A program made the position numbers and the translations under genes. Under the pieces are notes generated by a model. The model did not search any database, was not told where the DNA came from, and worked only from the letters and a program-made list of their open reading frames with translations. From positions 62,001 to 126,000 of the forward strand of contig NZ_FNFC01000008.1 in assembly GCF_900100385.1 (NCBI RefSeq): a stretch of DNA of 64,000 bases. Direction: 5' to 3'. The stretch comes from Halovenus aranensis (GTDB lineage: Archaea > Halobacteriota > Halobacteria > Halobacteriales > Haloarculaceae). Shown here one piece after another: positions 1 through 64,000 of this stretch. Within the stretch, counting starts at the first letter, position 1; each line of letters begins with the position of its first letter.

Positions 1-748
1 GGAGAATCTTGTCGCGGTCGTCGAGCAAGTCCGCCATCGATTCGAGCAGCGTCTGAACGACCGCCCGGCGCTCGACCTCACCACACAGCGCCTGCAGACT
101 CGTCGCCCGGTCCTCTGGAAGCGCGTCGGCGTCGACGTTTGCGTTGATGCCGATGCCGACGACGAGCCACGAGATGCTGTCGGCCTCTCCTTCCATCTCT
201 GTCAGAATGCCCGAGACTTTCTTGCCGTCGACGAGCACGTCGTTTGGCCACTTGATTGTCGGCTCGACGCCGGCAGACCCGACCGCCTCCGCAGTCGCGA
301 CGGCTGCGGCCATCGTGACCAGCGGGGCGTGTGTCGTCGGCAGCGTCGGACGGAGCAACAGAGAAAGCCAGATGCCGCCGCTGGGGGAGGCCCACTCGCG
401 TTCGAGTCGTCCACGGCCACCAGTCTGTTCGTCCGCGACGACGACCACATTCTCCGCACCCTCCGTCGCAAGCTCTCGGGCGCGCTGGTTCGTACTCCCG
501 ACTGAGTTGTGGTACTCGATTTCGTACGGCGCCTCCAGCCCAAACTCAATTGCTGGCGCGCCGTAGGCGGGGATGGCTTCGAGTTCGTATCCCGCGGAGC
601 CGCCCGTGACTTCGAACCCTGCGTCCCTGAGCGCCTCGATGTGTTTCCAGACCGCTGCGCGCGTGATATCCAACTCGTCGGCGAGTGCGGGTCCGGTCCG
701 TGGGCCCTCTGACAGCGCGTCGAGAATCTGCCCTCGGGTGGCTTGCAT
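1..748 (-). CDS. birA: Bifunctional biotin-[carboxylase] ligase / biotin repressor BirA (3' truncated by window edge)
   Basis: Reading the minus strand from the ATG at 748 gives an open frame to the window edge. The first ~60 residues form a winged-helix domain (begins MQATRGQILDALSEG, with ITRAAVWKHIEAL as recognition region). It is followed by a biotin-protein ligase domain with SVGSTN, the biotinoyl-AMP loop GGRGRLEREW, KWPNDV and KKVSGILTE. The enzyme attaches biotin to the BCCP lysine; the obvious substrate is PccA encoded ~4 kb away. The N-terminal DNA-binding domain suggests it also represses biotin or carboxylase genes. The C-terminal domain of the protein lies outside the window. It is divergent from the small gene at 856, so the short spacer carries both promoters. 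Confidence 0.93.
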   Translation of the reverse strand, partial: MQATRGQILDALSEGPRTGPALADELDITRAAVWKHIEALRDAGFEVTGGSAGYELEAIPAYGAPAIEFGLEAPYEIEYHNSVGSTNQRARELATEGAENVVVVADEQTGGRGRLEREWASPSGGIWLSLLLRPTLPTTHAPLVTMAAAVATAEAVGSAGVEPTIKWPNDVLVDGKKVSGILTEMEGEADSISWLVVGIGINANVDADALPEDRATSLQALCGEVERRAVVQTLLESMADLLDDRDKIL

Positions 749-820
749 ACTACGCAGGTTGCAATTCCGCCCACATGTGGGTTTGGGTCGGGGCCAACGG
801 ACGGCAAACTTTGGGCAAGA

Positions 821-829
821 TTTATATAG
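821..829 (+). promoter_or_regulatory. TATA box for the small acidic gene at 856
   Basis: The motif TTTATATAG lies about 27-30 nt upstream of the ATG at 856, the spacing expected for a leaderless archaeal transcript starting at or next to the start codon. Confidence 0.7.
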
Positions 830-855
830 TAGTTCAAACATAGATTTAGGTAACT

Positions 856-1053
856 ATGGCGACGAACACAGACACCCTCAGAGACCTCTACCTGGACGTC
901 GCCGGCGAAGAGACGATTACCGAACAACAGCGCGACCAGTTCTCTCACGACCCAATCGAGGACGACGAAGTGGCTACCGTCTCCGCTGCCGTCGAGGACG
1001 GACTCGACGGCGCGGTAGACGGTGCCGAAGTTGAGTTCGAGTCTGTACAGTGA
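856..1053 (+). CDS. Small acidic protein, unknown function
   Basis: This 65-residue, very acidic protein (starts MATNTDTLRDLYLDVAGEET) has no cysteines, no membrane segment and no motif I recognise. A good TATA box at 821 with leaderless spacing and acidic halophile codon usage argue that it is real. It stands alone between birA (divergent) and sop1 (convergent), and a 6-bp hairpin follows its stop codon. No function can be assigned; a small soluble or partner-binding protein is all that can be said. Confidence 0.7.
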   Translation: MATNTDTLRDLYLDVAGEETITEQQRDQFSHDPIEDDEVATVSAAVEDGLDGAVDGAEVEFESVQ

Positions 1054-1069
1054 CTCCCGCCGGTTCTGT

Positions 1070-1084
1070 CGAGAGGCTCTCTCG
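1070..1084 (+). terminator. Perfect 6-bp hairpin after the small gene
   Basis: CGAGAG-GCT-CTCTCG forms a 6-bp stem with a 3-nt loop 16 nt past the stop codon of the gene ending at 1053. There is no long T-tract after it, so it could be an mRNA 3'-end stabiliser rather than a terminator. Confidence 0.35.
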
Positions 1085-1192
1085 GCGGTCACTGTCGGGT
1101 TACCGGAGAGGGATTGTCCCCTCGCTCCGAAGAAAGTTTCACACAGATACCGACTGAGAGAACCGAGACCGAGCGGCGCTCGCCCGGCAGTC

Positions 1193-1307
1193 TGATAGTG
1201 ATTATTGCGGTAGTTTTCGTGACCACGTGACAGGAATCGTCGTGTCACATCCCGTGACCTCCGTCTGCTGTTACCACGGCGATAACGACTCGCAATAATC
1301 ACTATCA
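1193..1307 (-). repeat. 115-bp inverted-repeat element, copy 1 (best conserved ends)
   Basis: Both ends read TGATAGTGATTATTGCG inwards, a perfect 17-bp terminal inverted repeat. The interior, read in the sop1 sense, holds a series of small palindromes: GTTATC-GCCGT-GGTAAC, GTCAC-GGGAT-GTGAC, GTGACA-n10-TGTCAC and CGTG-GT-CACG. The stop codon of sop1 (1305-1307) is the first triplet of the element, and the element continues as TGA TAG TGA in that frame. No ORF fits inside. Other copies lie at 16776-16890, 51068-51180 and 57151-57265. It looks like a MITE-type non-autonomous mobile element or a conserved 3'-end RNA element; I cannot tie it to a named family. Confidence 0.9.
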
Positions 1308-2048
1308 GTCGTCGGCTACTGTCATTTCGTCGGTGTCGATGGTGCGGTCGGTCTCAGCGTCATCGGCGCTAACCGGGTCGACCGCGAAGCAGGCGCGTTC
1401 GCTGTAGACGAAATAGACGTACGGCGTCTTCGCAACCAGGTCGATGTACGCGATTATCATCGCAGTCCCGACCGCAGAGATGTATTCGAAACCAGCCGGG
1501 CTGGCAATCCACAACACCGGATAGGCGAGCCACAGCAGGCCGACGTGGTTTTGCAAGATTTTGAACAGGCGGTACCGCTCCCGGTTCTCGCGTGCAAACC
1601 GGGGGAAGACGAGGTAGAGGACCCCGAGTAAGACGACGTGAAAGCCGCCGGAAACCGCGAAGCCGACCCACGTCGCGATTCCCGTCGCCAGTGTCGCGCC
1701 GAGTCCGACGGCAATCATCAGCGCGTCTGCGCCGGCGACGGCAGCAATCCATTTCCGCGGCGCACCGGCGACGTATCCCACGTAGCCGACCAGAAGCGGC
1801 GTCGTCACGAGCCAGTCGAGGTACCGGAATAGGTAGACCTCAGTGTCGCCGACTTCGACGATGCCGATATTGAGCGTCATCAAGACGTACGATAGCCCAG
1901 CGAAGCTAGGGATGACCAAGAGCCAGGCGAACTTTCCACGGTCGGAATCGACCCGAGAGCTACGCATCATCGCGAGTACGACGCCGACCCCAGCGAGCAG
2001 TCCCAGCGCGCTCAGCGAGTACGAAACGGTGACCGCGAGGTCTGTCAT
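1305..2048 (-). CDS. sop1: Sensory rhodopsin I
   Basis: A 247-residue seven-helix retinal protein. It resembles Halobacterium sensory rhodopsin I rather than SRII or ion pumps: [57 protein letters not shown] and [13 protein letters not shown] all match the SRI pattern I know. The retinal Schiff-base lysine is Lys207, the counterion-position aspartate is Asp78, and the SRI-specific histidine is His168 (H166 in H. salinarum); Asp203 matches SRI Asp201. It mediates orange-light attraction and near-UV repulsion through its transducer. Its ATG overlaps the htr1 stop by 4 nt, as in the known htrI-sopI operon. The stop codon coincides with the end of the repeat element. Confidence 0.95.
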
Positions 2049-3613
2049 CGCTGACCACCCTTCTCAGCCGTCAGCATTGGATTCGCGGACTGAGTGTCGT
2101 TTAGCCGGAATCGAGACAGTTCGCCGACGAGTTCCCCAGCGTTGCGCTCGAACTCGTCGAGTGTGTTCGCGATTGCTTCGAACCGTTCGCGCTGGCTCTC
2201 GATGGAGTCGGCAACAGTCCCGGCGGTCGACTCCGCTTCCCGGCTGATTTCTGACACCTCGTTGACCGCCGCTGCGGTCGTCTGGACCGTCTCGGCCTGG
2301 TCGGCGGTGGCGCTACTGATTTCGGCGATTCCGTCGTCGATTTCCTCTGTCGCGTCGGCAATCGTATCGATTTCCTGCAGCGCGGACTCGACCGTATCGG
2401 TTCCCCGGTCGACGCGTTCCCGGGTGGAACGTACGGAGTCGGCGGCGTCAGCGGTCTCCTGGCGTACTTCTCTGACCATCCGCGAGATTTCTTCTGCCCG
2501 CTCGCGTGTCTCTTCAGCGAGGCTTTTGACCTCGTCGGCGACGACGGCGAACCCGTCGCCTGCGTCGTTACTCGCGCCCTTCCCGGCTCTGGCGGCTTCG
2601 ATCGACGCGTTCAGCGCGAGCATGTTCGTCTGGTCTGCGATATCGTTGATGACCTCGACGATTTCGGTAATCTCCTCCGTACTGTCGGTCAGGGACTCGA
2701 TTTGCTCGACTGCCTCGGCCGTCTCTCGCTCTATCGCTTCCATCTCACCGATAGCATCGTTCGCGGCGTCGCGGGCCTGTCGACTGGCAGCGGTCGCGCT
2801 GTCACTGGTCGCAGAGAGGTCGTCAGCGGTCGCGGCAATCTGCTCTGCGGCCGCAGACATGTTGTCGATGTCCTGTCCGATGGCTTCGAGTTGTTCGCGC
2901 TGCGCTTTCGAGTCGCCCGCTATCTCGCCTGCGGTCTCGACAGCCCGGTCGACGACCGACTCCGCGTCGTTTGTCAGTTGCACGAGTTCGTCGGTATCGC
3001 GCTGTATGTCCCCGGCGAAGCTGTTGACTGCCCGGAGCGCCTCTTCGAGGTCGTCCACCGTCCGGTTGAATTCGTGGCCGATTGTCTCCATCGCGTCGCG
3101 CTCCGTATCGACGTCGATACGTATCGAGAGGTCCCCGTCGGCGACCTGTTGCATCGTCGTCGCGTACCGCTGTGCCGTCTCCTGGTACGCCTCGGCGAGT
3201 TCGGTCGCCTCCTGCTCTGCTTTTTCTGCCTCCAGCCGAGCCTGTTCTGCGCGCTCACGCTCCTGTTGAGCCTCGGTTCTGGCCTGCTCGACGGATTCGA
3301 GCTGCTGTGACAGCGAGTTTCGCATCACATCGATTGCGTCGTACAGTTGTCCGAACTCGTCATTCCGCCCGGACCGGAGTTCGGTGTCGAGTTTCCCATC
3401 TGCGATGTCAGTCGCACGTTGTTCGAGTTCGACAATCGATGCGATTGTGTTCGTCCCTGTAATCGAGCCAAGGGCCAGCAGTCCGGCCCACGTCATCAAA
3501 ATCGCCGCCCCGACACTCTCTGTCACGAGGCCGACGGCTGTCACCATACTCCCGGTGACCACGTACCCGAGAATGAGTTTTACCGCATATGAGTTCCGTA
3601 CTGCATTGAGCAT
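2045..3613 (-). CDS. htr1: Sensory rhodopsin I transducer HtrI (methyl-accepting protein)
   Basis: Two N-terminal membrane helices (beginning [13 protein letters not shown] and [13 protein letters not shown]) with almost no extracellular domain are followed by HAMP segments ([20 protein letters not shown] and [20 protein letters not shown]). A long coiled-coil cytoplasmic signalling domain follows, with the hairpin tip [18 protein letters not shown]. This is the HtrI architecture: the helices pair with SRI and the tip engages CheA/CheW. From 3613 the protein is 522 residues, close to the ~536 of H. salinarum HtrI, and the N-terminus aligns with it. An in-frame ATG at 3640 (9 residues longer) sits nearer the expected transcription start and is a serious alternative. 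Confidence 0.93.
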
Positions 3614-3665
3614 ACAACATGCTAGCGGTCGAAAAGTCATAGTCACCCCCGGTAACAGAGTAGGT

Positions 3666-3674
3666 ATTATTATA
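3666..3674 (-). promoter_or_regulatory. TATA box of the htr1-sop1 operon
   Basis: The minus strand reads TATAATAAT here. A start site about 25 nt downstream (near 3643) would make the ATG at 3640 nearly leaderless, or give a ~30-nt leader to the ATG at 3613. Confidence 0.65.
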
Positions 3675-3785
3675 CTACAATGACACCAACGCACGGAGAA
3701 CAGGTCGTAGCAATCGGAGGTCCACCGCCGGACAGCGCCGGAATACAGACGGTTCACCGGTTTCGTCGGAAGCGACAGACGACAG

Positions 3786-5630
3786 CTACTCGATGACGAA
3801 CATCACGTCGCCCATGTCGACGCTTTCGTCCTCGGAGATGCGCACGTCCTGAACGGTGCCCCCGTACTCAGCGACGATGTCGTTTTCCATCTTCATGGCT
3901 TCGAGCACACAGAGGATATCACCCTGACTGACATCGTCCCCCTCGGCGACGTTGATATCGAGGATAGTCCCCTGCATCTCTGCAGTGACCGTCTCGCCGT
4001 CGCCGCTGACCTCGGGTTCGTCGTCGGTTCCACCGGAGCCCGCACGCCCTGGCCGCTCGCCGCTGGTCTCGGTCGCCGCCTCGTCGACCTGAATTGCGGG
4101 CGCGCCGTGTTCTTCGAGTTCGACCTCGAAGCGCTGGTCGTCGACCTCGACGGTGAACTCTCGCGTGGTCGTGTCCTCGTCGTCTGATTCGACGGTCGCG
4201 GTTCCCCACGTCTCTTGGGCATCGTCGATGCGCGACCGGTCGATGTGCTCGTCGAGGTATTTCGTCGTGTGTTTGCCCTCGACGAACCGCTCGTCGTCGA
4301 GCATCAGCCGGTGGAACGGGATGATGGTCACGATGCCCTCGACCTCGAACTCGGCGAGGGCGCGCTTCGAGCGGGCGATTGCCTCCTCGCGGTCCGAACC
4401 GGCGACGATGAGTTTGGCAATCATCGAGTCGTAGTCGGTCACGAGGTCGTCGCCCTGCCGGAGCGCGTCGTCCATCCTGACACCGACACCGCCCGGCGGG
4501 TCGTATGTGTCCAGTCTGCCGCCGGTCGCCGGCGCGAACTCCTCGGCGGCGTTCTCGGCGTTGATACGGAACTCGAAGGCGTGTCCCTCGATGTCGACAT
4601 CCTCCTGTTCGAACGAGAGCTGTTCGCCCTCTGCGATGCGAATCTGCCACTTGACGATGTCGATGTCCGTAATCTCCTCGGTGACGGTGTGTTCGACCTG
4701 AATGCGCGTGTTCACTTCGAGGAAGTAGAAGTCGGTCTCCGGGCCGAGCAACTCGTCGGGGTCTCGGTCGGGGTCTTCCTCGACGAGGAACTCGACGGTG
4801 CCGGCGTTCGTGTAGTCTGCTGCACGGACGCCCCGGCGCGCGGCCTCGCCGATTTGCTCTCGCAGTGCCGGCGAGAGCGCAGGTGAAGGGCCCTCCTCGA
4901 TGACTTTCTGGTGGCGCCGCTGGAGCGAGCAGTCCCGCTCGCCGAGATGGCGGACCTCACCGTGTTCGTCGCCCAGAATCTGGACCTCGACGTGACGCGG
5001 CGTTTCGAGGAAGCGTTCGAGATAGACGGAAGCGTTGTCGAAGTAGGCCTCGCCCTCACGTTTGGCGCTGTCGAGTTTGTCGGCGGCCTCGTCGGCACCC
5101 CGGACGACCTTCATCCCGCGGCCGCCGCCACCGCCCTCTGCCTTGATAGCGACGGGAAAGCCGTACTCCTCGCCGAACTCGACGACTTCTTCGGGGTCGT
5201 CGACGGGGTCGGTCGTGCCCGGCACAATGGGAACGTCTGCCTCCTGCATGATGCTCCGGGCGTTTGTCTTCTCGCCCAGCCGCTCCATCGCGTCGCTGGA
5301 GGGACCTATCCACGTGACGCCCTCGGCCGCCTCGACTTTCCCGGCAAACTCGGCGTTTTCGGCGAGAAAGCCGTATCCCGGATGGATGGCGTCTGCATCG
5401 GCTCGCTGTGCCGTCTCGATTATCGCCTCGTGGTCGAGATAGGAGTCGGCGGCACGGGCGGGCCCGACGTTGTAGGCCTCGTCGGCATACCGGACGTGGC
5501 CGCCGTCTTTGTCGGCCTCGCTGTAGACCGCGACTGTCTCGATGCCGAGGTCCCGGCAGGCCCGCATGACCCGCACGGCAATCTCGCCACGGTTCGCTAC
5601 CAGAATCTTGTCGAATTCGTCACCTGTCAT
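3786..5630 (-). CDS. pccA: Propionyl-/acetyl-CoA carboxylase biotin carboxylase-BCCP subunit
   Basis: A 614-residue fusion. Residues ~8-450 are biotin carboxylase: [23 protein letters not shown], the ATP-grasp glycine loop [43 protein letters not shown] ~90-residue acidic linker precedes a biotinyl domain with EAMKMEN, biotin on Lys580. It carboxylates the tethered biotin with ATP and bicarbonate for transfer by PccB. It follows pccX by 3 nt in the pccB-pccX-pccA operon. The product is probably methylmalonyl-CoA, given methylmalonyl-CoA epimerase and mutase at 45-47 kb. Confidence 0.95.
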
Positions 5631-5633
5631 GGT

Positions 5634-5939
5634 TTACCTGTTGAACCTGTCTCGTCTGCCTGCTGCAGTCCATCTGTCGGTCGGTGCCGCTCGCGGAACC
5701 CGACCACTGCAGTCGGTCGTCGCCTCCAGTCGGCCGGCGAACGCGAACCGCTTGCCGTCCCACGTTTCCTCGTCGTCGGTGTCGGCCGCGGCCGCTGTGG
5801 CGACCCGCTGGTCCCTGATGTGTGCACCGACGGCCGCCGCGATGGCCGCCACCTGTGCCGGCGAGGCGCTCGCCGGGATGTTGAGCTGTCCGGCCGGTGT
5901 CGAGACCGTCGGGTCCTCCTCAGAGCGGGATGTTGCCAT
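5634..5939 (-). CDS. pccX: Small accessory (epsilon-like, PccX) subunit of the acyl-CoA carboxylase
   Basis: A 101-residue frame starts with ATG at 5939, inside the last 20 nt of pccB, and ends 3 nt before pccA. The sequence ([20 protein letters not shown]..., then [20 protein letters not shown], and a Trp-containing C-terminus ending near [12 protein letters not shown]) matches the layout of epsilon/PccX subunits: a helix that starts with a PA(S)PAQ/EE-type motif followed by a W-rich tail. In Haloferax mediterranei PccX is required for PCC activity. A longer in-frame extension upstream overlaps pccB and lacks halophilic composition, so this start is preferred. Confidence 0.8.
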
Positions 5940-7470
5940 GTTTCCTCTCGGGCTGGGATTTGCGTTTCGACCGCAGCATCTCCAGGTCGCTGATGAGCTG
6001 TGGTCGCGTCTCCTCGGGTTCGAGCACGTCGTCGACGAAGCCGCGGTCGGCCGCGATGTAGGGATTCGCGAACTGCTCGCGGTACTCGTCGATGAGTTCC
6101 TGGCGGCGCTGTTCGGGGTCTTCGGCCGCCTCCAGTTCCTCGTCATAGAGGACGTTGACTGCGCCCTTTGGCCCCATGACCGCGATTTCTGCCGTCGGCC
6201 AGGCGTAGTTCACGTCTGCGCCGATGTGTTTCGAGGCCATCACGTCGTAGGCTCCGCCGTAGGCCTTCCGCGTGATGACGGTCATCAGCGGAACCGTCGC
6301 CTCCGAGAACGCGTACAAGAGCTTCGCTCCCTCCATGATGATGCCGTTGTGTTCCTGGTCGGTGCCGGGCATGAAGCCGGGTACGTCGACGAACGTCAGA
6401 ATGGGGATGTTGAATGCATCACAGAAGCGGACGAAGCGTGCACCCTTCTTCGAGGAGTCGATGTCGAGCGTGCCGGCGTTGACCCGGGGCTGGTTGGCGA
6501 CGACCCCGATTGCGTGGCCGTCCAGCCGGGCGAACCCGATGACGAGGTTCCTGGCGAAGGCGTCGCCGACCTCGAAAAACGAGCCCTCGTCGGTGACGCG
6601 CCCGATGACATCGGTCATGTCGTAGGGCTTCCGTGGGGCGTCGGGGACGATAGACCGAAGTTCGTCGTCCCGGCGCTCGGGGTCGTCCCACGGGTCGACC
6701 CGTGGCGGGTCTTCGACGTTGTTCTGTGGGAGATAAGAGAGCAGGTGCCGGAGGTCGTCGAGCGCGGCCTCCTCGTCGGCCGAGGTGAGGTCCGCGACGC
6801 CGGACTCCGAGGCGTGGGTGTTTGCCCCGCCGAGTTCGTCGAAGCCGACCTCCTCGCCGGTAACCGTCTCGATAACATCCGGCCCCGTGATGAACATGTG
6901 GCTGGTCTCTTCGACCATCATAATGAAGTCGGTGATAGCTGGCGAGTAGACCGCGCCGCCGGCACAGGGACCCATGATAGCCGAAATCTGGGGGACGACA
7001 CCGCTTGCCTGCTGATTGCGGTGGAAGATTTCGGCGTAGCCAGCAAGCGAGTCGATACCCTCCTGGATGCGGGCACCGGCCGAGTCGTTGAGGCCAATGA
7101 TGGGCGCGCCGGTCTCAATCGCCCGGTCCATCACCTTTGTCACCTTCTCGGCGAATACCTCACCCAGCGACCCACCGAAGACAGTGAAGTCGTGGGCGAA
7201 GACGAAGACAGTTCGGCCGTCCACTTTCCCGTAGCCGGTGACAACGCCGTCACCGAGGAACTCCCGGTCTTCCATCTCGAAGGTGTGTGACCGGTGGGTT
7301 CGGAGCTGGTCGAACTCGGTGAAGGTACCGTCGTCGAGGAAGTACTCGATGCGCTCGCGGGCGGTCATCTTCCCGCGCTCGTGTTGTTTCTCGATGCGGT
7401 CTTCGCCGCCACCCGTACGCGCCTGTTCGCGGAGCTCACGAAGCTCCTCGATTCGGTCCTCCATCGTCAT
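5920..7470 (-). CDS. pccB: Propionyl-CoA carboxylase carboxyltransferase subunit
   Basis: This 516-residue protein is a complete carboxyltransferase of the PccB family: [15 protein letters not shown] at the N-terminus, [15 protein letters not shown] and [16 protein letters not shown] for the N-terminal crotonase fold, then [19 protein letters not shown] and [21 protein letters not shown] for the C-terminal half. It moves the carboxyl group from biotin on PccA to propionyl-CoA (possibly also acetyl-CoA). It is first in the operon; its 3' end overlaps pccX. Two ATGs two codons apart (7470, 7464) both fit. An AT-rich promoter (CCTTTTTACG on the minus strand near 7520) lies upstream. Confidence 0.95.
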
Positions 7471-7597
7471 ACGTCAGGCCTCCCAATCATCGTTGCAAAT
7501 TTGACGGTCCACCGTCGTAAAAAGGGTTCTGTAATCGAGTGACTCGATTCGCCGCGCTCGACACGGGCACCTTCGGATACAGAACGTGCGTAACGAC

Positions 7598-8407
7598 TTA
7601 CGCCTCGGCGGTCAGGCCTGCCTCTTTGGCGGCAGCTTCGGGGTCGACGCCGTCGCGGACGACGGCGGCGATTCCGTCCGTGATAGCACGGGGGTTCTGG
7701 TGCTGGAACACCGACCGGCCGGTCGAAACACCTGCCGCACCCGCGTCCATCGCGCCGGCCACGGTCTCCAGAGTCTCTCGGTCGGTGCCTTTGCTACCGC
7801 CGGCGATGACGACCGGCAGCCGTGTCGCCTCGACGACGCGTTCGAAGCTCTCGGGTGTGCCGGTGTACGACGTTTTCACCACGTCGGCCCCGAGTTCTTC
7901 GCCCAGTCTGACGGCGTGGGCAACGTCCTCGGCGTAGGCCGTGGGGTCGCTCTTGTCGCTGACATCCGGGCCGCGGGCGTATGTCATCGCGAGTACCGGC
8001 ATGCCGTACTCCGCGGCTTTGGTCGTAATCTCGCCGAGGTCGGCTATCTGTTCGCGCTCGTAGGTGCTGCCGACGTTGATGTGAACAGAAACCGCGTCGG
8101 CTCCGACGCGAATCGCGTCCTCGACGGTACCGGTAATACGCTTGTCGTTCTCGTCGGGACCGAGCGTCGTCGACCCGTTGAGGTGGACGACGTAGCCCGC
8201 GCCGTTTTTGTGGTCGTGGACGCGGGGTGCAATTCCTTTCTGGGTGAGTACGGCCGTCGCGCCGCCGCTCGTGACGCCGTCGATGGTCGATTCGATGTCA
8301 GCGAGGCCGTCGACTGCGCCCATCGTGATGCCGTGGTCCATCGGAATCACGAGATACCGGCCGTCTTCGCTGATTCTGTCGAGTCGCGCCTGTACGCCTG
8401 TGTTCAT
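7598..8407 (-). CDS. 2-amino-3,7-dideoxy-D-threo-hept-6-ulosonate (ADH) synthase / FbaB-type aldolase
   Basis: A 269-residue class I aldolase TIM barrel of the archaeal FbaB/DhnA family: IPMDHGITMGAV, DAVSVHINVGSTYE, MTYARGPDV with Tyr143, and the Schiff-base lysine Lys178 in DVVKTSYTG, then VVIAGGSKG for phosphate binding. The family includes ADH synthase (AroA', first step of the alternative archaeal shikimate route) and true fructose-bisphosphate aldolase. Position 34 nt behind trpA in the trpCBA cluster, as in Halobacterium, makes ADH synthase the better call. The partner 3-dehydroquinate synthase II is not in the window. Confidence 0.82.
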   Translation of the reverse strand: MNTGVQARLDRISEDGRYLVIPMDHGITMGAVDGLADIESTIDGVTSGGATAVLTQKGIAPRVHDHKNGAGYVVHLNGSTTLGPDENDKRITGTVEDAIRVGADAVSVHINVGSTYEREQIADLGEITTKAAEYGMPVLAMTYARGPDVSDKSDPTAYAEDVAHAVRLGEELGADVVKTSYTGTPESFERVVEATRLPVVIAGGSKGTDRETLETVAGAMDAGAAGVSTGRSVFQHQNPRAITDGIAAVVRDGVDPEAAAKEAGLTAEA

Positions 8408-8441
8408 GCTGTCTGCCGACCTCCGGCGTGTGTTGGTGTTG

Positions 8442-9266
8442 TCATTGTTGCTCAGGTGGCTGTTCGCGTCCGGCCAGCGCGCCAGCTTTCAGCTCGCTCG
8501 CCGTGTTCTCTATTCGTGTCGCGGTTTCGGCAGTACTTATATCCTCGTCGTCGCCCTCGGCGACGAGATTCACCAGCGCCGAACCCACGATGATACCGTC
8601 GGCACCCGCGTCGACGATACGCTGTGCGTGCTCGCCCGTCTTGATGCCGAACCCGACCGCCTTCGGGACCGTCCACTCCCCGATGCGTTCGAGCGTTTCT
8701 GCGGTGTGGTCAGAGAGGTCCTCGCGTGCACCGGTGGTGCCAAGCCGGGCCTGGACGTAGACGTAGCCCGACACCTGCTCGCGGATACGTTCTAACCGCT
8801 CGTCGGTCGTCGTCGGCGCGACGATGAACACCAGGTCCAGCCCGTGTTCGTCACAGGCCTCGCGCAACTGGTCTGCCTCCTCGGCGGGCAGGTCTGGAAT
8901 CACGAGTCCCTCGATTCCGGCCTGTGCGGCCCGTTCGACGAACGACGCCGGCCCGTCGGAGGGTCCGTACTGATAGACCAGGTTGTAGTAGGTCATACAG
9001 ACCAGCGGCACCTCGACGGTCAGGTCTTCGACGAACTCGAAGTACCGATTTGGCGTCATCCCTCCGTCGAGCGCGCGGACGATTGCCTGCTGAATCGTCG
9101 ACCCCTCGGCAATCGGTTCCGAAAAGGGCAAGCCGAGTTCGACGATGTCGGCACCGCCACGCGCCAGCGCCTCGACGTATTCGAGCGACTCCTCGTAGGT
9201 GGGGTCGCCGGCCACCAGATACGGGACGAACGCAGGCTCGTCTGTGAAGTTGCGGTCGAGGCTCAC
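8442..9266 (-). CDS. trpA: Tryptophan synthase alpha subunit
   Basis: A 274-residue TIM barrel that cleaves indole-3-glycerol phosphate to indole and G3P. The catalytic Glu43 is in [10 protein letters not shown]; the second acid, Asp60 in E. coli (ADG), is here Glu54 (IAEG), an unusual substitution. [11 protein letters not shown] and the phosphate-binding end GFGIKTGEH...[12 protein letters not shown] are intact. It overlaps trpB by 4 nt and is third in trpC-trpB-trpA. It should work as the alpha2beta2 complex with TrpB. Confidence 0.95.
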
Positions 9267-10537
9267 ATCGAGTCACCTCCAGAGCGACCGACCTGGCGGA
9301 ACAGGTCCATCTCCGGGCCGGCGTCGATATCCCGTGCGGTCGTCTCCTCGACGACGGTTTCGAGGTCCTTGTCACCGCGTCCAGAGACATTTATCACGAC
9401 CACATCGCCCAGGTTGTCCTCGTGGTCACCGACCGCCGCCGCGTGGAGGTAGCCGAAGGCGTGGGCGGTTTCCAGAGCCGGAATGATTCCCTCGTCCTGT
9501 GAGAGGCGATGGAACGCCTCTAAGGCGGCGTCGTCGTCGACGTTGGCCGGGATGACACGGTCCTCGTCGACGAGGTGGGCGAGCTCCGGGCCGACACCGG
9601 CGTAGTCAAGCCCCGCGGACACGGAGTGAGACTCCATAATCTGCCCGTCCGAGTCCTGGAGAAGCTTCGTACGCGCACCGTGGAGGACGCCCTCCTCGCC
9701 GGTCGAAAGCGTCGCAGAGTTCGGTGCGACGCCCTCCTCTTCGTCGACCTGCAGCGAGGAGCCACCGGCCTCGACGGCGACGAGGTCGACCTCGGGGTCG
9801 TCGATGAACTCGGCGAACATCCCCATCGTGTTCGACCCGCCACCGGCACAGGCCATCACAGAGTCGGGCAGGTCACCGGTCGTGTCGAGTATCTGTTTGC
9901 GAGCCTCTTCGGAGATGACCGCGTGGAAGTCTCGCACCATCGACGGGAACGGTGCCGGTCCGACGATACTTCCGATGACGTAGTGGGTGCGCTCGACGGT
10001 AGCCGCCCAGTCGCGCATCGTCTCGCTGATGGCTTCCTTGAGCGTTCCTCGGCCGGTCGTTACGGGGTTTACCTCCGCACCGTTGAGCCGCATCCTGAAG
10101 ACGTTGGGCCGCTGGCGAGCGATGTCGGTCTCGCCCATGTATATCTCACAGGGCATATCAAGATGGGCCGCCGCCATCGCCGTAGCGGTCCCGTGTTGGC
10201 CTGCCCCTGTCTCTGCGATGATGCGCTCTTTGCCCATGTACTTCGCCAGCAAGACCTGCCCGAGGGCGTTGTTCAGTTTGTGTGCGCCGCCGTGCAGGAG
10301 GTCTTCGCGCTTGAGATAGACGTCTTTGTCGTAGCGCTCCGAGAGCTGGTCGGCGTACTGCAGCGGCGTCGGTCGGCCGCCAAAGTCCTTGAGCCGTTCC
10401 CGGAACTCGTCCATGAAGCCGTCCTCGTTGTGCAAGACGTACCGCTCGTAGGCGTCTGTCAGTTCTTCGATTGCCGGCATCAGCGCCTCCGGCACGTACT
10501 GTCCCCCGTAGTCGCCGAACTCTCCGATTGAACTCAT
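9263..10537 (-). CDS. trpB: Tryptophan synthase beta subunit
   Basis: A 424-residue PLP enzyme (TrpB1 type): [13 protein letters not shown]-like start ([10 protein letters not shown]), [10 protein letters not shown], and [15 protein letters not shown] with PLP lysine Lys87. It also has [12 protein letters not shown], the catalytic-loop region, and [16 protein letters not shown] for phosphate binding. It condenses indole with serine. The 4-nt overlaps with trpC upstream and trpA downstream indicate translational coupling. Confidence 0.96.
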
Positions 10538-11295
10538 GAGTTGTCTCTCTCCGTGGTAAGTCGCCGCGTGTTCGCAGATACGTCGCCGTCCATGATTGCC
10601 GAGCCGACCAGCAACGCGTCCGCGCCGGCGGCTCGCATCCGTTCGACAGCTGCTCGCGTCTCGATACCGCTCTCTGCCACCAGTACCACGTCGTCGGGGA
10701 CCGTCGGTGCGACGCGCTCGAAGGTTTCGAGGTCGACTTCCAACTGCGTCAGGTCCCGGTTGTTGACGCCGACGATGTCGGCACCGGCCTCAACTGCCGC
10801 CTCGACCTCCGAGGCGGTGTGAGTCTCGACGAGGACCTGAAACCCGCGCTGGCGGGCGGCTGTCACCATCTCGTCGAGGTCGTCGAGGAACCGCGCGATG
10901 AGGAGGACCATATCGGCCGCGACGGTATCGAGTTGTCGCTCGTGGAGGATGAAGTCCTTCCGGAGGACGGGAACCTCGACTGCCTCCCGGACGCGTTCGA
11001 GTGCGTCTGGCGAGCCCCCGAAGTGCGTCGGTTCGGTGAGGACCGACAGCGCCGTTGCACCGCCGGCAACCATCTGCTCGGCCAACTCGACCGGGTCGTC
11101 TCGCCGCGTGCCGTCCGTGGTCGGTGACGTGGGCTTGATTTCGGCGATGACCGGCACCCGGCCGTCGGCTGTCGCGGTCGCGACAGCCGCGGGAAACGAG
11201 CGCGGGGACACCGAGAGTCGAGGGCGGTCACCGCCTCTCGTGTCGGCCGCGTCCAGTATCGACCCGACGACTGGGGCGAGCGATTCAGTATCCAT
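10534..11295 (-). CDS. trpC: Indole-3-glycerol-phosphate synthase
   Basis: A 253-residue TIM barrel with the family hallmarks: [12 protein letters not shown] (first catalytic lysine), [27 protein letters not shown] with the second lysine, [15 protein letters not shown], and VAESGI. It closes the ring of CdRP to indole-3-glycerol phosphate. First gene of the trpCBA-aldolase cluster, with a TATA-like box 26-33 nt upstream, so the message is probably leaderless. TrpD, E, F and G are not here, as usual for haloarchaea with a split pathway. Confidence 0.95.
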
Positions 11296-11320
11296 TCTTG
11301 CTCATTGTTGGACAAAGATG

Positions 11321-11328
11321 TTCATAAG
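11321..11328 (-). promoter_or_regulatory. TATA-like box of the trpCBA operon
   Basis: CTTATGAA on the minus strand lies 26-33 nt upstream of the trpC ATG at 11295, predicting a leaderless message. No attenuator-like hairpin or leader ORF is visible between it and trpC. Confidence 0.5.
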
Positions 11329-11336
11329 GCTTGTGA

Positions 11337-12014
11337 CTATGTGCCGGTGAGACCTGCGACCACTCTGTCGAGCGTCCCGCCGCCGTCCGAGCGCTGACGT
11401 TCGAGTCGGCCGCGAACGACGGGCAGGAGTGTATCTGTAAGACCGTCGGTTCGCTCGAAGGAGATAGTCCGGAAGCGGTCGTCTCCGAGCAACAGTCGGT
11501 CTGTCTCGCGGTTGAGATGACAGCCGCCGGCGACGGCGTGCCAGCCGGGAGCCAGCAGGTCGTGGACTCGTCCACTCAGCCCGTCACCGCGGACGTGTTC
11601 GAGAAATCGAAACTCACCGCCGCCTCGCAGGACACGCGCTACCTCGGCGAGAGCCTGCTCGTGGTCGGGGATTGTACAGAGCGCGAACGACGCGATGACC
11701 GCATCGAACGACCTGTCGTCGTACGGTAGTGCCTGCGCGTCGCCAGCAGTCACCGTGATATCGGCCGACAGATCTTCAGCGCGCTCGATAGCCTGGCGTC
11801 GCATCCCCGGGTCTGGTTCGACTGCACACACACTGGTTACGTCCCGCGACTCGACGTACTGAAACAACGCACCGGTGCCAGCGCCGAGGTCGAGCACGTC
11901 GCCAGCGAGGTCCGCGACGAGTGCCTCTCGGTGTGGCCGGAGGACGGTCCGCTCAGGTATCGCCATCACAGGGTCGTACAGCCCGGCGACGAGCGGATTG
12001 TCCGTATTACTCAT
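11337..12014 (-). CDS. SAM-dependent class I methyltransferase, substrate unknown
   Basis: From the ATG at 12014 (MSNTDNPLVAGLYDPVMA) the protein has 225 residues. It carries motif I VLDLGAGTGALF, the acidic end of strand 2 (VCAVEPDPGM), a GDAQALPYDDRSFDAVIASF block and the post-motif LAEVARVLRGGGEFRFLEHV, matching UbiE/METTL7-like enzymes. An upstream in-frame GTG would add 19 residues without family support. It reads toward trpC and is divergent from mutY; the promoter is not obvious. The methyl acceptor (lipid, quinone or small molecule) cannot be read from sequence. Confidence 0.8.
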   Translation of the reverse strand: MSNTDNPLVAGLYDPVMAIPERTVLRPHREALVADLAGDVLDLGAGTGALFQYVESRDVTSVCAVEPDPGMRRQAIERAEDLSADITVTAGDAQALPYDDRSFDAVIASFALCTIPDHEQALAEVARVLRGGGEFRFLEHVRGDGLSGRVHDLLAPGWHAVAGGCHLNRETDRLLLGDDRFRTISFERTDGLTDTLLPVVRGRLERQRSDGGGTLDRVVAGLTGT

Positions 12015-12099
12015 GCGCTGTATAGGCGGTCGCTCCACTTGTGGCCACCGGTGACACGTATCGGTAGGCACAAACCCGTGGCTACCTCACCACTCCGTG

Positions 12100-13017
12100 A
12101 TGACCGACGGCGCGCCCTTCGACGATATCGACCGCGATGCCGTCAGAGCGGCACTTCGCGAGTGGTACGAGGACGACCACCGCGAGTTTCCCTGGCGGGA
12201 GACGACCGACCCATACGAGATTCTCGTCTCCGAGGTGATGAGCCAACAGACTCAGCTCGGCCGCGTCGTCGAGGCTTGGGAGGCGTTCCTCGACCGCTGG
12301 CCGACCGCCGAGGCACTCGCCGAGGCCGACCGCGCGGCCGTGGTCGGCTTCTGGACCGACCACAGCCTGGGGTACAACAACCGCGCGAAGTACCTCCACG
12401 AGGCGGCCCAACAGGTCGGCGATGAGTTCGACGGCGAGTTCCCCCAGAGCCCCGACCGGCTACAGGAGTTGATGGGAGTCGGTCCGTACACCGCTAACGC
12501 GGTCGCCAGTTTCGCGTTCAACAACGGCGACGCAGTGGTCGACACCAACGTCAAGCGCGTCCTCTATCGGGCGTTTGGCGTTCCTGATGACGACGACGCA
12601 TTCGAGCAGCGTGCGAGTGAACTCATGCCAGCCGGGGAGTCTCGCCTCTGGAACAACGCAATCATGGAACTCGGCGGCACCGCCTGCGAGCAGACGCCGA
12701 TCTGTGACGAGTCGGGCTGTCCGTGGCGCGAGTGGTGTCACGCCTACCAGACGGGCGATTTCACCGCGCCAGACGTACCGACACAGCCGAGTTTCAAGGG
12801 GAGCCGTCGGCAGTTCCGCGGCCGGGTCGTTCGCGCGCTGAGTGAACACGGCGAACTGGCACTCGACGAGCTCGGTCCGCGGATTCGCGTCGATTACACG
12901 CCTGAGGGCGACAGCGGCCGCGAGTGGCTGCGAGGACTGCTTGAAGACCTCTCAGAGGAGGGGATGGTCGAACTGTCCGACCGGGACGGAACCACGCTCG
13001 CGCGGCTCCAAGAGTAA
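12100..13017 (+). CDS. mutY: A/G-specific adenine DNA glycosylase MutY
   Basis: A 305-residue base-excision enzyme that removes adenine opposite 8-oxoG. FPWRETTDPY, catalytic Glu45 in SEVMSQQTQ, the helix-hairpin-helix LMGVGPYTANAVASFAF, and catalytic Asp148 in VVDTNVKRV are all present. Four cysteines (196, 202, 207, 213) form the 4Fe-4S site but with X5-X4-X5 spacing rather than the usual X6-X2-X5. The C-terminal ~80 residues look like a winged-helix rather than the bacterial NUDIX-like 8-oxoG domain. A GTG one codon upstream is an alternative start; the ATG is preferred. Confidence 0.93.
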   Translation: MTDGAPFDDIDRDAVRAALREWYEDDHREFPWRETTDPYEILVSEVMSQQTQLGRVVEAWEAFLDRWPTAEALAEADRAAVVGFWTDHSLGYNNRAKYLHEAAQQVGDEFDGEFPQSPDRLQELMGVGPYTANAVASFAFNNGDAVVDTNVKRVLYRAFGVPDDDDAFEQRASELMPAGESRLWNNAIMELGGTACEQTPICDESGCPWREWCHAYQTGDFTAPDVPTQPSFKGSRRQFRGRVVRALSEHGELALDELGPRIRVDYTPEGDSGREWLRGLLEDLSEEGMVELSDRDGTTLARLQE

Positions 13018-13025
13018 GACAGGCG

Positions 13026-14651
13026 TCACTCGTCGTCAGGGTCGCTGACTTTTCCGTCTCGGCGGTCCCGGTCGCGCATGTCTTGCTCTCGCGCTTCCGG
13101 CGGGCCGTACCCACCGCCGCCTGGCGTTCGGATTGTCACCGTCGTCCCCGGTTCGATGTCGCGCGTCGTCTTCGCCCCGAATGGGTCTCCGTCGACGGTG
13201 TTCTCGCCCAGTGCGCCAGGGTTGCCGCCTGCGGCACCGTCGGGACGGTGACGACGCCGCTCGGTCAGCACCGAAACGACAGCCTCGGTCTCGACTGTGA
13301 GCGAGCGCACGAGTCCCAGTCCGCCGCGGTACTGTCCATCACCACCGCTATCCTCGCGTAACGAGTACTCTTCGACGGTGACGGGATACTCGGCTTCGAG
13401 CGCCTCGACGGGCGTGTTGAGCGTGTTCGTCATCCCGACCTGAACGCCGTCCATCCCGTCTTTTGTCGGGCGAGCGCCGAACCCGCCGCCAATCGTCTCG
13501 TAGTAGGTGAAGCCACCGCGCCCGCGACTCCCGATGATGAGGTTGTTCATCGTTCCCTGAGAATGTGCCGGAACGCGCTCTGGGACCGCCTGTGCGAAGG
13601 CGGCGAAGACGACATCTGTGATACGCTGGCTCGTCTCGACGTTCCCGCCGACGACCGCCGCAGGTGGGTCGGGATTCACGACGGTCCCCTCTGGGGCGAC
13701 CACGTCGATGGTCGCGTAGCTCCCGTGGTTGGGCGGAATCGAGGGGTCGGTGATGCTCCGAACGACGAAGTAGACGGCACTCTTTGCGACGGCAAGCGGG
13801 GCGTTCATGTTGCCCTCACACTGCCGGGCACTCCCGGTGAAGTCGACGTGAACGTCCGCGCCGTCGACGGTGACGGTCACCTCGATTGGAATGTCTCTCT
13901 CGGTCACGCCGTCGCCCTCGAGTACGTCAGTCGCCCGATAGCTGCCGTCTGGAAACGCGGTCAGCTGTTCGGTCACCCGCTCGCGCGAGTAGTCGATAAT
14001 CGAATCGAACGCGCGTTCGATGTCGTGACGGCCGTGCTCGTCCCGAATGTCCTCGAGTCGGGTTTCGGCCCGGTCGTGGGCGGCGAGTTGGGCCCGGAGG
14101 TCGGCCTGTCGCTCGGTCCGGTTGCGGACGTTCGCCAGGATGACAGAGAGTATATCCTCGTTCAGTTCGCCGTCGGACCGCAACGGAACGCAGGGCAGGC
14201 GGAGCCCTTCCTGGTAGATTTCCGTCGCCCCGGCGGGCATACTTCCGGGTATCATCCCGCCGACATCGGCGTGATGTGCTCGCGTGACAGCGTAGCCGAG
14301 AACTGTGCCATCGGCTCCGAGCGCCGAGACGACGGTCACGTCCGGGAGATGGGTCCCCCCCTCGAACGGGTCGTTGAGGACGTACGCGTCGCCCGGCGCT
14401 GGGTCCCGGCGTGTGACTACTTCGACGGCGTCGGGCATCGCGCCGAGATGGACGGGGATGTGTTCTGCCTGAGCGACCATCCGGCCGTCTGCATCGAACA
14501 ACGCCGTCGAGCAGTCCTGGCGTTCCTTGATATTCGGCGAGTAGGCGCTCTGGATGAGGACTTGTCCCATCTCCTCGGCGATGCTTTCGAGTTTGTTGCG
14601 GAACACTTCGAGCGAAACCGGGTCCAGGCCGTCGGAATCCTGTGGTGTCAC
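13026..14651 (-). CDS. hyuB: Hydantoinase B / oxoprolinase-type subunit
   Basis: A 541-residue HyuB family protein: DPVSLEVFRNKLESIAEEMG at the start, DCSTALFDADGRMVAQAEHIPVHLG, LNDPFEGGTHLPDVTVV, ADVGGMIPGSMP, NNLIIGSRG and a glycine-rich GGGGYGPPEARE C-terminus are typical. With HyuA it forms an ATP-dependent hydantoinase/5-oxoprolinase/acetone-carboxylase-like enzyme; the substrate is not predictable. Its ATG overlaps the hyuA stop by 4 nt. It is convergent with mutY, with an 8-nt gap. Confidence 0.9.
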   Translation of the reverse strand: MTPQDSDGLDPVSLEVFRNKLESIAEEMGQVLIQSAYSPNIKERQDCSTALFDADGRMVAQAEHIPVHLGAMPDAVEVVTRRDPAPGDAYVLNDPFEGGTHLPDVTVVSALGADGTVLGYAVTRAHHADVGGMIPGSMPAGATEIYQEGLRLPCVPLRSDGELNEDILSVILANVRNRTERQADLRAQLAAHDRAETRLEDIRDEHGRHDIERAFDSIIDYSRERVTEQLTAFPDGSYRATDVLEGDGVTERDIPIEVTVTVDGADVHVDFTGSARQCEGNMNAPLAVAKSAVYFVVRSITDPSIPPNHGSYATIDVVAPEGTVVNPDPPAAVVGGNVETSQRITDVVFAAFAQAVPERVPAHSQGTMNNLIIGSRGRGGFTYYETIGGGFGARPTKDGMDGVQVGMTNTLNTPVEALEAEYPVTVEEYSLREDSGGDGQYRGGLGLVRSLTVETEAVVSVLTERRRHRPDGAAGGNPGALGENTVDGDPFGAKTTRDIEPGTTVTIRTPGGGGYGPPEAREQDMRDRDRRDGKVSDPDDE

Positions 14652-16648
14652 GAGTTACCCTCCGTGAGAACGAGTGAGCCATTCTCCCGAACAGTCGCTT
14701 CCCACGCCGGCGGGACGACGGTTGTACTCTCGTCTTGTTCGAGAACCGCCGGCCCACTGAGACGCGTCCCCGGCGTCATCGGCCGTCGATACACCGGTGT
14801 GGTGTACTCCGTTCCCTCGAAGACGGCCGACTGTTCGCCGAGTTGGTCGAGTGACTCCCCCGAGACCGCCATCTCGGGGGCGCTCCGCGGAATCGCTGCG
14901 GTCGCTCGGAGATTGACGATTTCGACCGGTTCATCGGCTCTGTAGCCGTAGACCCGCTCGTGTCTGGCGTCGAATGCCGTCTTGAGACCCTCAGTGTCGA
15001 TTGGCGCCTCGACATCGACGGTCAACTCGAAGCTCTGGCCGCGATAGCGCAGGTCTGCCGACCGCCGGACGACCACCTCCTCGCGGCCGGTGTCGACGGG
15101 TAGTTCGCCGAACAGGTCGGCGTACACGCCGTCCAGCTCGGCAGTTGTCGCCTCCGTCAGCGGCATCTGATGTGTTCGGACTGCGTCGTAGCTCTCGTCG
15201 GCGGCCAGCAGTCCGTACGCCGAGAGCACGCCGCCGACGTGGGGCACGACGACAGTCTGAACGGTCAACTCCGACGCGAGCGCAGCGGCGTGCATTGGAC
15301 CGGCACCGCCGAACGCGACCAGACCGAACTCGCGCGGGTCGTGGCCGCGCTCGACGGTCATCGAGCGAATCGCCCGCGTCATGTTGGCGTTTGCAATCCG
15401 GAAGACACCCCGAGCGGCCGCGAGCGGAGAGTCCAGTCCCGCCTGAGCTGCCAGACGGTCGAGGGCGTCGACGGCAGCCTGTCGGTCCAGTTCGAGCTCC
15501 CCACCAAGCTGTGTGTCCTCGTTGATGTAGCCGAGTACGAGATTAGCGTCGGTCACCGTTGGTGCTGTCCCGCCGCGCCCGTAACAGGCGGGTCCCGGCT
15601 CAGCGCCCGCCGACCGCGGGCCGACGCGAACTGCGCCGCCAGAGTCGACCCAGGCGATGCTACCGCCGCCAGCGCCGACAGTGTTCACGTCGACCATCGG
15701 CACGCGAATCGGGTAGCCTCCGATTTCGTTATCGGTTGTTCGCTCGACGGCGCCGTCTCGGATGAGGCTCACGTCACTGGATGTCCCCCCCATGTCGAAG
15801 GTGACAAACCCCTCCAGGTCGGCCGCCTCAGCGAGTGCTGTCGCCGTCGCCCGCGCGCCGACGACGCCCGCTGCGGGCCCCGAAAGCACGGTCTGGACGG
15901 CGTGTTCGCGGATGTCGTCCGTACCAGCGATACCACCGTTGGACTGCATAATCTGTGGCGCTGGTAGCCCCAGTTCGGTCGCTCGGTCGGAGAGGCGACC
16001 GAGATACGAGTCGATGGTCGGCGTCACGTAGGCGTCGACTGCGGTAGTCGATGTCCGCTCGTACTCCCGGAACTCGTTGAGCACCTCGTGAGACGGCGAC
16101 ACCGGAACGTCGAGCGCGTCAGTCAGCCGGTCGGCGACGAGCCGTTCGTTCGTCGGGTCGACATACGAGTGCAGGAATGAGACGGCGACGCTCTCGATAT
16201 CACGTTCCTGTAACGTCTCTACGAGGTCGTCGAGCGCTCCCGACTCAGGCGGCGTTCTGTCGCCGTCGACCGTCGTTCGTTCTGGCAGTTCGACCCGATT
16301 GCGTCGCTCTACAAGTGGCATCGGCTTCTCTGCCTCCAGGTCGTACAGGTCGGGACGCGTCTGGCGCCCAATCTCCAAGACGTCTCTGAATCCCTCGGTC
16401 GTGACGAGTGCCGTCTTCGCACCGTCGCCTTCGAGGAGTGCGTTCGTCGAGACAGTCATTGCGTGGACGAACTCAGTGACTGCGTCGGGGTCGATACCGG
16501 CGTCAGAGCAGGCCTGTTCGATACCGTCGACGACGCCCTCGCTCTGGTCTGGCGTCGAAGAGACTTTAGCTGTCGTAATGTCGCCGTTTGCGACGAGAAC
16601 GATGTCGGTGAAGGTACCGCCAACATCGACACCGACTACGGCGGTCAC
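14648..16648 (-). CDS. hyuA: Hydantoinase A / oxoprolinase-type subunit
   Basis: A 666-residue protein with the acetate/sugar-kinase-like ATPase start VVGVDVGGTFTDIVLV, the FVHAMTVSTNALLEGDGAKT block, VTFDMGGTSSDVSLI, and GAGGGSIAWVDSGG. FGGAGPMHAAALA completes the HyuA signature. It activates the ring substrate with ATP in complex with HyuB. The start is a GTG at 16648, overlapping by 4 nt the end of a 22-codon basic ORF, so translation may be coupled to it. Confidence 0.92.
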   Translation of the reverse strand: MTAVVGVDVGGTFTDIVLVANGDITTAKVSSTPDQSEGVVDGIEQACSDAGIDPDAVTEFVHAMTVSTNALLEGDGAKTALVTTEGFRDVLEIGRQTRPDLYDLEAEKPMPLVERRNRVELPERTTVDGDRTPPESGALDDLVETLQERDIESVAVSFLHSYVDPTNERLVADRLTDALDVPVSPSHEVLNEFREYERTSTTAVDAYVTPTIDSYLGRLSDRATELGLPAPQIMQSNGGIAGTDDIREHAVQTVLSGPAAGVVGARATATALAEAADLEGFVTFDMGGTSSDVSLIRDGAVERTTDNEIGGYPIRVPMVDVNTVGAGGGSIAWVDSGGAVRVGPRSAGAEPGPACYGRGGTAPTVTDANLVLGYINEDTQLGGELELDRQAAVDALDRLAAQAGLDSPLAAARGVFRIANANMTRAIRSMTVERGHDPREFGLVAFGGAGPMHAAALASELTVQTVVVPHVGGVLSAYGLLAADESYDAVRTHQMPLTEATTAELDGVYADLFGELPVDTGREEVVVRRSADLRYRGQSFELTVDVEAPIDTEGLKTAFDARHERVYGYRADEPVEIVNLRATAAIPRSAPEMAVSGESLDQLGEQSAVFEGTEYTTPVYRRPMTPGTRLSGPAVLEQDESTTVVPPAWEATVRENGSLVLTEGNS

Positions 16649-16713
16649 CGTTGTCCCCCTTGGTCGTCCCGCTTGCGGTCACGGCGGGAGCGAGTCCGCT
16701 GTATCTCGGGCAT
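16645..16713 (-). CDS. Possible 22-residue leader peptide in front of hyuA
   Basis: An ATG at 16713 opens a 22-codon frame (MPEIQRTRSRRDRKRDDQGG then QR) that ends in TGA overlapping the hyuA GTG as GTGA. A TTTTTTACG box sits 25-33 nt upstream, so the transcript would begin at this ATG. The peptide is very basic, unlike the acidic proteome. It may be a translational coupling device rather than a functional protein; length alone cannot exclude chance. Confidence 0.35.
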   Translation of the reverse strand: MPEIQRTRSRRDRKRDDQGGQR

Positions 16714-16737
16714 TTCTACCGGGTACCAGTAAGTCCT

Positions 16738-16746
16738 CGTAAAAAA
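16738..16746 (-). promoter_or_regulatory. TATA-like box for the hyu operon
   Basis: TTTTTTACG on the minus strand is ~28 nt from the ATG of the leader ORF at 16713 and ~93 nt from the hyuA GTG. Confidence 0.5.
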
Positions 16747-16775
16747 CAGTTGCTGCAGAGCGTGGCAATTACCTC

Positions 16776-16890
16776 TGATAGTGATTATTGCGGTAATTTT
16801 CGTGACCACGTGACAGGAATCGTCGTGTCACATCCTGTGAGTTCCGTCTGCTGTTGCCACGGCGGTAACGACTCGCAATAATCACGATGA
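16776..16890 (-). repeat. 115-bp inverted-repeat element, copy 2
   Basis: By my count it differs from copy 1 at about 8 of 115 positions. The right terminal repeat is perfect at TGATAGTGATTATTGCG; the other end is TCATCGTGATTATTGCG. The stems GTTACC-GCCGT-GG(C)AAC and GTGACA-n10-TGTCAC are kept. Unlike the other copies it does not abut a stop codon: it lies between the divergent hyuA and rpoF genes. The stretch from 16891 to 17032 holds nothing else I can support. Confidence 0.88.
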
Positions 16891-17032
16891 GAGGGCGATG
16901 CCAGCCTCGTACCCACCCCCAGGGGACAGCTACAGCGGCGGGGTCCCAGGCAACTCAGATTCGGCAGGTATTTTTCGCTTGATTATCTATACCGGCACGA
17001 ACAGCGAGGCTCGTCCGTCTGACACGACGAGC

Positions 17033-17041
17033 GAATATCTT
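17033..17041 (+). promoter_or_regulatory. Candidate TATA box of rpoF
   Basis: AATATCTTC lies about 24 nt upstream of the rpoF ATG at 17057, acceptable for a leaderless start. A second AT-rich stretch (GATTATCTATA near 16981-16991) is further away. Confidence 0.4.
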
Positions 17042-17056
17042 CGACAGGACCCAATC

Positions 17057-17413
17057 ATGACAATATTCAAAGAAAAAGTCGACGAGGAGTATCTGACCGT
17101 TGCCGAGACCAAAGAGATTCTGGAGCGTCTCGAAGTCGAGCGCGCGACCGACGACGAGCGTGAGATGCGGTACGAACTCGCGCGGGCCATCGAGCACACG
17201 AACCGATTTGCCGAACTCGACCCGGACGACGCCCGCGAGTTCGCCGACAAGCTGGTCGACCTCGAGAAAGTCGACGAGAAGACGGCGAACAAAATCGTCG
17301 ACCTCAAGCCCCGTGACCGAGATGAACTCCGCGCAGTGTTCGCTCAGGAACGGTACTCCCTCTCTGGCGACGAACTCGACGAAATTCTCAACGTCGTCAA
17401 CCAGTACGTCTAA
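17057..17413 (+). CDS. rpoF: DNA-directed RNA polymerase subunit F (Rpb4-like)
   Basis: The protein starting at the ATG at 17057 (MTIFKEKVDEEYLTVAETKE) has 118 residues and matches archaeal RpoF/Rpb4: an N-terminal helical region followed by an HRDC-like C-terminus with DEKTANKIVDLKPRDRDELRAVFAQERY. It forms the polymerase stalk with RpoE. Upstream in-frame ATGs extend into the intergenic repeat region and give non-family sequence. It heads the rpoF-DUF655-rsmA-HemK block conserved in haloarchaea. The usual upstream rpl21e gene is absent here. Confidence 0.93.
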   Translation: MTIFKEKVDEEYLTVAETKEILERLEVERATDDEREMRYELARAIEHTNRFAELDPDDAREFADKLVDLEKVDEKTANKIVDLKPRDRDELRAVFAQERYSLSGDELDEILNVVNQYV

Positions 17414-17498
17414 CTCGGCCTCGCCCGGCGTGTTCGCCGCCTGGGTGGCCGTCCCCACCTGCGTACGTTTAAGTGGCCAGTCGTCGTACCATCGTGGT

Positions 17499-18065
17499 AT
17501 GACCGACGACGAACGTGACGAGAGCGAGGAGGTCGTCGTACTGGACTTTCTCGCACACGGACGGACTGACGACGACCGCCCCCAGTACCAGAAAGAGCCC
17601 CTCGCGTACGTCCTCGATAAGCGAGCGTTCCACCTCTACGAACTCGTGATGAACCAGGGAGCGAACATCTCTATCGGTGATTCGTTCCGCCTCGGGGAGA
17701 CCGACGATATCGTCCGACAGACCAGCATCGACTACGGTGACCTGCCAAGCGGTGCGAGTTCGGAGCTCGATTACGTCATCGAGGAGTTGGTCGAGGCCGA
17801 AGAACAGCGGTTCGTCGACTACTTCAACGACGCACAGCCGATTACACTCCGTCTCCACCAGCTGAATCTGTTCCCGGGTATCGGCGAGAAACTCCGGAAC
17901 GATATCCTCGACGAGCGCAAGCGCAAGCCCTTCGAGAGCTTCGAGGAACTCGACGAACGCATCGACGGCCTCCACAGCCCGAAAGACGTCGTCGTAGAGC
18001 GCATCCTCGAAGAACTGAAAGGGGACGACCTGAAATACCAGCTGTTCGTTCGTGACGACGATTGA
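17499..18065 (+). CDS. DUF655 helix-hairpin-helix protein
   Basis: A 188-residue acidic protein of the archaeal DUF655 family: VVVLDFLAHGRTDDDRP, LAYVLDKRAFHLYELV, a barrel-like middle, and a C-terminal helix-hairpin-helix (LNLFPGIGEKLRNDILDERK) that suggests nucleic-acid binding. The ATG at 17499 is 25-30 nt after a TTTAAG box (17468-17474), implying its own leaderless promoter despite the operon position. The conserved position between rpoF and rsmA suggests a role in rRNA or transcription, but no activity is known to me. Confidence 0.85.
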   Translation: MTDDERDESEEVVVLDFLAHGRTDDDRPQYQKEPLAYVLDKRAFHLYELVMNQGANISIGDSFRLGETDDIVRQTSIDYGDLPSGASSELDYVIEELVEAEEQRFVDYFNDAQPITLRLHQLNLFPGIGEKLRNDILDERKRKPFESFEELDERIDGLHSPKDVVVERILEELKGDDLKYQLFVRDDD

Positions 18066-18086
18066 CGTGACGGGTGTATTTACAGC

Positions 18087-18938
18087 ATGACACGACAGGC
18101 CCGAGACCCTGACGCCCTTCGTGCCAGAGCAGGTGTCGTCGGCGACCCCGGTCAGGACCAGCACTTCTTGGTCGACGACCGCGTGCTGGACCGTCTGCCG
18201 GGCTATCTCACCGAAGTCGGTGGTGACACGTCCCACGTGCTCGAAATCGGCGGCGGAACCGGTGCGCTGACAGACCGACTCTGTGCCGTCGCCAACAGCG
18301 TGACCGTCATCGAGCGCGACGCACGCCTTGCGTCGTTCCTCCGGGAGGAGTTCGCCACCGAGTGCGCCGAGGGGACGCTGACCGTCATCGAGGGTGATGC
18401 CCTCGAAGCGGAGCTCCCGTCGGTTACTGCGTCGGTCTCGAATCTCCCGTACGGCGCGTCGAGCGAAATCGCCTTCCGGCTGTTGCCCCGGGGCGTGCCG
18501 CTGGTGTTGATGTTCCAGCGGGAGTTCGCCGAGCGGATGGCAGCCGGCCCCGGTGACGACGAGTACGGGCGACTCTCGGTGACGGCGAATCACTACGCCG
18601 ACGTGGAACTCGTCGAGACGGTACCGCCCGAGGCGTTCGACCCACAGCCCGCAGTCGAGAGCGCCGTTCTCAGGACTGCCCCCCGCGAGCCGTCGTACTC
18701 GGTCCCGGACGGCGAGTTCTTCCGGACGTTCCTGAAGGCAATCTTCACACAGCGCCGGAAGACGATGCGCAACGCCGTCAGGAACACGACCCACATTTCG
18801 GGGTTGGACGACGGCGATGCGGTCGTGGACGCGGCCGACGAAGAGCTGATGGGTCGCCGGGCCGGGTCGGTGTCGCCGGCCGAGTTCGCACAGCTCACCC
18901 GCCTCGCCTGGGAGGTCGGCGACCCGGACACGCAATGA
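18087..18938 (+). CDS. rsmA: 16S rRNA dimethyladenosine transferase
   Basis: A 283-residue KsgA/Dim1 protein. QDQHFLVDDRVLDRL replaces the usual GQHFL start region. SAM motif I is VLEIGGGTGALTDRL, motif II VIERD, and the catalytic motif IV is SNLPYGASSEI. It dimethylates the two adenines near the 3' end of 16S rRNA. It starts 21 nt after DUF655 and overlaps the next gene by 4 nt. Confidence 0.94.
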   Translation: MTRQARDPDALRARAGVVGDPGQDQHFLVDDRVLDRLPGYLTEVGGDTSHVLEIGGGTGALTDRLCAVANSVTVIERDARLASFLREEFATECAEGTLTVIEGDALEAELPSVTASVSNLPYGASSEIAFRLLPRGVPLVLMFQREFAERMAAGPGDDEYGRLSVTANHYADVELVETVPPEAFDPQPAVESAVLRTAPREPSYSVPDGEFFRTFLKAIFTQRRKTMRNAVRNTTHISGLDDGDAVVDAADEELMGRRAGSVSPAEFAQLTRLAWEVGDPDTQ

Positions 18939-19525
18939 CTGACGACGAGCACCCACAGCTGACCGAACTCAGAGAGCTCGACCAGGTCTACCAGCCCGCC
19001 GAGGACTCACATCTGCTCGCGTCGACAGCCGCCGCCGACATCGACGGAGGGGCATCTGTCCTCGACGTTGGCACCGGCGCTGGCTACGTCGCCGACTACA
19101 TCCGAGAAGAGAGCGGTGCGTCGGTCGTCGGCGTCGACCTGAACCCCATGGCCTGCGAGCAGGCCCGCGGTCGCGACCTTGCGGTTCTCAGAGGCGACCT
19201 CGTCTCGCCGTTCCGGGCAGCTACGTTCGATGTGGTCTGTTTCAATCCGCCCTATCTCCCAGACGCGCCCGAGGGAGTATGGGACGACTGGATGGAGCAG
19301 GCAATCACAGGAGGGGAAGACGGCCGAGCGGTCATCAGAGAATTTCTGGCCGATGTCGGGCGTGTTCTCCGGCCCGACGGGAGTGTCTACCTGCTGATTT
19401 CGACGGTGACCGGTCTTGAGGATGTTCGATCACTGGCGGCCGACAACGGGTTCGGGTCGAAGGTAATCGCCGAGAAGTCGGAATCCTTCGAGACGCTGAT
19501 TGTGTTGCGTTTGTCCCCTGAGTAA
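18935..19525 (+). CDS. HemK-family protein-(glutamine) methyltransferase
   Basis: A 196-residue methyltransferase with YQPAEDSHLLA at the start, motif I VLDVGTGAGYVADYI, and the catalytic NPPY motif (CFNPPYLPDAPEG), the hallmark of PrmC/HemK2 enzymes acting on the GGQ loop of release factors. The archaeal counterpart (with Trm112) modifies aRF1. The 4-nt overlap with rsmA places it in the translation-related operon. It is the last gene of that operon. Confidence 0.87.
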   Translation: MTDDEHPQLTELRELDQVYQPAEDSHLLASTAAADIDGGASVLDVGTGAGYVADYIREESGASVVGVDLNPMACEQARGRDLAVLRGDLVSPFRAATFDVVCFNPPYLPDAPEGVWDDWMEQAITGGEDGRAVIREFLADVGRVLRPDGSVYLLISTVTGLEDVRSLAADNGFGSKVIAEKSESFETLIVLRLSPE

Positions 19526-19699
19526 GCCCCCACTTCCGCGCCAATAGAAACCGAGCATCGGATTCTTACCGCGGTGATGCTTTCCATATCAAGCATCGTT
19601 CTCGTGGTCTGACCGCTGTCGGCTGGCCTGTATATAAATCCCTGACAGATACAGGTCGACAGTACAAACTTATCAATCGCAGTTCTACTCGCTGATGCG

Positions 19700-20233
19700 A
19701 TGTCATACGACAAGAACTCCGAGGTCATCGGCAAGTACATAGTTGCTTTTATTGAATCAGCGGGAGAGGTGTCACCAGTGTTCGAGCGGAAAATGCAGAA
19801 TATGTTCGACGAACGTATCGGCACAGTCAACGCCGATGAGTGGTACGACACAGAGAGTGTTGTCGAAACATATCAACAGGTTCTCTCAGAGGTCGGCGAA
19901 CAATCAGTGATGAAGGCTGGTCAGCAAAACGCCGTTGTGGTTCAACCCCCGGCCGATGAGGGACTGAAAGCCGCACTCGAACACCTCAATGAGGAACACA
20001 GGCAAGCGTTCCGAGACAGCCACAAGGAGTATCCTGCTGGACGGTACACGTTCGATATTCAGGAACGAGACGCTCATCTCGGTGTCGACAACGACTATCC
20101 ATTCCCGAGGCCGTTCGTCCACGGGTTTTACCAGAAGTTTATCGACCTCTACGGCCCCGGTGATTCCAGTGCCGACCTGGATGAGACAGCGCCCCGACCG
20201 AACGAGCAGTTTGCTTGGGAAGCCACCTGGTAA
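19700..20233 (+). CDS. Protein of unknown function, AT-richer than neighbours
   Basis: A 177-residue soluble protein (starts MSYDKNSEVIGKYIVAF). I recognise no family. The layout (ADEWYDTESVVETYQQVLSEVGEQSVMKAGQ) faintly recalls small sensor domains in which a WY..E....Y segment precedes a VGE..L...G segment, but this is pattern impression only. A TATATAAAT box lies at 19631-19639 and another candidate (ACTTATCA, 19669-19676) sits at leaderless distance. It ends 6 nt before the convergent Bat-type regulator. Codon usage is less GC-rich than flanking genes, which suggests acquisition or low constraint. Confidence 0.7.
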   Translation: MSYDKNSEVIGKYIVAFIESAGEVSPVFERKMQNMFDERIGTVNADEWYDTESVVETYQQVLSEVGEQSVMKAGQQNAVVVQPPADEGLKAALEHLNEEHRQAFRDSHKEYPAGRYTFDIQERDAHLGVDNDYPFPRPFVHGFYQKFIDLYGPGDSSADLDETAPRPNEQFAWEATW

Positions 20234-20239
20234 TCAGGT

Positions 20240-20950
20240 TCACTCGTCGTCTCTTTCGTACGAATCGTGAGCGTCATACCTATCACTCATTGATAAGTTC
20301 TCTGCCCCGTGGGGCTCTGGTTCCGGGAGTGTCGTATCTACTAGGGCCTCTACAGCCCGTCGAATCCGCTCGGAAACTGCCTGACTTGAGACACCGAGTT
20401 CATCTCCGAGCGACGACAGCGTCGTGTCCCGCGGGACCGAAAAGTAGCCCCGCATGCTGGCGAGTCGAACTGCTTCCAGTTGTGCTGGTGTCAATCCGTT
20501 CGGATACAGTTTCTCAATTGTTGGACGGTCGTTGAGTTCCATCTGAACCCCCATCTCCTCACATCTGTCTTTGAACTCTCGTAGACCACGCTCGGAGGGA
20601 AAGGTCAATTGGATTGTCCAGTCACCGCCGCTGCTTCGAGCAGTACTGAACGACCCGCCGCATTCGACGGCCGCTTTCGTTGTCCGGACATCGATAACGT
20701 CGGGATCGTGGTAGAGATAATAGGTCACCCTCTCACCACTTTCACCTAATTTTATCGCATCGGCAACAGTTGAGTCCCACTCAAGTAGAGATTCAAGCGA
20801 GGACTGCTCCGCGCAGTAAAAATCCGTAATCGTACGGAGTGGATATGTCGGCGTGAACGTGACTGAGTTGACAACTGCTGTCATTTCGTTTCTCTCAGCG
20901 AGCGTCGGAAGCAGGAACTCTGTTCCAAGGTCGAAATCGAAGTGTTCCAT
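20240..20950 (-). CDS. Bat-type HTH-10 transcriptional regulator
   Basis: A 236-residue protein. The C-terminus has the HTH_10 (bacterio-opsin activator) domain: NGLTPAQLEAVRLASMRGYF, PRDTTLSSLGDELGVSSQAVSERIRRAVEALV. The N-terminal half resembles the small-ligand or BAT-associated domain common in haloarchaeal regulators. Target genes are unknown; the convergent unknown gene is the nearest candidate. The start could also be the ATG at 20884 (MTAVVNSVTFTPTYPL). A TTTATACG box at 21016-21023 would give the longer form a ~45-nt leader. Confidence 0.87.
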   Translation of the reverse strand: MEHFDFDLGTEFLLPTLAERNEMTAVVNSVTFTPTYPLRTITDFYCAEQSSLESLLEWDSTVADAIKLGESGERVTYYLYHDPDVIDVRTTKAAVECGGSFSTARSSGGDWTIQLTFPSERGLREFKDRCEEMGVQMELNDRPTIEKLYPNGLTPAQLEAVRLASMRGYFSVPRDTTLSSLGDELGVSSQAVSERIRRAVEALVDTTLPEPEPHGAENLSMSDRYDAHDSYERDDE

Positions 20951-21139
20951 ACCGTCTTAATCCCCCGGTTCTTATCTGCAGCTACGGACCGCTCTCGTCC
21001 AACATCACAACCCATTCGTATAAATATTTTAACTATTTTGATTTCCACACACAGACCGAAGACGGAACATCGACTTTTCTCGGCTGTCGTCAATGTCGAT
21101 TAGTCTGTCACGCCAGTCGCTCAGTTCTGTTACCGTCGC

Positions 21140-21460
21140 TCAACTGTATCCTCGCCATCGGGTACCACACTCCTTGCATTTGAAAAATCGTGTCGGCGGT
21201 TCGTCCGCCGAGGCCGTCTGCTTGATGGTGTACCACGCCTCGTCGTGGCCACACTCGTCACAGACCACGTCGGTCGCCGTTGGCTTTCCCTCGAAGCCGG
21301 CGTCTTCGGAGGTTTCGATAAGCTCTTCGCCGGTCTGTTCTTCCGTCGAGATGAATGCCTCGGTGTCGGCCTCCTGTTCGGCGCTGGCTCCACAGTCGGT
21401 ACAGACCATGACGCCGTCTTCCTTTTTCATCATCGAGCCGCAGTCGTCACAGAACTGCAT
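21140..21460 (-). CDS. tfs: Transcription elongation factor TFS
   Basis: A 106-residue archaeal TFIIS homologue. An N-terminal zinc ribbon (CDDCGSMM...CTDCGA) and a C-terminal ribbon (CDECGHDEAWYTIKQ...FFKCKECG) are present. The acidic cleavage hairpin is intact as ADEPPTRFF, with the catalytic Asp-Glu pair. It rescues backtracked RNA polymerase by stimulating transcript cleavage. A TTTAAGAAG box 25-30 nt upstream gives it its own promoter. Confidence 0.95.
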   Translation of the reverse strand: MQFCDDCGSMMKKEDGVMVCTDCGASAEQEADTEAFISTEEQTGEELIETSEDAGFEGKPTATDVVCDECGHDEAWYTIKQTASADEPPTRFFKCKECGTRWRGYS

Positions 21461-21505
21461 GTATCTGGAGGTCTGTCTCTTACCTTCTTAAACTCCGGGA
21501 TTATT

Positions 21506-22159
21506 TCACTCGTTTTGAAGCTTCTCGCGCTCTGCCACAATCGGGCAGTCGACGACCCGGACCGTCTCCATATCGAGGAACTCGACGATATCCGTTCCCT
21601 CGTGGGCACAGGCGACATCGGGCGGCGGCGAGAAGTGCTCGCACTGCTCGCAGTAGGCGTGTTTCGACACGTCCGCGAAGTTCCGGTCGTAGTTGCCCTC
21701 GGCACCGCGGGCGTCCGCGCTCGCGAGGTCTTGCCAGACCACGTCGGGGTCGATACCTTCTGTGTCGCGGCGCTCGAACAGCGAGTCGTTCTCCTCGAAG
21801 GGGTCGCCGTCCCGTTGTTCGGTATCCCCCAGTGGGTCGGCCTCGACATCCGGTCGCCGCCCGACGTCCAGGTTCATGCCGTCGCGGTCGAGGTCGTCGT
21901 CGAGCGCGGTGGTGCCGTCGTCAATGGCTTCTTGTTCGGATTCTGCCGGTTCGGGGCCCAGACTGCCGCGCGGCCCGTCTTCGAGTCCGTACTCGTCGAC
22001 CCAGTCGTCTTCTGGCTCGGCGCCGTCGGCCTGCGTGTCGTCGGCCGTCTCCGGCTCGTCGTCTTCGGGGCCTGTGTCTGAGAGCCGCTCGAAGGGGTCG
22101 CCCTCCCGGTCGGCGGCGTCGGCGTCGAGACGCTCGAATGGGTCTTCGTCGTCGCTCAT
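21506..22159 (-). CDS. Acidic protein with DPFERL repeats and a C-terminal zinc site
   Basis: 217 residues. The N-terminal 130 are highly acidic and low-complexity, with repeated DPFERL/DPFEE/LFERR motifs (residues 6-11, 21-26, 119-130). The C-terminal ~50 contain four cysteines (170, 173, 184, 205) in a CxxC...C...C arrangement likely to bind zinc. It overlaps the upstream coiled-coil gene by 4 nt. No enzymatic signature is present; an adaptor with short linear binding motifs is a reasonable inference. Function unknown. Confidence 0.75.
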   Translation of the reverse strand: MSDDEDPFERLDADAADREGDPFERLSDTGPEDDEPETADDTQADGAEPEDDWVDEYGLEDGPRGSLGPEPAESEQEAIDDGTTALDDDLDRDGMNLDVGRRPDVEADPLGDTEQRDGDPFEENDSLFERRDTEGIDPDVVWQDLASADARGAEGNYDRNFADVSKHAYCEQCEHFSPPPDVACAHEGTDIVEFLDMETVRVVDCPIVAEREKLQNE

Positions 22160-23049
22160 CGCTGCTCACCAGATTCGAGCTGGGAGGCGACGGTCAGGGT
22201 CGGGTCGCCGAACCAGCCGCTCGCGGGTTCGACGTTTGTCACCGTCGCATCACAGTGCGGGCAGTGTGGGTCGGTCAGCAGCGAGACGATGACGTTGTGG
22301 CCGCAGTTCTCGCAGTTTGCGTGCTCGATGTCCGCCCGTGCCGCGGCGCGCTTGATTCGCTCGACGGCCTCCAGCCCGCTCGATGATTGCTGTGCCTCGC
22401 GGAGGTCACTGACGACCCAGGCCACCGTCTGGAGTCGGTCTTGCATCTCGTCCAGCCGGTCGCCGTGGCTATCGAGTCGCTCACCCTGGTCCGGGACCGT
22501 CTCGTCGTAGCGCTTGCGCAGGTCTTCGAGTTCCGTCCGGAGTGTCTCGATTTCGGCGTGGAGCTGTGGGACCTCCTCCAGCTCGGTGTGGGTGTGGTCC
22601 GCGGCTGCCTTTCCGTCGGCCTCTTTTTTGAGCTGGATGACCCGCTGGCGAACGTCTTGAATTTTGTCGTCGAACTCCTCCTCGACAGTATCGATACGGC
22701 TGCCGAGCTGTCGCTGTACTCCGTTTGTCGCCTCCGTCACGCGGTCGGTCACAAGCTCCTCGACGCGTGTCTGGACAGCTTCGGCGACCGCGGCGTCGAC
22801 CTCGTCGGCGACGACCGCCTCCATGTCGTCGGCGATATTTGCCTCGACAGTCTCGGCCACGTCTTCTGTCTCGACGCGCAGCGAGTCGCCGTCTATGTCC
22901 CCCTCCAGTTGCCTGACGGCCTGATACGAAGCGAGCAGCTGGGACACCATCGTTTCCCTGTCCACGTCGGCGGCTGACGCCTCCTCGTCGAGCCAGTCGA
23001 CGAGGTCCCGCGGAAGCTCGACCGACACCGTCAGTTCCTCGCTTGCCAT
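22156..23049 (-). CDS. Ribbon-helix-helix / coiled-coil / zinc-ribbon protein
   Basis: 297 residues in three parts. Residues 1-45 are a CopG-like ribbon-helix-helix domain (LTVSVELPRDLVDWLDEEAS...). Residues ~55-235 are long acidic coiled coil. Residues 246-266 hold CxxC...CxxC (Cys246, 249, 263, 266), a zinc ribbon. This suggests a DNA-binding, multimerising scaffold. It lies 64 nt downstream of the HTR-like gene and is translationally coupled to the acidic zinc protein. I do not know a characterised homologue. Confidence 0.78.
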   Translation of the reverse strand: MASEELTVSVELPRDLVDWLDEEASAADVDRETMVSQLLASYQAVRQLEGDIDGDSLRVETEDVAETVEANIADDMEAVVADEVDAAVAEAVQTRVEELVTDRVTEATNGVQRQLGSRIDTVEEEFDDKIQDVRQRVIQLKKEADGKAAADHTHTELEEVPQLHAEIETLRTELEDLRKRYDETVPDQGERLDSHGDRLDEMQDRLQTVAWVVSDLREAQQSSSGLEAVERIKRAAARADIEHANCENCGHNVIVSLLTDPHCPHCDATVTNVEPASGWFGDPTLTVASQLESGEQR

Positions 23050-23113
23050 TACCTGATATATTCAAACCGGATAGTTAAGCGTTTGCCGTCGATATCACGA
23101 ATCGATACGGCCG

Positions 23114-23953
23114 TCACCTGATTTTCCGCACGTCGCTGATGTCGAATCCGGCCTCTCCGAGGTCGGTCTCGAACTTGACGATGTTGTCTTCTTCGAGCTG
23201 TGAGAGCACGCCTCTGAAGTTTTTGACCACCAGCGTTCGCGCTCGTGCCGAACCGCCGGTCTCCCATTGGAACTGGAGCGTGCCGGAACAGTTGTCGATG
23301 AGTTGGCCATGCTCTACCTCGTTTAGCGTCTCGAAGTTGACGTGGATAAGGATGAGCGCGCCCCACTCGTAGGCTGCCTTCGCCAGCCCTTTGGTCACAT
23401 AATTTATGTCTGTCCACTCGATATTGTCGCCGGCGGCCGCGACGAGGTCTGAAAAGGAGTCGATGATGACGAGGTTTCCGGGCGCGCGCCTGCTAACGGT
23501 GTCACCGAGTGCACTCAGCAGCGTCTCGCGGTCCTCGTGGCGTTTTCGAAGCGCGGTAATATCGGTTGTCTCATCGGCGTACCAGGAGCGCGGGACTGGA
23601 CTCCTGTGGAAGTAGTTTTGTGAGAGCGAAACGAACTCCACCTCGTCGAACCCACGGCGGCCGATTTCCGTGTCCATCGACATATCTATCTCGGCCTCGA
23701 TCTGGTCGCGCTCGTGGGTGAACGAGAGGTAATGGATTGCACCCGGAAGCGTCGCATCGGCCGCGAGGTCACCGTAATGCAGGTCGAACAGGTCGTCGCC
23801 GGTCTGTGCGAGCCCGTTCATCACCGCGGTCGTGTACAGAAACTCGCGCGCGCCAGCACCGGCCTCACCCGAGAGCAAAACGACGCTCCCGCGCGGTGCC
23901 CCGCCCCCGATTGTGCTGTCCAGTCGGTCGATACCGAAGGGAATCAGCTCCAT
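23114..23953 (-). CDS. RecA/KaiC-superfamily HTR-like protein with degenerate Walker A
   Basis: A 279-residue RecA-fold protein (LIPFGIDRLDSTIGGGAPRGSV start, typical of GvpD/KaiC-like proteins). The P-loop position reads LLSGEAGAGAREF: the GK[ST] lysine and threonine are replaced by Ala-Arg. A Walker B-like strand remains (LVIIDSFSDLV). It therefore probably does not hydrolyse ATP in the standard way and may be a structural or sensory partner. First gene of a three-gene unit; divergent from purN-purH. TATA box at 23977. Confidence 0.85.
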   Translation of the reverse strand: MELIPFGIDRLDSTIGGGAPRGSVVLLSGEAGAGAREFLYTTAVMNGLAQTGDDLFDLHYGDLAADATLPGAIHYLSFTHERDQIEAEIDMSMDTEIGRRGFDEVEFVSLSQNYFHRSPVPRSWYADETTDITALRKRHEDRETLLSALGDTVSRRAPGNLVIIDSFSDLVAAAGDNIEWTDINYVTKGLAKAAYEWGALILIHVNFETLNEVEHGQLIDNCSGTLQFQWETGGSARARTLVVKNFRGVLSQLEEDNIVKFETDLGEAGFDISDVRKIR

Positions 23954-23976
23954 ACATCACAGATGCCGTCTGTTCG

Positions 23977-23984
23977 TATAAATA
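23977..23984 (-). promoter_or_regulatory. TATA box of the HTR-like operon
   Basis: TATTTATA on the minus strand is 24-31 nt upstream of the ATG at 23953: a strong, leaderless-type promoter. The divergent purN-purH promoter shares this ~130-bp spacer. Confidence 0.7.
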
Positions 23985-24085
23985 GCTGGGATGTGTGCGG
24001 GTGGACGAGCAGTGTATCTGTGACTCGTGCTCGACGCCTGCAAGAAGTCGGAACGCCTTTGGAGTGGCCCCACGCCCACTCGTGT

Positions 24086-25693
24086 ATGAAACTCGCCGGG
24101 ATGGCAAGCAACCGGGGGCGGAACCTGATGAACATTGCCGACCGCGAGCCTGGGGGCGCTACGTTCGAGGTCATCGTGACCAACGACGACAGCGCGCCGG
24201 TGCTCGAGGCGGCCAAAAAACGCGGCATCGACACCGCTGTCGTCGAACGCGCCGACGGCGAATCTCGTCGCTCTCACGAGCGCCGAATCGTCGAAACACT
24301 CACTGAGTGCGATATCGACCTGATCTGTCTCGACGGCTACATGCGGATTCTCTCGGATACGTTCCTCGACGAGATGCCGACGACCCTCAACGTCCACCCG
24401 TCGATACTTCCCTCGTTTCCGGGAACGGACGCCTGGGGCGACGCCCTCGAGACCGGCGTCTCGGTTACGGGCTGTACCGTCCACGTCGTCACCGACGCCA
24501 CCGACGAAGACGGCAACGTCGTTGAGGAGCAAGTCGACGGCGGCCCAGTCGTGACTCAGGAACCGGTGCCAGTCTACGAGGGAGACACTGCTGCGGAACT
24601 CAAAGAGCGCGTGCTCTACCAGGGTGAATTCACTGCTTATCCCCGGGCAGTCAAGTGGTTCGCAGAGGGAGACGCGACTGTCGGGGACGGCTCGGTGCGT
24701 GTCGACGCAGACGACGGCGGACAGTTCCCCGCCCGGCGACTCTCCACCGGCGACAGACAGACCACACTCCGGTACGGCGAAAACCCACACCAGGACGGCG
24801 CGCTCTACGCGGAGTACGGCGTCGAGGAGGCGAGCGTCGTCGACGCACCACAGCTCAACGAGGGCGCGAAGGCACTCTCGTACAACAACTACAACGACGC
24901 CGATGGAGCGCTGAATCTCATCAAAGAGTTCGATGAGCCGGCTGCGGCAGTTATCAAACACACCAACCCAGCGGGCTGTGCGACTGCCGAGACGCTGGCA
25001 GACGCCTACGAGCAGGCGCTTGCGACCGACCCGATGAGTGCATTCGGCGGCATCGTCGCGCTCAACCGCGAGTGCGACGCCGCCACCGCCGAGCAAATCG
25101 TCGACTCCTACAAGGAAGTCGTCGTCGCTCCCGGCTACACCGACGACGCACTCGACGTGCTCTGTGAGAAAGGGAACCTCCGCGTGCTCGATGTGGGCGA
25201 GCTCGGCGAGCGGACCGATAGATTCACAGAGAAGTCGCTGGTTGGCGGCCGACTCGTCCAAGAGCGCGACCGCCAGACCGTGACCGCCGAGGACCTGGAT
25301 GTCGTCACCGAGCGCGAGCCGACAGACGAGCAGATTCGGTCGATGCTGTTCGCCTGGCAGACGATAAAACACGTCAAGTCGAACGCCATTCTGTTCGCCG
25401 ACGGCACCGAGACCGTCGGAATCGGCATGGGGCAGGTGTCTCGCGTCGACGCCGTCCGTCTGGCCGCGATGAAAGCCGACGAACACGCCGAGGGCAAAGA
25501 CGCACAGGGTGCAGTCATGGCTTCAGACGCCTTCTTCCCGTTCCCCGACGGTATCGAACACGCCGCCGAAGCAGGTATCGACGCGGTTATCCAGCCCGGC
25601 GGGTCGAAAAACGACGACGCCGTCATCGAGGCCGCAAACGAGCACGGAATGGCGATGGTCTTCACCGGAAACCGGTGTTTCCGTCACGACTGA
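24086..25693 (+). CDS. Fused GAR transformylase (PurN) - AICAR transformylase (PurH C-domain)
   Basis: A 535-residue two-domain enzyme. Residues 1-~195 are PurN: KLAGMASNRGRNL, LDGYMRILSDTFL, the catalytic NVHPSILPSFPG and VDGGPVVTQEPV. From ~205 on it is the AICAR transformylase half of PurH: TTLRYGENPHQDG, KALSYNNYNDADGA, KHTNPAGCATAE with the catalytic Lys-His, and AFGGIVALNRE. The IMP cyclohydrolase (MGS-like) domain of bacterial PurH is absent, so a separate PurO-type cyclohydrolase is expected elsewhere. It carries out formyl-folate-dependent steps 3 and 9 of purine synthesis. Earlier in-frame ATGs lie in the neighbouring gene. Confidence 0.93.
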   Translation: MKLAGMASNRGRNLMNIADREPGGATFEVIVTNDDSAPVLEAAKKRGIDTAVVERADGESRRSHERRIVETLTECDIDLICLDGYMRILSDTFLDEMPTTLNVHPSILPSFPGTDAWGDALETGVSVTGCTVHVVTDATDEDGNVVEEQVDGGPVVTQEPVPVYEGDTAAELKERVLYQGEFTAYPRAVKWFAEGDATVGDGSVRVDADDGGQFPARRLSTGDRQTTLRYGENPHQDGALYAEYGVEEASVVDAPQLNEGAKALSYNNYNDADGALNLIKEFDEPAAAVIKHTNPAGCATAETLADAYEQALATDPMSAFGGIVALNRECDAATAEQIVDSYKEVVVAPGYTDDALDVLCEKGNLRVLDVGELGERTDRFTEKSLVGGRLVQERDRQTVTAEDLDVVTEREPTDEQIRSMLFAWQTIKHVKSNAILFADGTETVGIGMGQVSRVDAVRLAAMKADEHAEGKDAQGAVMASDAFFPFPDGIEHAAEAGIDAVIQPGGSKNDDAVIEAANEHGMAMVFTGNRCFRHD

Positions 25694-25758
25694 TTGGCTG
25701 GTCGGCTTGCCAAAGGGTAAACCTACCTGCTCCCAAGCCGGGAACAGTTCCGTAGCCA

Positions 25759-26961
25759 ATGTCGCTTATCACGTCGATTCGAGCAGAAGCCGCGAGCCTG
25801 CTCGGTGAAGGCAAAGGGAAGGTACTCGGCCCGGTCGCGGTCGGATGGGGGTTGCTGGTCGGGACGCGGATGGTGTATCCGGTCGTGTTACCCAGCCTAC
25901 AGGAGATGTTCGGGCTCTCACTGTCGACCGCGGGCTTGCTCGTCACGGTTCTCTGGCTCGGCTCTGCGGTCGGGCAACTGCCAAGCGGCGTCCTCACCGA
26001 CAGATACACCGAACGTCGGATGATGGTCACGGGCACCGTCACCGTCGCTACTGCTCTCTCGCTGGTCGTAGTCGCTCCCACCCCGATTCTTCTCTACTGC
26101 GCAACGGCGCTGGTCGGTGTCGGCCTGTCGCTGTATCCGATAGCCCGGATTACGATACTGACCGAGACGTATCCCGACCGACTCGGGAGCGCGCTGGGCG
26201 TGACAATGGCGACGGGTGACCTCGGCCAGACGGTCTTTCCACCGCTTGCAGGCGTTTTGACAGCCGTCCTGGCCTGGCAGTTTGGGTTCGGTGTGATGAT
26301 ACCGTTGCTGCTCACTGTGGGGCTGACACTCTGGGTGACACTCCCCGATACGTCGACGAACGACACCGACGAGACCGACCTCTCGGTCGAGCGACTCCGG
26401 TATATCCTCTCCGAACTCCGGAGTCCAGCGCTGGTGTTTATGACCGTGGTACTGTTCCTGTTCATCTTCGTCTGGCAGACGTTCTCGGCGTTCTATCCGA
26501 CCTATCTCGCAGACGAGAAGGGCCTCTCCGACACCATGGCCAGTGCGCTGTTTGGCCTGTTTTTCGGCTTTGGCGTCGTCGTCAAGCCACTCGCCGGCTC
26601 CGCATACGACCGCATCGGAATGCGGCGCTCGCTCGTTGCCGTGCTAGTCGGTCCGGTCGCCGGGCTCGTGTTGCTCCCGTTCGTCGATGGCATCTGGCCG
26701 CTCGTCGGTATCACAGCCCTGGTTAGCTCGATGCTCGGTACCGGCGCAATCACGCAGTCGTATCTGAGTGAACTGTTTGCCGACGACATGCGCGGAACGG
26801 GACTGGGCGTGGTACGCACCACCGCCGCGACACTCGGTGCGTCCGGGCCCGTCCTCTTCGGTATCGTCGCCGACAGAGGGTACTTCGACGAGGGATACCT
26901 CGCGCTGGCCGGGGTCATGGCGGTGATAATTTTGCTGACACTGCGCATGCCCGGCCGCTGA
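25759..26961 (+). CDS. Major facilitator superfamily transporter
   Basis: A 400-residue protein with 12 predicted membrane helices and the MFS signature between helices 2 and 3 (LPSGVLTDRYTERRMM, a GxLaDRxGRR variant). A short cytoplasmic acidic loop (TSTNDTDETDLSVERLRY) separates the two six-helix halves. The substrate cannot be inferred; closest in feel to nitrate/sugar-phosphate-like or efflux MFS. It stands between purN-purH and the presenilin-like gene on the same strand, but the spacing does not prove an operon. Confidence 0.85.
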   Translation: MSLITSIRAEAASLLGEGKGKVLGPVAVGWGLLVGTRMVYPVVLPSLQEMFGLSLSTAGLLVTVLWLGSAVGQLPSGVLTDRYTERRMMVTGTVTVATALSLVVVAPTPILLYCATALVGVGLSLYPIARITILTETYPDRLGSALGVTMATGDLGQTVFPPLAGVLTAVLAWQFGFGVMIPLLLTVGLTLWVTLPDTSTNDTDETDLSVERLRYILSELRSPALVFMTVVLFLFIFVWQTFSAFYPTYLADEKGLSDTMASALFGLFFGFGVVVKPLAGSAYDRIGMRRSLVAVLVGPVAGLVLLPFVDGIWPLVGITALVSSMLGTGAITQSYLSELFADDMRGTGLGVVRTTAATLGASGPVLFGIVADRGYFDEGYLALAGVMAVIILLTLRMPGR

Positions 26962-27014
26962 CGGCCACAGGCGTGCTTCGAAATGCTGAAACCGACGCCA
27001 GTCGACGCTCCCGT

Positions 27015-28133
27015 ATGAATCACCGGTCCCGGACACTCCTGGCGAGTGCGGGCATCGTCCTGATTTTCTTCCTCGTTCAGGTCGGGACGCTCGCGCTCGT
27101 CGAACCCTTCCAGCAGGAAGGCCACCAAGTCGTCGAGGACACGAGCGACCCGACTATCAGTATCGCGTATCTGGTCGCAATCGTCGCCATGACCGGGCTG
27201 ATGTTGCTCGCATTCAAGTACGGCGGCGAGTCGATACTCCGTCTCGTCATCATCTTCTCGGGCGCGTACATCGCCTTCTACGTCTTCGAGGTGCTGGCTC
27301 CCGAGACGCTCTCGACGACAGTCGGCGGCGGGCCAATCAACCTCCTCGCGGTCGGCGGTGCCGCCGTCGTCGGACTGGCGCTGTATCTGTATCCGGAGTG
27401 GTACGTCATCGACACCGCGGGGATACTCATGGGCGTCGGCGCTGCCGGGCTGTTCGGTGTCAACTTCGGCATCCTCCCGGCGCTGGTGCTGTTGACGGTG
27501 CTCGCTATCTACGATGCCATCAGCGTCTACGGCACCGAACACATGCTAACGCTCGCCTCCGGCGCGATGGACCTGAAGGTGCCTGTCGTCTTCGTCGTTC
27601 CCATCACGCTCTCGTACTCGTTTCTCGAAGACGGCGGGCCGGACCACGTCGAAGCTGACGGCGGTGAGGAAGCTGACGGCGAGGTACTCGACAGCGAGCG
27701 TCTCGAAGCACTCGGGCCTGACGGCATCGCGGCACTCGACGACGAGGACCTAGACCGCCTCGCTGACGGCGTGATAGACGACCTCGACGACGACCTCCAA
27801 GCGGCCCTCCGGGACCGACTCCCCGACCGAGACGCGCTGTTCATCGGCCTCGGTGACGCAGTCATTCCGACGGTGTTGGTCGCGAGCGCCGCCTTCTTCA
27901 TCGAGACCGGCCCCGAGGTCGGCCTCGGTGTCACTACTGCACCGCTGCCGGCAGTCACCGCGATGGGCGGCATTCTCGCGGGGCTGGTCGTACTACTGTG
28001 GATGGTCCTGAAAGGACGTGCTCACGCCGGCCTCCCGCTGTTGAACGGCGGCGCAATCGCCGGCTACCTCGCCGGCGCGCTCTGGAGTGGACTGACGCTC
28101 GTGCAGGCGCTCGGCCTCGAATCGGTGCTGTGA
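27015..28133 (+). CDS. Presenilin-family intramembrane aspartyl protease (PSH)
   Basis: A 372-residue polytopic membrane protein. The two catalytic aspartates sit in the presenilin motifs: IYDAISVYG (Asp167, the YD motif) and IGLGDAVIP (Asp281, the GxGD motif). A PAL-like motif follows as AGLPLLNGG (339-346). Between the two motifs is a ~65-residue acidic cytosolic loop. It should cleave membrane-spanning helices. The ATG at 27015 is chosen because the next residues begin the first helix; the upstream extension is basic and non-family. Confidence 0.88.
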   Translation: MNHRSRTLLASAGIVLIFFLVQVGTLALVEPFQQEGHQVVEDTSDPTISIAYLVAIVAMTGLMLLAFKYGGESILRLVIIFSGAYIAFYVFEVLAPETLSTTVGGGPINLLAVGGAAVVGLALYLYPEWYVIDTAGILMGVGAAGLFGVNFGILPALVLLTVLAIYDAISVYGTEHMLTLASGAMDLKVPVVFVVPITLSYSFLEDGGPDHVEADGGEEADGEVLDSERLEALGPDGIAALDDEDLDRLADGVIDDLDDDLQAALRDRLPDRDALFIGLGDAVIPTVLVASAAFFIETGPEVGLGVTTAPLPAVTAMGGILAGLVVLLWMVLKGRAHAGLPLLNGGAIAGYLAGALWSGLTLVQALGLESVL

Positions 28134-29129
28134 CTACCCGAGAAAGGCCTCGCTCGCCGGCGTGAACTCGATTGTCTCCCCCAGCCCCGCCTCGCGTGCG
28201 CGGTCGTAGAGCAGCTTTGCCGCCGCGACGGTCTCGATACCGGTGCCGCCGCTATCGAAGACGGTTATCGCTTCTGGCGACTCCCGGCCCGCCGCCTCAC
28301 CCGCCACGACCTCGCCGAGTTCGGCGTGGACGTGGCCCTCGTCGATAGCGCCCTCGTCTCGGGCCAGAATGTAGGCCCCGGCATCCTGTTCGAGCCGACC
28401 GTAGAGGTCGACCACGTACGTCGACTGGGCCACCGTCTCGCCGTCGATTTCCCGGACTTGTGGGTTGTACTGTCCCATCGCGGTGACGTGCGTGCCCGCA
28501 TCGAGCGTCGTGTTATCGAACACCGGCTCGGAGGCGTTCGTCGCTGTGATAACGATATCCTGCCCCGAAACGGCCGCCTCGCTCTGGTCGACTGCCTCGA
28601 CGGTCGCGTCGAGTTCGTCGTCCATCTCGCCCGCAAACGCCGCGCGGTTCTCCGGCGTTCGCGAGTACACTGAGACGTGGTCGAGGTCCCGAACCGTCGC
28701 CGTCGCCAGTAACTGCCCTCGCGCTTGTGTTCCGCTTCCAATGATACCGAGCTGGGTGGCATCCTCACGGGCGAGGGTGTCGACACCGACCGCACCGGCC
28801 GCGCCGGTCTTGAAGGGGTTCATCCCTGCGCCGTCGAGGACGGCAAGCGGGTCGCCGGATTCGACATCGAACAGCGGCAAGACGAAGTGGGCGTCCTGGT
28901 TCCCGAAGCCTGCAGCGTATGTGTACCCGCCCATCGCGCCCGCCTCGGGGAGAACAGCGAAGTATCCGGTGAGGATGCCCCGCGGCTCGGCGTTTGCGAG
29001 CAGGCGTCGGGGCTCGGCCGGCGCACCTTCGCCGCGCTCGCGGTACCCGTCTCGGACTGCCTCGACGTACTCCTCGGGCGTTGCGAGGTCGATAACCTCC
29101 TCGTTGCGGAGAAACAGCGTCGCTGTCAT
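28134..29129 (-). CDS. Ornithine cyclodeaminase / alanine dehydrogenase family protein
   Basis: A 331-residue mu-crystallin/OCD-family enzyme: VRDGYRERGEGAPAEPRRLL, GYTYAAGFGNQDAHFVLPLFD, LDGAGMNPFKTGAAGAVGVD (active-site lysine-threonine region) and the NAD(P)-binding IIGSGTQARGQLLA. In archaea this family includes alanine dehydrogenase; others are cyclodeaminases or imine reductases, so the substrate is open. A TTTAGGCA box ~27 nt upstream supports the ATG at 29129. Its stop codon directly abuts that of the convergent presenilin-like gene with no gap. Confidence 0.88.
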   Translation of the reverse strand: MTATLFLRNEEVIDLATPEEYVEAVRDGYRERGEGAPAEPRRLLANAEPRGILTGYFAVLPEAGAMGGYTYAAGFGNQDAHFVLPLFDVESGDPLAVLDGAGMNPFKTGAAGAVGVDTLAREDATQLGIIGSGTQARGQLLATATVRDLDHVSVYSRTPENRAAFAGEMDDELDATVEAVDQSEAAVSGQDIVITATNASEPVFDNTTLDAGTHVTAMGQYNPQVREIDGETVAQSTYVVDLYGRLEQDAGAYILARDEGAIDEGHVHAELGEVVAGEAAGRESPEAITVFDSGGTGIETVAAAKLLYDRAREAGLGETIEFTPASEAFLG

Positions 29130-29241
29130 ACCCGGTTGTTCGCGCGAGACGTGCCTAAATCTGTGGACTCCAGAATCTGTCACTCGGCCAGACGGAGGCC
29201 ATCCCGGCAGACTTACACTCTCCCCGGCCGGAAGGCCGCGT

Positions 29242-30102
29242 ATGCGTACACTCGATGCAATCGAGACCGTCGGCGTCGTCGGCGCCGGCAACATGGGCAG
29301 CGGCATCGCACAGGTTTCGGCGACGAGCGGCTACGACGTCATCATGCGCGATGTCGAGGAGGAGTACGTCGAAGCCGGCTTCGACACCATCGACTCCAGC
29401 CTCGACCGGATGGTATCGGGCGACCACATCGCCGCCGACGAGGCCGACGCGGCCCGCGACCGGATTACCGGAACCACCGACCTCGACGACCTCGCCGAGG
29501 CCGACCTCGTCGTCGAGGCCGTCGTCGAGAACATGGAGGTAAAGAAAGACGTGTTCACATCGCTCGACGACATCACCGACGACGACGTGATTCTCGCGAC
29601 GAACACGAGTACGCTCTCGATTACGTCGATTGCGAGCGCGACCAGCCGACCCGAGCAGGTCGTCGGCATCCACTTCATGAACCCCGTTCCGGTGATGAAA
29701 GGCGTCGAAGTCGTCGTCGGCGAGCGGACCGCAGACGAAGCCGTCGAGTTTGCCCACGCCTTCTCCGAGGCGCTGGAGAAGACGACCTGGGAGTCAGACG
29801 ACAAGCCCGGCTTCGTCGTCAACCGCGTGTTGATGCCCTGGATTAACGAGGGAATCCGGGCCTACGACGAGGGCGTCAGCAGCAAGGAGGACCTGGACCA
29901 GGGCCTCAAGCTCGGCACGAACGTCCCGATGGGGCCGCTCGAACTGGCAGACCACATTGGACTCGACATCTGTCTCGACGCCAGCCAGACGCTCTACGAA
30001 GAACTCGGCGACCGCTACAAACCGGCCTACCTGCTCAAGCGGAAAGTCGAAGCGGGCGAACTCGGCAAGAAGACGGGCAAGGGCTTCTACGAGTACGACT
30101 GA
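29242..30102 (+). CDS. hbd: 3-hydroxyacyl-CoA dehydrogenase
   Basis: A 286-residue single-domain enzyme: NAD-binding VGVVGAGNMGSGIAQVSA, VVEAVVENMEVKKDVF, ATNTSTLSIT, the catalytic HFMNPVPVMKGVEVV histidine, KPGFVVNRVLMPWINEG, and a C-terminal GKKTGKGFYEYD. It oxidises 3-hydroxyacyl-CoA in beta-oxidation or in PHA-linked metabolism. A CTTACACT box about 27 nt before the ATG predicts a leaderless message. The last 16 nt overlap the convergent kinase gene. Confidence 0.94.
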   Translation: MRTLDAIETVGVVGAGNMGSGIAQVSATSGYDVIMRDVEEEYVEAGFDTIDSSLDRMVSGDHIAADEADAARDRITGTTDLDDLAEADLVVEAVVENMEVKKDVFTSLDDITDDDVILATNTSTLSITSIASATSRPEQVVGIHFMNPVPVMKGVEVVVGERTADEAVEFAHAFSEALEKTTWESDDKPGFVVNRVLMPWINEGIRAYDEGVSSKEDLDQGLKLGTNVPMGPLELADHIGLDICLDASQTLYEELGDRYKPAYLLKRKVEAGELGKKTGKGFYEYD

Positions 30103-31058
30103 CCCAGCACCGCTGTGAGCGCTTCGCGGTGGAACTCGACAGCGGCCTCGGCGTCGAGTTCCGGATATTTTGGATTGGTGACGGTTCCCGTCGAGTCGAC
30201 AGCGCTGTCGGCGATGGCGGCGGCCCGATGAACGGCGTCGACCGTCGGGTATTTTCGTACCTGTTCGTATCCCTCGCGGAACGCCCGACGAAGCGGCCTT
30301 CCATCTTCGACGTACCAGTCTGCGACGAGGTACTCCGCTTTGGCCACAGCGAGGGCGGGCGCGGCCGCCATTGGTGCCTCCCAGTCGAGAATAGCCGCCA
30401 CCTGGCCGTCCTCGACAAGCGCGTTCCCGGGCCGGAAATCCCAGGGGTACAGTCTGGCTGGCGGCGCTTGTGCTGTGGTGGCTGTTTCGAACAGCGCGAG
30501 CAGGTCCTCGCGCAGTGGGTCGAACGGACCCGGAAGGCGCTCGACGGCGCTCGTCCCGTACTCGACGAGCCAGTCGCCCCAGTCCTCGTGCCATGCCCGA
30601 AGTGAGTCGCCGTCGACGACGAGTGCCCCATACTCCTCGAAGCGGAACTGCTCGTGAAGTGACCCGAGATGCGCACCGAACGTGCGGGCGAGTCGCCGTT
30701 TGCCTTCGCTATCGAACCCAGCGAACTCCACGTGGAGGTCGTCGCCGCTGACGTGGGCCGTGACCATGTACGCGACGCCGTCCGTGATTCCGGACGCGAG
30801 AACAGGCGGGACCGGGACGGCGGTCCGCTCGCGGATGTGGCCGAGCAGGGTTGCCTCGGTCTGGAGCCAGGTCAGTTCCTCACAGAGTTGCACCACGACC
30901 GGGTCGCGTTGCTCGTAGGTGGCCAGTGCCGAGAGCTTCCGGTTGCCGCGGCCGAGGCGCCTGAAATCGGTCGGCTGTTCGGTCGTGACCGCCTCCAGTG
31001 CCGTCTCGCCAGCCGCCTCGAAGGACTCGTCTGGGACCACCGCAGCGATGCCGGTCAT
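30087..31058 (-). CDS. APH-family phosphotransferase
   Basis: 323 residues with the aminoglycoside-phosphotransferase/choline-kinase fold. The catalytic loop is LYPWDFRPGNALVEDG (Asp then Asn, with histidine of the usual HxD replaced by Trp: YPWDFRPGN) and the metal-binding Asp is in VAAILDWEAPMAA. The N-terminal lobe has FRRLGRGNRKLSALATYE. Likely substrates are small alcohols or amino sugars; unknown. It overlaps the upstream HAD hydrolase gene by 4 nt, so the two probably act together (phosphorylation and dephosphorylation). Confidence 0.85.
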   Translation of the reverse strand: MTGIAAVVPDESFEAAGETALEAVTTEQPTDFRRLGRGNRKLSALATYEQRDPVVVQLCEELTWLQTEATLLGHIRERTAVPVPPVLASGITDGVAYMVTAHVSGDDLHVEFAGFDSEGKRRLARTFGAHLGSLHEQFRFEEYGALVVDGDSLRAWHEDWGDWLVEYGTSAVERLPGPFDPLREDLLALFETATTAQAPPARLYPWDFRPGNALVEDGQVAAILDWEAPMAAAPALAVAKAEYLVADWYVEDGRPLRRAFREGYEQVRKYPTVDAVHRAAAIADSAVDSTGTVTNPKYPELDAEAAVEFHREALTAVLGQSYS

Positions 31059-31729
31059 TGCTCTGCCTCCAGCAGGTGACAGAGGTCCTCGATAGAGTCG
31101 AGGACGTACTCGGGGTCGTACGCGCCGGACCCGTCCTCGTCACGGAGCCAGGCGGCTGCCAGCCCTGCGTTCTGTGCCCCGGCAACGTCGTACTCCAGCG
31201 AGTTCCCGACGTAGAGCGCCTCGGCGGGTTCGACACCGATTTCGTCGAGTGCGCGCTCGAACGGGGCAGCATGAGGTTTCCGCCGGGGCAGGTCGTAGGC
31301 GTACACCGTTGTCTCGAAGTACTCCCGGATGCCGAGGGCATCGAGTTTAACCGCCTGCCGGCGCTGTGGGCCGTTGGTCACCAGCCCGACCGGCCCGGCC
31401 GCCCTCGCACTGTCGAGTGCTTCTTTGGCACCGGCGCGGAGCGCGACCTGACTGTCGTCGATGCGGTCGGTGAACTCGGCTGCGAGCGCCAGCGGGTCGA
31501 CCTCTGAGCGCCCGTGTTGGGCGGCCAGGCGTGCGAACCCTGCCCCGAGATAGCCGACCTGGTCGTCGTGTTCGGGCGGTCCATCGAGACACGCCCAGAG
31601 CGACTCGGCCCCGGCAAACGGCTCGACTCCGGCGCTGTCGAATGCCTCGTGGTAGAGCCTCTCCGTGTCTTGCGTTCGGTGACAGAGTGTCCCGTCGAGG
31701 TCGAACAGAACGGCATCGAACGTCGTCAC
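31055..31729 (-). CDS. HAD-superfamily hydrolase
   Basis: From a GTG at 31729 the protein has 224 residues: nucleophile motif VLFDLDGTLCH, motif II GLVTNGPQRRQ, the lysine region LPRRKPHAAPFERAL and motif IV ALYVGNSLEYDVAGAQNAG. This is the phosphoglycolate-phosphatase-like subclass. A CTTATTTG box at 31751-31758 is at leaderless distance from this GTG and lies inside the longer alternative frame (31780), which argues for the GTG start. Substrate unknown. Confidence 0.87.
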   Translation of the reverse strand: MTTFDAVLFDLDGTLCHRTQDTERLYHEAFDSAGVEPFAGAESLWACLDGPPEHDDQVGYLGAGFARLAAQHGRSEVDPLALAAEFTDRIDDSQVALRAGAKEALDSARAAGPVGLVTNGPQRRQAVKLDALGIREYFETTVYAYDLPRRKPHAAPFERALDEIGVEPAEALYVGNSLEYDVAGAQNAGLAAAWLRDEDGSGAYDPEYVLDSIEDLCHLLEAEQ

Positions 31730-31800
31730 AGCAACGTCTTGGACGGCAGACAAATAAGCTACGCGTCGACAGAACAGCACAATTTGACCGCAGACAGCGA

Positions 31801-32577
31801 CTACTCCGGTACGGTGACCGTATGCGTTAGCTTCCCGACGCCTTCAATCTGGACCCGAACGCTGTCGCCGTCAGACAGCGGGCCGACGCCTTCGGGCGTT
31901 CCAGTGGCGATAACGTCGCCGGGTTCGAGCGTCATGTATGTCGTAATTTCTGCAATCAGTTCGGGCACCGGAAAGATGAGGTGTTCCAGCGTCGAGGACT
32001 GCTTGCGCTCGCCGTTACAGTACAGTTCGACGGTAGCGTCGTCGGGGACGTGTTCGGGGTCGGCACACACCGGCCCGAGCGGTGCGGCGTTGTCGAATGC
32101 CTTCCCGCGAATCCAGTTCGTCTCCCGGTCCTGGTCGTCGCGGTTCGAGATGTCGACCATACACGTGAACCCATCGACGACCGCCATCGCGTCGCTCTCG
32201 TCGACGTGGCGACACTGCTCGCCGATGACGACGGCGAGTTCGGCCTCGTACTCCTGGCGGTCTTTGCCCGCAAGCAGTGAAATCTCACTCTCGTGGCTCG
32301 CGACTGCGTTCGGTCCCTTCAAAAAGAGCAGCGGTCTGTCGGGCACGTCTTCGCCGCGTTCGTCGGCGTGTGCGGCGTAGTTCCGCCCGACACAGACGAT
32401 TTTGCTCGGCTCGCTCGGCGGCAAAACGGTCACGTCCTCAGGGCTGTAGCGGCGGCCTGCGGCCCGAATCTCGCCACCCTGTCCCGCGGTCGCTGTGTCT
32501 GCTGGCGTCCCGTCTTCGTCGACCCACCCGCCGGTTCTGACTGTGCCTGCCTGGTCGCGAAATCGCACCTGTTTCAT
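31801..32577 (-). CDS. Fumarylacetoacetate hydrolase family protein
   Basis: A 258-residue FAH/YcgM-type enzyme: KIVCVGRNYAAHADERG, PLLFLKGPNAV, the metal site EYEAELAVVIGE with the aspartate in MVDISNRDDQ, NWIRGKAFDNAAPLGP, and GDVIATGTPEGVGPL. Such proteins are acylpyruvate hydrolases, oxaloacetate decarboxylases or aromatic-degradation hydrolases; genomic context does not decide. A TTAACA box about 28 nt upstream supports the ATG at 32577. Confidence 0.88.
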   Translation of the reverse strand: MKQVRFRDQAGTVRTGGWVDEDGTPADTATAGQGGEIRAAGRRYSPEDVTVLPPSEPSKIVCVGRNYAAHADERGEDVPDRPLLFLKGPNAVASHESEISLLAGKDRQEYEAELAVVIGEQCRHVDESDAMAVVDGFTCMVDISNRDDQDRETNWIRGKAFDNAAPLGPVCADPEHVPDDATVELYCNGERKQSSTLEHLIFPVPELIAEITTYMTLEPGDVIATGTPEGVGPLSDGDSVRVQIEGVGKLTHTVTVPE

Positions 32578-32648
32578 ACCGACAGGTCCGCGGAGTCGCT
32601 GTTAAGCGTTGGGATACTCCGACAGCCGACGAAAGGGGCACACCACTC

Positions 32649-33278
32649 TCAGGCGATGTCCCGGCTGGTGTCGATAGAGACCTGGTCGATGAGTTCGAGC
32701 TTGATCGTGTCAGACGGCGCGCGACCGCCCCGGAACTTCGGAATCGAGAGCCTGTTTTCGACCTCGTCGCCGTTGATATTCGTTTCGAGGTGGAATATCA
32801 CGTCTGCGAAGTGTTCGGTCGTGTCCCGCAGCGGCGGCGTCGACCGGCCTTCGAGACAGTGGAGTATCGCCATGCTGTTCGTGTTGAAGATGTGGTTCTG
32901 GAGGTCGTTCATGAAGCTCCGGAACCGGGAGGGCGGCTCCTGTGATTCGAGCACGTCGAGCGGGTCGACGATGAGATTCGAGGTCTCGGGGAGAGCACTC
33001 ACTAGCTTCCCGGCGTTGTCGAGGGGAGCCTCTCCCGAGATGTGTCGCACGGTCGGGTCGCCGGTCTCGGCCGGCGTGTTCTCGATGCTATCTCTGACGG
33101 CCTCGCCGGTCCGGTTCAGCGACAGCCAGAGCGTGCCCCGCGTCGCGGTCAGCTCGTAGAGAAACAGCTCGGCCTGACTGGCCGGACTCGCCGACAGCGC
33201 GACGATACTACCGGCTGGGATACCGCCGTCGAGCTTCCGGTCGAGTACGTCAATTCCGGTCCGCAGCCGGTCTGTCAT
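32649..33278 (-). CDS. RecA-superfamily HTR-like protein lacking Walker A
   Basis: A 209-residue protein starting MTDRLRTGIDVLDRKLDGG, the typical opening of KaiC/RadA-like domains. The P-loop position reads IVALSASPASQAELF, with neither the glycines nor the lysine of Walker A. A strand like Walker B is present (SNLIVDPLDVLE). It is probably a non-catalytic RecA-fold protein. The ATG at 33278 is preferred over a longer frame because a TATTTAAC box sits 27-35 nt upstream. A MinD/ParA-like ATPase is 58 nt upstream on the same strand. Confidence 0.8.
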   Translation of the reverse strand: MTDRLRTGIDVLDRKLDGGIPAGSIVALSASPASQAELFLYELTATRGTLWLSLNRTGEAVRDSIENTPAETGDPTVRHISGEAPLDNAGKLVSALPETSNLIVDPLDVLESQEPPSRFRSFMNDLQNHIFNTNSMAILHCLEGRSTPPLRDTTEHFADVIFHLETNINGDEVENRLSIPKFRGGRAPSDTIKLELIDQVSIDTSRDIA

Positions 33279-33304
33279 CCACTGTGTGGTTACACACACC
33301 TACC

Positions 33305-33312
33305 GTTAAATA
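33305..33312 (-). promoter_or_regulatory. TATA box of the degenerate RecA-fold gene
   Basis: The minus strand reads TATTTAAC here, 27-34 nt upstream of the ATG at 33278, consistent with a leaderless start and with a promoter separate from that of the ParA-like gene. Confidence 0.6.
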
Positions 33313-33336
33313 TTCCGCCTACAGTATCGACGCTGA

Positions 33337-34017
33337 TTACCGCCCCCTGTACGTCCGGCGTCGTGGCTCGCCAGTACTCCCGGGCGGGTACACAGACGCG
33401 GCGACTGTCTGGAACACGTCCGTGACCTGGTCGTCTTCGAGTGGTGCATCCACGGACGGAATCTCACCCAGAACGGTCCACTCCGGCCGGAGGCGACTGC
33501 GCGGCGCGCCGGCCCGGCCCCCAGTCGTCTCGGGGTCGCTGCGACGGACGACGACGCCGGTGACGGTAGTCGACAGCCGACGCGCAATCTGGCGGGTCGT
33601 CTCTGCGTCTTCGATGCACTGTGGCTGGTTGGTCGAAACGACGACAGCCCGCTCTGCGTGCCGGAGCGGCGTGACGGCGTCAGGGTTCGTTCCGGCACCG
33701 CAGTCGACGAGTATCGGACCGTCCCACTGTCGCGCCCGCCCCAGCGCGGTGTCCAGAGCTCGTCTGCGCCCTCCCTGGACGACATGCACGCCGGGGAGGG
33801 AATCTGCACCCGTCGCTACCGCTCGGAGCGGCCGACCGCGGGCGAGAGCGTCCACGCCATCGCCTCGTGGCATATCCAGCCGGTGGTGAACGTCGGGCAT
33901 ATCACAGTCACCGTCGATGACCAGCGGCTCCGCGCCGCGCCTGCCGAGTGCGGCGGCCAGCCCGAGCGTTGTCGTCGTCTTTCCACAGCCACCTTTGCCG
34001 CCTGCAATTGCGAGCAT
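33337..34017 (-). CDS. MinD/ParA-family ATPase
   Basis: A 226-residue protein with the deviant Walker A MLAIAGGKGGCGKTTTTLGL including both lysines, VIDGDCDMPDVHHRLD (Walker A'), and ILVDCGAGTNPDAVTPL for Walker B. Switch residues resemble the MinD/ParA group that dimerises on ATP and positions complexes or DNA at membranes or nucleoids. The amphipathic membrane-targeting tail of MinD is not evident. Cargo is unknown; the downstream degenerate RecA-fold protein is a candidate partner. Confidence 0.87.
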   Translation of the reverse strand: MLAIAGGKGGCGKTTTTLGLAAALGRRGAEPLVIDGDCDMPDVHHRLDMPRGDGVDALARGRPLRAVATGADSLPGVHVVQGGRRRALDTALGRARQWDGPILVDCGAGTNPDAVTPLRHAERAVVVSTNQPQCIEDAETTRQIARRLSTTVTGVVVRRSDPETTGGRAGAPRSRLRPEWTVLGEIPSVDAPLEDDQVTDVFQTVAASVYPPGSTGEPRRRTYRGR

Positions 34018-34100
34018 GCGGGGACTGGTGCCGGCATATGGTATGAACTCCGGGGCTGCTCGGTACGACAACACAGGACAGGTCGAGGCGGTGTCGGAGA

Positions 34101-34109
34101 ATTAAATAG
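34101..34109 (+). promoter_or_regulatory. TATA box of pyrBI
   Basis: ATTAAATAG lies 24-32 nt upstream of the pyrB ATG at 34133, predicting a leaderless message. Confidence 0.65.
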
Positions 34110-34132
34110 TGTCCGCGCCGGTGGTTCGAGCG

Positions 34133-35047
34133 ATGCGTCACGACCACATCACGAGTGCGAGACAGCTCTCGCGCGAGGATATCGAGACGGTCCTCGACCG
34201 CGCGTCGGAGCTGGCGGCGGACCCGTCGGCCGTCGCCGACCGACACGAGGGGGCGTTGCTCGGGCTGTTGTTCTTCGAGCCGAGTACACGGACGAAGATG
34301 AGTTTCTCGGCCGCCATGAAACGGCTCGGCGGCGATATCGTCGACATGGGGCCGGTCGACTCCTCCTCGGTCAAGAAAGGAGAGAGTCTCGCCGATACGG
34401 TTCGCGTCGTCGAAGGGTACGCCGACGCGCTGGTGTTGCGCCATCCCAGTGAGGGGGCGGCACAGATGGCCAGCAAGTTCGTCGACGTGCCGCTTATCAA
34501 CGCCGGCGACGGAGCCGGACAACACCCCACACAGACGTTGCTCGACCTCTATACCATCCGGGAGAACGCGGGCCTCGACGACGTGTCTATCGGTATCATG
34601 GGCGATTTGAAATACGGGCGTACCGTCCACTCGCTCGCTCACGCGCTGACGAACTTCGACGTGAGCCAGCACTTCATCAGCCCCGAGAGCCTCCAGCTCC
34701 CCCGGAAGGTCAGGTACGACCTCCACCAGGAGGGCTCTGCAGTCAAAGAACACACCGACCTCGACGCGATTTTACCGTCGCTTGACGTGCTCTACGTGAC
34801 CCGTATCCAGCGTGAGCGATTCCCCGACGAGTCGGAGTACCGCGAAGTCGCCGGCGAGTACCAGATTGACACCGAGAGCCTCTCGGTCGCCAAGGAAGAC
34901 CTGTCGGTGATGCACCCACTCCCGCGGGTCGACGAGATTGCCTACGACGTCGACGAGACGGCGAAAGCGAACTACTTCGAGCAGGCACACAACGGCGTCC
35001 CCGTCAGGATGGCACTGCTCGACTTACTGCTCGGAGGTGCACAATGA
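34133..35047 (+). CDS. pyrB: Aspartate carbamoyltransferase catalytic subunit
   Basis: A 304-residue ATCase: [23 protein letters not shown] (carbamoyl-phosphate site), [57 protein letters not shown] and HPLPRVDEI are all intact. It makes carbamoyl-aspartate in pyrimidine synthesis. The ATG at 34133 follows the TATA box at leaderless distance; a longer upstream frame starts at the TATA box and is unlikely. It overlaps pyrI by 4 nt. Confidence 0.96.
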
Positions 35048-35502
35048 CCAGCCAAGAACTCCGCGTCAGCAAAATCGAACGGGGCACAGTCATCGACCAC
35101 ATTCCGGGCGGCCAGGCGCTGAACGTCCTCGCTATCCTCGGTATCGACGGCAGAGAGGGAGATGTCGTCTCGATTGGCATGAACGTCCCCTCCGACCGAC
35201 TCGGCCGCAAAGATGTCGTGAAGGTCGAAGACCGCGAACTGAGCCAGTCCGAGGTCGACGTCCTCTCACTCATCGCACCGGAGGCGAGCATCAACATCAT
35301 CAAGAACTTCGACGTGGTCGAGAAACACCGCGTCGAACGCCCGGAACGCGTCTCTGGGGTGCTCCAGTGCTCGAATCACAACTGTATCACCACCGAGGGA
35401 GAGCCCGTCGACTCCGAGTTCGAAGTACTCGATGACGGGATTCGCTGTGTCTACTGTGACACGATTATCCGAGACGATATCACCGCCCACATTCTCGCCT
35501 GA
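35044..35502 (+). CDS. pyrI: Aspartate carbamoyltransferase regulatory subunit
   Basis: A 152-residue protein: [20 protein letters not shown] (nucleotide-binding N-domain), VNVPS-like region [17 protein letters not shown], and a C-terminal zinc site built from four cysteines in [10 protein letters not shown] and IRCVYCDT. It binds CTP/ATP and holds catalytic trimers together. Its presence means this ATCase is the allosteric dodecameric type. Confidence 0.95.
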
Positions 35503-35556
35503 GTAGCTGTTTGCAAGCGGGAGAAAGTCTATGAGAATCCTCGCCTAAGAAATCGT

Positions 35557-36369
35557 ATGGAGTACGTCACTCGATGCGGAGACGAGGTGCCGAAACTCGG
35601 TGTCGGAACCTGGCAGATGGACAGTGCCACCGCCGAAGGCGCTGTCTCGACGGCACTGGAACTCGGTTATCGTCACGTCGACACCGCACAAGCCTACGAG
35701 AACGAAGACGGTGTCGGCCGGGCTATCGCCGACGCGGCCGTCGACCGGGGCGAGGTCTTCCTGACGACGAAGGTGTTTCCGACAAACCGGAGTGTCAGCG
35801 ATATTGTCGCCTCGACCGAGGAGAGCGTCGACCAGCTCGGTGTCGACCACGTGGACCTGTTGCTCATCCACTGGCCACACCCGCTCGCCGACCTCGAAAC
35901 AGTCATGCAGGGACTCAACGCGGCCCGCGAGCAGGGATTGACGCGTCATATCGGCGTGAGCAACTTCGGGACAGACAGGCTCGACGCCGCCCGTGAGTAC
36001 TCCGATGCGCCGATTTTCACAAACCAGGTGCTCTTTCACCCCTGGTGGCCACAGCGCGAACTTCTCTCGTACTGTCAACAGAACGATATCGTGCTTACGG
36101 GGTACAGTCCGCTCGCAAACGGCGGCGCAATCGACGACGACCTCCTGTGGGACCTCGGCGAGCAGTTCGGTAAGACGGGGCCACAGGTGGCGCTGCGGTG
36201 GGCGACACAACACGACAGCGTCATGACGATTCCGATGTCGACCTCCCGTGAGCACCTCGCAGAGAACATCGACATCTTCGATTTCATGCTCACACGAGCC
36301 GAACACGACCGCGTGACGAGGCCGTCCTACCTCAAGACCGGTATCGCGATGTTCAAAGGAGGGCTATAG
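35557..36369 (+). CDS. Aldo-keto reductase
   Basis: A 270-residue AKR barrel: VPKLGVGTWQM, GYRHVDTAQAYENEDGVG (catalytic Asp and Tyr), VFLTTKVFP (Lys), LLLIHWPHP (His), IGVSNFGTDRLDAA, and a C-terminal NADPH-binding TIPMSTSREHLAENIDIFDF. It reduces aldehydes or ketones, substrate unknown. It stands alone after pyrI and its last 6 nt overlap the convergent DUF447 gene. Confidence 0.92.
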   Translation: MEYVTRCGDEVPKLGVGTWQMDSATAEGAVSTALELGYRHVDTAQAYENEDGVGRAIADAAVDRGEVFLTTKVFPTNRSVSDIVASTEESVDQLGVDHVDLLLIHWPHPLADLETVMQGLNAAREQGLTRHIGVSNFGTDRLDAAREYSDAPIFTNQVLFHPWWPQRELLSYCQQNDIVLTGYSPLANGGAIDDDLLWDLGEQFGKTGPQVALRWATQHDSVMTIPMSTSREHLAENIDIFDFMLTRAEHDRVTRPSYLKTGIAMFKGGL

Positions 36370-36966
36370 CTCGTCGACTATCGCCTCGATACGGCCAAAC
36401 GCCTCGCGTTCGCGCGGCCCGCCACACCGCTCGACGACCTCTCCGAAGTACTCGATTCGTTCGACCAGCGTCTCGGTGTCGTAGGCCTCGACATCCAGTC
36501 GGGACGCGGCGACAGTCGCTTCGACGACCGCCGCGTATCCGCGGTTGAAGGCCGGAAACGTCTCGTACTCGGCCGTGGCATCCTCGGGAGTGAGTTCCCA
36601 GTCGACCCACTGTGTCTCTCCGTCGGTCCCCTCGTCCGTTCGCTCGACTGAAACCGTGACCCAGGCGGCGGCCGATTCGTGGACCGGGTCGTCCTGTTCG
36701 TAGATGTCGAGCGCGGCGTCGGTGAACAGCACCGGGTCGCGGCTGAACTGAACGACACCGCCCCCTCGCTCGGTGAAGTTTCGCCACGTTCGGGTACGCC
36801 CCCACGTTCGCGCTCGAACCGTCTCAGCACTCCCGGGGTCGATACCCTCGGCCGGCGCGTGGAGACCGAGCGCGGCGAAGTTGTAGCGGTCGTTCGGGCC
36901 GAGAGTTGCGATAATCGACTCTGTTACGCCGCGCAACTCGACCGGCCACCCCGTCGCTGTCATCAC
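36364..36966 (-). CDS. DUF447 family protein
   Basis: A 200-residue protein of the archaeal DUF447 family: GVTESIIATLGPNDRYNFAALGL, ARTWGRTRTWRNF, a GYAAVVEATVAASRLDVEAYD segment, and EREAFGRIEAIVDEL at the end. The fold is flavin-reductase-like with no assigned reaction. It is the last gene of a four-gene, 4-nt-overlap operon headed by cofD. DUF447 members also occur near C1-cofactor biosynthesis genes in methanogens and methylotrophs, so a role in cofactor metabolism is a reasonable inference. Confidence 0.83.
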   Translation of the reverse strand: MMTATGWPVELRGVTESIIATLGPNDRYNFAALGLHAPAEGIDPGSAETVRARTWGRTRTWRNFTERGGGVVQFSRDPVLFTDAALDIYEQDDPVHESAAAWVTVSVERTDEGTDGETQWVDWELTPEDATAEYETFPAFNRGYAAVVEATVAASRLDVEAYDTETLVERIEYFGEVVERCGGPREREAFGRIEAIVDEL

Positions 36967-37808
36967 ACCGACAATCCGCGTTCGAGCGCAATAAACAGCG
37001 CGCCGGCGACGATATCCGCCGTGGTTCCGGGGTTGATGTCGCGCTCTATGAACTCCGCTGCCAGCTCGTAGGGGTCCTCGTCGCCGTCGAGTACCGCCTG
37101 TGCCCGGTCCCGAACTTCGAGGGCCGTCTCCGCGTCGTGTTGGGTCACGACGAACGTGTCGACTTCGCTGGCCAGCAGTGCCAGAAACAGTGCCGACGCC
37201 CTGTTTGTAACGGGTCCGTTGCTCTGTGTGAGTCCGTGTGCCGCCTCAAACGTCCGCCCGAAGCCGTCGGTCCACTCGGCGGCGATGCCGTCTTCGGTCG
37301 CGCTGGCTTCCATTACGTCTTCGAGAGTCATGTCGCGGTCTCGGAGAGCAGGCTCTGCATCGCTCCCCTGGCGCACGTCGAGTGGCTCCATCCCCGTCGG
37401 TGGGTCGTCGACAGCAACATCGACGTGGTCGAACGCCCGGTAGAAGTTCACCGCGTCGTCGACAGTCGTGTTAGCGACCACGTTTCGGGCACCCTGTCGG
37501 GAGAGGTGGCCCTGAGTTGCCGCCGCGACCAGTGGCGTCACCAGCAAGAGCGCCCCGAACTGTGTGTTCCCGCCGCGTTGTTGGCTCATCCCCGCGACCG
37601 CTCGCTCGAATGCGCGACCGACCGGTGTCCCCTCAGTCGCCAGTTCGAGCCCGTCCCGCGCGCCGACAGCCCCCGCCATGAAGTGCTCGAATCGGAGGTC
37701 GTCGTACTCGCGCTCTCGGTCGACGTTGCCGGGTTTTGGCGTTCCAGACACTTCGAGCAGCAATGCGAGTTGCGCGTTTGCTGCCGTTGACCGCTCGTCG
37801 TCCATCAC
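36963..37808 (-). CDS. CitG/MdcB-like triphosphoribosyl-dephospho-CoA synthase family protein
   Basis: A 281-residue protein with the family signatures LEVSGTPKPGNVDREREYDDL, GGNTQFGALLL, and NPGTTADIVAGALFIALE near the C-terminus. Canonical members make the citrate-lyase prosthetic group, but archaeal members occur without citrate lyase and their product is unproven. Overlaps both neighbours by 4 nt in the cofD-Dus-CitG-DUF447 operon. The substrate is probably a phosphoribosyl-type cofactor intermediate (inference). Confidence 0.85.
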   Translation of the reverse strand: MMDDERSTAANAQLALLLEVSGTPKPGNVDREREYDDLRFEHFMAGAVGARDGLELATEGTPVGRAFERAVAGMSQQRGGNTQFGALLLVTPLVAAATQGHLSRQGARNVVANTTVDDAVNFYRAFDHVDVAVDDPPTGMEPLDVRQGSDAEPALRDRDMTLEDVMEASATEDGIAAEWTDGFGRTFEAAHGLTQSNGPVTNRASALFLALLASEVDTFVVTQHDAETALEVRDRAQAVLDGDEDPYELAAEFIERDINPGTTADIVAGALFIALERGLSV

Positions 37809-38647
37809 TCGCCACCTCCCGTCGTTCGCGTGCTGTCTGTGGGTGTCATACCGTCGATTGGTGTCTCGGTGCTGCCGTAGTTCGTTGTGGGCTGGGCGTC
37901 GCGTTCGAACCAGTCGGTTGCGGCCTCTCGGACCCGTGAGAGGACACGCCGGTCGTCACTCGGTCTGCCGACGCTCACCGCGGCCGCTCCGTGGGACAGA
38001 TACTCGAACACAGAGTCGCGGCCCCGGACCTCGTTGTTGGCGATGATAGACAGGTCAGTCGCCGCGGCGACGTCACCGACGACCGCCTCAGAGTCCATCG
38101 CATCCAGGTGGATGTACGTCGCCCCGGCCTCTGCGACACGCTCGGCCACCGCCGGGAGGTCGACGCCCGGCACCTCTGCCCGGACCTTGACGCTGACCTC
38201 GGGACCGCGCTCGCTGGCGGCGCTGACCTGTTCACAGAGGCGCTCTGTGTCGGTCAGCAGCGCCTCACCGCTTCCGGCCCCACAGATTTCGTCCTGGCGG
38301 CAGTGCGCGTTGATTTCGAGAATCGCGTCGTGGTCCCGGCAGACCTCGGCAACCTCGGCGAGCGGAGACAGCGTCGTCGTCCGGACGTTGACTCCCGGCC
38401 GAATCGGGAGGTCGGCCGTCTGGCCGAACTGGTCGTCGACGAACGCGACCGGGTCTGCAGGCAGGAACTCCGTCCGGTCGCGCTCGACCAGTTCCCGCGC
38501 GGCCGCTCTGGTCGGCTCGTCGATAGCGATGCCTCCTAGGAAGGCCACGCCGGCGTACTCGGCCGCGGTAGCTGCCCACTCCGCGTCGGACTGACCGCTC
38601 AGGCTGGCCAGCGCGACCGGCGGGTCGAAGGCGGGGTCACGCGTCAT
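37805..38647 (-). CDS. Dihydrouridine-synthase-like TIM-barrel flavoprotein, atypical active site
   Basis: A 280-residue barrel with Dus-like layout: [37 protein letters not shown] in place of the usual IN.GCP cysteine loop, [41 protein letters not shown] and [11 protein letters not shown] for FMN-phosphate binding. The altered cysteine loop and compact size, and its place behind cofD, make tRNA dihydrouridine synthesis uncertain. A reductase acting on a cofactor precursor is an alternative. Confidence 0.75.
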
Positions 38648-39636
38648 TGTAGCTCGTCGAGAAGCGCTCGGACGGCACGGCTCACACGCGCCGCGTCGCT
38701 CTCGCCAGCTATCTCGGTGTCTGTCCTGACAGTCGGCCGGCTGAGCGTCGTCCCGTCGTCGGTATCGAGGACGAACCCATCAGCGAACGGGTACGCCGCC
38801 GCCATGCCCGCAGTCGACGGCTCGTATCCCTGTGCGTCCATCAGCTTCGCCGCTGGCCCCGAGAACACCTCGTCCTCGACGAACGGCGAGACAGCGACGA
38901 CTGTCGTCGATTCGAGTGCGTCCTCGAACCCGTCCAGTGCGAGCATGGGGCCGATACTCGTCACCGGGTTCGAGGGACCGATAACGACCGGCTCAGCCAA
39001 GGCATCGAAGACAGCCGTCGTCGGCGTGGCACTCTCTCCGCCGCGAAAGTCGACGCTCTCGACTGCCGGCTCGCCGTTCCGGGCGACCCAGAACTCCTGG
39101 AAGTGCATCGTCCCGTCGGGCGTCTCGATGAGCGACGCCACCGGGTCGTCACTCATCGGAAGCAGCGTCCAGGGAATATCGTAGGCCTCAGCCAGTATCT
39201 CGGTCGCCTCCGTCAGGGAGTGTCCCTCGTCGAGCAGTCCTGTCCGCGTCAGGTGAACCGCCCGGTCCCGGTCGCCGATGTACATGAACTCGCCGACACT
39301 CGAAAAGCGCCGCCAGGCCGCGATATCCCGGCCCGCGGTCTGTGCCGCTTCGTCGAGATACCGAGGCCCAGTTCCGAGGTCGACTGCCTCGGCGAGTTCC
39401 TGCAGCCTGTCGTGTGTCTTTGCGGTGTCGTCCGCAATACCCCACCAGGTCTCGCGGTCGAGAGCGTCACCGCCGAGAAAGAGCACGGTGTCCACGTCCG
39501 GACAGACGAGAAAGCCGCCGAGCATCACGTCGTCGCCCGTGTTCGCGACTACTGTCATCTCCTCGGGCTCGAAGCTGGCCTCTGCCCCGGTCAGCAGCTT
39601 CGGTGTCCCAGTCCCGCCGGAGAGAAACGTGACCAT
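38644..39636 (-). CDS. cofD: 2-phospho-L-lactate transferase CofD (F420 biosynthesis)
   Basis: A 330-residue enzyme: [37 protein letters not shown], a [17 protein letters not shown] region, [15 protein letters not shown] and [17 protein letters not shown]. It transfers phospholactate (or the enolpyruvyl analogue) from the guanylylated donor to Fo to give F420-0. It heads the four-gene overlapping operon. The other F420 genes (cofC, E, G, H) are not in the window. Confidence 0.95.
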
Positions 39637-39779
39637 ACCTCCCCCTATGTGAGTCCGGCATCATAAACCGCCCGCCCTCACCGTCGGGTGTGGGGCCGGA
39701 CTCTCTGTGCGCTTGGCTTTTGCCGTGAACGGCGATGTCGGTGTCAGAGAGGCCAAACTGGCGAGGATAATAGCTGATG

Positions 39780-39787
39780 CTTTTAGG
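39780..39787 (+). promoter_or_regulatory. TATA-like box of the HD phosphohydrolase gene
   Basis: CTTTTAGG lies 24-31 nt upstream of the ATG at 39811, supporting that start over an in-frame ATG at 39790. Confidence 0.55.
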
Positions 39788-39810
39788 AGATGACGACGAA
39801 CTGTCGTATA

Positions 39811-41037
39811 ATGGCAACTATCAAAGACAGTGTTCACGACCATATCGAGGTCCACGGGGTCGCAGAGCGATTGCTCGACACCCCGCCCGTCCAGCGACTG
39901 CGACGAATCAATCAACTCGGTACTGTCAGGATGGTCTATCCGTCAGCCAACCACACCCGATTCGAACACAGCCTCGGCGTCTTCCATCTCGCAGACCGGG
40001 CGCTCGACCACCTCGGCATCGAGGGCCAACAGGCCGAACGCGTCCGTGCCGCCGCGCTGTTACACGACATCGGACACAGCCCCTACAGCCACAACATCGA
40101 GTCCGTCATCTACCGGGAGACCGGAACCTACCACGACGAGGTCCACGGCCTCATCGGGAGCGGACAGGTGGCCGAGATTCTCACAGACGCAGGCCTGAAC
40201 CCCGACCGGATTGCCGACCTCATCGCGGGCGAGGGCGAGTTGGGCCAGCTCGTCTCCGGTGAACTCGACGTGGACCGGATGGACTATCTCGTCAGAGACG
40301 CCCACCACACCGGCGCACCCTACGGCACAATCGACCACGAGCGGCTGGTTCGCGAGCTCAGGTTCGCCGACGGGACGCTCGTCCTCGACGAGGGAAACGT
40401 TCAGGCCGCCGAGAGCCTCCTGTTGGCTCGGGCGCTAATGAATCCGACCGTCTACCAGCACCACGTCGCCCGTATCGCGAAGGCGATGCTCCGGCGGGCT
40501 ACCGAGCGCGCGCTGGAGGCCGACGCGACCGACGCCGAGACGCTTCGCCGGATGGACGACCACGGCTTTCACGCGCTGTTGCGCGACTGTGAAGAAAGCG
40601 CCGAGTACGCTCGGATGCTCGACGAGCGTCGACTCTACAAGCGCTCGGTCTGGGCAGAATTCGACGCCGTGCCCGACGCAGTGCTCGGAGCAGATTACGA
40701 CGAGCGGAAAGACCTCGAAGCAGATATCGCAACAGCGGCCGGCGTGGACTTCTCTGAGGTTATCCTTGATGTCCCCGCGGAGCCATCGATGACCGAATCC
40801 ACCTCGCGGGTGCTCGTCAACGGCGAGGTTCGCCAGCTCGGCGAGCAGTCGACGCTGGTCAACGCGATTCGGCAGGCACAGCAAGACCAGTGGCGACTCG
40901 GTGTCTACGCGCCAGAGGCTGAGAGCGACCGCGTCGGTGAGGCTGCAGTCCGGTCCCTTGATTTGGACATCGAGGGGACGCGTATCCGGGACACCCGGCC
41001 CGGAATCAACGCCACGCTCGATGAGTTTGCCGGGTGA
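39811..41037 (+). CDS. SAMHD1-like HD-domain phosphohydrolase
   Basis: A 408-residue protein: IKDSVHDHIEVHGVAERLLD, PPVQRLRRINQLGTVRMVYP, TRFEHSLGVFHLADRAL, the metal motif LLHDIGHSPYSHNIE, and LDVDRMDYLVRDAHHTGAPYG (final aspartate of the HD set). This is the archaeal dNTP triphosphohydrolase/SAMHD1-like architecture. It may control dNTP pools or act on nucleotides or RNA. Neighbours do not refine the role. Confidence 0.9.
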   Translation: MATIKDSVHDHIEVHGVAERLLDTPPVQRLRRINQLGTVRMVYPSANHTRFEHSLGVFHLADRALDHLGIEGQQAERVRAAALLHDIGHSPYSHNIESVIYRETGTYHDEVHGLIGSGQVAEILTDAGLNPDRIADLIAGEGELGQLVSGELDVDRMDYLVRDAHHTGAPYGTIDHERLVRELRFADGTLVLDEGNVQAAESLLLARALMNPTVYQHHVARIAKAMLRRATERALEADATDAETLRRMDDHGFHALLRDCEESAEYARMLDERRLYKRSVWAEFDAVPDAVLGADYDERKDLEADIATAAGVDFSEVILDVPAEPSMTESTSRVLVNGEVRQLGEQSTLVNAIRQAQQDQWRLGVYAPEAESDRVGEAAVRSLDLDIEGTRIRDTRPGINATLDEFAG

Positions 41038-41046
41038 GCGTCGCGG

Positions 41047-42231
41047 CTATCCTGTGGTTTCGACATCGATATCGAACAAGTCTTGTGCGGTCTGATACCC
41101 GACCTGACGAGCCTTTTCCTCCGAAACGCGGCCGAGAAGCGACCGGGCGAGGTCGACGAACGTGTCCAGTGCCCAGTCCGTGTAATGCCACGTCAGTGCC
41201 GCGTCCATTCCCCAGAGAGTGCGCTCAGGGTACTCTTCAAGCAACGTTCCATACTTCTCGTAGTGTCGTTCGACCTCGTTCTCGAAGCTGATTTCAGCCA
41301 TGCGCTGCTCAAACTCTTCTTTCGTGAATGTCTCCTCGCCGTAGATGAATTTGGGGGCTGTCGGTGAGATATCGTAATACAGGTTTGGGTGGTCTTCCAG
41401 CGCGTCAGCGACCAGTTCCCCGTCACTCGTCTCGGTCCACTGGTATGTGGCATGAACAAGAAAATCGGTATCACGGTTGTGTTCGTAGGCGTTTGCGAGC
41501 TGTTCCTTGTGGGGCACGTCGTCGAAACTCTCCCACTCGTCTTGTTCGTCCTCGGGATACCGCCACGGGGACGCGACGTGGAGCATGACCGGCACGTCGC
41601 GCTCGGCGGCGAGGTCGTAAACTGATAGCATCGCCGGGTGGTCTGGCGGAATCGGTCCCTCTTTGTCCCAGTCGTCGCCACCCTTCGAGGCGTCGTTGCC
41701 CTTGAGTCCGAACTCACCGAGTCCGTCGTAAACCGGGTTTTCTTCGAGTCTCCGCCCGAGTTTCCCGGCGACCTCATCTAAGGGCTCGCGCATCTCTCCC
41801 CAGGGGAATGCGAACGGGACGAGCCTGTCGTCGTGTTCCCGAATCACATCGAGATAGCGGTCTGACGAAATCGCCATCACCTGAGCGACGCGGTTTCGGT
41901 CCATCCACCGAACGTACCAGTCCATCTTCTCGTCTGTCATCTCGAACCCGTCGTAGCCGTTCATGTGTTCGTGGGCCGAAACGAGCGGTCCCTGATAGTA
42001 CTCGTCAGGCCACGCCCGCACATCGACGGGCTCGGGTGTCTCCGTCGGAGTCGGTTCCGATGTCTCCGTTGTCGTCTCCGTCGGCTCGGGCGTCGCCACG
42101 GGAGTCTGCTCAGTGGACGCTGTCGGCGTCTCTCGGGGTGTCGACTCCGCTCCGGTGTCGTCCTGAGCCGAACAGCCCGCCATTGCTGCGAGCGCCGCCA
42201 GGACCGTCCGTCGCCGGAGTTTGTCTGGCAT
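41047..42231 (-). CDS. Tat-exported lipoprotein, amidohydrolase-like TIM barrel
   Basis: A 394-residue protein with a twin-arginine signal (KLRRRTVLAALAAM) ending in a lipobox AAMAGC, then a ~45-residue Thr/Pro/Glu-rich spacer. The catalytic part resembles amidohydrolase family 2: VSAHEHMNGYDGF (HxH-like), DRNRVAQVMAISSDRY, VMLHVASPWRYP, DTDFLVHATYQW and TLWGMDAALTW. It is thus a membrane-anchored hydrolase or decarboxylase facing outside; the substrate is unknown. Confidence 0.82.
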   Translation of the reverse strand: MPDKLRRRTVLAALAAMAGCSAQDDTGAESTPRETPTASTEQTPVATPEPTETTTETSEPTPTETPEPVDVRAWPDEYYQGPLVSAHEHMNGYDGFEMTDEKMDWYVRWMDRNRVAQVMAISSDRYLDVIREHDDRLVPFAFPWGEMREPLDEVAGKLGRRLEENPVYDGLGEFGLKGNDASKGGDDWDKEGPIPPDHPAMLSVYDLAAERDVPVMLHVASPWRYPEDEQDEWESFDDVPHKEQLANAYEHNRDTDFLVHATYQWTETSDGELVADALEDHPNLYYDISPTAPKFIYGEETFTKEEFEQRMAEISFENEVERHYEKYGTLLEEYPERTLWGMDAALTWHYTDWALDTFVDLARSLLGRVSEEKARQVGYQTAQDLFDIDVETTG

Positions 42232-42304
42232 ACAGATAGACGTTCGTCACGGAACTAAAAATTGTGCCACAGCCGACGAGCGAGGGGGCCCCAACAGTTT
42301 CCAG

Positions 42305-44296
42305 TTACCGCGCGTCGTCGAGTCTATCGAGGGCGTCGGGGTTCTCGATGCTGGAGAGGTCGCCCATCTCCTCGCCCTCGTAGGCCGACTGGATGAGTCG
42401 CCGGACGATTTTGCCGCTCTGGGTTTTGGGGAACTCGTCGACGAACAGCACCTCCCGTGGCATGAACGGTTTGCCCAGTTCCTCGCCGACCTGTGCACGC
42501 AGCTCCGAGCGGAGGGCTTCGCTCTCCTCGAACCCGTCTTCGAGGATGACGTAGGTGACGACAGCGGTCCCTTTGGTCTCGTCGTCGGCACCGATTGCGG
42601 CGGCGGCGTTGACCGCCTCGTGGTCGATAAGCGCGCCCTCGACTTCAGCGGGGCCGACCTTCCGGCCGGCCACGTTGAGTACGTCGTCCGAACGGCCGTG
42701 AAGGAACCAGAAGCCGTCTTCGTCTTTCTGTGCCCAGTCGCCGTGGTCCCACATGTCGTCGAAGCGACTCCAGTACTCATCGAGGTAGCGCTCGTCGCCG
42801 CTCCAGAGCGATTTCGTCATCGACGGCGCAGAGGACTTGGCAACGAGGTAGCCCCGGTCGTTGGTATCGGCAATTGACTCGCCGGTCGCGTTGACGATGT
42901 CCACGTCCATGCCAAGCGCCGGACCGCCGAGCGTACAGGGTTTCAGTGAGTGGGTCGGCAGTGGCTGGAGGAAACAGCCGAAGATTTCGGTGCCGCCGGA
43001 GATGTTCTGTATCGGCACGTCGCCGTTGCCGACGTTCTCGTGAAACCAGTGCCAGGATTCGGGGTCCCATGGCTCGCCGGTCGAGCCGAGCAGTCGGAGC
43101 GTCGAGAGGTCGTATCCCTCCAGCCACTCGTCGCCGTGTTTCTGGAGTGCGCGAATCGCGGTCGGTGAGATGCCAAACACCGTCAGCCCGTGACGGTCTA
43201 TCATCTCCCAGAACCGGTCTGGCTCGGGGTGGTCGGGCGCGCCCTCGTACATGAAGATGGTGCCGCCGAAGGCGTGGTTCCCAATGAGTGTCCACGGCCC
43301 CATCATCCAGCCGATATCCGACACCCAGAAAAAGCGGTCCGAGGGCCGATGGTCGAAGGAGAAGTACATCTCCTTTGCCGGCTGAACGAGGCCGCCAGCG
43401 TGGGTGTGGATGATACCTTTCGGCTTGCCGGTCGTCCCCGAAGAATACAGCAACATCGACTCCTGGTCGGCGGGAAGCGACCGCGTCTCGAAGTCGTCGG
43501 CCTGTGTCTCGACGGCGTCGGCCCACCACTCGTCGCGGTCCTCGTTCCAGGGAATATCAGCGCCGAGTCGCTCGTAGACGATGGTGTGTTCGACGTGGCC
43601 TGCCTCGGCGATAGCCTCGTCTGCGGCCTCTTTCAGCGTGATTTCGTCGCCCCGTCGGTAGAAGCCGTCGCCGGTAAAGAGGACCCGACACGCCGAATCC
43701 TCGATTCTGGTCGCAGTCGCGTCGACACCGAATCCGGAGAAGATGGGGACCGCGATTGCACCGACTTTGAAACAGCCGTACAGTATCGAGGTCACCTCTG
43801 GCACCATCGGCATGTAGAGGCCAACCGTGTCGCCGACACCGACGCCGCGTTCCTCAAGCGCGTTTGCGACCTGGTTGGCCTGTCGGTGGAGTTCGTGATA
43901 CGTGACCTCGCGTACCTCGCCGTCTTCACCCTCCCAGATTGTCGCAACCTTGTTGCGGTTGGGCGAGTCGGGACTGGCGTGGCGGTCGACGACGTTGTGC
44001 GCGATATTTAGCTCGCCGCCGACATACCAGTCGGTGAACTGTGGCCCGTCCGAGTCGTCACGAACCGCGTCGTAGGGCTGGTCGAACTCTAAGCCGAGGT
44101 GGTCGACGACCTCGTCCCAGAACCAGTCGAGGCCCGACGCCTCAACCCCGTCGATATCGGTCACAGAGCGTCGGTGGAGTTCGTCGAAATCCTCGATGTC
44201 GTGTTTCGCCATGAACTCCGCGACGTTGCTTTGTTCTAACAGCTCTGCGGGGGGGTCGTACACCACGTCGTCGATATCCTCGAGTGTCTCGGTCAT
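42305..44296 (-). CDS. acs: Acetyl-CoA synthetase (AMP-forming)
   Basis: A 663-residue ANL enzyme: ATIWEGEDGEVREVTYHEL, MPMVPEVTSILYGCFKVGAI, the P-loop LLYSSGTTGKPKGIIHTHAGG, DIGWMMGPWTLIGNH, LGSTGEPWDPESWHWF, and the C-terminal AGRKVGPAEVEGALIDH with the acetylatable lysine region PKTQSGKIVRRL. It activates acetate (possibly propionate) to the acyl-CoA, feeding the carboxylase and methylmalonyl-CoA genes in the window. A TATAAT box lies ~40 nt upstream. Confidence 0.93.
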   Translation of the reverse strand: MTETLEDIDDVVYDPPAELLEQSNVAEFMAKHDIEDFDELHRRSVTDIDGVEASGLDWFWDEVVDHLGLEFDQPYDAVRDDSDGPQFTDWYVGGELNIAHNVVDRHASPDSPNRNKVATIWEGEDGEVREVTYHELHRQANQVANALEERGVGVGDTVGLYMPMVPEVTSILYGCFKVGAIAVPIFSGFGVDATATRIEDSACRVLFTGDGFYRRGDEITLKEAADEAIAEAGHVEHTIVYERLGADIPWNEDRDEWWADAVETQADDFETRSLPADQESMLLYSSGTTGKPKGIIHTHAGGLVQPAKEMYFSFDHRPSDRFFWVSDIGWMMGPWTLIGNHAFGGTIFMYEGAPDHPEPDRFWEMIDRHGLTVFGISPTAIRALQKHGDEWLEGYDLSTLRLLGSTGEPWDPESWHWFHENVGNGDVPIQNISGGTEIFGCFLQPLPTHSLKPCTLGGPALGMDVDIVNATGESIADTNDRGYLVAKSSAPSMTKSLWSGDERYLDEYWSRFDDMWDHGDWAQKDEDGFWFLHGRSDDVLNVAGRKVGPAEVEGALIDHEAVNAAAAIGADDETKGTAVVTYVILEDGFEESEALRSELRAQVGEELGKPFMPREVLFVDEFPKTQSGKIVRRLIQSAYEGEEMGDLSSIENPDALDRLDDAR

Positions 44297-44403
44297 GGTC
44301 TCGATTCCTACAGACGACCAGTACCGTCAAAAAATTATATGATAGAACGGTCCGGGAGGGAGCCCTCGCAACTCATTTTTACGTGGCGTGAGAAAAGAGA
44401 GAC

Positions 44404-44985
44404 ATGTACGTACGGGACGCCAAAAACCGCGACGAGGCCTGGTTACTCGACCACATCGACTCGATGGGTTTAGACGAGACGGCATTTCGGTCCCGGGATT
44501 ACGTCATCGCGATGAACGAACGCGAAAACGAGCGGGCCGGATTCGGTCGCGTGCGCGTCCACAAGACCGAGCAGACGGAACACTGCGAGCTGACGAGTAT
44601 CGGTGTCCGCTCGGAGTGGCGGGGCCAAGGCGTCGGCGCACACGTCGTCGAGCGACTGGTCACGACAGCAAACGACCAGGGCTTCGATATCGTCTACGCG
44701 CTCAGCGGCGCGACGGAGTATCTCTCGCAGTTCGGCTTCGAGCCGGTCGAGCCGGCACAGCTCCCCGACGTGTTACAGCGGCGACTCTCGAAAAAACAGG
44801 AGTCACTCGACCCGGAAGCAGTCCCACTGTGCATCCAGACCGGCCAATTCTACATGCCCGGTCGGCTCCGCGACGCGTTCAAACGGGCCAGTGCAGACGA
44901 CGAGGAGCAAGAACCCGAGGAGGGCCCGGAAGACTTCGGCATTGACCCAGACGAGACCACCTACAAGTACGACACCGGGCGCTGA
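44404..44985 (+). CDS. GNAT-family N-acetyltransferase
   Basis: A 193-residue GNAT: LTSIGVRSEWRGQGVGAHVVERL is the acetyl-CoA pyrophosphate-binding loop (RGQGVG), preceded by a beta-strand core and followed by YALSGATEYLSQFGFEPVEPAQLP. The C-terminal 50 residues form an acidic tail. Substrate unknown; the position divergent from acs raises acyl-lysine regulation of Acs as a speculation only. A TTTTTACG box 21-28 nt upstream supports the start. Confidence 0.85.
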   Translation: MYVRDAKNRDEAWLLDHIDSMGLDETAFRSRDYVIAMNERENERAGFGRVRVHKTEQTEHCELTSIGVRSEWRGQGVGAHVVERLVTTANDQGFDIVYALSGATEYLSQFGFEPVEPAQLPDVLQRRLSKKQESLDPEAVPLCIQTGQFYMPGRLRDAFKRASADDEEQEPEEGPEDFGIDPDETTYKYDTGR

Positions 44986-45039
44986 CGCGGCCGACGGAAC
45001 ACTGAACTGTTAAGGCCCGCGGGAGCCGACCTTGGTGAT

Positions 45040-46722
45040 ATGTTCGACGCCGACGAACTCGAGGAGATACGGTCGGCCCGGGAGGAGTGGGAAGACGACC
45101 ACGTCGAGCCTGTCCTCGACCGGTTCGGCGAGCGCAAAGAGACGTTCGATACCGACACCGGCGGCCAGACCGTCGACCGGCTCTACACGCCCGCCGACCT
45201 CGGCGATTTCGAGTACGAGGAAGACCTGGGTTTCCCCGGCGAGGAGCCGTACACGCGGGGCGTCTACTCGACGGGATACCGCGGCCGGCTCTGGACGATG
45301 CGCCAGTACGCGGGGATGGGAACGGCCGAGGAGACCAACGAACGCTTCCAGTACCTGCTGGACGAGGGACAGACCGGCCTCTCGATGGCCTTCGACCTGC
45401 CGACACAGATGGGGTACGACTCCGACGACAGCATGGCTTCCGGCGAGGTCGGCAAGGCTGGTGTCGCTATCGACTCGCTGCGTGACATGGAAACCGTCTT
45501 CGACGGCATCCCACTCGACGAGGTGTCGACGAGCATGACAATCAACGCCCCGGCCAGTGTCCTGCTGGCGATGTACATCGCGGTCGGCGACCAGCAGGGG
45601 GTCGACCGCGCGGAGCTACGTGGTACCATCCAGAACGACATTCTCAAAGAGTACATCGCCCGGAACACCTACATCTTCCCGCCGGAGCCGTCGATGCGAA
45701 TTATCACCGATATTTTCGAGTTCTGTGCCGAGGAGACGCCGAAGTTCAACACCATCTCTATCTCCGGCTATCACATCCGCGAGGCAGGGTCGACCGCCGC
45801 ACAGGAGCTTGCCTTCACGCTTGGAAACGGCATCGAATACGTCGAGACAGCTATCGAGGCCGGCCTCGACGTCGACGAATTCGCGCCACAGCTCTCCTTT
45901 TTCTTCAACGCTCACAACAACATCTTCGAAGAGGCCGCCAAGTTTCGGGCCGCCAGACGGATGTGGGGCAAGATTATGGACGAGCGCTTCAAGGCCGACA
46001 ACCCCAAATCGCGACAGCTCAAGTTCCACACCCAGACCGCTGGCTCCACCTTGACGGCCCAGCAAATCGAGAACAACATCGTCAGGGTCGCCTACCAGGC
46101 CCTCGCCGCGGTGCTTGGCGGCACCCAGAGTCTTCACACGAACGGCAAAGACGAGGCGCTCTCGATTCCGACCGAGCAGTCCGTCCGCACGGCCCTGCGG
46201 ACCCAGCAGATTCTCGCCCACGAATCGGGGGCCGCAGACACCATCGACCCGCTGGCGGGGAGTTACTACGTCGAGTCGCTGACCGACGACCTCGAATCCG
46301 AGGCCTTCGAGTTGCTCGACCGGGTCGACGACCGCGGCGGGATGCGCAAGGCAATCGAAGACCAGTGGGTGCAACGCCAGATTCAGGACACCGCCTTCGA
46401 GCGCCAGCAGGAAATCGAGGCGGGCGAGCGCATCATCGTCGGCGTCAACGAGTTCACTGTCGAAGAGGAGGAACACGTCGATATCGAGGAGGTCTCTGAC
46501 GAGGAACAGCGCAAACAGAGTGACCGGCTCGACTCCGTCAAGGCCGAACGCGACGACGAGGCCGTCGACGACGCCTTGACAGCGCTCGAAGACGCCGCCC
46601 GCGGCGACGAGAACGTGATGCCTTACATCATCGACGCGGTGAAGGCCTACGCGACGACGGGCGAAATCTGTCACACGATGCGCGACGTGTTCGGCGAGTA
46701 CCAGCCGGGGGCCGCGCTATGA
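45040..46722 (+). CDS. mcmA1: Methylmalonyl-CoA mutase large (catalytic) subunit
   Basis: A 560-residue barrel domain without a cobalamin-binding domain. It has [87 protein letters not shown], and [17 protein letters not shown]. In archaea the B12 subunit (mcmA2) is separate and is not in the window. It interconverts methylmalonyl-CoA and succinyl-CoA. It overlaps the epimerase gene by 4 nt. Confidence 0.94.
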
Positions 46723-47117
46723 CAGACAAGATGGTCATCGACCACGTCGGCATCGCGACCGACGACCTCGACGACCTATCAGAGTTGTACACGGAGCTGT
46801 TCGGTGCCGAGATAGCCCACACAGAGACCTTCGACGGGATGAACGTCGAGTTTCTCGCCGTCGGCGACGCCTACTTCGAGTTGCTCGAACCGCTGGAGTC
46901 GACGGGCGCTATCGCCAGCTACCTCGACGGCAACGGCCCGGGACTCCATCACGTCGCCGTGGCGACCGACGACATCGAGGCGGCGCTTGCAGGTGCCGCC
47001 GAGATGGGCGTCGACCTGATAGACGAGGAGCCACGCGAAGGGGCGTGGGGCCACGACGTGGCCTTTCTGCATCCGAAATCGACCGGCGGTATCCTGTTCG
47101 AGTTCGTCGAGCACTGA
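46719..47117 (+). CDS. mce: Methylmalonyl-CoA epimerase
   Basis: A 132-residue vicinal-oxygen-chelate protein: [23 protein letters not shown] (first metal histidine), [35 protein letters not shown] and [17 protein letters not shown] with the remaining metal ligands. It racemises (S)- to (R)-methylmalonyl-CoA between PCC and the mutase. Co-translated with mcmA1. Confidence 0.94.
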
Positions 47118-47230
47118 GGCCGGTCAGAGAACCAGATGGGGCGGTTTTAGGAGAGAAATTTGAGGATTGAAGATTTGAGTATCGACGACAGTGCGAGAGA
47201 CAGAAGACAACTGGAGCAGAGAGTGGTTAC

Positions 47231-47341
47231 CTATATAATATTAAAATGCTGAAGGCCGGCAATTAGCAGGATTGCAACAACAAGTACGACTTTCATGACC
47301 CAAGATGGAACATCTTTTCGGATCCGAAATCCCCAGTCCAT
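47231..47341 (-). CDS. Possible 36-residue single-helix membrane peptide
   Basis: The minus strand from ATG at 47341 encodes MDWGFRIRKDVPSW, then a ~18-residue hydrophobic helix (VVLVVAILLIAGL) and a short tail, ending in TAG. A GGGAGA sequence 3 nt before the ATG could serve as a ribosome-binding site. A basic N-terminus followed by a helix is typical of real small membrane proteins, but the AT-rich islet is decayed and chance is possible. No homologue known to me. Confidence 0.35.
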   Translation of the reverse strand: MDWGFRIRKDVPSWVMKVVLVVAILLIAGLQHFNII

Positions 47342-47473
47342 ATCTCCCGATTACCCGCCCGACCAGTATAATCCCCTGGCCGGATATCTGGTCGTGAAAT
47401 ACAAGAGAACTGTCTTCGACACGGTAATTATCATTCGAGTTTAAATAGCTCGCCTTCGTCGCGTCTATAGTGT

Positions 47474-47698
47474 TCAAATAAGGTGATTCCATGCGAAAGC
47501 AAATTTACGCAACCACTCGTCAGCAGTTTCTTCTTCGGCGTTACTAAAACAGTTTGAAAACGAAGATATTTGTCGTTTCACCTCGTGAGAGACAGGTTCA
47601 ACGCTGTTGCGATCTCCGGGACGTTCGACGCGGAGATCGAGGCCGTGTCGAGAGCAGGCGTCGTTCAGTGAGTGTGACCCTTCGATGAGAAACTGTTC
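47474..47698 (-). pseudogene. IS6-type transposase remnant (C-terminal 74 codons)
   Basis: The minus strand from 47698 reads EQFLIEGSHSLNDACSRHGL, then a conserved RNSVE..SHEVKRQISSFSNCF segment and ADEWLRKFAFAWNHLI before a TGA at 47474. This matches the C-terminus of haloarchaeal IS6-like DDE transposases, including the glutamate region of the catalytic triad. An in-frame stop immediately precedes it and no N-terminal part or paired ends are visible, so it is a decayed fragment. It explains the lower GC content of this stretch. Confidence 0.75.
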
Positions 47699-47799
47699 TT
47701 ACTAGTGTGCAAGATAGAGGGGATGGATACAGCTAGGTGACATTAGTTATCAGGAAACACACATACATATTTATTTGCTTGGTAATAAAAACGGCATAT

Positions 47800-48033
47800 A
47801 TGAGCTATAGTCAACAAAGTGGCATTAGCGTGCCATCGACGTGGCTTGGCCTGAACACTCGCGCGACAGACCTACTACTTACAATCTCTCTGGTCATCGT
47901 ATCGCTGTCTTTCTTGGCGATGGCGACTGGAGAGTACAGAGCTGTTGCGTTTGTCGCAACAGTTGGAATTGCTGTTGTTGGTCTCGGGATAACGCTCATC
48001 CGTCTATCGGAATATCTCCGCCAGAATAGGTAG
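47800..48033 (+). CDS. Small two-helix membrane protein
   Basis: A 77-residue protein (starts MSYSQQSGISVPSTWLGL) with two hydrophobic helices (LLLTISLVIVSLSFLAMAT and AFVATVGIAVVGLGITLI) and a basic tail. A TATTTATTT box at 47768-47776 is 24-32 nt upstream of the ATG, so expression as a leaderless message is plausible. It sits beside the transposase remnant and differs in base composition from neighbouring genes. No family recognised. Confidence 0.6.
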   Translation: MSYSQQSGISVPSTWLGLNTRATDLLLTISLVIVSLSFLAMATGEYRAVAFVATVGIAVVGLGITLIRLSEYLRQNR

Positions 48034-48160
48034 GTCGCATGATTACGTTTTAGGTTGGTTATTCCTGTCGTGAGTGACGACTACCGTTCCGGATCGCGTC
48101 AGAATCCATACCATATTCGTGCATTCCGATCTTGCACGGGGCCCTCGCCAACACCCAGTG

Positions 48161-48796
48161 TCAGTCGCTCAGTCTTCCAATCAGCCTCGAAACGTAATCG
48201 AGTTCGTCCTGATTGACGGTGTGACCCATCCCCTCGTAGAGTCGCGTCTCGACGGCAGCGCCGAGGCGCTCGAAGACGTTTGCGGACTCGTGGACGCGCT
48301 CTTTGGGAATATGCGGGTCGACGTCGCTACAGCCGAAAAACGCCGGCGTGTCCGCCAGGTCGCCCTCGTAGTCGTCTGGGTCGATTGTCTCGCCGATGAG
48401 ACCGCCGCTGAGTGCGGCGAGACCGCCGTAGCGGCGCGGATTGCGCGCGAGGTACTCCGTGGCGAGACAGCCACCCTGCGAGAAGCCCACGACCAGTGTC
48501 CGTTCCGTGGAGATGCCGGCCTCGTTTACCGCCGCGAGTGCGTCCCTGATAGCCTGCAGTCCGGAGCTGCGGCCCGGCTCGTTCGCCTCGACGGGGGCCA
48601 GAAACGACTGGGGGTACCACTCGCGTTGTGCGGCCTGGGGTGCCAGGTAGGCCGCCTCCGCGTCGATTTCGTCGGCCATCCCGAGCATTCCGCGGGCGTT
48701 TGCACCCCTGCCGTGTGCCATGATTACGGCCGTCTCGGCCGAGTCGAGTGACTGCCCCGCAGTCAGGAGTGGTTGCCCCTGGTGTGGTCCGTTCAT
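48161..48796 (-). CDS. Phospholipase/carboxylesterase-type alpha/beta hydrolase
   Basis: A 211-residue hydrolase: AVIMAHGRGANARGML (oxyanion region), the nucleophile elbow VVGFSQGGCLATEYLA, an aspartate in FFGCSDVDPHIP and the catalytic histidine in GMGHTVNQDEL. It resembles the acyl-protein thioesterase/carboxylesterase group. Substrate unknown. It is divergent from the CitE-like gene; the spacer is ~80 nt. Confidence 0.88.
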   Translation of the reverse strand: MNGPHQGQPLLTAGQSLDSAETAVIMAHGRGANARGMLGMADEIDAEAAYLAPQAAQREWYPQSFLAPVEANEPGRSSGLQAIRDALAAVNEAGISTERTLVVGFSQGGCLATEYLARNPRRYGGLAALSGGLIGETIDPDDYEGDLADTPAFFGCSDVDPHIPKERVHESANVFERLGAAVETRLYEGMGHTVNQDELDYVSRLIGRLSD

Positions 48797-48874
48797 ACAT
48801 CGTTCACGCGCTCGCCGAAGTTAGTTCCACCGCGTCCCAAAACGACTAACAGGATAGTCTGTCGACTGTACAGC

Positions 48875-49723
48875 ATGGTTCGACGAACGGTCCTGTTCTC
48901 GCCCGGCGACCAGCCCGACCTGCTACGCAAGGCACCCACGGCGGGGGCCGACGTGGTGGTGTTCGACCTCGAAGACGCCGTCGCACCCTCGGCAAAGTCG
49001 ACGGCCCGCGACCACGTCGCCGAGGCCGTCTCCTCGCTCGACCCGGACTGCGAGCTGTGTGTCCGCCTCAATCCACTCGACAGCTGTGGACGCGAGGACC
49101 TGTCCGCGCTCGCGTCTGTCCTCTCGTCGGTGGACAGCGTCATGTTGCCGAAAGTCTCCTCGCGGGCAGATGTCGAGGCGCTTGCCGACGCCATCACAGA
49201 CCACGGCGAGTCACTCCCGGTGTTGGCCCTGCTCGAAACGGCGGCAGGGGTGCTGGCAGCACCCGAAGTCGCTGCCGCCGAGGCGACCGACGCACTGCTG
49301 TTGGGTGCCGAGGACCTCTCGGCAGATGTCGGGCTGAACCGCTCGACGGAGGGGACCGAGATACTGTACGCCAGAGAGCACGTCGTGCTCGCGGCGAGCA
49401 GCCAAGACATCGACGCTATCGATACGCTGTACACCGACTTCGAGGATACTGACGGACTCGCCACAGACACCCAGCGCGCAATCGACCTCGGTTTCGACGG
49501 CAAGATGGCGATTCATCCCACACAGGTATCGACGATCAACGACGCGTTCACGCCCGACCGCGAGCGCATCGAATGGGCACACGAGGTCATCGAAGCCAAG
49601 CAACAGGCAAAAGCCGAGGGCAGAGGCGTCTTCGCCGTCGACGGCGAGATGATAGACGCGCCACTCGTCGCACAGGCAGAAGATATCGTCCAGCGGGCCG
49701 AGGCCGCCGGTATTCTGGAGTAG
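48875..49723 (+). CDS. HpcH/CitE-type lyase (malyl-/methylmalyl-CoA lyase or thioesterase family)
   Basis: A 282-residue TIM barrel: RRTVLFSPGDQPDLLRKAP, DVVVFDLEDAVAPSAKSTAR, CELCVRLNPLDS (Arg), VMLPKVSSRADVEAL, ALLETAAGVLAAPEVAAA (Glu), GAEDLSADVGLNRS (Asp), and FDGKMAIHPTQVSTIND. Haloarchaea use related proteins as beta-methylmalyl-CoA lyase and malyl-CoA thioesterase in the methylaspartate cycle. Which of these this is cannot be read from sequence. It precedes glutamate dehydrogenase, another cycle-related enzyme. Confidence 0.87.
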   Translation: MVRRTVLFSPGDQPDLLRKAPTAGADVVVFDLEDAVAPSAKSTARDHVAEAVSSLDPDCELCVRLNPLDSCGREDLSALASVLSSVDSVMLPKVSSRADVEALADAITDHGESLPVLALLETAAGVLAAPEVAAAEATDALLLGAEDLSADVGLNRSTEGTEILYAREHVVLAASSQDIDAIDTLYTDFEDTDGLATDTQRAIDLGFDGKMAIHPTQVSTINDAFTPDRERIEWAHEVIEAKQQAKAEGRGVFAVDGEMIDAPLVAQAEDIVQRAEAAGILE

Positions 49724-49813
49724 ACAACAAACGCCCATTTGTTCTGGTCGAAACGTTTCAGTGCTGGCTATCTGTGGTATAGACTTTTATCTCCGCTGGA
49801 CAATAGATGAACA

Positions 49814-51070
49814 ATGACAGACGGTGCTGGCGCATTCGAGAACTTCAAGACGCAGGTGCAAACTGCAGCACAGACGCTCAACCTCGATGATGGTGTCGTC
49901 GACTATCTTACCACGCCACAGCGGGTCGAGGAGGTGAACCTGACCGTCGAACTCGACGACGGGACTCTCGAAACCTTCGAGGCCTACCGGTCCCAGTTCA
50001 ACGACGACAGAGGGCCCTACAAGGGCGGCATCCGGTATCACCCGATGGTGAGTCGTGACGAGGTGCGCGCGCTTTCTGGCTGGATGACCTACAAGTGTGC
50101 CGGCATCGGCCTCCCTTACGGCGGCGGCAAAGGCGGCATCTCGTTCGACCCCGGGGCCTACTCCGACGACGAGGTCGAGCGGATAACACGGGCCTACGCC
50201 GCCGCAATCCGCCCGATTATCGGCGTCGACCAGGACATCCCCGGACCGGACGTAAACACCGGCCAGCGGGAGATGAACTGGCTCAAAGACACATACGAGA
50301 CCCTCGAAGGAACGACCGAGCCGGGCGTCGTCACCGGCAAGAGCCTCGAAAGCGGCGGAAGCGAGGGTCGGACCGACGCGACCGGCAGGTCGATTACGTT
50401 GACGGCACGCGAGACATTCGAGCATCTCGGCCGCGACCTCGCGGGCGCATCGGTCGCAATCCAGGGGTATGGCAACGCCGGAAGTGTCGCCGCGGCGTTA
50501 CTCGATGACCTCGATGCCGGTATCGTCGCTGTCTCCGACTCACAGGGCGGCGTCTACAATCCCGAGGGGTTCGATGCCCGCGACCTCAAGCAGTTCAAGC
50601 GGGAGAACGGAACGGTCGTCGGCTATCCAGACGCCGCCGAGGAGGTGACCGGCGAAGAACTGCTGACGATGGACGTCGACCTGTTGATTCCGGCGGCGCT
50701 GGAGAACGCTATCGACGCGACCATCGCGGAGGACGCCGCCACCGATATCATCGTCGAGGCGGCAAACGGCCCGCTGACAGCAGGTGCCGACAACGTGTTC
50801 GAGTCACGCGATACTGTCGTCATCCCCGATATCCTCGCAAACGCCGGCAGCGTGACCGTCTCCTACTTCGAGTGGGTCCAGAACCGCCAGCAATTCTACT
50901 GGGACGAGCAGCGGGTCGTCGAGGAACTCGAAGCCCACGTCACCGAGGCGTTCGAGGAGATGGTACAGGCCAGAGACACGTACGACACCGCGACCTACCG
51001 GGAGGCGATGTACGTGGTAGCAATCCAGCGGGTCGTCGACGCGATGGAAGAGGCCGGGCACTGGCCCTAA
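49814..51070 (+). CDS. gdh: Glutamate dehydrogenase
   Basis: A 418-residue hexameric-type [21 protein letters not shown], the catalytic lysine in [32 protein letters not shown], the Rossmann domain [30 protein letters not shown] and a C-terminal EEAGHWP. It interconverts glutamate and 2-oxoglutarate. An ACTTTTATC box lies ~26 nt upstream of the ATG. The stop codon TAA is the first triplet of repeat copy 4. Confidence 0.95.
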
Positions 51071-51180
51071 GAGGTTATCACGAGGCTGTACCGCCGTTGC
51101 AACAGCAGGCGGACTGCACGCGATGTGATACGACTAGTCCTGTGACGTGGCCACGAAACGTACCGCAATAATCACTTCGA
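51068..51180 (+). repeat. Inverted-repeat element, copy 4 (diverged)
   Basis: Aligned in the gdh sense, the interior from TACCGCCG to ATAATCACT matches copies 1-3 with many substitutions (for example CGTGTCAC is CGATGTGATAC here), while the first ~20 nt (TAAGAGGTTATCACGAGG) have diverged from the terminal repeat. The right end still reads CCGCAATAATCACTTCGAG. As in copies 1 and 3, the first triplet is the stop codon of the upstream gene (TAA of gdh) and the orientation is the same. Confidence 0.75.
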
Positions 51181-51219
51181 GAACACAAGAGAAAGGTTGG
51201 TCGCCCTCCTACGACAGGT

Positions 51220-51702
51220 ATGCACACGTACGAACGGAGCGTCCGCGTGGCCGCCCCATTCGAGGAGGTCTGGGAGTTCCACTCGACAGAGAAGGGACTC
51301 GAAGCACTGACGCCCGATTGGATGGGACTCGAAGTCGAGTCAGTGACCGGCCCGGACGGGGAGCCAGAGCCAGACGTGCTCGAAACCGGCGCGACAATCG
51401 ACGCCTCGGTCCGGCCGTTCGGTGTCGGCCCGCGCCAGCGCTGGTGCTCGGAAATCGTGGCGCGAGAGCGCTCGGATGGCTCCGGGTTCTTCCGAGACAC
51501 GATGCACGACGGCCCGTTTCCCGAGTGGGAACACACGCACAACTTCTACGCTGACGGTGACGAGACAGTTGTCCGCGACCACGTCGAGTACGAACTCCCA
51601 CTCGGGCCACTCGACGGCCTGATAGGTCCGCTTGCGGTCGTTGGCTTCGAGCCGATGTTTCGCTACAGACACCGACGGACACAGACACTGCTCGAATCCT
51701 GA
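51220..51702 (+). CDS. SRPBCC-fold (START-like) protein
   Basis: A 160-residue single-domain protein: HTYERSVRVAAPFEEVWEFHSTEKGLEAL is the typical N-terminal strand and helix of SRPBCC ligand-binding proteins; MHDGPFPEWEHTHNFYAD and RDHVEYELPLGPLDGL continue the helix-grip fold. Such proteins bind hydrophobic ligands or act as cyclases. No specific partner is suggested by gene order. Confidence 0.82.
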   Translation: MHTYERSVRVAAPFEEVWEFHSTEKGLEALTPDWMGLEVESVTGPDGEPEPDVLETGATIDASVRPFGVGPRQRWCSEIVARERSDGSGFFRDTMHDGPFPEWEHTHNFYADGDETVVRDHVEYELPLGPLDGLIGPLAVVGFEPMFRYRHRRTQTLLES

Positions 51703-51750
51703 GGGGCCCGGAGCGCAAAGTACATAATTCGAGGCCGTTCAGCCCTACGC

Positions 51751-52425
51751 ATGCCACGAGAAGGATATCAAGACGAACTCAACCAACTCCGGGAAGACGT
51801 TCTGTTTATGAGTGAGGTCGTCCTGGAGCGGCTGAACATGGGACTGAGCGCGCTCGAACAGAAAGACGAGGAGATGGCCTGGGACGTTATCGAGGGCGAC
51901 GACGAGGTAAATGAACTCTATCTCGAACTCGAACAGCAGTGTATGGACCTCATCGCGCTCCAACAGCCCGTCGCCGGCGACCTCCGGTTTATCGCCGCGT
52001 CGTTCAAAATTATCACAGACCTCGAACGGATTGCCGACCTCGCGACGAATCTCGGTGATTACACGCTCGACGCCAAGCGAAACCTCGCCCCCGACGTCGA
52101 CATCCAGTCGATTGGCGAGGCAGTCGTGGAGATGGTCGAGACGGCGATGGAGGGATACGCCGAGGAGAACGTCGAGAACTGTTATGCGATTGCCGAGCGC
52201 GACGACGAAATCGACGAACTGTGTGAGACAGCGTCTGAGACCGTCGCCCGTGACCTCATCGAGCGTGACGACCTAAACGACGAGGGAGAAATCGAGGCGC
52301 TCATGCAGGACGTGTACCGTCTCCTCCTGACGATTCGAGACCTCGAACGGGTCGGCGACCACGCTGTCAACATCTCGGCGCGGACGCTGTATATGGTCGA
52401 ATCTGACGACGAACTCCTGTATTAG
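51751..52425 (+). CDS. phoU: PhoU-family phosphate signalling protein
   Basis: A 224-residue all-helical protein with two PhoU repeats, each with an E/DxxxD metal-binding pattern: VIEGDDEVNELYLELEQQCMDLIALQQPVAGDLR in the first half and ERDDEIDELCETASETVAR...LTIRDLERVGDHAVNIS in the second. It modulates phosphate transport or regulation. Pst genes are not adjacent. A TACATAATT box ~27 nt upstream fits a leaderless start. It overlaps radB (convergent) by 4 nt. Confidence 0.9.
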   Translation: MPREGYQDELNQLREDVLFMSEVVLERLNMGLSALEQKDEEMAWDVIEGDDEVNELYLELEQQCMDLIALQQPVAGDLRFIAASFKIITDLERIADLATNLGDYTLDAKRNLAPDVDIQSIGEAVVEMVETAMEGYAEENVENCYAIAERDDEIDELCETASETVARDLIERDDLNDEGEIEALMQDVYRLLLTIRDLERVGDHAVNISARTLYMVESDDELLY

Positions 52426-53108
52426 GGGTCACCCTTCTCCAGCCCGTCCTCGGTAATCCTGAACTGAGCAGTCTCCCCGGCGGATTTCGAGTGGTGTTTC
52501 TCAAGCGTTGCGCGCCGGTTCCCGCCGCGAAACCGGTCGAGACGGAGAATAATTGCAGACCAGTGATTGAGTGTGTGCCCGCCCAGTGCGCTGGATTTGT
52601 CAGTCTCCGGGTCAGTGTAGACCTGGTTCGTGATTGCGACCGCGATGTCGTGTTTTCTGGCGAGCGAGAGTAAATGTGTGACCTGGCGTGTCACGTCGCG
52701 GAGGGCCTCTCCCTGCTCTTGTTCGGTGCGTTCAAGCCGATAGAAGCCGGTCGCGCTGTCGACGGCCACGAACTCGACCTGGCTGGCGAACTCGGAAACG
52801 TCCTGAACTGCTTCGCGCTGGTCCTCGAAGTCGTAGACCTCGGTGATGATGATGTTCGAAGCGACGTCGTCGACAGTTGCGTCGGGGTGAGCAGCAGCGA
52901 GTTGCTCCAGTCTGTCGATTGACAGCCCCTCCGTGTCGATAAGCAACGCAGTGTCACCACGAGCAGCGGTCTCGACGGCTCCAGAGAGGACAACGTTCGT
53001 CTTCCCTGCAGCGGGTGGACCGTACACCTGCGTGACAGCCCCGCGTTCGAACCCACCCCCCAGTAGCTCGTCGACGCCGGCACAGCCTGTCTGAACTGGT
53101 CCAGTCAC
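52422..53108 (-). CDS. radB: DNA repair and recombination protein RadB
   Basis: A RecA-family ATPase: TGCAGVDELLGGGFERGAV, Walker A VYGPPAAGKTNVVLSGAV (intact lysine), Walker B region VEFVAVDSATGFYRL, and HTLNHWSAIILRLDRFRGGNRRATLEKH. RadB assists RadA in homologous recombination. From the GTG at 53108 it is 228 residues. An ACTTATC box at 53134-53140 lies at leaderless distance and overlaps the upstream alternative GTG (53144), so the shorter form is preferred. Confidence 0.92.
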   Translation of the reverse strand: MTGPVQTGCAGVDELLGGGFERGAVTQVYGPPAAGKTNVVLSGAVETAARGDTALLIDTEGLSIDRLEQLAAAHPDATVDDVASNIIITEVYDFEDQREAVQDVSEFASQVEFVAVDSATGFYRLERTEQEQGEALRDVTRQVTHLLSLARKHDIAVAITNQVYTDPETDKSSALGGHTLNHWSAIILRLDRFRGGNRRATLEKHHSKSAGETAQFRITEDGLEKGDP

Positions 53109-53173
53109 TATCTGACAGTGGGTCGTCTTCTCAGATAAGTACACGTGTTCCGGGGCTGGCGCTACAATATTGT

Positions 53174-53562
53174 GGCTGAGGGGAGTAAGCCCCCTTCTGT
53201 TCGGTCGACATTCAGCTCAGCGTCCGAACCGCTGTCAGGGCTACCTTGTGGTTCGGACTTGCACCGGTGAGGGTTCGCCGTTCCATCCGTTCTCGCCCGT
53301 TTGCCCGCGGCTGCTGCCGCGTGCGCGAACGCGTCGACACGCGCCCTCGGTGGGTTAACTCCCCGTTGCTTCCCGGCACTGTGGCCGTTCTCGCGCGGGG
53401 TTCGCACACCTCATGGGTCGGGGCGAGGGGTCTCGTTTCTGTTCCAGAGCCGGCGGTCTCCCACCCCGGGCTTGCACCCGGTCACCTGCCCTGACGGTGG
53501 GGGGACTTTCCTCATGTCCCTTACTCACGGTCTGGGACACGGAAACCGACCTCCCTCTGCCA
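53174..53562 (-). ncRNA. rnpB: RNase P RNA
   Basis: The minus strand carries the universal RNase P RNA segments: CR-I GAGGAAAGTCC at 53503-53513 and CR-V ACAGAAGGGGGCTTAC at 53185-53200, with GGGTGCAAGCCCGGG and GTGCAAGTCCGAACC between them. The ends form helix P1: GGCAGAGGGAG at the 5' side pairs with CTCCCCTCAGCC at the 3' side. The length of ~389 nt fits haloarchaeal RNase P RNA. A weak TATA-like CTTACACG is ~27 nt upstream of the proposed 5' end (53584-53591). Ends are uncertain by a few nucleotides. Confidence 0.9.
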
Positions 53563-53786
53563 GTTCCGGCTACGACACCCAGACGTGTAAGCAGTTCGGT
53601 TACCCGGCTGAGCGTATGCGTCGCTGATTTGGACACAACTACTGCTAGCTCGTCGCTCCTCCTCTCATAGTGTAGTATGCCTGCAGGGCATATATAACAA
53701 ACACAGTATGAACGGTTGTGCAGTTATTGTCGGATATTATCTAAGTTTATGAAATTAGATTCCGAGATTACGGGAAGAACACAAAT

Positions 53787-53797
53787 CTATTAATATG
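53787..53797 (+). promoter_or_regulatory. TATA box of the trans-sulfuration gene
   Basis: CTATTAATATG lies 21-31 nt upstream of the ATG at 53818. The rest of the ~255-bp spacer from 53563 is AT-rich and I see no further gene in it. Confidence 0.6.
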
Positions 53798-53817
53798 TGT
53801 GTACGGCATCAAAGAGC

Positions 53818-55023
53818 ATGGAAGAGGAAGCGGCATTCGACACGCGTGCGGTCGCAGAGTACACCGACTGGGGGCACGGGGACGTGGTGTCGCCGATACA
53901 TCTGTCTTCGACCTACCGGCTGGACGGCATCGACCCGGAAATGAGTCTCGAAGACGTCGACCCGGGTGCCGGCGAGTTCCTCTACGGGCGGCTCTCGAAC
54001 CCGACGAGACACGCCGTCGAGGAACAACTCGCAGACCTGGCCGGCGGCGAGCTGGCGTTTGCCTTCGCGTCCGGCACCGCCGCGATTGCGACGGCGGTGC
54101 TCTCGGTGGTCGAACAGGGCGACCGTATCGTCGCCTTCGACGACCTCTATGCGGGAACGCGCCGGATGTTCGAACAGTTGTTCCGCGACAGACTGGGCTT
54201 CGACGTGGCGTTTGTCGACGCTCGCGAGACCGACATCGTCGCCGACGCGGTCGACGGCGAGACGGGACTGGTCTGGATGGAGACGCCCACGAACCCGCTG
54301 ATTCAGCTCTGTGATATCGGGGCTATCGCCGAAATCGCCGCCGACCACGACGCCGTCTTCGGCGTCGACAACACGTTCGCGAGCCCGTACTTCCAGCAGC
54401 CACTGGAGCTAGGTGCCGACGTCGTCGCCCACAGCACGACCAAGTATCTCAACGGCCACAGCGACGGCATCGGCGGTGCGCTCGTCACCGACGACCCCCA
54501 CGTCGCGGAGGCAATCGGCTTCAATCAGCAGGTCGGGCTGGGGAACCAGATGCCGCCGTTCGACGCCTATCTCCTCTCGCGGGGGCTGAAGACGCTGGGC
54601 GCTCGCATGCGCATTCACGAGGGGAACGCCATGGAACTGGCGTCGTATCTCGACGGTCACGAGGAGGTGAGCGCGGTCTACTATCCGGGGCTGGAGAGTC
54701 ATCCCCAGCACGACCTCGCTTGCGAGCAGATGGACGGCTTCGGCGGCGTCCTCTCATTCGAACTCGCCGGCGGCATGGCGGAGTCACAGCGGTTCGTCGA
54801 GGGCATCGAGACGATGAATCTAGCGGTCAGCCTCGGCGGCGTCGAGACGCTTGTCAACCACCCGGCGACGATGACACACGAACCAATCGGCGCCGAGCGC
54901 CGCGCCGAGTTGGGTATCTCTGACTCGCTGTTCCGTATATCGGTCGGTATCGAAGACGTGACTGACCTGAAGGCGGACTTCGAGCGGGGCTTCCGTGCGC
55001 TCGAAGCGACGACCACGCCCTGA
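53818..55023 (+). CDS. Cystathionine gamma-synthase/lyase-type PLP enzyme
   Basis: A 401-residue Cys/Met metabolism PLP enzyme: FDTRAVAEYTDWGHGDVVSPIHLSSTYR, EFLYGRLSNPTRHAVEEQLADL, FASGTAAIATA, VWMETPTNPLIQLCDI, VDNTFASPYFQQPLELGAD, PLP lysine in HSTTKYLNGHSD, and SLGGVETLVNHPATMTHEPI. It makes or cleaves cystathionine (or O-acetylhomoserine). Synthase and lyase cannot be separated by eye. The ATG at 53818 is chosen because of the TATA box. Confidence 0.92.
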   Translation: MEEEAAFDTRAVAEYTDWGHGDVVSPIHLSSTYRLDGIDPEMSLEDVDPGAGEFLYGRLSNPTRHAVEEQLADLAGGELAFAFASGTAAIATAVLSVVEQGDRIVAFDDLYAGTRRMFEQLFRDRLGFDVAFVDARETDIVADAVDGETGLVWMETPTNPLIQLCDIGAIAEIAADHDAVFGVDNTFASPYFQQPLELGADVVAHSTTKYLNGHSDGIGGALVTDDPHVAEAIGFNQQVGLGNQMPPFDAYLLSRGLKTLGARMRIHEGNAMELASYLDGHEEVSAVYYPGLESHPQHDLACEQMDGFGGVLSFELAGGMAESQRFVEGIETMNLAVSLGGVETLVNHPATMTHEPIGAERRAELGISDSLFRISVGIEDVTDLKADFERGFRALEATTTP

Positions 55024-55025
55024 GG

Positions 55026-56081
55026 CTACTCGAAGACGATTCCCTCGCCGGGGCCGAGCGTAACTCTCCCCCCAACCGGGACGGCGACTCCCGGATTGGT
55101 ATGTCCGAAATCCACGTCGAAGACGACCGTCGCGTCGGGGTTGTAACGCTGGAGCTGTGACAGAATCGTCTCACGCTGGTCCTGTCGATACCGCTTGCGT
55201 TCGTCCTCGTCTCGGCGGTCGAACCAGGATTCGGTCGCCGGACGGCCGACCATCACCCCGTCGAAGCGCCCGAGTAGTTCCCGCTCGCCCATCGCCGTCA
55301 GGAACCATTTGACCCTGTCGGCGTCGGGGAGTGTCTCGGCCGTCTCCAGAGCGAGTACGGCACCGTCGAGGCGGTCCGGTTCGGGCAGGTAGCGCTCGGT
55401 CATCAGGTGCCAGCGGACGATACTGAGACAGCCACCCCACAGCCGCCCCGTGACGGGGTCGTCGCTGCCGGCCCAGGTCCATCCGTCGGTGTCGTGGCGC
55501 TCGGGCTCGGCGGCCGCGAACTCGGCTTTGGACTGGTTCCATCCTTCCGTCATATCGAACCACTGCTCGGTGGGTTCGAGTTCGCCCAGCGAGTCCTCGA
55601 ACAGCGCCCGCCGGAGATACCGCTCGGTGTACTCCGGGAACGGCCCCGGCGTGGCGACCTCGCTCAGCAGCGAAACGCCGTTGTACGAGATGATGCCGTG
55701 GTTGTAGAGATACAACGAGAGGTTCGTGTTGTCGCTGAGGCCGAAAAACCGCGTGGGGTTCTCGCGCAGTACGGCTGGGTCGAGGTGTTCCAGTACGCGG
55801 AGCTGGTCGTCGCCGCCGATTGTCGCCATCACGGCACCGACGTCGGGGTCTTTGAAGGTCTCGTGGATGGCCGCGGCGCGTGCCGCTGGATGCTCGCGCA
55901 AGTAGCTGTCCGACTGTCGGGCGCTCGGGTGTACCGTGACGTCGACGCCGAGACGAGACTCCAGTCGCTCGAGTCCCAGTTCCAAGATGTGTGGTGCCTC
56001 TGCTGCGCCACCGCTTGAGGGAGCGATAACCGCGAGCTCGTCGTCTGACTGCAGGCTCGGAGGTGTGACAAATTCCGACAT
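55026..56081 (-). CDS. S66 peptidase family (LD-carboxypeptidase / MccF-like)
   Basis: From ATG at 56081 (MSEFVTPPSLQSDDELAVIAP) the protein has 351 residues. The catalytic serine is in RFFGLSDNTNLSLYL, with GRLWGGCLSIVRWHL for the glutamate region and VDFGHTNPGVAVPVGG containing the catalytic histidine. MccF-type members cleave aminoacyl-nucleotide toxins; LdcA members cleave muropeptides, which archaea lack. A microcin C-like or peptide substrate is therefore more likely. A TTACA box about 28 nt upstream supports the start. Confidence 0.87.
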   Translation of the reverse strand: MSEFVTPPSLQSDDELAVIAPSSGGAAEAPHILELGLERLESRLGVDVTVHPSARQSDSYLREHPAARAAAIHETFKDPDVGAVMATIGGDDQLRVLEHLDPAVLRENPTRFFGLSDNTNLSLYLYNHGIISYNGVSLLSEVATPGPFPEYTERYLRRALFEDSLGELEPTEQWFDMTEGWNQSKAEFAAAEPERHDTDGWTWAGSDDPVTGRLWGGCLSIVRWHLMTERYLPEPDRLDGAVLALETAETLPDADRVKWFLTAMGERELLGRFDGVMVGRPATESWFDRRDEDERKRYRQDQRETILSQLQRYNPDATVVFDVDFGHTNPGVAVPVGGRVTLGPGEGIVFE

Positions 56082-56238
56082 GTGTCGCTGTTGATGGAGT
56101 CGTCGTGTAAGTTTTTGCATCCATTGACATATCATCACAGACGGTCTCTTCTCTAGTGACGAACTACGGCACCCTGAAAGGACAAGATTCGACCCGCCTA
56201 ATGCAAATATTCAAGCATAGCGTCACGGTAGTGGAGGT

Positions 56239-57153
56239 ATGGAGAGTGCCACGAAGCGGCGTCGGTTTGCACTCGCTTCGTGGGCAAACGTCCTGGGAAA
56301 CGTCGCGAAAATCGTCGCCGAGGGTATCGCAGGGTTTCTGTTCGGAAGTGTCGCACTGCTCGCCGACGCTGCCCACTCGCTGGGCGACCTCGTCGCCAGC
56401 GTCGTGGTCCTGATATGGGGAGACAGCCGCTTCGAGGGAGCAGATGCCGACCACCCACACGGGCACGCACGAATCGAACCACTGACCGCGCTGTTCGTCG
56501 GCGCAGTCATCGTTATTCTCGGAGCGAACCTCCTGTACGAGTCCGGGCAGAGCCTGTTGGTCGGCGGCCACGTCGAGTTCAGCTACCTGCTCGTCGTGGC
56601 GTTGGGATTCTCGATGGCCGATATGTACCTGGTCTACTGGTACACGATGCGGATGAACGCGACCCTCGGCTCGACCGCGCTGAAAGCGCTCGCGGTCGAT
56701 TGCCTCAACGACATGTACACCACGGTCGCCGCACTCGTGGGAGTCATCGGTATCGGGCTCGGATTCCCCGTTCTCGACGCCCTGGCCGGGCTGTTTGTCA
56801 GTCTGCTGGTCATCTACCAGGGGGTCGAAATCGGCAGAGAGAACCTCTCGTATCTGGCAGGCAAGGCCGCATCAGATGCACGCAGAGCGGAAATCCGGGA
56901 GACGATCCTCGCTCACCCACAGACACACGGCGTCCACGACCTCGCGGTCTTTTACGACGGGCCGACGCTCGAAGTCGAGGCCCACGTGGAGGTAGACGGT
57001 TCACTCACGCTCGCCCAGGCCCACGACATCGAGAGCGACCTGGTCCGGTCAGTCCTCGAATACGACGACGTGGGAGATGCCCACCTCCACCTCGACCCCG
57101 CCGGAATGGGCGAGTGGAAAGATGCCGACGAGCAGGTGACCGGTACCCACTGA
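56239..57153 (+). CDS. Cation diffusion facilitator (CDF) transporter
   Basis: A 304-residue CDF: six membrane helices with the TM2 metal site LLADAAHSLGDLVAS (HxxxD-type) and the cytosolic HPHGHARIEPL motif, a TM5 site (LAVDCLNDMYTT), and a cytoplasmic C-terminal ferredoxin-like domain (EVEAHVEVDGSLTLAQAHDI) ending HLHLDPAG. It exports Zn2+/Fe2+/Mn2+-type ions by proton exchange; the metal is not predictable. Its stop TGA is the first triplet of repeat copy 3. Confidence 0.92.
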   Translation: MESATKRRRFALASWANVLGNVAKIVAEGIAGFLFGSVALLADAAHSLGDLVASVVVLIWGDSRFEGADADHPHGHARIEPLTALFVGAVIVILGANLLYESGQSLLVGGHVEFSYLLVVALGFSMADMYLVYWYTMRMNATLGSTALKALAVDCLNDMYTTVAALVGVIGIGLGFPVLDALAGLFVSLLVIYQGVEIGRENLSYLAGKAASDARRAEIRETILAHPQTHGVHDLAVFYDGPTLEVEAHVEVDGSLTLAQAHDIESDLVRSVLEYDDVGDAHLHLDPAGMGEWKDADEQVTGTH

Positions 57154-57265
57154 TAGTGATTCTTGCGAGTCGTTACCGCCGTGGTAACAGCAGACGGAGT
57201 TCACAGGATGTGACACGACGATTCCTGTCACGTGGTCACGAAAATTACCGCAAAATCACTACGAG
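57151..57265 (+). repeat. 115-bp inverted-repeat element, copy 3
   Basis: The left end TGATAGTGATTCTTGCG and right end CGCAAAATCACTACGAG are terminal repeats with a few changes. The inner hairpins GTTACC-GCCGT-GGTAAC and GTGACA-n10-TGTCAC are intact, and the interior closely matches copies 1 and 2. It starts with the TGA of the CDF transporter gene and continues in frame as TAG TGA. The spacer from 57266 to the kinase gene at 57414 holds only a TATA-like CTTATTCA near 57368. Confidence 0.88.
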
Positions 57266-57413
57266 AGTATCACGCCACAGACACGGAACGTCTGTCCTGA
57301 TACTGCAACGGCAGTGACCACACTGGAGACAGTACACCAATTACGGAGCGACGGCGGGTGCGCAAGGCACATCTTATTCAAGGCTGCGAGTCAATTGTCA
57401 GTCTGAACGAGCC

Positions 57414-59159
57414 GTGAGCGTCTATCTCACCTGGCCCGTCCTCCTGTCGCTGTTTGCGGGGGTCGCCACCCTGGGGCTGTTCGCCTATCTCGTCAGCTAC
57501 AGGGCGAAACCGGGTGCGTCGTGGTTCGCGGCGACGATGGTCGCTCAGGCGGTGTTCGTCTTCGCATACGGTATTGGCCTGACCGTGTTCAGCGAGGAAC
57601 TGCGCCTGGTGTTCGAGGTGATTGCGCTTATCGGGCTTACCTGGCTCGGCCCGCCGTTTGTTGGCTTTGCGCTCGAATACACCGGCCGCGGTGCCATTCG
57701 GCGCTCTTGGTACTACTGGCTATTGTATCTGGTGCCGGTGATGACCCTCGTCTTGTTACCGGTAAACCACAGTCACGGACTGTTCTGGACGAACTTTACC
57801 GTTGACCCAGTGTTTGGTGTCGCCGCGGCCTCGTACGATTTCGGCCCACTGTTCTATGTAATGCTCATCGGCGGGACCGGCTGGTCAGTCGTCGGTGTCT
57901 TGCTGCTTGTCGATACCGTCTGGGATTACGGGTCGCTGTTCCGGTCGGAAGCGCTCGCTGTCGTCGCCAGCGCCATCCTACCTGCGGTTGGGCTGCTCAT
58001 CTGGATGCTCGAACTAACGCCAAACTCACATTTCATCTGGGCTGCCCCGCTGTTTGCAGGCCACGTCATCTTCGATTACTACGCCTTCGTCGGAAAGGGG
58101 ATGTTCGAGATTTACCCGGCGACCAACCGCGCGGCCAAACAGTCCGCGCTCGACGATTTCCGGGCCCCGGTGTTGGTGCTCGAAGAACAGCACCGCATCG
58201 TCGACCTGAATCCGGCAGCAGTGACACAGCTCGAACTCGACCGCGAGGCGACTGTCTTCGAACCGGTTGGGTCGGTCGTCGAATCGCTTGACCCCGACGG
58301 CTGGGACGGTCCCGAAACCTTCGGTCGGTATCTGGAGGGTGACGACGAGTGGCGAATCACCGCACAGGTCGGCACCCGACGCCGAGAGTACGTCATCCAG
58401 CCCTCGCCGCTGACCGCTGGCGGCCGCGAACGGGTCGGATACACGCTGCTCTTTCAGGACATCACCGAGGAGGTCAGGCGCGAGGAGCGTCTCGCTGTTC
58501 TCAACCGAATACTGCGCCACAACCTCCGTAACGACCTCTCTATCGTCTCGGGATACGTCGCCGCAGCAGACAGCCACACCGACGACGAGATGGTCGAGCA
58601 GATGCTCACGAAGGTCTCCGTCACAGTCGACGAACTCATCGATACGGGCGAGATGGCACGCGAGTTCGAGCAACTGCTGGCTGCGCCAAACAGCTACTCC
58701 CGAACCATCGCCACCGATGAACTAACCGAGAGGCTGGCCGACCGACTCGCCGAAGACCACCCCGACGCCGCGCTGTCCGTCCAGACGACCGAGACAGTGT
58801 TCGAAACCAACCCTGATGTACTCGAAGCCGTCCTCTGGCAACTGCTCGAAAACGCGGCGACACACACAGACGAGCCGACTATCTCACTGTCCGTAACGTC
58901 CACCGAGGAGACTATCGACATCGAGGTATCTGACGACGGCGACGGTATTCCCGACCACGAGCTACAGTCCCTCGAAACGGGCGAGGAGACGAGCCTGAAA
59001 CACGGCAGCGGCTTTGGGCTCTGGCTTGCCAAGTGGGGGACAGTCAGAGTCGGCGGAAATATCGATTTCGACGCCAGTGACGCGGGAACGACGGTGACGG
59101 TATCACTGCCGCGTGAAAACCAGGAGACGGCCGGTCAGACGAGTTCGGCGAGCGCGTAA
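57414..59159 (+). CDS. Seven-helix sensor histidine kinase
   Basis: A 581-residue kinase from a GTG start. Residues 1-~230 form seven hydrophobic helices (archaeal/bacterial 7TM histidine-kinase N-domain), ~240-350 a PAS-like domain (LEEQHRIVDLNPAAVTQLEL, YTLLFQDITEEVRREE), ~355-420 the dimerisation domain with phosphoacceptor His369 in NRILRHNLRND, and the ATP domain with N-box Asn480, G1 DDGDGIPD and G2 GSGFGLWL. No response regulator adjoins it. The last 25 nt overlap the convergent methylthiotransferase gene. Confidence 0.9.
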   Translation: MSVYLTWPVLLSLFAGVATLGLFAYLVSYRAKPGASWFAATMVAQAVFVFAYGIGLTVFSEELRLVFEVIALIGLTWLGPPFVGFALEYTGRGAIRRSWYYWLLYLVPVMTLVLLPVNHSHGLFWTNFTVDPVFGVAAASYDFGPLFYVMLIGGTGWSVVGVLLLVDTVWDYGSLFRSEALAVVASAILPAVGLLIWMLELTPNSHFIWAAPLFAGHVIFDYYAFVGKGMFEIYPATNRAAKQSALDDFRAPVLVLEEQHRIVDLNPAAVTQLELDREATVFEPVGSVVESLDPDGWDGPETFGRYLEGDDEWRITAQVGTRRREYVIQPSPLTAGGRERVGYTLLFQDITEEVRREERLAVLNRILRHNLRNDLSIVSGYVAAADSHTDDEMVEQMLTKVSVTVDELIDTGEMAREFEQLLAAPNSYSRTIATDELTERLADRLAEDHPDAALSVQTTETVFETNPDVLEAVLWQLLENAATHTDEPTISLSVTSTEETIDIEVSDDGDGIPDHELQSLETGEETSLKHGSGFGLWLAKWGTVRVGGNIDFDASDAGTTVTVSLPRENQETAGQTSSASA

Positions 59160-60391
59160 ACAGTGTTGTGGCCGGTTATCCGGCAGGCGACGGTATCACC
59201 GAGCTCGACACCCGCAGACTCCGCGCCGGGAATCGCCACCTTGCGATGGGACTGGTCGTAGCCGACCATCGAGTCGTCGGTGCCGTTCTCGACGACCAGC
59301 ACCGAGCGTTCGGTGCCGACCATCGAGTCGTAGGCCTCACCGACGACAGACATCTTCAGGTCGGTCATCTCCGAGGACCGGTCCTTTTTGACCTGTCCGC
59401 CGTGGCCTTTCATCGCCGCGGCGTCGGTGCCGGGCCGCTTCGAGAACCGAGTGATGTTGATTTTCTCCGGACGCGTCCGTTCGAGCAGTTCGAGTGACTC
59501 CTGGTAGTCGGCTGCGGTCTCGCTGGGGAAGCCGACGATAAAGTCTGTTGCGAGCGTCCACTCATCCAGATAGTCGTCGAATGTTTCGACAACATCGAGA
59601 TACTCCTCGACCGTGTGCTGGCGGCGCATATCGCCCAGCACGTCGTTGCTGCCAGACTGGACCGGCGCGTGCAGGAAGTTATAAAGTTGGTCGTGCTCGG
59701 CGAAAACCGCCGCCAACTCCTCGCGGATGCCGTGGACGCCTTTGGGGTTTGCCATCCCGACGCGAACCCGGAACTCGCCGTCGATTTCCGTACAGATGCG
59801 GTCGAGCAGGACGTGGAGCTTCCGTTCGCCCTCGTCCCAGCCGTAGACGCCCGTGTCTTGGCCGGTGATGCGTATTTCCCTCGCGCCAGCGTGGACGAGC
59901 GCGCGGGCTTTCCGGACGTTTTCCTCGACCGACGGCGAATCGATTTTGCCCGTCGCTTCTTTCGTGATGCAATACGAGCAGTCGCTCATACAGCCCCGGG
60001 CAATCGGCAGGATACCGACGACACCGTCGATGACGGGGTCGGTGTCTGGCGTGTGTGTCGGGCACTCGCCGTTTCTGACGTGTTCGGGGACCTCGTCCCA
60101 GTGGAGCACTTCGGCGTCGATGCCGGCCTCAGCGAAGGCGTCGCCCTGTGCAATCGCCATACAGCCAGTGACGACGAGGTCGCCCGGTGTCTCCTGGTCT
60201 AACTCTTTTGCCCGGGTAAGCATATTCCGCTCTGTCTTCTCGACGACCGTACAGGTGTTGAGGATAGCGACATCGGCGTCCTCGGGTGACTCGACCGGGT
60301 GGTGGCCGCCGTCGCGGAGCGTTCGCTCTATCTGGCGACTCTCACCTCGGTTCGAGGTGCACCCGTAGGTCTCGATATGGTACCGGGCCAT
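59135..60391 (-). CDS. tRNA t6A37 methylthiotransferase (radical SAM, e-MtaB type)
   Basis: A 418-residue MTTase. UPF0004 domain with cluster cysteines 11, 47 and 77 (ETYGCTSN, LNTCTVVEKTE, VTGCMAI); radical-SAM domain with Cys134, 138 and 141 (RGCMSDCSYC), GARE-ITGQDTGVYG and PVQSGSNDVLGDMRR; and a C-terminal TRAM domain (ITGHNTVYALAELV end). It converts t6A37 to ms2t6A in tRNAs reading ANN codons. It starts near deoC but reads away from it. Confidence 0.92.
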   Translation of the reverse strand: MARYHIETYGCTSNRGESRQIERTLRDGGHHPVESPEDADVAILNTCTVVEKTERNMLTRAKELDQETPGDLVVTGCMAIAQGDAFAEAGIDAEVLHWDEVPEHVRNGECPTHTPDTDPVIDGVVGILPIARGCMSDCSYCITKEATGKIDSPSVEENVRKARALVHAGAREIRITGQDTGVYGWDEGERKLHVLLDRICTEIDGEFRVRVGMANPKGVHGIREELAAVFAEHDQLYNFLHAPVQSGSNDVLGDMRRQHTVEEYLDVVETFDDYLDEWTLATDFIVGFPSETAADYQESLELLERTRPEKINITRFSKRPGTDAAAMKGHGGQVKKDRSSEMTDLKMSVVGEAYDSMVGTERSVLVVENGTDDSMVGYDQSHRKVAIPGAESAGVELGDTVACRITGHNTVYALAELV

Positions 60392-60479
60392 CTACTACGT
60401 TGTCGGGGAAGCACAGACTAAAACCCGGCGCTTTGGCCCGTTATCGTGGGTCCTGACAGGCGCCACAGCGCCGCCCCGG

Positions 60480-61112
60480 TCAGCTCTCTCGGTACTCCTC
60501 GACGATGGCCGTTCCGCTGGATGCGCCGATTCGCTGTGCGCCGGCCTCGAATAGCTCCTCGGCGAACGACCACGAGCCGACGCCGCCGCTCGCTTTGACC
60601 GGCCGGTACTCGCTCATCAGGCGCACGTCGTCGACTGTCGCGCCTCCGTCGGTGAACCCGGTCGAGGTTTTCAGATAGTCGATATCTGCCTCCACGGCTG
60701 CCTCCGACGCGCCCCGCAGTTCGGCGTCGGTGAGCAGCGGCGCTTCGACGATGACTTTCACCGGAAGAGGCACGGCCGCCACGACCTCGCCCAGTTCGCT
60801 CGCCACGTCCTCAAAGTCGCCGGACTTGATAGCGCCGATGTTGGCGACCACATCGATTTCCGCCGCGCCAGCCTTCCAGGCGTGTCGTGCCTCCTCGCAT
60901 TTTGTTTCTGTGAGGTGTTGGCCGTGCGGGAAGCCGACCACAGTCGTCAACTCGACAGTCGGGGCATACTCCACAGCCTGTTCGAGATAGCAGGGCGGAA
61001 TACAGGCCCGCATACCGTACTCATCGGCCTCGTCGAGGACCGTCTGCACGTCGTCCCACGTCGTCTCTGGGCCGAGAACCGTGTGCTCGATTCGGTCTGG
61101 AATGTCCTCCAT
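60480..61112 (-). CDS. deoC: Deoxyribose-phosphate aldolase
   Basis: A 210-residue aldolase: [14 protein letters not shown], the [11 protein letters not shown] loop, [45 protein letters not shown] and the Schiff-base Lys148 in [16 protein letters not shown], plus KASGGVGSW. It splits deoxyribose 5-phosphate to acetaldehyde and G3P. The ATG at 61112 lies 24-30 nt after a TTTTACC box; an upstream extension is basic and non-family. With the phosphorylase at 62100 it suggests nucleoside catabolism. Confidence 0.94.
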
Positions 61113-61192
61113 ACCTCGAACTGTACTGCCACAGGTAAAATTCCCTTCGAGTTTCGGAACAATTTTCACCTGACGGAGTGGACCAATTCGAC

Positions 61193-62047
61193 ATGACTGC
61201 ACCGTTTGGAGACCTTGTCTTTCCGCCACTGGCGCAATCTCTGCTGTTGCTCGTCGGGGCTGGCGTCCTCGTGGCGCTGCTCTATGTGATACGACCACCG
61301 GTCAATCAGCGGACCGTACTGGCCTTTATCCCCTGGATGGTTGCCGGGAGTGTCCTCCACGTGTTCTACCAGATTGGCGAGATTTTCCAGGTGGAGATTT
61401 ACCCGCCTGGGATTGCGCCCCTTTTTGCGGCGCCGTCGGTGTACATCTCGACGTTCGTCGCGATGGGAATCGTGTGGGTCATTTCGGCGATGGTCGTCCC
61501 GGGTAAGCGGTTGCGCCAGAAAGTGCCCCAGTATCTCGCGGCAACTGGCATCGGCATCGCGACGCCGCTAGTCGCGCTCGTGTTCTGGCAGGGTCTCGAC
61601 CCTGAAGTCGCGCCGATGGAACCCATCTGGCCGGTTTTCGGGCTTCTCATCTCGCTCGTCTTGACCGCCATCGTCTACTTCGGTATCGGTGCTTGGCGGA
61701 CCTACATCATCGCCCGCGCGAAATACGTCGGTGCGCTGGTCATCTTCGCACATATGTTCGACGGTGTCACCACCGCTATCGGCGTCGACGTGCTCGAAGC
61801 GGGAGAGCGCTCGCAACTGCCTCGAATTATCATGGATTTCGCCGCCGACCTCCCGACCGCCGACCTCCTCGGCCAGGGGTGGCTGTTCGTCGTCTTCAAA
61901 GTGGTTCTGGCATCTGCTATCGTGGCGTATTTCTCCGCCGACCTGACCGAACACGAGTCACAGACGAACCTCCTGTTTGCCTTCGTCATCGCGCTCGGGT
62001 TCGGCCCGGCGATTCACAACTTCTTCCTGTTCGTGCTCGCGCCATAG
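61193..62047 (+). CDS. DUF63 family membrane protein
   Basis: A 284-residue, about eight-helix membrane protein. Features: [81 protein letters not shown] and [16 protein letters not shown]. It matches the archaeal DUF63 family, which has no known function. The ATG at 61193 is ~27 nt after a TTTTCAC box; an ATG at 61178 adds 5 residues. It is divergent from deoC. Confidence 0.85.
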
Positions 62048-62099
62048 CCGGCGCAGCCCAACTGTACGGTTTTTTGTACCCGACGGCTAACGTTCGCGT

Positions 62100-62825
62100 A
62101 TGGCAAAACAGCCGCATCTACTCGTCGAGGACGGTGACCTGACAGACATCGCGCTCGTTCCGGGCGACCCCGGGCGCGTCGACCGTATCGCAAACCACTG
62201 TTCGGACGTCGAAACGGTTGCAGAGAACCGCGAGTACAAAGTCGTCAACGCGAGCTACGAGGGGCGACCGCTGACGATCTGCTCGACCGGTATCGGTGCC
62301 CCGTCGGCAGCAATCGCCGCCGAGGAACTCGACAGCGTCGGCGTCGAAACCGTACTGCGAGTCGGGACCTGCGGTGCGCTTCAGCGCGGTATCGAAATCG
62401 GTGATATGATCGTTGCGACCGGGGCGGCCAAAGACGAGGGGACGAGCAAGCGCTACGAGAGTCCGACACTGCCTGCCGTTGCCCACCACGAGGTGCTGAC
62501 GGAACTGACGAACGTCGCTCGAGGCCGTGACGAACCCGTCCACGTGGGGCCGATTGCGACCGACGACGCATTCTACGCCGAGACAGAGGAGTACATCGCG
62601 GAGTGGGAACAGGCAGGGATGCTCGCCGTCGAGATGGAGGCCGCCGCACTGTTCACGCTCGCACGGCGCAAGGGCATGCGCGCCGGGGCCATCTGTACCG
62701 TCGATGGCAATCTCGTCGAGGGGACCCAGAAGGGTGAGACTGAAGCGGATGAACTCCCCGAAAAGGCCAAAAACAACGTCGAACGCGCAATCGAACTGGC
62801 GCTCGAAGCGACGACGGCGCTCTGA
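62100..62825 (+). CDS. Uridine/purine nucleoside phosphorylase family (Udp-type)
   Basis: A 241-residue NP-I phosphorylase: ALVPGDPGRVDRIANH (phosphate site), STGIGAPSAAIAAEEL, VLRVGTCGALQRGIEIGDMIVATGA, and the nucleoside-binding AVEMEAAALFTLARRKG. It splits nucleosides with phosphate to base and ribose 1-phosphate. Uridine, inosine or guanosine specificity cannot be assigned. It lies near deoC; haloarchaea route ribose 1-phosphate through nucleoside-degradation pathways. Confidence 0.9.
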   Translation: MAKQPHLLVEDGDLTDIALVPGDPGRVDRIANHCSDVETVAENREYKVVNASYEGRPLTICSTGIGAPSAAIAAEELDSVGVETVLRVGTCGALQRGIEIGDMIVATGAAKDEGTSKRYESPTLPAVAHHEVLTELTNVARGRDEPVHVGPIATDDAFYAETEEYIAEWEQAGMLAVEMEAAALFTLARRKGMRAGAICTVDGNLVEGTQKGETEADELPEKAKNNVERAIELALEATTAL

Positions 62826-62872
62826 CCCGGTACAGCCCCAGTGTTTTTAACGAGGCCGTTGTACAGGAAGTC

Positions 62873-63541
62873 ATGAAGTTCATTATCGTTGGGTTCGGTC
62901 GTGTCGGAATGCGAAACGCCCGGACACTCCGCAACGAAGGCCACGAGGTTACTATCGTCGATAACGACAGAGAGCGGGTCGAACGGGCCGAAGAAGAAGG
63001 GTTCACCGTCGTCGAAGGAGACGGTGGCGAGGAGAGCGTCCTCGAATCAGCAGGCGTCACGGAAGCCGACAGCCTCGGCGCGCTGACCGGCGACCTCAAC
63101 ACCAACTTCTCGGCCTGTGTCGTCGGCGATGCACACGGCTGTCGGACGGTGTTACGCGTCAGCGAGGACTTCAGTGAACAGCTCTACGAGCGCTACACCG
63201 ACAGCGTCGACGAGGTTATCTACCCCGAGCGCCTCGGCGCTGCAGGCGCGAAGACGGCGCTGCTTGGCGGCGATTTCACCGTCATCGCCGACCTGACTGA
63301 GCGACTCTCGGTGGCGAGTGTAGAGATTCCCGACGAGTCGCCGGTCATCGGTGACCGGGTTATCGACGTCGAGTTGCCCGGCGACGCACGTATCTATGCC
63401 CACGGCCGCGAGGACGAGTCGATGACGATTCCACTCCCACAGACCAGAGTGGAGGCCGGGGACTCGCTTGCGGTCATGGCAGACCCGGACCTGCTCGAGG
63501 AGGTTCGCGGGACGCTCCGGGGCGAGGAAGTCTCGGCCTGA
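62873..63541 (+). CDS. TrkA-N/TrkA-C (RCK-type) regulatory protein
   Basis: A 222-residue protein: NAD-binding FIIVGFGRVGMRNARTL (GxGRxG), VTIVDNDRERVERAEEEG, and YPERLGAAGAKTALLGG, followed by a C-terminal TrkA-C-like domain (SVASVEIPDESPVIG...VEAGDSLAVMADPDLLEEV). It probably gates a K+ channel or transporter, important for halophiles; no channel gene adjoins it. A GTTTTTAA box 23-30 nt upstream supports a leaderless start. An ACCC-AAAA-GGGT hairpin follows its stop. Confidence 0.9.
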   Translation: MKFIIVGFGRVGMRNARTLRNEGHEVTIVDNDRERVERAEEEGFTVVEGDGGEESVLESAGVTEADSLGALTGDLNTNFSACVVGDAHGCRTVLRVSEDFSEQLYERYTDSVDEVIYPERLGAAGAKTALLGGDFTVIADLTERLSVASVEIPDESPVIGDRVIDVELPGDARIYAHGREDESMTIPLPQTRVEAGDSLAVMADPDLLEEVRGTLRGEEVSA

Positions 63542-63566
63542 CCCAAAAGGGTGGGTTCAGGTATTC

Positions 63567-63622
63567 GGGCGCGCCGTGGAAGGATGGGAGTTGTGGGTGT
63601 GTGAGGTCGTCGGTGCGCGCCC
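63567..63622 (+). other. GC-rich closed stem with G-rich loop (possible structured RNA or terminator)
   Basis: GGGCGCGC at 63567-63574 is fully complementary to GCGCGCCC at 63615-63622, enclosing a ~40-nt purine-rich loop with several G runs (GG, GG, GGG, GGG, GG). It lies between the TrkA-type gene and the TATA box at 63645. No tRNA or known sRNA fits. Confidence 0.3.
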
Positions 63623-63644
63623 ACCTGGTAGCTCTCGTCTCTCG

Positions 63645-63652
63645 TATATAAA
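63645..63652 (+). promoter_or_regulatory. TATA box upstream of the last gene
   Basis: TATATAAA is a strong archaeal TATA box, but the ATG at 63721 is ~70 nt downstream, giving a ~45-nt leader instead of the usual leaderless layout. Confidence 0.6.
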
Positions 63653-63720
63653 CCTCCGTCAGACAGAGGTGTGACGGTGCGGTCGGTTGCTTTTTGTGGG
63701 TCGATTGCCTGGGTTTCGGT

Positions 63721-64000
63721 ATGTCCTGGGCAGAGCTGTTCGAGCGAGCCACGACGTGTGACGCGACGACACAGGCGATTCAGGACAGGCGCGGGAACCT
63801 CCAGGCGACCGAGCTGGCCTCGGATAACAGCGCGAGTGACGCCGACGAGGCAGGGTTCCGCGTCGTCGCAGACGCGGACGTTCTCGCGGCAGACCTGCTC
63901 GTCGGTGGAGCAACACGGGATGCGCTCGACCACGTGCGCCGGCACTCCTGGGTCCATCTCGTCGCTAGCGACCACCTATTGGGGCAGGCGCGAGCACTGA
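63721..64000 (+). CDS. Conserved-looking protein, truncated by window edge
   Basis: An ATG at 63721 opens a frame to the end of the window (93 codons): MSWAELFERATTCDATTQAI, RRGNLQATELASDNSAS, FRVVADADVLAADLLVGG, DALDHVRRHSWVHLVASDHL. It has the acidic composition of the neighbours while the other frames do not. VADADVLAADLLVGG followed by an HSWV...D pattern recalls PIN-like or small haloarchaeal domain proteins, but I cannot name a family. The C-terminus lies outside. Confidence 0.6.
   Translation, partial: MSWAELFERATTCDATTQAIQDRRGNLQATELASDNSASDADEAGFRVVADADVLAADLLVGGATRDALDHVRRHSWVHLVASDHLLGQARAL

Follow-up and report, generated by a model that had tools for sequence, protein, structure and literature searches.

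A dead KaiC-like protein paired with CirB and a putative control module of PilB3-type archaeal pili

The window analysed here is a 64,000-nucleotide stretch of the Halovenus aranensis genome (contig NZ_FNFC01000008.1, positions 62,001 to 126,000), the minus strand of which carries a run of four genes. The first three, referred to as P1, P2, and P3, are open reading frames encoding proteins of 279 residues (P1, positions 23114–23953), 297 residues (P2, 22156–23049), and 217 residues (P3, 21506–22159), and the reading frames of P2 and P3 overlap by 4 bp. The preliminary description had delimited these three reading frames correctly, as the minus-strand span 21506–23953. It had overlooked the fourth gene, which encodes a Tfs2-like transcription factor S (TFS; 21140–21460, minus strand; 80 bits against TIGR01384, cut-off 64.75) and completes the order P1-P2-P3-TFS. 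TFS is a neighbour with conserved linkage, and its membership in a functional unit with the other three is putative. In Haloferax volcanii the set is located between an HVO_2628-like gene and the Tfs2 gene HVO_2632 (neighbourhood L156), and, judged from position, the counterparts of P1, P2, and P3 are probably HVO_2629, HVO_2630, and HVO_2631.

P1 is 68–91% identical to its homologues from named Halovenus and close relatives. In place of the expected Walker A motif G-x4-G-K-[ST], it contains GEAGAGAREF. None of 135 P1 homologues from haloarchaea and other orders has a lysine at the Walker A position, which is mostly occupied by alanine, serine, or glycine, and the Walker B residue Asp165 is retained in 134 of them. 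Gly32, Gly34, Glu37, Phe38, and Asp165 are nearly invariant across the same set, and the C-terminal tail GFDIS-VRKIR is strongly conserved in haloarchaea. The absence of the lysine from all 135 homologues indicates that the loss is old and fixed, and that the rest of the loop is conserved for another reason. An AlphaFold model of P1, calculated with 29 homologues as input, has a mean pLDDT of 84, and its fold matches the CI domains of KaiC and ArlH/FlaH (4yds) with target-normalised TM-scores of about 0.75–0.77. A profile search against solved structures returned KaiC chains as the first matches. Pfam and NCBIfam place P1 near KaiC and ArlH, at or under the cut-offs of the named families. The match to the ArlH family NF052589 reaches 46.1 bits against a cut-off of 215 and lies in the C-terminal half of P1, that to DUF7125 (PF23442) has an E-value of 0.012 and is under the cut-off, and the NCBIfam search gave no match of P1 to TIGR03880. 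P1 is therefore classified, on its sequence, as a predicted inactivated KaiC (iKaiC), a member of the KaiC/RecA-fold superfamily that would be ATPase-dead by its Walker A motif. The original reading of P1 as an ATPase-dead protein that keeps the RecA frame agrees with these results.

P2 was originally described as a DNA-binding ribbon-helix-helix (RHH) domain followed by a coiled coil and a zinc ribbon. The alignment of P2 homologues shows that the core DVRxRVIQVKRE-D-KAPADHDHPEL, the coiled coil, and the CxxC...CPxC ribbon are all conserved. The RHH-like start is plausible in the window protein, which matches a BrnA antitoxin weakly (E 0.0014), but it is weak and variable in the family: RHH_1 is matched weakly by three of 22 P2 members (best E 0.0056), and the RHH start is absent in at least two (L059 and L061). 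Further Pfam matches of P2 were mostly coiled-coil noise and were rejected. Some genomes encode a second, longer P2-like paralogue of approximately 370–450 residues away from P1, for example at L078 5467–6735.

P3 is acidic and mostly disordered, with DPFE(R) motifs and a C-terminal cysteine domain, CxxC...PP...C...CP, which is the part conserved in the alignment. The three DPFE motifs of the window protein are non-random, since 0.11 are expected and none of 2000 shuffles reaches three. Both the motifs and the protein's own zinc site had been pointed out before; the motifs hold for the window protein, but they are mostly limited to relatives of the Haloarculaceae: D[PW]FE occurs in 35 of the 2075 predicted proteins of the locus set, 32 of which are P3, mainly from these relatives. 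The AlphaFold model of P3 is poor (pLDDT 66), with low-confidence structure in the N-terminal two thirds, and P3 has no PDB fold match at an E-value of 0.001 and no Pfam family.

Among the 80 best-matching loci, a sample leaning to Haloarculaceae, 74 named haloarchaeal loci have enough flanking sequence, and P1, P2, and P3 are contiguous in 69 of these; in 53 of the same 74, no more than 2.6 kb separates the end of P1 from the end of the TFS gene. The proposed co-conservation of the three genes is upheld to this extent, but most genomes of family f17, and parts of family f4, have P1 at a distance from P2-P3-TFS (f1–f40 and g1–g133 are working labels for families and genera). L069 and L070 have no P2 between P1 and P3, both P2 and P3 are absent in L076, where P1 adjoins TFS, and both are also absent in genomes G009 and G011. 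The three genes had been interpreted as a scaffolded complex. Such a complex is not obligate, with P1 standing apart in f17 and elsewhere and P2, or P2 and P3, missing from some genomes. The most stable partner of P1 is a different protein, encoded elsewhere in the genome and outside the window.

This partner was recognised at loci of deep haloarchaeal lineages and outside haloarchaea. In G011 (L071) and G009 (L072), P1 is followed directly by a KaiC-type ATPase with an intact Walker A motif, referred to as K. The K proteins score 306.2 and 286.8 bits against TIGR03880 (KaiC_arch_3), above the cut-off of 249.45, and belong to this family. A phylum-wide search identified full-length P1 homologues in several further families, and in all 20 non-haloarchaeal loci that were read a K-type gene comes directly after the dead P1, in the same orientation, the match being weaker in L249 (93 bits). 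The gap between the two genes is −4 to +34 bp, with a 4-bp overlap the commonest arrangement. No P2 or P3 matches were found at these 20 loci, and the two proteins were seen in haloarchaea only. A PilB3-like T2SSE ATPase is encoded upstream on the opposite strand in 14 of the 20 loci (eight families), in most of them no more than 350 bp away, and a PilC-like protein is located beside it in 11 of the 20. Some loci (family f21, L242) have P1-K without an adjacent PilB3. Many non-haloarchaeal genomes encode a PilB3-like ATPase and lack P1, which would make P1-K an optional part of such motors.

K is CirB in Haloferax: of the published cirB primers, the forward one matches Haloferax K without a mismatch and the reverse one has a single mismatch (PMC3941300). 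In haloarchaea, K stands as a separate gene. The haloarchaeal CirB has an acidic N-terminal extension, which is absent from most non-haloarchaeal K proteins (about 221–235 residues). The extension is specific to haloarchaea, with D-D/E-WFE as a conserved motif close to the start (CirB loci L205–L224). CirB of the genome studied here carries MSEDGASDDEDWFEQGL at its likely start, which looks similar to MSDDEDPFERL of P3. Because DPFE is mostly confined to relatives of the Haloarculaceae, this likeness of sequence between the N-termini of P3 and CirB is a lead that is suggestive only. At the same CirB loci, L205–L224, genes for NAD kinase and mptA-like and HerA/NurA-like proteins are often nearby. 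A tie of CirB to DNA repair, considered from the HerA- and NurA-like genes near cirB in approximately half of the loci read, was set aside, as the neighbourhood varies.

The co-occurrence of the genes was scanned in 195 genomes, and those at least 90% complete were designated good. Among 167 good genomes, 136 have both P1 and K, 29 have neither, and one is discordant each way, which corresponds to a phi of 0.96, in contingency tables that were built from hand-transcribed search lists, include related and hence non-independent genomes, and contain absence calls that depend on assembly and score thresholds. The controls compared with P1 in good genomes gave a phi of 0.44 for ArlH and 0.28 for CheA. 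CirC was searched with NF006799 as a further KaiC control; no genome reached the cut-off, and there was no clean presence or absence call. In the mixed genus g15, with five genomes containing P1 and five without it, the split is identical for P1, K, and a strong PilB3 match. The splits of P1 and K also agree in g36 and g50, and the chance of identical within-genus partitions is 0.0007. G168 is the sole good genome with P1 and without K. Its P1 is divergent, with 38–42% identity in two pieces, and this divergence is possibly decay after the loss of the partner. The G168 protein (L077 6544–7599) is also longer than usual, and the genome, which lacks CirB, has kept a PilB3 match. G165 is the sole good genome with K and without P1. 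Since its assembly is fragmented into 360 contigs and yet contains P3, P1 may be just unassembled. The P1-CirB pairing is well supported. Two divergent dead KaiC proteins, from the incomplete genomes G016 and G013, which have no CirB match, contain GGIGTGYREF (L073 4939–5850) and GELGTGHREF (L074 2299–3168); they are approximately 27–31% identical to P1 and perhaps constitute a separate subfamily.

P1 also tracks PilB3 in haloarchaea. A PilB3_N (PF23990) match of at least 43 bits, a threshold set after the list had been seen, is present in 129 of 137 good genomes with P1, the eight misses being a few to several bits or more below it, and in one of 30 good genomes without P1, which is G165. When the phylum sample was searched with a full-length PilB3-like query, all haloarchaea with P1 outscored all five without it, by a margin that is narrow at the boundary (2.4e-139 with P1 versus 3.3e-137 without). 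Neither P1 nor cirB was seen adjoining pilB3-pilC3 in haloarchaea, and if surface genes were lost together in some lineages, the co-occurrence could arise without a direct link.

Based on these arrangements, a mechanism can be proposed in which P1 and CirB are the dead and the active member of a KaiC pair that acts on PilB3-type pili, and P2 and P3 are haloarchaeal add-ons. We regard this reading as evenly poised between right and wrong. The ancestral operon would have encoded a dead and an active KaiC serving a PilB3-type pilus motor, P1 being the catalytically dead half of this ancient pair and K the active half. Where a dead subunit is combined with an active one, it commonly has a docking or regulatory function. 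P1 and K may assemble into a mixed oligomer of KaiC type; K would bind and hydrolyse ATP, or autophosphorylate, and P1 would be the non-hydrolysing docking or regulatory subunit. The module would act on the PilB3/PilC3 motor as ArlH acts on ArlI/ArlJ of the archaellum. Outside haloarchaea the two genes make up a single operon, frequently next to pilB3-pilC3. In haloarchaea, the genes of P1 and K would have been dispersed, CirB would have gained the acidic N-terminal extension, and P1 would have been joined by two further proteins, P2 as a probable coiled-coil zinc scaffold and P3 as an acidic protein with short motifs. P2 and P3 may be adaptors that place or regulate the P1-K module. The physical complex of P1 and K, the direction of control, the effect on pili, and what P2 and P3 contribute are all inferred. 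More tentatively, the hetero-oligomer of P1 and CirB may be a conserved ArlH-like control module of PilB3-type pili across the archaeal phylum, which haloarchaea rewired with two new zinc proteins.

The precedent for action of P1-K on a pilus motor is ArlH, which is homologous to KaiC and reportedly regulates the archaellum ATPase ArlI (PMC12488501). ArlH resembles P1 in fold and shares with P1-K the theme of a KaiC-like protein tied to a type IV pilus-type ATPase and a membrane platform. Unlike ArlH, P1 has no Walker A lysine, scores 46 bits against the 215 of the family cut-off, has an active KaiC partner, and does not track the archaellum. P1 might instead be an inactive second ArlH acting in the archaellum, as its weak C-terminal match to the ArlH family and the presence of ArlH among its fold matches would allow, but P1 occurs without ArlH in 26 good genomes and ArlH without P1 in nine, which makes this explanation disfavoured and very improbable. 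We consider just as remote the interpretation of the preliminary description that P1-P2-P3 is a chromosome-associated scaffold in which P2 binds DNA. The RHH-like start of the window P2 and the linkage of the three genes are consistent with it, but RHH is weak or absent in several P2 members, and P1 and K occur without P2 and P3 in other orders and in some haloarchaea. Nothing else in the analysis was found to point to the chromosome; the evidence points to type IV pili, and the gene set probably helps to control pili rather than chromosomes.

The suggestion of a sensory role, made earlier for the gene set, was a fair guess, P1 being of the KaiC family. In a further explanation, P1 and CirB would work as a pair in general signalling or timing and control transcription, for which haloarchaea might use P2, P3, and Tfs2; the pilus genes would then be one output among several, or simply adjacent genes. 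Support for the pair itself is strong under this explanation too, and adjacent PilB3 is missing at some P1-K loci. Inactivated KaiC domains have been described as signalling parts in archaea (PMC5847659, citing Makarova 2017), the deletion of cirB made the expression of the other cir genes arrhythmic (PMC3941300), and the neighbour Tfs2 varies with the state of cell shape (PMC10869688). Nevertheless, PilB3 is located beside the pair in 14 of the 20 non-haloarchaeal loci and tracks P1 in haloarchaea, and some genomes keep P1 and K yet lack P2 or have lost RHH, and we consider this explanation rather unlikely. It is improbable that P1-P2-P3-TFS is an old gene run without shared function and that the co-occurrence reflects genome size or lifestyle. 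It is true that P2-P3-TFS remain linked in genomes where P1 has moved away, and that P1 persists where P2 and P3 have disappeared, but the P1-K match is far tighter than those of the ArlH and CheA controls, and it is exact within mixed genera. Among these explanations we prefer the dead and active KaiC pair that acts on PilB3-type pili, the pilus role of which is putative.

Parts of this picture were known before. Makarova, Koonin and Albers (2016, PMC4858521) noted that KaiC ATPases of arCOG01172 and arCOG01173 may be co-transcribed with the pilus operons of Methanomicrobia, and these loci probably overlap with those of P1-K; the accessible part of that article does not mention a dead member, a constant pair, or a split pair with CirB in haloarchaea. 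The described iKaiC domains (PMC5847659) are, like P1, inactivated and KaiC-like, whereas P1 is a stand-alone protein with one active partner and no fusion to a receiver or HalOD1 domain. No published report of the dead P1-CirB pair was found in the literature search. As far as that literature goes, the constant dead/active pairing, the identification of its active member as CirB, the survival of the split pair in haloarchaea, the co-occurrence with PilB3, and the additions of P2 and P3 are new. Four KaiC homologues of Haloferax, CirB among them, have been investigated as potential components of a clock, and the CirB literature examined names no partner or direct output for CirB. Growth was unchanged in the cirB knockout, and pili are not mentioned in the accessible part of the report (PMC3941300). 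The present analysis provides CirB with a candidate partner, P1, with two haloarchaeal accessory proteins, and with a testable output in PilB3 pili, adhesion, and the switch between adhesion and motility. If P1 and CirB are indeed a phylum-wide control module of these pili, a "circadian clock" homologue obtains a concrete mechanical job. The analysis further suggests that a KaiC-family module, as in the archaellum motor, may be used by some type IV pilus motors of archaea, here with two subunits, one of which is dead.

The window encodes a second P-loop-dead KaiC-like protein approximately 9 kb from P1, a DUF7125 (PF23442) member at 32649–33299 on the minus strand (274 bits), with a gene for a MinD-like ATPase (33337–34074) just upstream of it. 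DUF7125 and P1 are both KaiC-like with a degenerate P-loop, and the families are separate. In the deep lineage G011, a DUF7125 homologue (L266:10267–11043) is encoded directly after pilB3-pilC3, which again ties dead KaiC proteins to PilB3 pili.
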